From Alphaproteobacteria bacterium (GTDB lineage Bacteria > Pseudomonadota > Alphaproteobacteria > GCA-2731375), in NCBI GenBank assembly GCA_029936195.1, contig JAPYUH010000016.1:1-32723 (forward strand): a stretch of DNA of 32,723 nt, given 5' to 3'. Made by a program: the position numbers and the translations under genes. Positions 1 to 32,723 of this stretch are shown in pieces. Under the pieces are notes generated by a model. It did no database searches. It had not been told where the DNA came from and worked only from the letters and a program-made list of their open reading frames with translations. Within the stretch, counting starts at the first letter, position 1. Each line of letters begins with the position of its first letter.

Positions 1-11
1 TGGATTTTATA

Positions 12-91
12 CGGTGACGTTATACGTATATTAACTCGCTATATTGTTGATCTAGCCACGCCTTTACAATCATAAAATTATAACGTCACCG
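12..91. repeat. 13-bp perfect inverted repeat CGGTGACGTTATA (12-24) / TATAACGTCACCG (79-91) in an AT-rich intergenic region
   Basis: The two arms are exact reverse complements. A TATACGTATA palindrome overlaps the left arm (21-30). Confidence 0.6.
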
Positions 92-117
92 AATTAAAAA
101 TTGCGGCGCGGTACTGG

Positions 118-894
118 TTAGGGCGCCGTCAGGCAATCGTCGGGCAGGACAGACAATGGCGTGAAATCCCTGTGGGCGATATACGCCGGGCGCTTGAAAC
201 GGCGGATGGCATTGTCCGTGCGGTTGTAGGTGACATAGACGATCAGGCGGTCCCAAGGCGACATATTGGGCGGCGAGCCGTGCACCAATGTGCCGTGAAA
301 GAAAAAGCCCGAGCCCGGCGGACCCTTGGGCGCCGCGATGCCGCCCCGTTCAATCAACCGCGCCACGGTGTCCTGGTCCAGGGTCCAAAGTGGGTAAGAC
401 GTTGTCTCAACGTCATGACCGGCGCCCAGTACGCCGCTCTTATGGCTTTTCGGTACGATATAAAGCGGCCCGTTGAATTCGTTCACTTCGTCCAGAAAGA
501 CGGCCAGATTCATGGCCCGGGCCTCGGGCATGTCGTCGTCGCGCTGCCAGGTGCCGTAGTCCTGGTGCCATTGCCAGACATCGCCGTCAAAGGCGGCCTT
601 GCCGTTCAACTTGAACTGATGAATATAGACATCGCCGCCCAGCAATTGCCGGGCCGGTTCCAGGATCCGGGGGTGGCTGACAAAGCGGCGATAGACATCG
701 TTGTAGGTATGGGTGGCAAAGGCGGTGCGCACCACGTCGCCGCTCTTCTCCCGCACGATCTCGGGGCGGCGTTCGGCAAATATCGCCGGGATTTCGCCTT
801 TCAGGACCGCCAGTTCCTCCACGTTGAACAGGTCAGGGACAAAGATGAAACCTTCATCCTCGAATTGCCGGACCTCCTCGGCGCTCAAAAGCAT
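118..894 (-). CDS. Phytanoyl-CoA dioxygenase (PhyH) family protein
   Basis: ORF MLLSAEEVRQFEDEGFIFVPDLF... with HQD (WQWHQDYGTW) and a distal H/R region (VHGSPPNMSPWDRLIVYVTYN). Start moved to the internal Met just upstream of the conserved N-terminus. Confidence 0.85.
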   Translation of the reverse strand: MLLSAEEVRQFEDEGFIFVPDLFNVEELAVLKGEIPAIFAERRPEIVREKSGDVVRTAFATHTYNDVYRRFVSHPRILEPARQLLGGDVYIHQFKLNGKAAFDGDVWQWHQDYGTWQRDDDMPEARAMNLAVFLDEVNEFNGPLYIVPKSHKSGVLGAGHDVETTSYPLWTLDQDTVARLIERGGIAAPKGPPGSGFFFHGTLVHGSPPNMSPWDRLIVYVTYNRTDNAIRRFKRPAYIAHRDFTPLSVLPDDCLTAP

Positions 895-896
895 GC

Positions 897-2603
897 CTAA
901 TGTCCTTCCAGTATGGCATCGGCGATCTTCTCCGCCGTCATCAGGGTTGGAATATTTGTATTGGCGCAGGGCACCACGGGAAACAGCGAGGCATCGCAAA
1001 CCCGTAACCCGTCCACGCCCCGAACCCGCCCGGCGTTGTTAGTCACGGCCTTGGGGTCATCGTCGGCGCCCATGCGGCAGGAGCACGAAGCATGCCAAAC
1101 CCCGACGGCGGCCTGTTTGACGAAGGCCTCCAACGCCGCGTCGTCCCGCAGCAATTGCGGCAGGGTGAAATCTTCCAGGATCAGGTTATTCATCAAAAAG
1201 CGCCGCAAAGGGCCGGGTCCGTCCAGTAATTTCGCCATCACGCCGGTGAGTAATTTGTTCTTGCCGTTGACTTCGCCCACCTGGCGAACCTTGTCGGAAT
1301 AACTGGCCGGAAAGGGGTCGGAGGTGGCTTCCCGCATGGCCGGCAAGGCGTGAATGGCGGCCATGCGATGGACCGCGTCTTTCAAACGGTCCAGATCGCG
1401 CTGATCCGACAGAAGATTGAATTCCACGGTCGGCTCGTCCCTCCAATCCGCACTGTTCAACTTGACCTGTCCGGTTTCCGAATAGGTCTTGTTGACGAAT
1501 ATGACCATGGAGGCGATCTGCTCCCCCACCGCGTGCCAGGACGATTTGGACGAGGCGGCGACGAACATATCGCCCTGGGGAATACCTTCCAATCCGGAGG
1601 AATAACGCAAGCCGACCAGGATATGGCGGCGGGTATAATCGTTGATCCGCGCATGTGGCTTGATGAACGAAGCCACGGCGATGGAGGGGTGATCCATCAA
1701 CCCCTGGCCCACCCCGGGAACATCCGCCCGCACATCAATTCCCAGTTCACCCAAGGCCATGGCCGGGCCGATGCCGGCGCGAAGCAGATGCGCCGGTGAA
1801 TGAATGGCGCCGGAGGAGAGTATGATTTCGTTGCCGCGGAATTCCTGCTCCCGCCCCTTGACCATTGCCTTGACGCCGACACAGCGTTTGCCCTCGAACA
1901 ACAACTCCTTGACTTGGGTTCGGGTGGAGATGGTCAGATTTTCCCGCAGCCGGGTGCCGGGATCGAGATAGCCGATGGCGGCCGAGACCCTGCGTTCATA
2001 GGCGTTGGACATCGGGGTGGGAAAATAGCCGTCCTCGAAAAATCCGTTCTGATCCGGCAAAAACTTGAAGCCCGCCTCCTCGAACGCCTTGGCGACGGCC
2101 GTGGCATGACCGTTCCATTGGTCGGGCATGATGCGGCGAATGGGAATGCGGCCCTCGTTACCGTGAAAGTCGTCGTCGTAATCCATGTCACGTTCGACTT
2201 TTTTGAAATAGGGCAGCACCGTATCCCAATTCCAGCCCGCCGCGCCCCGGCGCTCCCATTCATTGAAATCCGTGGGCGCGCCGCGGTTGGCCATCTGGCC
2301 GTTGATCGACGAGCCGCCGCCCAGAACGCGGGCCTGTTCGTACTTGCGCAGGCGGGGTCGGTCCACGTCCGGGTTGTTGTGGGAGATCACTTCCGTGGTC
2401 ACCTTGAGGTCATTCCAGATGAAGCGTTGGTCCAGATACGCCGTGCCGGGATAGCTGTCCAAAATCTCTTCCGGCACGTCGCCGTGAGGGGTGTCCTGCC
2501 CGGCCTCGCACAACAGAACTTGATTGCCGCCGCGCGCCGACAGCCGGTTCGCCAACACCGAGCCAGCCGATCCTCCCCCGACAATAATGTAATCGTACAC
2601 CAT
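897..2603 (-). CDS. GMC family oxidoreductase (choline dehydrogenase-like)
   Basis: N-terminal FAD motif DYIIVGGGSAGSVLANRLS, GGGSSINGQMANRG, and C-terminal GVWHASCSCRMG...VRGVDGLRVCDASLFPVVPCANTNIPTLMTAEKIAD. Confidence 0.95.
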   Translation of the reverse strand: MVYDYIIVGGGSAGSVLANRLSARGGNQVLLCEAGQDTPHGDVPEEILDSYPGTAYLDQRFIWNDLKVTTEVISHNNPDVDRPRLRKYEQARVLGGGSSINGQMANRGAPTDFNEWERRGAAGWNWDTVLPYFKKVERDMDYDDDFHGNEGRIPIRRIMPDQWNGHATAVAKAFEEAGFKFLPDQNGFFEDGYFPTPMSNAYERRVSAAIGYLDPGTRLRENLTISTRTQVKELLFEGKRCVGVKAMVKGREQEFRGNEIILSSGAIHSPAHLLRAGIGPAMALGELGIDVRADVPGVGQGLMDHPSIAVASFIKPHARINDYTRRHILVGLRYSSGLEGIPQGDMFVAASSKSSWHAVGEQIASMVIFVNKTYSETGQVKLNSADWRDEPTVEFNLLSDQRDLDRLKDAVHRMAAIHALPAMREATSDPFPASYSDKVRQVGEVNGKNKLLTGVMAKLLDGPGPLRRFLMNNLILEDFTLPQLLRDDAALEAFVKQAAVGVWHASCSCRMGADDDPKAVTNNAGRVRGVDGLRVCDASLFPVVPCANTNIPTLMTAEKIADAILEGH

Positions 2604-2618
2604 ACCCTTAATCGCTCC

Positions 2619-3206
2619 TCAATCTTCCTCTGCCACATAGTAAAGCACGAATTCCTGCGCCAGACCTTCAATTTGACGCGCCGACCGGGACAGATGGGAA
2701 ATGGAAATATGCACCGAGGGATAACCCTCCGCCTGTTTCTGGAATTTGCCCAACTGCGGTGAAATCAGATTCAGAAAGCCGACGGAATTGCGCACATACG
2801 TCCGCGCCTCTTCATCCAGTTGTCCCGGATCCACGGCGATCATTAGCACCCGCCGCATCAAGGTCGCGTTCGCCGCCCCCATGCCGATTACCGCCGACCA
2901 GGGGATCGTCCCCAGCAGCGGCCGTTGGCAATAGATGCCCTTGCCGTCAAAGACGATTACGGGTTTGCGGTCAAACGCCATCTGCAATAACAGGAACGCC
3001 ACGAACAGGCAGATCAGGATGGCCAGAATATTAACCCAGCTCAGTTCCGCCAGTACAAAACCGCCCGCCCCCTCCGCGCCGTCAGTCTGCAGGGTCATGC
3101 CAATGCCAAACAGGCAGGGGATGATCAAGACCCCCAGTTTCGCCTTGGAGGGATAGATATTGACCGGATCGGGCGGCGGCCCGCTATTTTGCTTCTCAAC
3201 CGGCAT
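2619..3206 (-). CDS. Membrane-associated hypothetical protein, STM3941-like
   Basis: ORF with two N-terminal hydrophobic segments and a PH-like C-terminal domain (VIVFDGKGIYCQRPLLGTIPWSAVIGM). Family assignment is from memory of similar proteins. Confidence 0.6.
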   Translation of the reverse strand: MPVEKQNSGPPPDPVNIYPSKAKLGVLIIPCLFGIGMTLQTDGAEGAGGFVLAELSWVNILAILICLFVAFLLLQMAFDRKPVIVFDGKGIYCQRPLLGTIPWSAVIGMGAANATLMRRVLMIAVDPGQLDEEARTYVRNSVGFLNLISPQLGKFQKQAEGYPSVHISISHLSRSARQIEGLAQEFVLYYVAEED

Positions 3207-3310
3207 GCGGCCGCCTTTCCCCGTGAATCTGTCTGAGTGATTTGGCTGATCATAGCTATTCGGCGATATCATCGCTACTCTGCCTTCTCGTATAAAAAAG
3301 GGGGCGGAAA

Positions 3311-4084
3311 ATGCAATTGGATAGCCAAGTAGCGCTTGTGACCGGCGCGGGAAGCGGTATCGGCGCCGCCGTCGCCCTGGCCATGGCAGCGGCCGGGGCG
3401 CGGGTGGTTTGCGCCGATATTAATTCCGAAGCGGCACATGCCACGGCCGAAAAGGCCGGGTCCGATAGTCTTGCCCTGACGGCGGATGTTGGCGATGTGG
3501 CCGCAATCGAGGCCATGCTGGATGCGGCCAGTGAAAGATTTGGCAAATTGGATATCATCGTCAACAACGCCGGCGTCACCCGCAAGGCGGATATCATGGA
3601 CCTGACCGAGGCCGACTGGGACCGCATTCACCGGGTCAACGCCAAGGGCGTCTTCTTCTGCCTGCAGGGCGCCGCCCGGCGCATGATCAGCGGCAATGGC
3701 GGCGGCCGCATCATCAACATGGCGTCCATCGCCGGGCGCGGCTATCGGGGCACCTCGAACGCCGCCTATGCGGCCTCGAAAGGCGCGGTCATCGCCCTAA
3801 CCAAAACCGCCGCGCAGCAGCTGGCCCGCCATGACATCACGGTCAATGCGATCTGTCCCGGCGTCACCCGCACGGACCTGCTGGAGCAGGTCTTCACCGC
3901 CATGCAGAAAAGCCAGGACATCTCCAGAGAAGAGGCAGAGGCCCGCGCCGCCCGGCCGATCCCCTTGCAGCGCATCAACGAACCGGAAGATATCGCCGCC
4001 ATGGCCGTGTTCCTGGCCTCTCCCGGCGCCCGCAATATCACCGGCCAGGCCTACAACGTCGATGGCGGCCTGATCATGAGCTGA
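3311..4084 (+). CDS. SDR family NAD(P)-dependent oxidoreductase
   Basis: TGxxxGIG (TGAGSGIG), NNAG, Y-x3-K (YAASK) and C-terminal GQAYNVDGGLIMS. Confidence 0.95.
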   Translation: MQLDSQVALVTGAGSGIGAAVALAMAAAGARVVCADINSEAAHATAEKAGSDSLALTADVGDVAAIEAMLDAASERFGKLDIIVNNAGVTRKADIMDLTEADWDRIHRVNAKGVFFCLQGAARRMISGNGGGRIINMASIAGRGYRGTSNAAYAASKGAVIALTKTAAQQLARHDITVNAICPGVTRTDLLEQVFTAMQKSQDISREEAEARAARPIPLQRINEPEDIAAMAVFLASPGARNITGQAYNVDGGLIMS

Positions 4085-4179
4085 ATGCAATTATGAACTG
4101 AACGAAGGCCGGCGATGCAGGGATTGCTGAACAACCTCACGGACGGCGTGGCACAGGTTAATCCGGCCGAGGCTATTCC

Positions 4180-4338
4180 GTGGCCCTGTCGCTGTTGTTT
4201 TTCCTGCCAGCCGTTATTGCTTTCCCGCGCGGCCATCCCCGGCGTTGGGCCATCGTCATCCTGCTTCTTGCCCTGGGCTGGACGGGGGTCGGCTGGTTGG
4301 TGGCCTTGATCTGGTCTCTGTCGGCGACCAGGAGATGA
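4180..4338 (+). CDS. Short membrane protein resembling the superinfection immunity (Imm) family
   Basis: GTG-start ORF absent from the supplied track: VALSLLFFLPAVIAFPRGHPRRWAIVILLLALGWTGVGWLVALIWSLSATRR*. The FLPxxxAxxRGHP...LGWTxxGWxVALxW pattern is typical of this family. Confidence 0.6.
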   Translation: MALSLLFFLPAVIAFPRGHPRRWAIVILLLALGWTGVGWLVALIWSLSATRR

Positions 4339-4368
4339 CATCAGGATTTCGACTATCTGGGCCTGTAT

Positions 4369-4405
4369 CCCGACGCCGTCCATCCGGCTGGACACAGGCG
4401 TCGGG
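4369..4405. terminator. Stem-loop, possible terminator of the Imm-like ORF
   Basis: CCCGACGCC-GTCCA-tccggc-TGGAC-aca-GGCGTCGGG: 14 paired bases with a 3-nt bulge, 30 nt after the Imm-like stop. No clear U tract. Confidence 0.4.
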
Positions 4406-4418
4406 GGTTGATCCGGCG

Positions 4419-4601
4419 CTATTGCGCGGCCGCGGCACGTCCACGTTCCGCCGGCCGCCAGCCGGTGATGTCCCGGATCGGTCTGCCGAACAGATAGCCC
4501 TGGCCATATTGCACCCCTACATCGCACAGGAACCGCGCCGAAGCCTCCGTCTCGACCATTTCGCCGACGGTATCGACATCCCGCATGCCCTTGAACGCCA
4601 T
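4419..4601 (-). pseudogene. C-terminal fragment of an EAL-domain protein
   Basis: DTVGEMVETEASARFLCDVGVQYGQGYLFGRPIRDI matches the C-terminal end of EAL domains (AExVE...LGVDYGQGYLFGRP). The rest of the domain is absent. Confidence 0.65.
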
Positions 4602-5238
4602 TATCGGCTTTGCCCAAATTATCAGCCGCGAGTTGATGGGCCAGGTTTCCGACCAGCGCTATCGTTCCTACGCCTCGGATATTGAAAGCAGCGGCCGCCA
4701 TCTATTGGGCGTGATTGATGAAGTGCTGGATCTGGTGCGGGTACAGACCGGCGATCTGGAATTTACCGATAGTGAATTTGAGTTCGCCCAAGTGATAGAC
4801 AAATGCTGTGAAACCGTGGACAGCCTGGCCCACGCCCGCCACGTTGAATTGATCCGGGAACTGCCCGCGGGCGGCATGATGGTTCGGGCCGAACACGGCC
4901 GCATGCGCCAGGTGACCGTCGCCCTGCTGCCCAACTGTATCGCCCTGGTCGGCGGCGGCGGACGGGTGCATGCACAGTTTTCCAAGTCCGCCCAGGCGCA
5001 GCCCATGCTATTGATCCGCGCCACCGGCAGCACCGTATCGCCGGAACGCATGACCTTGGCGCTGGGACCCCTTGACGGCCTTCCCACCGGCCACGGCGCC
5101 GAACGCCTTGGCATTGGCTATGGCCTGCCCATCGCCCGCCGCCTGGTGGAACTGCACGGCGGCCAATTACAGGTTGGCGGACCGAAGGCGGAAAAAGCCC
5201 ACATCATCCTGACCCTGCCGGCCGAGCGTTTGCTGTAA
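4585..5238 (+). pseudogene. Truncated, degenerate sensor histidine kinase (HisKA/HATPase remnant)
   Basis: PLNAIIGFAQIISREL...RYRSYASDIESSGRHLLGVIDEVLDLVRVQTGD is the HisKA dimerization region directly after the missing SHELRT H-box. A G2-like GIGYGLPIARRLVELHGGQL is present, but the N-box and G1 box are degenerate. Confidence 0.65.
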
Positions 5239-5305
5239 CAGAAAACTTCTGTGCTTCCGGACCCACTCCCCTATGATCGCGAACAGCATATAGGGATATC
5301 CCGCC

Positions 5306-6988
5306 ATGAAGAAAGCCGCCCTTGCCGCCCTGTTGGCGACCACCGTGATCTTCGCCCCCTGGCGCGTCGCCGAAGCTACGAATTTTCTCCACGGTCAAAG
5401 GTTGTATTCTCTGGGCGACTACCCAGGCGCCATGGTCATCTGGCGGGACTTGGCCCTGCAGGGCGACGCCCGGGCCCAATACAGCCTGGCGGTGATGTAT
5501 CAAAAAGGCCATGGCGTCACGCTGGATAAAGTGAAAGCCCGGGAATGGGCCCGCCGGGCCGCGGACCAGGATTATGAACCGGGCCGGCGCTTATTCGAAC
5601 AATTGCAGGCAGGCGCGAAGATCGCCGGCGGCAATAAACCACGCAAACCGGCGGGCCAATTGTCCGAGCTGGAGCGCACGAAGGCGGCGGTCGAGGATCT
5701 GCTGGCGCAGATCGGCGGCAAGATCGCCCGCGACGGCGCCTTGCACCATGGGCAACTGCAGGCCGAAAAACTGGATGACGCCATTCAGATCACCATTCCC
5801 GACATCATGATCCAGTCGTCCGACGGCGGCGCGTTCGAACTGGGTGATGTTCTGGCCCACGTCAGGCATGTGGACCAGCGTTACGATGATATCACCCTGG
5901 CCCTGCCCGGAGAAATACGCTTCCGTAACAGCGGCGGCACCAGTGGCCGCATCACAATTGCCAATCGCTTGGCAAAATTGCGTTGGGACCGTCGCGTGGA
6001 AACCAGCACCGAGTTTGAATTCCGCTTCGGCCAAATCACCTTCCTATCCGATGACAATGGCGAATTGGGCCGCATCGCGGAAATTCTCGCCCAGGCCCAG
6101 GTGGTTGAGGCGCAGGAGCTATGGACCGGGCCCATGGCATTCTCCCTCACCGGGTTGAACATGACCAACTTCGAGCAAGCCCAGCTGAGCGTAGACAGCG
6201 CCAGGGTGGATTTGGACCTGCGGGGTCTGGATCTGCATGCCTACGCCAGGAATTCGGCATCGCCGGGGCGGAACGGCACTGCGGGTACCGCGGCCATGCC
6301 GCCGCTGGAGACGCTTCTGACCATGGCCAGCGGCCTCGGCCTGCGGACCAGGATCGCCGGTCTGTCCTGGCAAAGTCCGGCCCAGGGGGCCTTTCAACTA
6401 GCGGCGGCGGACTATGGCGTATCGCTATCCAGTCCGGACCGGAAATTATTGAATTTGACCCTGACCGCCCGGCACGACGGCCTGTCGGGTACCGGCAGCG
6501 CCGCGCCCGAGGCCATGGTGCCACGACATATGAATGTGGCATTGAACCTAAGTAACCTGCCCATCGATACACTGGTCAGCGTCGGCGTGGCAGCGGCGGT
6601 CGAGGTCATGCTGCTGGGACAGGTGACCTCCGGACAGGAGGTCTTCAACCGGCTGCGGCGTGAATTGAGTGCGGCTGCTACGGTGCTGCGCCTGAAACGT
6701 GCCGATGTTGCCGCCCAGGACTACAATATTGCCTTTGACTTCACCTTGCGCGCCGACGGGGCCGCCAAGGCCGGCGTTGTTGGCGGTGGCAATCTGCGCA
6801 TTGCGGGCCTGAAAAAAATTCTGGGCGCCTTCGGCATCGGGGAACAGCCCCCCCTCGCCGCCCTCTCGAAAATGGGCAGGCCGGTGACCGGCGGCCCAGG
6901 CGTCTCTTTCGCCATTGCCGTCCGGCCCGATGGCCAACTGACGATCAATGGCGACGCGTTTACCTCCCTGGCGCCATTCCAAAAATAA
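5306..6988 (+). CDS. Secreted Sel1-repeat protein with a long uncharacterised C-terminal region
   Basis: Signal peptide MKKAALAALLATTVIFAPWRVAEA. Sel1-like segment GDARAQYSLAVMYQKGHGVTLDKVKAREWARRAADQ. ~430-residue beta-rich-looking remainder. Confidence 0.75.
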   Translation: MKKAALAALLATTVIFAPWRVAEATNFLHGQRLYSLGDYPGAMVIWRDLALQGDARAQYSLAVMYQKGHGVTLDKVKAREWARRAADQDYEPGRRLFEQLQAGAKIAGGNKPRKPAGQLSELERTKAAVEDLLAQIGGKIARDGALHHGQLQAEKLDDAIQITIPDIMIQSSDGGAFELGDVLAHVRHVDQRYDDITLALPGEIRFRNSGGTSGRITIANRLAKLRWDRRVETSTEFEFRFGQITFLSDDNGELGRIAEILAQAQVVEAQELWTGPMAFSLTGLNMTNFEQAQLSVDSARVDLDLRGLDLHAYARNSASPGRNGTAGTAAMPPLETLLTMASGLGLRTRIAGLSWQSPAQGAFQLAAADYGVSLSSPDRKLLNLTLTARHDGLSGTGSAAPEAMVPRHMNVALNLSNLPIDTLVSVGVAAAVEVMLLGQVTSGQEVFNRLRRELSAAATVLRLKRADVAAQDYNIAFDFTLRADGAAKAGVVGGGNLRIAGLKKILGAFGIGEQPPLAALSKMGRPVTGGPGVSFAIAVRPDGQLTINGDAFTSLAPFQK

Positions 6989-7049
6989 CTGTCGGAATTT
7001 TGTCCCAAGATTAAAACGACCGACCGCAACGGAGAGCAACCGCAACAAA

Positions 7050-8330
7050 ATGGAACACCTGACCCGCGACATCGCCACCCTTTTGTGCCTGGCCGCCGTC
7101 TTCGGCTATATCAACCACCGTTTCTTGCGTCTGCCCCGCACCATTGGATTGGTGATGATTGCCATGGCTGCCTCCCTGGCCGCCTTGGCCATCGATGCCG
7201 TCGTGCCGGACTGGGGCGTGGGACCGGGCCTGCGGGCGGCCCTGATCGAGATCGATTTTACCCAGACCCTGATGCACGGGATGCTGGGTTTTCTGCTGTT
7301 CGCCGGCGCCTTGCATGTGGACCTGGGACAATTGGCCCGGCGCGGCTGGTCCATCGCGACCATGGCTACTGTTGGCTTGCTGATTTCGACGGCCCTGGTC
7401 GGTTTTGGCATATGGCTGGCCTTTGATCTGTTCGGCATTGGCCTGCCGCTGATTTACTGCCTGTTGTTCGGTGCCTTGATCTCGCCGACGGATCCGGTGG
7501 CCGTTCTGGGAATTCTGAAAACCGCCAAGGTGCCCGCCAGCCTGGAAGCCAAGATTGCCGGGGAAAGTTTGTTCAATGACGGCGTGGGCGTGGTGGTCTT
7601 TGTCATATTGCTGGCCATGGCAACCAGCGAGGGGGGCGGTGGAGGCGCAATGGATGCCGGCGGCATCGCGATACTGTTCCTGAGGGAGGCAGTGGGCGGC
7701 GCGGTCTTGGGACTTGTTGCGGGCGCCATCGCCTTTTGGGCCCTGCGTTCCATCGATGAATACAATCTTGAGGTTATCATCACCCTGGCCCTGGTCACCG
7801 TGACTTATGAAGTGGCCCATATGCTCCATACCTCCGGCCCCATTGCCGTCGTCGTGGCGGGACTGTTGATCGGCAACCATGGTACCCGCCTGGCCATGAG
7901 CGATACTACACGGGAGCATTTGACAAACTTCTGGACCTTGATTGATGAAATCCTGAACGCCGTGCTGTTCTTGTTGATCGGACTGGAGGTGGTGTTGATT
8001 TCCACTACACCGGGCCTGATGTGGGTATCGCTGATCGCTATTCCCCTGGTCTTGTGCGCCCGGTTCGCCGCCGTCGCCGTGCCCATCACGCTGTTGGGGT
8101 TGTTCGCGGATTTCACCAAGGGGGCGATCCCCGTGCTTACCTGGGGCGGCCTGCGGGGTGGTATTTCCGTAGCCTTGGCCTTGTCGCTGCCGGCGGGATC
8201 GGAAAAGGATGCCATTGTCACGGTCTGTTATGGGGTCGTGGTTTTTTCCATCCTGGTCCAGGGTTTGACCATAGGGCGATTGGTGGCAAGGGTGGTTCCG
8301 GATCAGAGCGGGGGAAATGTACATGAGTGA
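7050..8330 (+). CDS. Na+/H+ antiporter, CPA1 (NhaP-like) family
   Basis: Polytopic protein with LISPTDPVAVLGILK and ESLFNDGVGVVVF motifs, and GGLRGGISVALALSLP. Start set to ATG 7050. Confidence 0.92.
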   Translation: MEHLTRDIATLLCLAAVFGYINHRFLRLPRTIGLVMIAMAASLAALAIDAVVPDWGVGPGLRAALIEIDFTQTLMHGMLGFLLFAGALHVDLGQLARRGWSIATMATVGLLISTALVGFGIWLAFDLFGIGLPLIYCLLFGALISPTDPVAVLGILKTAKVPASLEAKIAGESLFNDGVGVVVFVILLAMATSEGGGGGAMDAGGIAILFLREAVGGAVLGLVAGAIAFWALRSIDEYNLEVIITLALVTVTYEVAHMLHTSGPIAVVVAGLLIGNHGTRLAMSDTTREHLTNFWTLIDEILNAVLFLLIGLEVVLISTTPGLMWVSLIAIPLVLCARFAAVAVPITLLGLFADFTKGAIPVLTWGGLRGGISVALALSLPAGSEKDAIVTVCYGVVVFSILVQGLTIGRLVARVVPDQSGGNVHE

Positions 8331-8955
8331 GGCCGATCGCACGGTGGAGGCGCTGGACAGGCGCACTTTGTATCAAGGCTATTGCCGGCTGAATGAATAT
8401 CGACTGCGCCATAGTCTTTACGGCGGCGGCATGAGCGCGGACATCACCCGCGAGGTGATGGAGCGGGGGCACGCGGTCTTTGTCCTGCCCTACGATCCGG
8501 TCCGCGATGAAGTGGTGATGATCGAACAGTTTCGCATTGGACCGTACGTCAACGGTGACCAACCCTGGTCCCTGGAAATTGTAGCCGGCATGATCGAAGA
8601 CGGCGAGGCGTTGGAAGATGTGGTCCGCCGCGAGGCGCGGGGGGAAGCGGGCATTGAAGTTTGGAACATTACTTATTGCCTGGGTTTTTATGCCTCGCCC
8701 GGTACCACCTCCGAGCATTTTACAATTTTTTGCGCCCGAACCGACACCGCCGCGGCGGGCGGCATCCACGGCCTTGCCGAGGAGGGCGAGGACATATTGG
8801 TCATCGTTATGTCATTCGGCGAAGTCATGGCAGCCCTGGACAATGGCCGCATCAACTGCGGGCCCGTGATCGCGGCGTTGCAATGGCTGGCGCTGCACCG
8901 CGACGAGATCAGGCAGCGTTGGCTGGCCTTATATACATATTTTTATTGTGAATAA
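8323..8955 (+). CDS. Nudix hydrolase, ADP-ribose pyrophosphatase-like
   Basis: Nudix box GMIEDGEALEDVVRREARGEAGI, plus MIEQFRIGPY and FYASPGTTSEHFTIFCA. Overlaps the antiporter stop. Confidence 0.88.
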   Translation: MSEADRTVEALDRRTLYQGYCRLNEYRLRHSLYGGGMSADITREVMERGHAVFVLPYDPVRDEVVMIEQFRIGPYVNGDQPWSLEIVAGMIEDGEALEDVVRREARGEAGIEVWNITYCLGFYASPGTTSEHFTIFCARTDTAAAGGIHGLAEEGEDILVIVMSFGEVMAALDNGRINCGPVIAALQWLALHRDEIRQRWLALYTYFYCE

Positions 8956-9031
8956 TGGGCATTCACTTGTCGATTTTGGATATTGGGCTTAATCTGCCCG
9001 CTATTCATGAATATTGGCTGCGGAGCAGGAC

Positions 9032-10033
9032 ATGGACGTACGTCACGGATTTATCGACAGCATTGGCAATACGCCTTTGATCCGCCTGAAAAAGGCATCC
9101 GAACTCACGCAATGCGAAATCTATGGCAAGGCGGAGTTCCTGAACCCGGGTGGGTCGGTCAAGGATCGCGCGGCGCTGGCCATTGTCACCGCGGCAGAGG
9201 CGCGGGGGGACCTGAAACCTGGCGGTATCATTGTCGAAGGGACGGCCGGCAACACCGGTATCGGCCTGGCCCTGGTGGCGAACGCGCGCGGTTACAAAAC
9301 GGTTATTGTCATCCCGGAAACGCAGACACAGGAAAAGAAGGATATGCTGATCATGTGCGGGGCCGACCTGCGCCAGGTACCGGCGGTGCCTTACCGGGAC
9401 GACAACAACTTCGTAAAATATTCCGGCCGTTTGGCCAAGGAATTGGCCGCCAGCCACCCGGAAGGCGCCATATGGGCCAATCAGTTCGACAACGTGGATA
9501 ACCGCCAGGGCCATTATGACACCACCGGACCGGAGATCTGGCGCCAGACCGACGGCACGGTGGACGGCTTCATCTGCGCCGTCGGCTCGGGCGGCTCCCT
9601 GGCTGGGATTGCACAATATTTACGGGAGCAGAACCCCGCCGTCACCATCGGCCTCGCCGACCCGCCCGGCGCGGCCTTATACCACTACTATACCAAAGGT
9701 GAATTGAAGGCGGAGGGCTCCTCCATCACCGAAGGCATTGGACAGGGCCGCATTACCACCAACCTTGAAGGGCTGATCGTGGATAAGCCGTTTCACATTC
9801 CCGACGAGGATGCCCTGCAGATCGCCTTCGATCTGATTATCGAGGAAGGCTTGGTATTGGGGTCATCATCGGGGGTCAACGTGGCGGGCGCCATCCGTCT
9901 GGCCCAGGAAATGGGGCCGGGCCATACCATTGTGACCTTGCTTTGCGATGGCGCACAGCGGTATCAAAGCAAGATGTTCAATCCGCCCTTCCTGAGAGAG
10001 CAAGGCCTGCCCGTCCCAAGTTGGATGCGTTGA
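9032..10033 (+). CDS. cysK: Cysteine synthase A
   Basis: SIGNTPLIRLKKASE, NPGGSVKDRAA, EGTAGNTGIGLALVANARGYKTVIVIPETQTQEKKD. ATG 9032 follows a purine-rich ggagcagga. Confidence 0.88.
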   Translation: MDVRHGFIDSIGNTPLIRLKKASELTQCEIYGKAEFLNPGGSVKDRAALAIVTAAEARGDLKPGGIIVEGTAGNTGIGLALVANARGYKTVIVIPETQTQEKKDMLIMCGADLRQVPAVPYRDDNNFVKYSGRLAKELAASHPEGAIWANQFDNVDNRQGHYDTTGPEIWRQTDGTVDGFICAVGSGGSLAGIAQYLREQNPAVTIGLADPPGAALYHYYTKGELKAEGSSITEGIGQGRITTNLEGLIVDKPFHIPDEDALQIAFDLIIEEGLVLGSSSGVNVAGAIRLAQEMGPGHTIVTLLCDGAQRYQSKMFNPPFLREQGLPVPSWMR

Positions 10034-10047
10034 CAATCGAGGACCCC

Positions 10048-10761
10048 ATGACCGAACTTGTTTTTCGCGACGACCCCTATGCCAAAAGCTGCGAAGCCCG
10101 CGTAATCGCCATTAACGATCGCGGCGGCATCGAACTGGACCGCACGGTGTTTTATCCAACCGGTGGCGGACAGCCCGGTGATACGGGAACCCTGCGTCTG
10201 GCCGACGGCCGCGAGATTGTCATCGCGACGACGGTCAAGGGCGAAGGCCCGGACGATGTCATCCATGTTCCCGCCGAAGGGCAAGGCCCGGCCTCGGAAG
10301 GCGATACGGTCACCGCCGTCATCGATTGGGACATCCGCCACCGCCTGATGCGCATTCATACCTGCCTGCACCTGTTGTCCTCGGTGGTGGAGTATCCCGT
10401 TACCGGCGGACAGATCAGCAATGGCAAGGGCCGGCTGGACTTCGACATGCCCGAGATGACGGTGGAAAAAGACGCCATCACCGCCCGCCTGAACGAATTG
10501 ATCGCGGAAGCGCATCCGGTCAGCACGGACTGGATCACGGACGATGAACTGGCCGCCCAGCCGGACCTGGTCAAGACCATGTCCGTAAAGCCGCCCATGG
10601 GCCAGGGCCGGGTCCGACTGATCGATGTTGACGGCTGCGATCTGCAACCCTGCGGCGGCACTCACGTGGCCAATACATCGGAAATCGGCCAGGTACGGGT
10701 GCGAAAGATCGAGAAAAAGGGCCGGCAAAACCGGCGCGTCTCCATCGAATTCGTTGAATAA
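10048..10761 (+). CDS. Alanyl-tRNA editing protein (AlaX-like)
   Basis: VFYPTGGGQPGDTG, the HxxxH zinc motif (HTCLHLLSSVV) and CxxxH (CGGTHVANTSEIG). Confidence 0.9.
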   Translation: MTELVFRDDPYAKSCEARVIAINDRGGIELDRTVFYPTGGGQPGDTGTLRLADGREIVIATTVKGEGPDDVIHVPAEGQGPASEGDTVTAVIDWDIRHRLMRIHTCLHLLSSVVEYPVTGGQISNGKGRLDFDMPEMTVEKDAITARLNELIAEAHPVSTDWITDDELAAQPDLVKTMSVKPPMGQGRVRLIDVDGCDLQPCGGTHVANTSEIGQVRVRKIEKKGRQNRRVSIEFVE

Positions 10762-10778
10762 AATATTTGAGGTGCGTG

Positions 10779-12596
10779 ATGACTATTTCGCCAACCGTGT
10801 CCACGGAATGGCTGGCCGACAATCTGGATAGCGTAAAAATCCTGGACGGCTCGTTTTATCTGCCGGCGGAAAACAGAGATGCGGAAGCCGAGTATGCCGC
10901 TGCCCATATTCCCGGCGCGCAACGCTTCAACATCAATGTTGTTTGTGCGCCCAGCGATCTGCCCCACATGTTTCCCGACCCGGTGAGCTTTGCCGATGCG
11001 GTCGGCGCCATGGGGATCGGCAACGATGACATGGTGGTTGCCTATGATGGCGGCAAACTGACCGGGGCCTGCCGGGTGTGGTGGATGTTTCGCGCCTTTG
11101 GCCACGACAAGGTGGCGGTGCTGGACGGTGGCTTCAACAAATGGCGGGCCGGGGGCGGGGCGGTTGAAGACAATGTAGCGGCCCCCGCCAAGGCAAGCTT
11201 CTGCGCTGATTACCGGGAGGGCATGGTGCGATCCGTCGACCATATGTTGACCCTTATCGGGCAGGGCGGCGAATCCCAGATTATTGATGCCCGAAGCGCT
11301 GGCCGTTTCGACGGCACGGCGCCCGAACCGCGGGCCGGCCTGCGTTCCGGCCACATGCCCGGCGCCCACAATCTACCCTACGACCAATTGCTGAACCAGG
11401 ATGGCACCTTGAAGGCCGCCGACCAGCTGCGGGAATTGTTCGGCGGCGCGGGCGTCAATCTGGACAAGCCGGTTGTTACCTCCTGTGGCTCCGGTGTTTC
11501 GGCGGCGGTTCTGTTGCTGGGCCTGACCGTTTTGGGACATAGCGCCAATACCTTGTACGACGGCAGTTGGTCCGAATGGGGCGGCCGCGACGACACACCC
11601 ATCGTTAACCTGACGCCCATGCAACTGCGCACTTACGTAGACGCGGACCAGGCCGCCGTCGCCGAATTATGGCAACGGGCGGGCCTAATGCAGAACCCGT
11701 TGAACGATCCGGTCCGGGATATCGCCTTTTGCATTGCGGGCGGGCATGGCGAAATTCTTGTCCTGGAGGATGCCGGCATTATCGTGGCCACGGTGATGGT
11801 GGGCCAGGACGGCCACCGCGGCTGGATCCATTACCTCGCCGTGGAGCCGGAACGCCAGGGCGAACATCTGGGACTGCGTATTGTACGGGCCGCCGAAGAT
11901 CGTCTGAAAGAGCAAGGGGTGCCCAAGGTGCACCTCATGGTCCGGGGCAGCAACACGGAGGCCGTGGGCTTTTACCAACGACAGGGCTATCGGGTGGAGC
12001 CGGTGACCACCATGAGCCGGCGCCTGGATGGCCAGGCCCTGCCCGTGGGCCATCAGATGGACGACGAACCGGTAATGATTACCTATCTGGAAATGACCCA
12101 GCGCCCCTCCCTGCCCCAAATCATCCCCAAGGCCCGCAAGTACGCCCTGCTGGGCGCGCACGAGATGACGGTGGGCTTCTACCGCTACCTCTATGATGCC
12201 GTGGGCCGGCCCTGGTATTGGACGGACCGCAAGCGGCTGTCGGATCAGGAATTGGCGGTGATTATCGAGGACGATGGGGTGGAGATTTATGTCCTCTACA
12301 TCGGCGGCGCCCCAGCCGGTTTCTATGAACTGGATGCCCGCCAGATGCCCACGGTTGATCTGGCCTATTTCGGCATCATGCCGGACTACATCGGCCTTGG
12401 CCTGGGCCCCTATCTATTGGTCCAGGCGATCGACATGATGTGGCAAAAGGAACCTGATCGCGTCACGGTCAATACCTGCACCCTGGATCATCCCAAGGCC
12501 CTGCCCCTCTACCAACGCATGGGGTTCCAGCCCTATGACCGCCAGGAGGTTCCCGCCCCCTGGCAGGACCCTGACAACATTCTGGATTTTGCTTGA
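10779..12596 (+). CDS. Fusion protein: 3-mercaptopyruvate sulfurtransferase (tandem rhodanese) + GNAT + GNAT
   Basis: Rhodanese repeats with active-site loop CGSGVSA and WSEWGGRDDTPI. GNAT 1: IHYLAVEPERQGEHLGLRIVRAAEDRLKEQGVPKVHLMVRGSNTEAVGFYQRQGYR. GNAT 2: VDLAYFGIMPDYIGLGLGPYLLVQAID...NTCTLDHPKALPLYQRMGFQPY. One uninterrupted frame. Confidence 0.9.
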   Translation: MTISPTVSTEWLADNLDSVKILDGSFYLPAENRDAEAEYAAAHIPGAQRFNINVVCAPSDLPHMFPDPVSFADAVGAMGIGNDDMVVAYDGGKLTGACRVWWMFRAFGHDKVAVLDGGFNKWRAGGGAVEDNVAAPAKASFCADYREGMVRSVDHMLTLIGQGGESQIIDARSAGRFDGTAPEPRAGLRSGHMPGAHNLPYDQLLNQDGTLKAADQLRELFGGAGVNLDKPVVTSCGSGVSAAVLLLGLTVLGHSANTLYDGSWSEWGGRDDTPIVNLTPMQLRTYVDADQAAVAELWQRAGLMQNPLNDPVRDIAFCIAGGHGEILVLEDAGIIVATVMVGQDGHRGWIHYLAVEPERQGEHLGLRIVRAAEDRLKEQGVPKVHLMVRGSNTEAVGFYQRQGYRVEPVTTMSRRLDGQALPVGHQMDDEPVMITYLEMTQRPSLPQIIPKARKYALLGAHEMTVGFYRYLYDAVGRPWYWTDRKRLSDQELAVIIEDDGVEIYVLYIGGAPAGFYELDARQMPTVDLAYFGIMPDYIGLGLGPYLLVQAIDMMWQKEPDRVTVNTCTLDHPKALPLYQRMGFQPYDRQEVPAPWQDPDNILDFA

Positions 12597-12786
12597 GGTG
12601 TGTCCGTCAGTTTTCAAGATTTACCATCTCGGCCCGGGCCGTGGCTTCAAAATGCAGCAGTCGTTCTTGAATAAACGTCCACATGTGTTCCCGCCGCATG
12701 GCACCGGATATCCAGCGACATGCCGATTTTCGGGTTTTCGCGATACCTCGGCGATTATTCCGCCGCAACCCGGATTACAAATGAAA

Positions 12787-13578
12787 TTAATGAGTCAGAA
12801 TTTGGCTCAAAAATTGCTTTGTTCTGTCGGACTGCGGGTTGTTAAAGAATTCGTTCGGTTCGTTCTGCTCGACAATATCGCCCTCGTCCATGAAGATGAC
12901 CCGGTCGGCGATGGTTTTGGCGAAACCCATTTCATGGGTGACCACGATCATGGTCATGCCGGTGGCGGCCAGTTCCACCATGACGTCGAGCACTTCCTTG
13001 ATCATTTCAGGGTCAAGGGCCGAGGTCGGCTCGTCAAACAACATGATTTTGGGGTTCATGCACAATGACCGGGCAATGGCCACCCGCTGCTGTTGCCCGC
13101 CGGACAGCTGGCCGGGAAATTTCTCCGCCTGTTCTGGAATCTTGACCCGCTCAAGATAACTCATGGCAATGTCCCGGGCTTCCGCCTTGGGAATCTTTCG
13201 CACCCAGATTGGGCCCAGGGTCAGATTCTCGAGTATGGACAGATGGGGAAACAGATTGAAACTTTGAAACACCATGCCCACTTCACTGCGGATGTGGTCG
13301 ATGTTTTTCAGATTCTTGTCCAAGGTAATGCCGTCAACCACGATATCGCCCCGTTGATGTTCTTCGAGGCGGTTAATGCAACGGATCAGCGTTGACTTGC
13401 CTGATCCGGACGGGCCGCAGACAACAATTCGTTCGCCCTTGTGCACAGTCAAATTGATGTCCTTCAGGACATGGAAACTGCCAAACCACTTATTGACCTG
13501 ATTCAGTTCAATAATGACCTCGGACGAAGCGGCCGACGCCAACTGGCCCTGGGTTTCCTGGCCATCCACTGCTGTCAT
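12787..13578 (-). CDS. aapP: General L-amino acid ABC transporter, ATP-binding protein
   Basis: Walker [10 protein letters not shown], signature LSGGQQQR, Walker [16 protein letters not shown], amid aapJQM. Confidence 0.93.
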
Positions 13579-13603
13579 TACTCTCTCCCCCGGTCTGTCC
13601 GGA

Positions 13604-14938
13604 TCAATGTTTTTCGCCGGCTGAAAGCTTCACTTCCAGATGCCGGCTGTATTTTGACATGGCGAAGCAAATGACAAAGAACAACGCCGCGCCGAAGATC
13701 AGCGGTTCATGATGCAGTCCGCGCCAAGGAATATCCTGAGAGATGGCCCGCAACATACCCAGCAGATCAAACAGCCCAATAATCGATACCAGCGTGGTGT
13801 CCTTGAGCAGGCCGATGAAGCTGCCGACGATATTCGGGATCATATGCTTCAGGGCCTGCGGCATCACGACAAAGGCCATCATGCCCCAGTAACCTAGTCC
13901 GATAGTATGGGCCGCTTCGTATTGACCCTTGGGAATTGCCTGCAGGCCCGCGCGCACGGTCTCGGCCATGTAGCAGGCGGAAAACAGGCATACGGCGATA
14001 ATCACCTGAACCAGTTTGTTCAGGACGAAGCCTTCCGGCATGAACAGCGGGAACATGGTGGTCGCCATGAACAATACCGTGATCAGCGGAACCGAGCGGA
14101 AGATTTCGATGAACGAGACACTAAGCACGCGGATCACGGGCAGCCTGGACCGCCGTCCGAGAGCAAGGATAATTCCGCCTGGAAGAGCCGAGGTAATACC
14201 GATGCCGGAAATGACAAGGGTAAGATGCATCCCGCCCCATTTTGACCAGGGCACCGCCATGACGGTCCAGCCCATTTGAAGCGCGTAGACAACCACGTAG
14301 GCAACAGCCAGGATCGCCAGCAAGGTGTTGCGCTGATTGCCATCCGAGGCCTTCTCCTTACCTAAAACAGCGATGAGATATTCCGGCAGACTACGGCCGC
14401 TGGTCATGCCGAGAATGGAATGCACCGTATTGCCGATCAGGCAGACGATGGCCCCGGTCGTCATGACCTGCATGAAGATGCCCTTGTCGCCGCCGGCAAA
14501 CAGATAACCCGCCAGGAAGGGATAGAGGAACACCGTCGACAGTCCGATAAAGATCTTGTCCTTGACCCGCGGCAGCCATAGCGGCGCCATCCACAACACC
14601 AGCAGCAGACCACCCAAATTCACCCGCCATATTTGGTCCCTGGGAAAGCGGCCGTAGAAGATGTTGTCGAACCAGATGAGGACGCCAGCCCAACAGGCGC
14701 CATGTTTCGAGATGGCGAAACATTCGCGCCGGTTTTCAGCCACCCAAACGGCATCCAGGACACCCCAGATCAACAGGCTTTTCGACACCGAATAGATGAT
14801 ATAAATCGAAATAATGGTGAGAATGGTGTTGATCCAGGAACTGAACAAGTTCTTTTGCAACCATCCGATGAATGTCGTTTCCGACAGCGGCGCGTCCCTG
14901 GGAGCGGTTTTTTCATGTTTCACCATGGACATGGTCAA
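13604..14938 (-). CDS. aapM: General L-amino acid ABC transporter, permease
   Basis: Long HisM-type permease; [48 protein letters not shown]. Confidence 0.92.
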
Positions 14939-16152
14939 CGCTCCTCCAACTGAACGCGCTTGTTATAAATGTTCAACACGCCGGAAATTGAGAGGCTGAT
15001 GAACATGTAGAAAGCCATGGTCATACCCACCATTTCAACGGCATAGCCGGCCTGGTTCAGTGCCGTCTGCATGAACAGCGCCACCACGTCCGAATATCCA
15101 ATGGCGATCGCCAGCGAGGAATTCTTGACCACGTTCATCCACAAAGAGATCATCGGCGGCACGATGGCGCGCATGGCCTGGGGAATGATGATCAGGGATA
15201 TCGCTTTTTTCGGACGCAGGCCGATGGCCAAGGCCGCTTCGGTCTGCCCCTTTTCCACGGACAAAATGCCCGCCCGCACTGCCTCCGCCAAATGGGCCGC
15301 ATGATAGGAAACCAAGGCGACCAGCAAGGCCAGGAAGGCTGGCGGCAAAGCGGCGCCACCGGCGAAATTGAAACCCTGCAGCGTCGGCACATCCCAATTA
15401 AGGGTCGAACCCGATGCCAGATAGACGAGATACGGCAACACGATCAGCAAGGCGATGGAGGCCGACCATATCGGAAACTGTTTGCCGGTTTCGTCCTGAC
15501 GCTTGTGGGCCCAGCGTCTGAGCACGAAGACCCCGACGACGGCGGCTAAAAAGGCGACGATTGTCATCCAGAACAGATCGTCCGGCACCGGCCACGCGGT
15601 ATAAAGACCGCGGTTATTAAGAAAGGCCACTTCCGCCCCGGCGGACAAATCAAGACTATTCTTAACCCTGGGCAACAGGGCAAAAACCCCGACGTACCAA
15701 AAAATTATCTGCAGCAGCAGCGGGGTGTTACGAACGATCTCGACATAAGCCAGGGCCAGGCGGGCGACTAGCCAGTTGGATGACAGCCGCAAAACACCGA
15801 CCGCAAAGCCCAGCACCGTGCTGAAGATAATCGCAAAAAATGAAACCAAAAGGGTATTGAGACAGCCGATCAGGAAAATGCGGCCATATGTGCCAACACC
15901 AGGCTTATACTCAATAAGTTTGAAATCCGTATCGAAACCGGCAGTGGCGCTCAGAAAGCCAAAGCCCGTGTTCATGCCACGTACTTGGAGATTGTGCGCC
16001 GTATTGGATATCAGATACCAAGCCAACCAGCCGACAACGCAAGCCGTCAGAATTTGGTAGGCTACCGAGCGGACCCGCTCGTCATGAAAAAAATCGAACT
16101 TCTCTTTCGGCTTTAGTGTCGCCACCGTCTTACCAGCACCATCGATCGCCAT
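14935..16152 (-). CDS. aapQ: General L-amino acid ABC transporter, permease
   Basis: HisM-type permease; EAALAIGLRPKKAISLIIIPQAMRAIVPPMISLWMNVVKNSSLAIAIGYSD. Overlaps the aapM start. Confidence 0.92.
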   Translation of the reverse strand: MAIDGAGKTVATLKPKEKFDFFHDERVRSVAYQILTACVVGWLAWYLISNTAHNLQVRGMNTGFGFLSATAGFDTDFKLIEYKPGVGTYGRIFLIGCLNTLLVSFFAIIFSTVLGFAVGVLRLSSNWLVARLALAYVEIVRNTPLLLQIIFWYVGVFALLPRVKNSLDLSAGAEVAFLNNRGLYTAWPVPDDLFWMTIVAFLAAVVGVFVLRRWAHKRQDETGKQFPIWSASIALLIVLPYLVYLASGSTLNWDVPTLQGFNFAGGAALPPAFLALLVALVSYHAAHLAEAVRAGILSVEKGQTEAALAIGLRPKKAISLIIIPQAMRAIVPPMISLWMNVVKNSSLAIAIGYSDVVALFMQTALNQAGYAVEMVGMTMAFYMFISLSISGVLNIYNKRVQLEER

Positions 16153-16195
16153 GCCATCAGACCCCGATTTTACGCATGGAATACACCAAAGAAAT

Positions 16196-16227
16196 TCGGC
16201 CCCGGTTCATTTCAGAACCGGGGCCGA
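16196..16227 (-). promoter_or_regulatory. Strong stem-loop in the aapJ-aapQ intergenic gap
   Basis: TCGGCCCCGGTTC-atttca-GAACCGGGGCCGA: 13-bp perfect stem, 6-nt loop, no poly-U. Confidence 0.8.
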
Positions 16228-16236
16228 TCGTCGATC

Positions 16237-17277
16237 CTAGCGGAACGGCGGTGCGTACATCAACCCACCCTTGGTCCATAGATCGTTGGCCGATCCGGCC
16301 CGGCTAATGCCGATGCCCAATTTACCGCCGCCCATATAGGCTTCGTAAATTTCACCGTAGTTGCCGACTTCCTTGATGATGTTGTAGGCCCAATCCTTGG
16401 ACAGACCCAAACCTTCATTAAGATTGCCTTCGACGCCGAGCATGCGGCGCACGGAAGCGTTGGTCGAGGTGGAGCGCATCTTGTCAACGTTAGCCTTGTT
16501 GACGCCAAGCTCTTCAGCGTTGATCAAGGTGTAGACAGTCCACTTGACGATGTCGAACCACTGCGCATCACCCTGCCGCACGGCCGGAGCCAGGGGCTCT
16601 TTGGAGATGGTTTCGGGCAGCACAATGTGGTCACCCGGATTTGGGAAAGCCGCCTTGTTGGACGCCAGACCGGATTTATCGTTGGTCAACGCATCGCAAC
16701 CGCCTTGCAGATAAGTATCGTTGCGGACGTTGGAGTCCTCGAACGTTACCGGTTTGATGTTCATGTTGTTTACCCGGCTGAAATCCGCCAGGTTCAATTC
16801 CGTGGTGGTGCCGGTCAAAACGCAAACCGTGGCGCCCTTGAGCTGCATCGCGGAGGTGATGCCGCTGTCCTTGGGCACCATGAAGCCCTGGCCGTCATAG
16901 AAGTTGACTGCCGTGAAATCCAGGCCAAGCTGGGTATCACGAAGCAGGGTCCAGGTTGCGGTCCGCGACAGCATGTCGCTTTCACCGTTGGCAAGGGCCG
17001 TAAAGCGCACCTGGCTGCTGACCGATTGGATTTCAAGTTTCGTCTTGCTGCCAAAAATAGCGGCGGCGACAGCCTGGCAGATCGAGACATCGCTGCCGTA
17101 CCAATTGCCCTTGGCATCCAGATTATAAAAGCCAGGGCTCGCCGGGCCGACCTGGCAGCGTAGATGGCCACGTTCCTTGACGATTTCGAGCGTGGTCTTC
17201 GCCGTAGCGACCGTTGCTCCGGCAAAGCTCATCGCAACGACGGCTGCTACCGATAGAACAAAAGAATTGGGTTTCAT
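16237..17277 (-). CDS. aapJ: General L-amino acid ABC transporter, substrate-binding protein
   Basis: Signal peptide, VKERGHLRCQVGPASPGFYNLDAKGNWYGSDVSICQAVAAAIFG, ...NYGEIYEAYMGGGKLGIGISRAGSANDLWTKGGLMYAPPFR. Confidence 0.94.
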   Translation of the reverse strand: MKPNSFVLSVAAVVAMSFAGATVATAKTTLEIVKERGHLRCQVGPASPGFYNLDAKGNWYGSDVSICQAVAAAIFGSKTKLEIQSVSSQVRFTALANGESDMLSRTATWTLLRDTQLGLDFTAVNFYDGQGFMVPKDSGITSAMQLKGATVCVLTGTTTELNLADFSRVNNMNIKPVTFEDSNVRNDTYLQGGCDALTNDKSGLASNKAAFPNPGDHIVLPETISKEPLAPAVRQGDAQWFDIVKWTVYTLINAEELGVNKANVDKMRSTSTNASVRRMLGVEGNLNEGLGLSKDWAYNIIKEVGNYGEIYEAYMGGGKLGIGISRAGSANDLWTKGGLMYAPPFR

Positions 17278-17342
17278 TTGGTTTTCTCCCTGTTACCCAC
17301 ACCGCTTGGAATAGTTATTTCTTGCCTTAGCGGCATATGGAT

Positions 17343-17359
17343 TGAACGTTAGCCGTTCA
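17343..17359. promoter_or_regulatory. Inverted repeat TGAACG-ttagc-CGTTCA upstream of aapJ, candidate operator
   Basis: 6-5-6 perfect dyad within 85 bp of the aapJ start. Confidence 0.3.
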
Positions 17360-17414
17360 TTCTAAATATCGCAATAGCGCTTTTTGAGGAATATTCAGAC
17401 AGCGACAATTGCGA

Positions 17415-17633
17415 TCATTTGGCGGGGATGGCACTTTTCGAAATGCATTCAAACCGCTTTTTAACGGCGCGTCTATTTACCTTGCGAAGGTCGGCATAGA
17501 TGGCCTCGGCCCGGGCCTTGCTGGTCAGACAGGCCGCCTGTGTTTCATAAGGGACGGGGCCCCAGCCCTTCCTTGCGTCACCCTGGACCCACTGCCCATC
17601 AAATAGGAAAAATACCACCAAAAAAAACTTCAT
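17415..17633 (-). CDS. Small secreted hypothetical protein
   Basis: MKFFLVVFFLFDGQWVQGDARKGWGPVPYETQAACLTSKARAEAIYADLRK...; signal-like N-terminus and paired Cys. Confidence 0.6.
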   Translation of the reverse strand: MKFFLVVFFLFDGQWVQGDARKGWGPVPYETQAACLTSKARAEAIYADLRKVNRRAVKKRFECISKSAIPAK

Positions 17634-17679
17634 TCCCTGTCCACCCAATGCGACCGCCGGCTCACCCGTTGTTCAGATA

Positions 17680-17841
17680 ATGAAATTGCCGCCCCGGATC
17701 AAGCTGCACAAGCTGATCAAGCTGCATGGGGGGGCATCGCCGCTAAGTCACTGGCGCGAAGGTGGCGGGAATGGCATCATGGTGCGCATCTTCACCCAGC
17801 TACGCCGCACGCCCCTTATCCAAAGAGACAACCGAGTATGA
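17680..17841 (+). CDS. Possible 53-aa ORF overlapping the metC start (ATGA)
   Basis: MKLPPRIKLHKLIKLHGGASPLSHWREGGGNGIMVRIFTQLRRTPLIQRDNRV*; its TGA (17839-17841) overlaps the metC ATG (17838). No convincing RBS. Confidence 0.3.
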   Translation: MKLPPRIKLHKLIKLHGGASPLSHWREGGGNGIMVRIFTQLRRTPLIQRDNRV

Positions 17842-19013
17842 AAGACGAAACGAAATTGGTCACGTCGGGCCGCGACCCGGAAAACAATCACGGCGTCGTC
17901 AATCCGCCAGTCTACCACGCCTCGACCATCCTTCATCCTACCTTGGACGCGTTGGAGAGTTCCCGGGAGCGGCGGGCGTCGGGGGAACGGGGCGTCTATT
18001 ACGGCCGCCGGGGCACGCCGACGACATTCTCTCTCGAGGACATGGTCTGCGCCATAGAAGGCGGCCACCGCTGTCAGGTCTATCCCTCCGGGCTGGCGGC
18101 CATTGCCGCTTCACTTCTGGCATTCCTGAAAGCCGGCGATCACATATTGATGTCGGATGCGGTCTACGCCCCGGCCCGGCGCTTTTGCAATGATCTGGCC
18201 AGCCGTTATGACGTTTCGACGACATTCTATGATCCGGGCATCGGGGCCGGCATCGCCGAGCTGATCCAGCCCAACACCCGCGTGGTTTATGTGGAGGCGC
18301 CGGCCACGGCGACGTTCGTGATGCAGGACATCCCCGCGATCGCAGACGCCGCCCATGACAAGGACTGCATCGTAATGATGGACAATACCTGGGCCTCGCC
18401 CTTGTATTGCAAGCCGTTCGACCTGGGCGCCGATGTCTCCATCCAGGCCGGCACCAAATATATCGTCGGCCATTCCGACGTCATGATCGGCACCGCCTCG
18501 GCGACCAAGGAAGCCTGGCCGGCGATCGAAGCCATGGCCGGACTGCTGGGCCATGCCGCCGGTCCCGATGATGTGTATCTGGCCCAGCGCGGCATGCGCA
18601 CCCTGTCCGTGCGCCTGAAGCAGCATTGGGAAAACGGCCTGAAGTTGGCTGAATGGCTGCGCGAACAGGACATGGTGGAGGTGGTGATGCATCCCGCCCT
18701 GCCCGACGATCCTGGCCACACCCTGTGGAAGCGCGATTTCCAGGGCGCCTCGGGATTGTTCGGCACCACATTGCGGCCCTGCCCCCGCAAGGCGATCGCC
18801 GCCCTGGTGGATGATCTGGAACTGTTCGGCATGGGTGCCTCGTGGGGCGGCTATGAAAGCCTGATCCTGCCGCAAGACCCCAACGCCTTTCGCACCGTCA
18901 CGCCGTGGCCTTATGAAGGGCAATGCGTGCGCTTTCATATTGGTCTGGAAGACCCCGACGACCTGATTGCCGATTTGTCGGCCGGATTTAAGCGTCTGAA
19001 AGCCGCCATGTAG
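17838..19013 (+). CDS. metC: Cystathionine beta-lyase
   Basis: PLP Cys/Met metabolism family: YGRRGTPT, CQVYPSGLAAIAASLLAFLKAGDH, MMDNTWASPLYCKPFDLGADVSIQAGTKYIVGHSDVMIG. Confidence 0.93.
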   Translation: MKDETKLVTSGRDPENNHGVVNPPVYHASTILHPTLDALESSRERRASGERGVYYGRRGTPTTFSLEDMVCAIEGGHRCQVYPSGLAAIAASLLAFLKAGDHILMSDAVYAPARRFCNDLASRYDVSTTFYDPGIGAGIAELIQPNTRVVYVEAPATATFVMQDIPAIADAAHDKDCIVMMDNTWASPLYCKPFDLGADVSIQAGTKYIVGHSDVMIGTASATKEAWPAIEAMAGLLGHAAGPDDVYLAQRGMRTLSVRLKQHWENGLKLAEWLREQDMVEVVMHPALPDDPGHTLWKRDFQGASGLFGTTLRPCPRKAIAALVDDLELFGMGASWGGYESLILPQDPNAFRTVTPWPYEGQCVRFHIGLEDPDDLIADLSAGFKRLKAAM

Positions 19014-19025
19014 ATGGGTCGGTAG

Positions 19026-19805
19026 ATGAATTGCCTGGCCAAGGCGTCCTTTGCGGGCGCATGGCTGTGCCTGGCCGCCTTGGCCTTGCCGCCCAGTCCC
19101 GCCTGCGGCCAGAACATCGACCTACTCGCCGCCGCCTCCACGACCGAGGCGGTCACCGCCGTCGCCGCTGCCTTCGAGGCGAAAACCGGTTTGGTCCTTC
19201 GGCCCATATTTGCTGGCTCCTCGACCTTGGCGAAACACATTGCCGCCGGGGCGCCGGCACATTTGTATTTGTCCGCCGATCTGGATTGGATGAAATTCCT
19301 CCGGCAACGGAACTTGTTGGCCGCGGATCGTTCCGTTGCCTTGCTGGGCAATCAATTGGTTCTGCTTCAGCGCCGGGGCGGGAGCAGGCTGGCCAGCCTT
19401 GCCGAATTACCCCAAGCTCTGGGCGGGCGGCGACTGGTCATGGGTGATCCGGCCCATGTTCCCGCCGGCCGTTATGGCCGGCGGGCATTGAGCAATCTTG
19501 GCCTTTGGACCCAGCTCAAGGACCGCGCCGTTTTCGGCGCCTCGGTCCGGGCGGCCCTGGCGCTGCTGGCCCGGGGACAGGGCAGCTACGCCATAGCGTA
19601 TGCGACCGATCTTCGTGCGGACGGCAATTTGTCAATTGCCGCACGCTTTCCCAATAACATCCACCAACAAATTGTTTATCCCCTGGCCATTGTCAAAAGC
19701 GGCGACGGACCCATGGCCCGCCAGGCCTATTATTTTCTTCAGGGCGGGACCGCGCGGCGGATCTTTGAACAATTTGGCTTTACCTTTTCGCCCAAGCCTC
19801 GCTAA
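19026..19805 (+). CDS. modA: Molybdate ABC transporter substrate-binding protein
   Basis: LLAAASTTEAVTAVAAAFEAKTGLVLRPIFAGSSTLAKHIAAGAPAHLYLSADLDWMKFL; upstream of modBC. Confidence 0.9.
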   Translation: MNCLAKASFAGAWLCLAALALPPSPACGQNIDLLAAASTTEAVTAVAAAFEAKTGLVLRPIFAGSSTLAKHIAAGAPAHLYLSADLDWMKFLRQRNLLAADRSVALLGNQLVLLQRRGGSRLASLAELPQALGGRRLVMGDPAHVPAGRYGRRALSNLGLWTQLKDRAVFGASVRAALALLARGQGSYAIAYATDLRADGNLSIAARFPNNIHQQIVYPLAIVKSGDGPMARQAYYFLQGGTARRIFEQFGFTFSPKPR

Positions 19806-19813
19806 TTAACCCC

Positions 19814-20503
19814 ATGTTGAGCCCACTGGAAATCGAGGCGCTGTCGCTGTCCCTGAAAGTCTCTCTTTGGGCCGTGGCCTGGAGCCTCGTCCCCGGCGTC
19901 GCCATTGCCTGGCTGTTGGCGCGGCGGGAGTTTCCGGGCAAGGCGCTGCTGGACGGTATCGTGCATCTGCCCCTGGTGCTGCCCCCAGTGGCCCTGGGTT
20001 ATCTGTTGTTGGTACTGTTCGGCCGTCATGGTCCGGTGGGGGCCTGGCTGCACGATTGGTTCGGTCTCAATTTGGTTTTTTCCTGGCGGGGTGCGGCGGT
20101 GGCGGCGGCGGTGATGGCCTTTCCCCTGTTGGTACGCGCGGTCAGGTTGTCCATGGAGGCCGTGGACCAACGCCTGGAAACGGCGGCACGGACACTGGGG
20201 GCAAAACCTGCACGGGTCTTCTTCACCATCACCCTGCCCCTGACCAGCCCCGGCATTCTGACCGGCGTGCTGTTGGCGTTTATTCGCTGCCTGGGCGAAT
20301 TCGGCGCCACCATAACATTCGCCGCCAATGTCCCCGGCGAAACCCGAACCCTGCCCCTGGCCTTGTATACGGCGCTGCAGGTTCCGGACGGCGAGGCATC
20401 GGCGACCCGCCTGGCGGTGATCTCGGTGGTCCTGGCCATTGCCGCCCTGGTCGCCTCGCAATACCTGGCCAGGCAAGTGGCCAGGCGGATCGGCTTGGCC
20501 TGA
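19814..20503 (+). CDS. modB: Molybdate ABC transporter permease
   Basis: LPPVALGYLLLVLFGRHGPVG, ETAARTLGAKPARVFFTITLPLTSPGILTGVLLAFIRCLGEFGATITFAANVPGETRTLPLALY. Confidence 0.93.
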   Translation: MLSPLEIEALSLSLKVSLWAVAWSLVPGVAIAWLLARREFPGKALLDGIVHLPLVLPPVALGYLLLVLFGRHGPVGAWLHDWFGLNLVFSWRGAAVAAAVMAFPLLVRAVRLSMEAVDQRLETAARTLGAKPARVFFTITLPLTSPGILTGVLLAFIRCLGEFGATITFAANVPGETRTLPLALYTALQVPDGEASATRLAVISVVLAIAALVASQYLARQVARRIGLA

Positions 20504-21582
20504 TGCTCGAAGTTGATGTCACAACGTCGTTGGGTGCCTTGACGATCAGTGCCGCCATCCGGGCCGATAGTGGCATCACCGCCATCTTCGGCCCCTCGGG
20601 CGCCGGTAAAACCACTTTGGTCAATATGCTTGCTGGCCTGCACCGGCCCGAACAGGGCCGCATCATGGTCGGCGGCAAGGTGTTGTTTGACAGCCAACAG
20701 CAGATCGATCTGCCGCCCGAGCAACGGCGCCTGGGTTATGTTTTTCAGGAAAGCCGGCTGTTCCCCCATATGACGGTGGCGGACAACCTCTCCTATGGCC
20801 GGCGCCTTGTGCCCAAGGGCGTGGCGGGGGCCGACTACGATGCCGTGGTCGGTCTGCTGGCCCTGACGCCGTTGCTGGACCGCCGGCCCAAGACCCTGTC
20901 GGGTGGCGAGCGCCAGCGGGTGGCCATTGGGCGGGCCCTGTTGGCGGCCCCGCGCCTGTTGTTGATGGATGAACCCCTGGCCAACCTTGATGTCCCACGC
21001 CGGGCCGAAATCCTGCCCTTTATCGAGAGCCTTCGGCGGGAGTTCGGCCTCTCCATCATCTACGTCTCCCACAATATGGATGAAATCGTCCGCCTGGCGG
21101 ACCAATTGGTGGTGATGGCGGAAGGCGCGGTGGTGGCCCAGGGACCAATGGCCGAAATCACCGCGCGGCTGGACCTGCGTCCCTTGACCGGGCGCTGGGA
21201 CGCGGGCGCCGTGCTGTCGACAAAAGTTGCGGCACAAGATGAACGGGATCAGCTGACCAGGCTGTCTTTCCAGGGCGGAGACCTTTGGTTGCCGCGCCTG
21301 GATCTGGCCATTGGCGCGCCGCTGCAAATTCGAGTCAGGGCCCGGGATGTCAGCTTGGCCCTGACGGCGCCGGAAGATATTTCGGTGTTGAACGTCTTTG
21401 CCGGAGAGGTGATGGAAGTCGGCGAGGACGACGGGCCACAGGTCGACGTTCTGGTGGATATCGGCAGCCGCTTGTGGGCCCGCATCACAAAAAGATCACA
21501 GCGGGAGCTGGCCATTCTGCCCGGCCGCAAGGTGCATGTCCTGATCAAGGCCATGGCCGTCGACCGCAGCGGCTTGGGTTAG
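20503..21582 (+). CDS. modC: Molybdate ABC transporter ATP-binding protein with TOBE domain
   Basis: FGPSGAGKTTLVNMLAGL, LSGGERQRVAIGRALL, LLMDEPLANLD, C-terminal TOBE-like region. ATG overlaps the modB TGA (TGATG). Confidence 0.93.
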   Translation: MLEVDVTTSLGALTISAAIRADSGITAIFGPSGAGKTTLVNMLAGLHRPEQGRIMVGGKVLFDSQQQIDLPPEQRRLGYVFQESRLFPHMTVADNLSYGRRLVPKGVAGADYDAVVGLLALTPLLDRRPKTLSGGERQRVAIGRALLAAPRLLLMDEPLANLDVPRRAEILPFIESLRREFGLSIIYVSHNMDEIVRLADQLVVMAEGAVVAQGPMAEITARLDLRPLTGRWDAGAVLSTKVAAQDERDQLTRLSFQGGDLWLPRLDLAIGAPLQIRVRARDVSLALTAPEDISVLNVFAGEVMEVGEDDGPQVDVLVDIGSRLWARITKRSQRELAILPGRKVHVLIKAMAVDRSGLG

Positions 21583-21604
21583 GACATTTCGATCCTGAAA
21601 GGCC

Positions 21605-21853
21605 CTAGTTTTTCGCCGGGTCGGCTATTTTCGGCCGTTCGGCGACGCCATCGGGGACGGATACCGAGCGTGGCGTTTGCAGGTTGTAGATAAACGCCGG
21701 CACGGCGCCCAAAATCAGGGCGATGGCGACCAGCCCCGGCCAATGAAATTTGTCCAGGCCGGCGAGCCGCCGCCGCCGCACGCTTTCTAACAGATAAACC
21801 GCGCCCAGGACGGCCAGCGCCGATATCAACCAAACCAGCAGAAAATTGCTCAT
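21605..21853 (-). CDS. Small membrane protein, hypothetical
   Basis: MSNFLLVWLISALAVLGAVYLLESVRRRRLAGLDKFHWPGLVAIALILGAVPAFIYNLQTP; two predicted TM segments. Confidence 0.6.
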   Translation of the reverse strand: MSNFLLVWLISALAVLGAVYLLESVRRRRLAGLDKFHWPGLVAIALILGAVPAFIYNLQTPRSVSVPDGVAERPKIADPAKN

Positions 21854-21878
21854 GACCCTCAGCCTAACAGCATTTGGC

Positions 21879-22661
21879 CTATAACTCGATGCCGTGCAGC
21901 GCACCCGCCCGGCCCCGCGCGCCGGCCATCAGGTAGGACAGATCGCTGCCCCCCAACACCATGCGGACACCCATGCGGATATACTTGGCGGCCAGATCGT
22001 CATAGACCCCTCCCATGCCGGCCCACTTGCCGTTGTTGCGGCAGGCGGCGACCGTCGTATCGTAGGCGGCGACCACGTCAGCATGATCGTATTGGCCGGG
22101 AATACCCATTTCGGCGCACAGATCATTGGTGCCGATCAACAGCACATCGACGCCCGCCACGGCCGCAATCTCGTCCGCATTGGCAACAGCTTCAGGGCTT
22201 TCCAACATCACCACCACCAACAGAGTATCGTTGATCAGGCGCGTTGCCTCGGCCATGGGCAGATTGTCATATTCCAGGATTGCCGCCCCGCCCGCCAGCG
22301 AGCGATGGCCGACGGGCGGATAGAGGCATTGGTCCACCACCTTGCGGGCCTCGTCGGCTGTGTTGACGTGGGGCACGACAATACCCTGGGCGCCCGCGTC
22401 CAGGGGCCGGCTGGCATGGTGGTGCAGGTGGGAGGAGGCCCGGACAATGGGCGTACAGCCCGCATCCAATCCCGCCAAGGTAATATCCGCCACGGTTTCC
22501 AGGGACAGCGGGCTGTGTTCCATGTCGATAAACAGCCAGTCGTAACCGCAAACCTTGGCTACCTTGGCGATCTCCACCCCGCGGGCGATGCGGACGCCCA
22601 TGCCCAGGGATAATTCGCCCGCCGCAAGTTTTTGTTTCGTGATATTGGCAATGACCGCCAT
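21879..22661 (-). CDS. HpcH/HpaI aldolase family protein
   Basis: GYDWLFIDMEHSPLSLETVADI, GAQGIVVPHVNTADEAR, VVMLESPEAVANADEIAAVAGVDVLLIGTNDL. Confidence 0.92.
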   Translation of the reverse strand: MAVIANITKQKLAAGELSLGMGVRIARGVEIAKVAKVCGYDWLFIDMEHSPLSLETVADITLAGLDAGCTPIVRASSHLHHHASRPLDAGAQGIVVPHVNTADEARKVVDQCLYPPVGHRSLAGGAAILEYDNLPMAEATRLINDTLLVVVMLESPEAVANADEIAAVAGVDVLLIGTNDLCAEMGIPGQYDHADVVAAYDTTVAACRNNGKWAGMGGVYDDLAAKYIRMGVRMVLGGSDLSYLMAGARGRAGALHGIEL

Positions 22662-22673
22662 GGAAATTCCTCC

Positions 22674-23033
22674 TCAAATTGTGTTTTTGCCGCTTTCGTC
22701 CGGGGCGGGGCGATTTTCGACACGGCGCAAATCATGTTGCGCCAAATGCCGGGTCAGGGCGACCTGCCGCTGCCGCAAGCGGCTGACCGCAAGGGCCAGG
22801 GTGGCGATCAGGCCCAATAGTATGAACACGACGATCAGAATAATGGCGATGGGTGCGTACAGAATACCGAAAAAGGCCGCGATACCTTCGACGAATTGCC
22901 GGTTCAAACTGGCCGCCGCCAAAATCAACAAGGCCAGGAACCAGGGCAATGACAGATCCACCTCCAACAATCCGCGTCGGATGAGCAGCAATAGCAGCGC
23001 GGCCAATAACAAAATGATCAGCAGGGGGATCAT
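22674..23033 (-). CDS. DUF2304-like membrane protein
   Basis: Three hydrophobic segments, C-terminal heptad-like LRQRQVALTRHLAQHDLR, overlapping a GT2 gene. Confidence 0.6.
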   Translation of the reverse strand: MIPLLIILLLAALLLLLIRRGLLEVDLSLPWFLALLILAAASLNRQFVEGIAAFFGILYAPIAIILIVVFILLGLIATLALAVSRLRQRQVALTRHLAQHDLRRVENRPAPDESGKNTI

Positions 23034-23830
23034 GGCCGCCTCCGCCGCCCCAAGGTTTCATTCAAGGCGATCACGTTAAATCGGTACAACAACCGCATGG
23101 CCTGAAACCATCCCAATGTGGTTTTGCCGTGGCGTCGGGGTTGTTGGTGAATGGGGTGGGCCGCCAACCGCAGGCCCGCCCGCCCCAAGGTAAGAAAGAT
23201 TTGCGGCTCGGGAAAGCGGTACAGATTGGTGCCGTTCAATATGCTCATGGCGGTCCTGTTCATGGCCATGAAACCAGTGTTGACGTCCGCCGGGCTGCGC
23301 CCCGCCGTCAGCAGCCGGGAAACAAGGGTGAAATAACCTTTTACCAATCCGGCCATCAGGCCGCCATTACCCGCGCCCGGGTTCAGACGTTCGCCGGAGA
23401 CAACATCTTCCCTATCCGCCCGCAGGGGCTCCAACAGCTCCAGTATGGCGTCCATGGGATGTTGGCCGTCCGCATCGATCCGCACCATGATTTGATAGCC
23501 GTAGGCCAGGGCATGGTCGATCGCCACATGCGTGGCCACGCCCAGACCCATGTTGGTGGGCAGGCGTACCAGCAAATCATCCACGCCCAAGATCCGCCGA
23601 TCAATGGGCACGGTTGAGCCGTCATCCACCACCAGCAGCCGGGCCAGAGGCAGTGCGGCGGCGACGGCCTGGGAGATTTCCCCCAGCCGGTCCACGTCGT
23701 TCAGGCTGGGCACGAAAACCAAAACGTCGTGCCCCTGCTCTCCCCTGTCGGCATCCACCGCCAATCTATCTCCGTCCAATTCATGCCCACGCCATGACAT
23801 ACCTTTAGAGAGGATCATGGAGGCAATCAA
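23030..23830 (-). CDS. Glycosyltransferase family 2
   Basis: VFVPSLNDVDRLGE, LLVVDDGSTV, MVRIDADGQHPMDAILELL, VNTGFMAMNR. The true start may be internal. Confidence 0.88.
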   Translation of the reverse strand: MIASMILSKGMSWRGHELDGDRLAVDADRGEQGHDVLVFVPSLNDVDRLGEISQAVAAALPLARLLVVDDGSTVPIDRRILGVDDLLVRLPTNMGLGVATHVAIDHALAYGYQIMVRIDADGQHPMDAILELLEPLRADREDVVSGERLNPGAGNGGLMAGLVKGYFTLVSRLLTAGRSPADVNTGFMAMNRTAMSILNGTNLYRFPEPQIFLTLGRAGLRLAAHPIHQQPRRHGKTTLGWFQAMRLLYRFNVIALNETLGRRRRP

Positions 23831-23839
23831 GAGACCTCG

Positions 23840-24661
23840 CTAAACCGCACTTTGAATGCGTTCCCGGCAGGCGCGGACGACTTCGTCGCCGGGCCGTTTC
23901 CACCAATTCCCGGCGGAAAAAATCTCAACTTCGATCAGGCCGTCATATCCGCTGTCTTCAACCCAGGCGCTGATTTGCGGAATATCGATGACACCGTCGC
24001 CCATCATGCCCCGGTCCAGCAGCAAATCCGTGGTCGGCACCAGCCAGTCGCAAACATGGTAGGCCAAAACCCGTTCGCCGGCCCGGTCGATTTGTGCCTG
24101 TAAATCCGGGTCCCACCAGAGATGATAGACATCGACGGCAACCCCGACCCCCGGCCCCAATTCATCGCAAAGATCCAGCGCCTGGCCCAAGGTATTGATG
24201 GCGCAGCGTTCGGCGGCGTACATGGGATGCAGAGGCTCTATCGCCACGGGCATGCCGGCGGCGCGGGCGTGCGGCAGCACCGCGCCCAGGCCGTCGCGGA
24301 TCATGCTCCGGGCACCGGCAAGATCCTTCGATCCCCGCGGCAGGCCACCGGCCACCACGATCAGACAATCCGCGCCCAGAGCCACGGCCTGGTCCACGGC
24401 AAGAAGGCTATCATCGATGCTGGCTTGCCGGCTTGCCGCATCGCCGCCGGGAAACTGGCCCGCCCGGCATAGACCCGAAACACGCAGGCCATGGTCTTGA
24501 ACCATGCGCACGGCCTCGTCCAAGCCGCATTCATCCAGCTTGTCCCGCCAGATGGAAATGCCCGTGACACCGGCCCCGGCATAGGCCGCTATCGCTTCCG
24601 CCAGACTATGTTGTTCCCGCGTGGTGGCCTGGTTGATGGACAACCGCGCCAGATCAGCCAT
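23840..24661 (-). CDS. Sugar phosphate isomerase/epimerase (AP-endonuclease-2 TIM barrel)
   Basis: GVTGISIWRDKL, PVAIEPLHPMYAAERCAINTLGQALDLCDELGPGVGVAVDVYHLWWDPDL, GYDGLIEVEIFSAGNWWKRPGDEVV. Confidence 0.9.
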   Translation of the reverse strand: MADLARLSINQATTREQHSLAEAIAAYAGAGVTGISIWRDKLDECGLDEAVRMVQDHGLRVSGLCRAGQFPGGDAASRQASIDDSLLAVDQAVALGADCLIVVAGGLPRGSKDLAGARSMIRDGLGAVLPHARAAGMPVAIEPLHPMYAAERCAINTLGQALDLCDELGPGVGVAVDVYHLWWDPDLQAQIDRAGERVLAYHVCDWLVPTTDLLLDRGMMGDGVIDIPQISAWVEDSGYDGLIEVEIFSAGNWWKRPGDEVVRACRERIQSAV

Positions 24662-26033
24662 GGCGCAATTCCCGCATGACCGAGAAATCCGGGTCCGCGC
24701 CATGGGCGAAGCCCACTGCATCCAACGAGCCCAGGGCGATCTGACCATCCCTGATGGTCAGCCGCATGGTGCCGTTGGCTTCGTGGTACATATCCCCGTG
24801 GGCGGCCCGGAAGGCGGCCTGTTCCGCCACGGGCACGCTGTTCAGACCGTTGACGTAGTGGTGGCCGTTACGCTCCACATGGGTGATGCCCAGAAGGTTC
24901 ACCAGGGCCAAATCCTGCTGTACCGAAAGCCCCGCCTGGGTGGTCAAATCCTCCGCCGACATGAAATAGCCATCACCCCAGTGTTCACAACGGCCCCGGT
25001 TCAGAATGGATTTGTACGTGCCCTTGCAGGTTTTCGAAGAGACGCCGCGATAGCCAAGTTCCCGCCCCTTGGCAAAGGCATCGAGGAAGCCGTCGGATTC
25101 ATCCAGGATCACCGGCTTGCGGGCGCTCAGGGCGCTCACATCCACGTCCAGCGCCACGGCGCGGGAAATGGGTTGCTCCACGAACAGGATTGATTGGTTG
25201 AAACGCGCCAGACACCGGTCGCCTTCGATACCATCCAACAGTGCCGTCACGCCGGCAACATCACCATATTGTTCATTGCCGTCCAGCGAGATGACGTAGG
25301 TTTGATCGCTTTCATCCAGCACGTCGGCGATTTCCACCAGCCGAGCCACGTCCTCGTCCAGGTCACCGCAAACCTTGATTTTGAAATAGCGGTGGCCATA
25401 GGCGGCGATCACCTGTTGCAATGTTTCGGGCAGGCCGTCGCCCACGGGTTCGGGGTTTTCACGGATCGGATCCACCATGCCGACCGTGTGCCGGGCGTGG
25501 ATCGCGGTCGCCGGGCGCAATTTGGCCAGAAATGGATCGACATCATATTCGCCGCTCTCGATACCCGGTAGATTGCCCTGAATGGCCCCATAGAATGAAA
25601 CGTCGTTGAGCCGGCACAGGGCATCAAGGATGGCCCGGTCCAAAACGGCGGGGCCATAGCAGGCCACAAGGGAATTATCGCCGCGCTCGCCACAAATTTT
25701 GATCTGCTCATCATAGTTGGAACGGAACAGCCCGAACGCCGTGGCGGCGGACGTGTCCTGATAGAGCTGCGACGCCGTGGCGAGGGCATGGCGCAATTGG
25801 CCGAAATTGTCCTCGTTGGAAAGTTCCAGATTCTTGTCGAACCATTTCGGTGCCAGCATTTCCGCCGATAGGCCCCAGCCTTCCCGCCCATCGCCGAGAC
25901 GGATACGCACCCTGGCAAAGACCTGGGGGCTCTCCCGCAAGGTGGTGACGCCAAAGCGGAAGGGCATGCGCAGGGTCACGTCACGCTCGAACAATTGTAC
26001 TTCCAGGACTGAAAGCTTAATGGGATCAGACAC
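24654..26033 (-). CDS. Enolase-superfamily (mandelate racemase/muconate lactonizing-like) protein
   Basis: YFKIKVCGD, VISLDGNEQY, FVEQPISR, PVILDESDG, GVSSKTCKG. GTG start overlaps the stop of the upstream pseudogene. Confidence 0.82.
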   Translation of the reverse strand: MSDPIKLSVLEVQLFERDVTLRMPFRFGVTTLRESPQVFARVRIRLGDGREGWGLSAEMLAPKWFDKNLELSNEDNFGQLRHALATASQLYQDTSAATAFGLFRSNYDEQIKICGERGDNSLVACYGPAVLDRAILDALCRLNDVSFYGAIQGNLPGIESGEYDVDPFLAKLRPATAIHARHTVGMVDPIRENPEPVGDGLPETLQQVIAAYGHRYFKIKVCGDLDEDVARLVEIADVLDESDQTYVISLDGNEQYGDVAGVTALLDGIEGDRCLARFNQSILFVEQPISRAVALDVDVSALSARKPVILDESDGFLDAFAKGRELGYRGVSSKTCKGTYKSILNRGRCEHWGDGYFMSAEDLTTQAGLSVQQDLALVNLLGITHVERNGHHYVNGLNSVPVAEQAAFRAAHGDMYHEANGTMRLTIRDGQIALGSLDAVGFAHGADPDFSVMRELRHG

Positions 26034-26152
26034 GCAAGGCCTCCTCGATACCGCGTAAAAAACCAATGGCCCGGGCCGCGACACTAGGGCCGTCGGGCAC
26101 ATATTCAAAGGGCTCCGCCGCCACTGACACCGTGCCGTCATAGCCGTGCCGT
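26026..26152 (-). pseudogene. C-terminal remnant of a second sugar phosphate isomerase/epimerase
   Basis: Reverse-strand translation RHGYDGTVSVAAEPFEYVPDGPSVAARAIGFLRGIEEALRV*; GYDGTVSVxAEPFEY is typical of the family C-terminus. Preceded in frame by TAA, then the repeat element. Confidence 0.8.
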
Positions 26153-26161
26153 TACAAGGCC

Positions 26162-26286
26162 CCTAGTGGTGCGAGCGAAACAGAAGAGTCCTTCAGTTTC
26201 GTGTCTAGCGCACCACGATTCTTAAGAGTCTAGTGGTCTTTCGATCCTCACGGATGGGAACCATCCGCTAGAATCGGACCACTAGG
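26162..26286. mobile_element. MITE-like double-hairpin element with 9-bp terminal inverted repeats CCTAGTGGT/ACCACTAGG
   Basis: TIRs at 26162-26170 and 26278-26286. Hairpin 1: GTGGTGCG (26166-26173)/CGCACCAC (26209-26216). Hairpin 2: CTAGTGGTC (26230-26238)/GACCACTAG (26277-26285) enclosing CGGATGG-gaa-CCATCCG. No transposase ORF. Confidence 0.65.
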
Positions 26287-26357
26287 ATCGGCGGGATGTC
26301 CAATTCCCACAATCCCGGCGTCCGGCCAATGCCTTCGTTGCACGGGGCGAACTTCAT
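26268..26357 (-). pseudogene. N-terminal remnant of the interrupted operon gene
   Basis: ATG overlaps the TGA of the upstream Gfo/Idh gene (ATGA). Reads MKFAPCNEGIGRTPGLWELDIPPILVVRF* and stops inside the repeat element. Confidence 0.5.
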
Positions 26358-27370
26358 AAAGCGACCCTCCGCTCCGTCTCCGCCGAACGATAAATGGCAT
26401 CCAGAATACGCGCCATGCCAACGCCGCATTCCTCAATCCCCGCCAGGGGCGCCGCCGTGCCGTCCACCGCATCCAGGAAGGCGGCGAATTCGCTCGCCAC
26501 GACCTGGTGCGGCTCAACCACCGTCCCATGGGGCATCTCGACGCCCTGATTTTTAGGCCGCCACAGACCCCCGGTCAGCTCGTGGCGGACCCGGTGCAGG
26601 CGCAATTCGTTGCTTTGATAGTCTATTTCCGCCGCCCCTTCGCTGCCCGCCACCACGAATTCCTTGGTCTGCGTGGCGCCGGGCACGATGTTGTCGTTCC
26701 AGCGGCCCGGTTGAATGCAGCCGGCTTCGACATGCGCCAAGGCGCCGGATGGATAGAATAACCGGATCAGCGCCAGATCGTCATAACCCCGCCCGAAATG
26801 ATCCCGCGTCACCGCATCCACCGCCACGGGCAGATCACCCATCATCCAGTTCGCCTGGTCGATAAAATGCACGGCATCATTGCCGACCACGCCGCTGTCC
26901 CCGCGGGCCCGCTTGTAGCCATGAAAGCGGGCCGAGATATATCGCAATTCGCCCAGCCGTCCCTGGTCGACCTCGGCCTTGGCCCGTATCGCCAGCGGGT
27001 GGGCGCGGAAGTAAAACCCGACCTGAACCACCTGCTCCCGCACGAGATCCTGTAGGCCCTCGGCCTCGGCAAGGGTCGCGGTCATGGGTTTTTCGATGAA
27101 CAGATGCTTGCCCGCGGCAAGCAGTGGTTCGCAGACATCGAAATGCCGATCGGTCGGCGCCAACACGACGACCAGTTCGACCCGGTCCACGAAGTCCGAA
27201 ATCTCGGCGGAGACCCGCTCGCCCGGCAACCCCAATTCCAAACAGCGCCGCCGCGCCTGGGCATCCGGATCAACCACATACAATCCATCCGCCAATCCCA
27301 ACGACCGCCAAGCGGCAAGATGGGTCGGGCCAAAATTGCCGAAACCAATTTGCAAGATGCTCCGGCTCAT
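26354..27370 (-). CDS. Gfo/Idh/MocA family oxidoreductase
   Basis: ILQIGFGNFGPTHLAAWRSLG, EKPMTATLAEAEGL, RFHGYKRARGDSGVVGNDAVHFIDQANW. Confidence 0.92.
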   Translation of the reverse strand: MSRSILQIGFGNFGPTHLAAWRSLGLADGLYVVDPDAQARRRCLELGLPGERVSAEISDFVDRVELVVVLAPTDRHFDVCEPLLAAGKHLFIEKPMTATLAEAEGLQDLVREQVVQVGFYFRAHPLAIRAKAEVDQGRLGELRYISARFHGYKRARGDSGVVGNDAVHFIDQANWMMGDLPVAVDAVTRDHFGRGYDDLALIRLFYPSGALAHVEAGCIQPGRWNDNIVPGATQTKEFVVAGSEGAAEIDYQSNELRLHRVRHELTGGLWRPKNQGVEMPHGTVVEPHQVVASEFAAFLDAVDGTAAPLAGIEECGVGMARILDAIYRSAETERRVAL

Positions 27371-27406
27371 GATGGTTTGTTCATGGCTTGGGCCATACCA
27401 TGGAGA

Positions 27407-28243
27407 TCACCGCAACAAATCCCGGAGATAGGCTTCCAACTCCCTTGAAATTTGTTCCGGACCTTCAGGCCTGTCCCGCAATCGTTGGGCCCACGGGCGT
27501 CCGGGGTGAAGCACATCCCACCTTGACTGAACTTGATTGTATCGACCGCTGCCCGGATCGTGATTTCCAAACCCATCAATGAGTTTGCTCCAAATTGGCG
27601 CAAATTTAGCGATGAGCAGATTTTCGCCAAGCGGTATCCAAATATCTTCAACTACGAGGAAGCGGCAATCGAAATCCTCGATGTTCAGGTTGTCAGCTTG
27701 ATCTATGCTTGCCGCATGTTGACGTAACCTCGCGCTCAACGCAGTGCTGGAGGTCTTGGTCCGTTCCAACCTTCCCAAATGCGCCAACCAGTCTTCATTT
27801 CCCCTTCGCCGAAGCTCGGGATAGGTTAACTGCAGCAATATATACTGAAAATAATTCTCAAAGGCGGTTCGCGTGAGACCCTTTACGTTTTCAACGATAA
27901 ATGCCTTTGGCCAAAGGCGTCGGATGGCATCGACAGTGGCAGGGAACATATCACGATCGTCTTCAAACCCGCGATGCTTCCCGCCCATGGAAAATGGCTG
28001 GCATGGCGGCCCGCCCGCGACCAAGTCTATCTTGTCTTCCAACGAACCATAGTCAAAGTCACGAACATCACCGTGGATAACAGGCCAATCGCGGGTTAGA
28101 GGAAAATCGCGTCGCCGATTTTCATTCATCGTGTCGCATGCCCATCGATCCCATTCCACGACGGCGCACGCCTTGAACCCGGCAAGACTTAATCCCATCC
28201 CCAAACCGCCTGCCCCGGCGAACAGTTCAATCGTCTTCAGCAT
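27407..28243 (-). pseudogene. Chimeric ORF: N-terminal C5-cytosine methyltransferase fused in frame to the C-terminal part of an Eco29kI-like GIY-YIG endonuclease
   Basis: MTase motifs ELFAGAGGLGMGL (I), GGPPCQPFSMGGKHRG (IV), ENVKGL (VI), up to LERTKTSS. Then TALSARLRQHAASIDQADNLNIEDFDCRFLVVEDIW...LIDGFGNHDPGSGRYNQVQSRWDVLHPGRPWAQRL, resembling Eco29kI-family endonucleases. No MTase motifs VIII-X and no GIY-YIG strands. Confidence 0.8.
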
Positions 28244-28667
28244 CGAACAAAATTTTCCTTTCGCCCAATAAGAACCCGCGAATCAGTTGTTTCAGCTTTT
28301 TGTTGTCCCGCACTTGGCATTCCCAGACAACTAGGTATTCCCAGCCGAGGCCCGCCAGCAAGCTTTGATTTTTGATGTCTCGTGTTCTGTTGCCCTCCAG
28401 TTTCGCAATCCAAAATTCGGTTCGCGATTTAGGAATGCGGGCAAGTTTGCAGCCAGGGTGGCGATGCCAGAAGCAGCCATGGACAAGGATAACCTTGCGG
28501 CGAGAGGAAAACACCAGGTCCGGTGAGCCGGGCAGATTCCGACGATGTAAGCGATATCGCAGACCCATGCCATGGATCAATCGACGAACAGCCAATTCGG
28601 GCTTTGTGTCCTTGCTTCGGACACGGCACATGCGTTCACTTCGTTGTTTCGGCGTCAATGTATCCAT
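28227..28667 (-). CDS. vsr: Very short patch repair endonuclease
   Basis: MDTLTPKQRSERMCRVRSKDTKPELAVRRLIHGMGLRYRLHRRNLPGSPDLVFSSRRKVILVHGCFWHRHPGCKLARIPKSRTEFWIAKLEGN: full-length Vsr pattern. Confidence 0.95.
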   Translation of the reverse strand: MDTLTPKQRSERMCRVRSKDTKPELAVRRLIHGMGLRYRLHRRNLPGSPDLVFSSRRKVILVHGCFWHRHPGCKLARIPKSRTEFWIAKLEGNRTRDIKNQSLLAGLGWEYLVVWECQVRDNKKLKQLIRGFLLGERKILFDAEDD

Positions 28668-28686
28668 GGCGCCTGGCTACCAATCC

Positions 28687-29853
28687 CTAGGCCGCGACAC
28701 CGTGGGTGGCCAGCAATGCCGCCATGCGGTTACTGGCCAGGTCGGGATCACGCAGCAGGCCCGCGGCGTCGGCCAGGCGGAATAGTTCCGCCAAGTGCAA
28801 TAGAGACCGGGTGCTTTGCTGGCCGCCGACCATGACGAAATGGTCCTGATGGCCGTTCAACCAGGCCATGAAGACCACGCCGGTTTTGTAAAATCTTGTC
28901 GGGGCGCGGAAGATGTGGCGCGACAGGGGCACCGTGGGGGCCAGGATGTCGTGGAAGCGGTCGCCATCACCCCCCGCGAAGGCATCCAGGGCGGCGGAAG
29001 CGGCGGGCGCGATGGCGTCGAATATGCCCAACAGAGCGTCGCTGTATCCGACCTCGTCGCCGGCGATCAGTTCAGCGTAGTTGAAGTCATCGCCGGTGTA
29101 CATGCGCACGCCATCGGGCAAGCGCCGGCGCATGGTGATTTCCTTGTCCTTGTCCAGCAGAGAGATTTTGATGCCGTCGATCCTAGAGGCGTTGGCGGCC
29201 AGCAAATCCAGGCAGACATTCATGGCCTCCAGGTGATCGGCATGGCCCCAATAGCCGGCCAGGGCCGGGTCGAACATTTCGCCCAACCAGTGGATCATGA
29301 CCGGTTCGCGCACCTGGCCCAGAATACGGTCGTAGACCTTGGCATAATCGTCCGGGGTTTTGGCGCAGGCGGCCAGCGCCCGGCTGGCCATGAGAATAAT
29401 GCGGCCGCCCTGCCCCTCGACGAATTCCACCTGTTCCTCGTAGGCCCGGATCACATCGTCCAAGGTCAAATCGGGGATGGGTTCCAGATGATCCGTGCCG
29501 GCGCCACAGGCGATGCGGGCACCGGGGATATGGCGGGCCGCTTCCAGGCTGCGGCGGATCAACTCCTGGCTGGCGGCCCAGTCCAGGCCCATGCCCCGCT
29601 GGGCCGTATCCATGGCCTCCGCCACGCCCAGGCCCAGGTCATAGAGCTTGACGCGGTAGGCAATGGTGGCATCCCAGTCGATGGCGGCCTCGACCCAAGG
29701 GTCCGCATCCGATAGCGGATCGGCCACCACATGGGCGGCGGAATAGGCAATGCGGTTGAAGGGGCGGTTGGCGCGGGTGGGGAAATCCTTCGGCGTTGAC
29801 ATGGTGAAGGGGGACAAAGCGCCATCGGCTGTCGGCAGATTCAGCGTCGGCAC
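28687..29853 (-). CDS. DUF993-like (dihydrodipicolinate synthase-like TIM barrel) protein
   Basis: VVADPLSDADPWVEAAIDWDATIAYRVKLYDLGLGVAEAMDTAQRGMGLDW, IHWLGEMFDPALAGYWG, DGIKISLLDKDKEI, MYTGDDFNY. Confidence 0.8.
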   Translation of the reverse strand: MPTLNLPTADGALSPFTMSTPKDFPTRANRPFNRIAYSAAHVVADPLSDADPWVEAAIDWDATIAYRVKLYDLGLGVAEAMDTAQRGMGLDWAASQELIRRSLEAARHIPGARIACGAGTDHLEPIPDLTLDDVIRAYEEQVEFVEGQGGRIILMASRALAACAKTPDDYAKVYDRILGQVREPVMIHWLGEMFDPALAGYWGHADHLEAMNVCLDLLAANASRIDGIKISLLDKDKEITMRRRLPDGVRMYTGDDFNYAELIAGDEVGYSDALLGIFDAIAPAASAALDAFAGGDGDRFHDILAPTVPLSRHIFRAPTRFYKTGVVFMAWLNGHQDHFVMVGGQQSTRSLLHLAELFRLADAAGLLRDPDLASNRMAALLATHGVAA

Positions 29854-29855
29854 GA

Positions 29856-31007
29856 CTAAACCTCCAGATCGGGGATATCCATCCAGCGCCGCTCGGCCCA
29901 GCTTTGCAGGCCCAGTTCCGCCAGTTGCACGCCCTTGGCGCCGGCTAGCAGGTCCCAGGGGAAGGGTTCATCGTCATGGAGATGGCGGATAAACATTTCC
30001 CATTGGGTCTTGAAGGCATTGTCGTAGTCAATGGGGTCGGGCACTTCCTCCCAACCTTCCTTGTAGTCTATGGCGGGGGGGATATCAGGGTTCCAGACCG
30101 GCGTTGGCGTATTGACCAGGGCCTGGCCGCGGCAGCGACGCAGGCCGGCCACGGCGGAGCCATGGGTGCCGTCCACATGCAGGGTCAACAGATCGTCCCG
30201 GCGCACCCGCGTAGCCCAGGAGGAATTGAAATGGGCAATGATATCGCCTTCCAGTTGGAAGGTGGCATAGGCCGCGTCATCCACATCGGCGTCATAGGGT
30301 TGGCCGTTCTCGTCCCAGCGTTTGGGCAAATGGGTGGCGCCCAGGCAACTGACCGATTGCACCGCGCCAAAGGTATTGTCCAGCACATAGCGCCAATGGC
30401 ACAGCATATCCAGGATGATGCCGCCGCCCTCGCTTTTCTTGTAGTTCCAGGACGGGCGCTGGGCCGGTTGCAGATCGCCGTCAAAGACCCAATAGCCGAA
30501 TTCGCCCCGCACCGAGAGAATGCGGCCAAAGAAGCCGGCGTCGATCAGATATTTCAGCTTGCGGATGCCGGGCAGGAACAGCTTGTCCTGCACCACGCCG
30601 TGTTTGATACCGGCCGCCTTGGCCTGTTGATAGACGCCATAGGCGTCCGCCAGACTATCAGACGTGGGTTTTTCGCAATAGATATCCTTACCCGCCGCAA
30701 TGGCCTTGCTCAACAGTCCGGCGCGCGCCTGGGTGGTGGCGGCATCGAAGAACAGCGTGTCCTCAGGATTGGCGATGGCCGCATCCAGGTCGTTGGTGGA
30801 CCGCTCCAAGCCATGTTCACGGGCCAGGTCGGCGACGCGGCCCGCATTCCGGCCGACCAGGATGGGGTCCGGCATGACGCGGGTTCCGTCGGCCAATTCC
30901 AAACCGCCGGCCTTCATGATTTCCAGGATCGACCGGATCAAATGCTGGTTCTTGCCCATGCGCCCGGTGACGCCGTTCATGATGATACCCAGTCGTTTCT
31001 CGGTCAT
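29856..31007 (-). CDS. Gfo/Idh/MocA family oxidoreductase
   Basis: GIIMNGVTGRMGKNQHLIRSI, DIYCEKPTSDSLADAYGVYQQAKAAGIKHGVVQDKLFLPGIRKLKYLIDAGFFGRILSVRGEFGYWVF. Confidence 0.9.
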   Translation of the reverse strand: MTEKRLGIIMNGVTGRMGKNQHLIRSILEIMKAGGLELADGTRVMPDPILVGRNAGRVADLAREHGLERSTNDLDAAIANPEDTLFFDAATTQARAGLLSKAIAAGKDIYCEKPTSDSLADAYGVYQQAKAAGIKHGVVQDKLFLPGIRKLKYLIDAGFFGRILSVRGEFGYWVFDGDLQPAQRPSWNYKKSEGGGIILDMLCHWRYVLDNTFGAVQSVSCLGATHLPKRWDENGQPYDADVDDAAYATFQLEGDIIAHFNSSWATRVRRDDLLTLHVDGTHGSAVAGLRRCRGQALVNTPTPVWNPDIPPAIDYKEGWEEVPDPIDYDNAFKTQWEMFIRHLHDDEPFPWDLLAGAKGVQLAELGLQSWAERRWMDIPDLEV

Positions 31008-31026
31008 TGGCGCTTCTCGCTATTAT

Positions 31027-31797
31027 TCATTCCATTCCCAATAGTTTGTAGATGCGGCGGGTATAGTCGCCGAAGGCTTCCTGTGTCTTCATGTCCAGGG
31101 TGCGGGGGTAGGGCAGATCGACCAGGAAATTGTCGGCCATGCGGGCCGGGCCGGCGGACAGCACCACAACGCGGCTGCCAAGGAACACGGCTTCTTGTAT
31201 GCCGTGGGTAACGAAGACAATGGTTTTGCCGCTTTCACTCCAGATGCGCAGCAGTTCCAGGTTCATTTTCTCCCGGGTCAGGGCATCCAGGGCGCCGAAC
31301 GGCTCGTCCATTAAAATCAGCTTGGGATCATGCACCAGGGCGCGGGCGATGGCGGCGCGTTGCTGCATGCCACCGGATAGCTCGTAGGGATAGCTTTGCG
31401 CGAAACCGGTCAGGCCGACCATGTCCAGCAGATGGCCGGCGCGGTCCCGCGCCTCGGCCATGTTGAGGCCCAGGATCTCCGCCGGCAGCAGGACATTTTC
31501 AATCACCCGGCGCCATTTCAACAGCAACGGTTGCTGGAACACCATGCCGATGTCGCGGGCGGGGTCGAAGCTTTCCCCACCGCCGCCGATGCGCACGGTG
31601 CCGTCTTCATGGGAATGCAGGCCGGCGAGGATTTTCAGCACCGTGGTCTTGCCGCAACCGGACGGCCCAACCATGCTGACCAGCTCGCCCGCCTGAACAT
31701 CAAACGTGACGTCCGAGACAGCCAAAAAGTCTTCATTGCGTCCGCGGTAAACCTTGCGCACGCCCTCAAGCTGGATGAATGAAGGTCCCTCGTTCAT
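31027..31797 (-). CDS. ABC transporter ATP-binding protein (SsuB/TauB-like)
   Basis: [53 protein letters not shown]. Confidence 0.93.
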
Positions 31798-32592
31798 CTA
31801 TTCCATCCGCGCATCGGAGACCACCAACAGGCGCTCCAGTATCAAGACGATGGCATACAGGCTAACGCCCACTGCGGTGATCATCAGCACCGCCATGAAC
31901 ATCCCGGCGGTATCCAGGGTCACCTGCACCTGCATCATCAGATAGCCCAGGCCTTCTTCCGAGGCGATGAACTCGCCCACGATGGCGCCCGCGACCGCCA
32001 GCACCACGGCCACCTTCATGCCGGAGAAGATATACGGCAAGGCGCCGGGCAATTGGATCTTGGTGAAGATCTGCCAGCGGGAAGCGCGCAGGGTGCGGAC
32101 CAGGTCGATTAACTCCGGCTCCACCTCGCCCAGGCCCCGGGCCGTGGTGATCAGGATGGGCAGGAAACAGATGGAAAAGGCGATCAGAATGTTGGGGCCC
32201 AAACCATAGGAAAACCAGACGATGAAGATGGGCCCCAAGGCGACCTTGGGGATCATGTTCAACGAGACGATCAAGGGCATCAGGGCATCGTTCAGCCAGC
32301 GCGACCAGGAAAACAGCACCGCCATGCCAACCCCCACCACAACGGCCAGCCAGAAGCCGCCGAATACCGAGGCAGCGGTGATCATGGTGTTATGGCCCCA
32401 GGCGTAAACCTTCCATTCCAGCAGGGTGGCGAAGGTATCCAGGGGCGCCGGCATGATATAGGGCTCCACCTCGCCCAGGGTGATCCAGGCCTGCCAGGCG
32501 CCCAGGGCGGCCAAGTGCATGACGATGATCAGCACCCACTTGCGCAGTTTATCCCGGCCGTCATCCATGGGCGGTCGGGGCCCATTCAACAA
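31798..32592 (-). CDS. ABC transporter permease (SsuC/TauC-like)
   Basis: Polytopic; FSICFLPILITTARGLGEVEPELIDLVRTLRASRWQIFTKIQLPGALPYIFSGMKVAVVLAVAGAIVGEFIASEEGLGYLM. Confidence 0.92.
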   Translation of the reverse strand: MLNGPRPPMDDGRDKLRKWVLIIVMHLAALGAWQAWITLGEVEPYIMPAPLDTFATLLEWKVYAWGHNTMITAASVFGGFWLAVVVGVGMAVLFSWSRWLNDALMPLIVSLNMIPKVALGPIFIVWFSYGLGPNILIAFSICFLPILITTARGLGEVEPELIDLVRTLRASRWQIFTKIQLPGALPYIFSGMKVAVVLAVAGAIVGEFIASEEGLGYLMMQVQVTLDTAGMFMAVLMITAVGVSLYAIVLILERLLVVSDARME

Positions 32593-32628
32593 AGCGATAC
32601 CGGCAATCCACCTTGAAACCGGGCATCA

Positions 32629-32723
32629 TCATGCCAGCCAGCGCTCCAAATTCTCGGCCACGAATTCGTCGTCGCACAAATGCGGATAGTCGGCGATCAC
32701 GCGGTCCAGCTCTTCCGCCTGAC
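32629..32723 (-). CDS. C-terminal end of an upstream gene running off the window, possibly the cognate substrate-binding protein
   Basis: Reverse-strand frame open to the edge: QAEELDRVIADYPHLCDDEFVAENLERWLA*. Confidence 0.45.
   Translation of the reverse strand, partial: QAEELDRVIADYPHLCDDEFVAENLERWLA

Follow-up and report, generated by a model that had tools for sequence, protein, structure and literature searches.

A probably species-private fusion of a 3-mercaptopyruvate sulfurtransferase with a GNAT pair in an alphaproteobacterial cysteine operon

The 3-mercaptopyruvate sulfurtransferase (MST) SseA of E. coli (PDB 1urh) ends after its rhodanese pair. The protein described here resembles it over the whole tandem-rhodanese part, including the MST-type CG(S)GV loop, but continues into two GNAT acetyltransferase domains (GNAT1 and GNAT2). 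For GNAT1, the closest described protein is E. coli YpeA (PDB 2pdo, 4qus, and 4qvt), a GNAT of unknown role, with 36% identity and a TM-score of 0.86 for the model. GNAT1 differs from YpeA by an altered acetyl-CoA loop and by being fused on both sides. A published screen lists YpeA among the strains that it tested. The best fold matches of the GNAT pair were double GNATs, i.e. mycothiol synthase (1ozp), the tandem GNAT of the clavulanate pathway (2wpw), and VipF (7wx5), with 11–17% identity and an rmsd of about 16 Å or more, values that do not establish the same domain arrangement. Unlike the protein studied here, these three carry no MST. With the MshD profile, GNAT1 scored 24 bits and GNAT2 15.9 bits (cut-off 163), which places both outside mycothiol synthase.

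At the level of gene order, Sinorhizobium meliloti (CP090106) has the same sseA and GNAT families, adjacent and in the same order, but as two separate genes and without GNAT1. In Agrobacterium and Allorhizobium, MST and the same GNAT2 family occupy one ORF within a cysK-alaX-MST operon; that fusion differs from the present one in lacking a YpeA-like GNAT1, in having its own linker, and in being fixed in the genus. Literature searches returned no description of an MST-GNAT fusion, nor of MST together with AlaX and cysteine synthase.

Domain composition of the 605-residue frame

The window, i.e. the whole stretch of 32,723 nt that was analyzed, contains a single uninterrupted open frame of 605 aa on the + strand, from the ATG at 10779 to the TGA at 12594–12596. 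An earlier note, made from the sequence, had read this frame as an MST followed by two mutually different GNAT domains. Domain searches bore this out: Pfam reported two rhodanese and two Acetyltransf_1 domains, and together with NCBIfam gave the order MST, YpeA-like GNAT1, and another GNAT that has no curated name (GNAT2). Between the two GNAT domains, only a remote similarity was detected (23% identity over 57 aa, E = 0.008). The features of the frame are as follows.

10779–11606, + strand: MST part, tandem rhodanese, residues 1–276 (PRK11493; PDB 1urh), catalytic Cys236 at 11484–11486
11603–11621, + strand: fusion junction CGTTAACCTGACGCCCATG, with one extra base relative to congeners within 11605–11608 (junction alignment of 18 relatives)
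11619–12053, + strand: YpeA-like GNAT1, residues 281–425 (NCBIfam PRK03624; YpeA alignment)
12054–12593, + strand: GNAT2, residues 426–605 (Pfam Acetyltransf_1), GLGLG loop at 12393, TCTLDHP motif at 12474

Residues 3–277 matched PRK11493 (3-mercaptopyruvate sulfurtransferase) with 271.4 bits (cut-off 250), SseA was matched with E = 8.8e-65, and the modelled MST part superposed on known MSTs. The active-site loop CGSGVSA, with Cys at residue 236, fits the MST-type pattern CG[ST]G[VT][TS]A and is kept in relatives. The loop of thiosulfate rhodaneses, CRKGVT, is unlike this type.

GNAT1 matched PRK03624 (YpeA-type GNAT) over residues 280–419 with 136 bits, above the cut-off of 124. Its acetyl-CoA loop reads QGEHLG versus RGRGIA in E. 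coli YpeA, so that the central Gly is replaced by His and GNAT motif A (R/Q-x-x-G-x-G/A) is not matched; congeners mostly have QGQDLG, with Asp at the central Gly. The missing Gly weakens the case for GNAT1 activity, while leaving the YpeA-type ancestry untouched. GNAT2 matched PF00583 with E = 1.6e-9. Its glycine-rich acetyl-CoA loop GLGLG is intact, an alignment displayed invariant G/W/D/P positions, and the domain is the sole copy in its genome. Among the curated NCBIfam families, no named family matched GNAT2.

The AlphaFold model of the 605-aa protein (mean pLDDT 83, pTM 0.49) consists of three separate domains, connected by low-confidence, disordered-looking linkers at residues 266–279 and about 410–427.

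The two joins and the MST-GNAT1 junction

The family sample comprised 15 genomes including that of the window (the same set as the order sample), i.e. 14 comparators. MST and GNAT share one frame in the window genome only (1/15 of the family and order). In all 14 others they are separate genes, in line with the statement of the earlier note that these functions are normally separate proteins. The GNAT1-GNAT2 join was found in all family genomes and also in other Alphaproteobacteria (L042, L054, L076, and L082), while GNAT1 and GNAT2 are separate genes at loci L043–L045. The two joins thus differ in standing: one is conserved in the family, and the other is unique to the window genome and hangs on one base. 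The GNAT1-GNAT2 join is the older of the two. An origin of both in a single event was rejected, since the GNAT1-GNAT2 join is family-wide but the MST-GNAT1 join is not. The earlier note had held that consistently separate ORFs in relatives, together with read evidence for a frameshift or stop in this assembly, would refute the fusion; the first of these was found for MST and GNAT1, and not for the GNAT pair.

The junction sequence of the window is ATC GTT AAC CTG ACG CCC ATG. In relatives, ATC GTn ACC is followed by a stop and, after a short spacer, by the start codon of the GNAT gene. Alignment with L011 and L012, the two closest relatives, shows exactly one additional base in the window. Removing one base at 11605–11608 yields the family C-terminus DDTPIVT* (TGA) and places the GNAT ATG 5 nt downstream, which is the spacing in these two relatives. 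As one base fewer restores both the family MST end and the spacing of the GNAT start, the MST-GNAT fusion comes down to a single base. Both former signals are still present, the stop triplet TGA at 11611–11613 out of frame and the GNAT start ATG at 11619–11621 in frame, a pattern expected if the extra base is erroneous or was gained very recently.

An error would take the form of one base wrongly added to the consensus during sequencing or assembly, with two adjacent genes in the true genome. The split state of all 14 other family genomes argues for such an artefact, as do the single-base difference and the preserved homologous stop and start; the three-domain form is known from one assembly only, and this genome is fragmented (540 contigs). 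On the other side, where window genes allowed a full-length comparison with congeners, no further frame break was detected. Indel errors are thus uncommon in this sequence, and the extra base lies outside any long homopolymer. The site also appears to tolerate frequent natural indels, whereas a random error would usually be expected to fall inside a gene. In ten congeners, the distance from the MST stop to the GNAT start was 8, 8, 14, 13, 13, −1, 14, −23, 14, and 14 nt. Given this frequent variation in junction length and the otherwise intact frames, we regard an artefact as rather unlikely and a genuine, species-private MST-GNAT fusion, i.e. a change really present in the genome, as the likely explanation. 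The three-domain protein is probably a private and recent variant.

Other changes at this junction were noted in the family. The MST ends of L016 and L018 are also altered. In L018 (genome G007), around positions 1495–1559, the MST stop TGA is substituted by CGA. The MST is thereby 21 residues longer and overlaps, in a different frame, with the start of the GNAT gene, a second case of natural variation at this site. Locus L021 (genome G012) alone in the family carries an insertion at this point, about 650 nt with an unrelated ORF, between MST and the GNAT pair. A reported 828-aa open frame in G012 was rejected as a second fusion, since the MST stop is present.

A genuine fusion could also be functionally neutral, with two independent units linked without consequence as a by-product of a tolerated indel. 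The flexible, low-confidence linker at residues 266–279 and the occurrence in one species only agree with such neutrality, as does the way in which the domains evolve. Relative to the congener G001, unique amino-acid changes in the window numbered 22 versus 22 for MST, 13 versus 13 for GNAT1, and 11 versus 12 for GNAT2, while relative to G003 the window MST and GNAT1 have changed more. Gene decay after the fusion was rejected, as none of the three domains exceeds G001 in amino-acid change (MST and GNAT1 do exceed G003). Against neutrality, a similar fusion has been kept across the Agrobacterium clade and is stable at least there. We consider a neutral fusion quite possible, though less likely than not.

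A shared operon and an independent fusion

The frame has the following neighbors.

8317–8955, + strand: NUDIX hydrolase (Pfam NUDIX), upstream neighbor retained in several orders
9032–10033, + strand: cysK, cysteine synthase A (NCBIfam PRK10717, 551 bits, above 387), same operon, conserved neighbor
10048–10761, + strand: alaX-like alanyl-tRNA editing protein (Pfam tRNA_SAD), same operon, conserved neighbor
12787–17277, − strand: convergent amino-acid ABC transporter (Pfam BPD_transp_1, SBP_bac_3), beside the operon in several orders; ATPase 12787–13578, permeases 13604–14938 and 14935–16152, binding protein 16237–17277
17838–19013, + strand: Cys/Met metabolism PLP enzyme, probably metC-type (Pfam PF01053), nearby in several relatives

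The gaps are 14 nt between cysK and the alaX-like gene and 17 nt between the latter and MST. We term the gene AlaX-like because its product scored 221 bits with NCBIfam AlaXM, below the equivalog cut-off of 300. The convergent transporter we take to be aapPMQJ. Within the window, no Rfam elements were found, and promoter and terminator scans performed no better than on shuffled sequence.

A cysK-alaX-MST-GNAT2 arrangement is found again in Rhizobium, Sinorhizobium, Brucella, Mesorhizobium, and Hoeflea, among others. In several lineages, it is accompanied by the NUDIX gene, the transporter, and the PLP enzyme. As the surveyed loci were picked by similarity to the window protein, counts among them are not frequencies. 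Judged by gene order, the unit goes back to an ancestral cysK-alaX-MST-GNAT2 operon that is widespread in Alphaproteobacteria and whose composition points to cysteine or thiol metabolism, or to detoxification.

At seven loci (L055, L061, L084, L092, L103, L111, and L118), belonging to Agrobacterium vitis, A. larrymoorei (L118), Allorhizobium, and relatives, MST is joined directly to GNAT2 without GNAT1. These fusions have a related linker and no GNAT2 start codon left, and the join is one uninterrupted frame in 39/39 genomes of the genus of L118. A stable fusion shared by more than one species of a lineage was thus found for Agrobacterium, and not for the window. In the remaining Rhizobiaceae, MST and GNAT2 are mostly separate genes or have a stop between them. 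Among 385 genomes of the class, no direct MST-GNAT2 fusion was detected (11 strong two-domain matches, with a stop between in 11/11), so that this fusion is not generally favored. As a side observation, Shinella sp. PSBB067 (NZ_CP069303) gave a single-piece match across MST and GNAT2.

Mapping the fused state on the MST tree takes three changes, of which well-supported branches require at least two. By this criterion, the fusions of the window and of Agrobacterium are separate events. Descent of the former from the latter was rejected on the same grounds and because the architectures differ.

The conserved operon together with an independent MST-GNAT2 fusion argues for MST and GNAT2 being linked in function, with cysteine or thiol metabolism as the probable setting. 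The earlier note had suggested that sulfur transfer is coupled to acetylation; adjacency in the operon and the stable fusion of Agrobacterium and Allorhizobium lend this indirect support. Its further suggestion, a possible N-acetylation of cysteine-related metabolites, gains no direct support from these data, and none of the results points to N-acetylcysteine in particular. Alternatively, MST and GNAT2 may be neighbors only for co-expression, e.g. under cysteine stress, and act on unrelated substrates, GNAT2 possibly being a protein- or tRNA-related acetyltransferase linked to alaX instead of MST. Such an arrangement would fit the presence of alaX and cysK in the same operon, GNAT substrates cannot be read from sequence, and GNAT2 has no named family. 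However, even where cysK or alaX could not be found in the vicinity (e.g. L087 and L116), GNAT2 still comes after MST, and it fuses with MST, not with alaX. Co-expression alone is a serious contender, although we do not lean toward it.

Proposed origin and function, and further features of the window

In the scenario that we propose, a ypeA-like gene would have been acquired between MST and GNAT2 of the ancestral operon, and the GNAT1 and GNAT2 genes would then have fused in the family of the window. Finally, the change of a single base in the last MST codons of one species would have removed the stop and brought the GNAT pair in frame. The MST stop and the GNAT start of relatives are only a few bases apart, and no ribosome-binding site was evident by eye ahead of the latter; on this basis, MST and GNAT are probably translationally coupled there. 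The fusion would turn such coupled synthesis into a covalent link.

The MST part would take sulfur from 3-mercaptopyruvate onto Cys236 and pass it to a thiol; the resulting Cys236 persulfide is presumably what a member of this family forms. GNAT2 would transfer an acetyl group to the amine of an amino compound that is related to cysteine or otherwise toxic, with GNAT1 serving mainly as a structural or regulatory partner. GNAT2 is the likely catalyst, given its intact acetyl-CoA loop, its conserved positions, and its persistence beside MST across the class. GNAT1 is probably accessory, because the central Gly has been lost in the genus and because double-GNAT enzymes usually have only one active domain (PMC12219266). 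Taken as a whole, from operon and ypeA-like insertion to fusions and coupling, the scenario appears moderately likely; that the MST/GNAT2 pathway works in the way proposed is a more tentative suggestion.

A stronger reading is that alphaproteobacterial MST and GNAT2 work as a single unit under recurrent pressure to fuse, and that the 3-mercaptopyruvate/cysteine persulfide pathway either produces the GNAT2 substrate or shares in its detoxification. We think this improbable; if true, it would give a new step from sulfur to acetylation. The three-domain protein taken alone is a one-base variant of one species, and the wider MST-GNAT2 pattern is more useful: in many Alphaproteobacteria, a cysteine operon places an unnamed GNAT family next to MST, and the two have fused on at least two occasions. 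From here, the role of an unassigned GNAT family and the physiology of bacterial MST can be approached by experiment, and culturable strains permit a direct comparison of the fused state in Agrobacterium with the split state in Sinorhizobium.

Two further features of the window were noted. A histidine-kinase fragment (HisKA and HATPase) lies at 4528–5238 (+ strand), with a 217-aa ORF at 4585–5238. It is without the N-terminal 210–240 aa of the 450–460 aa proteins in three congeners, and the missing part had no match elsewhere in the window. The permeases and binding protein of the convergent ABC transporter (13604–17277, − strand) share 82–90% identity with G001 and G010, versus about 47–56% with G003, G005, and G009, which suggests, from these identities, that two versions of the transporter have been exchanged within the genus.
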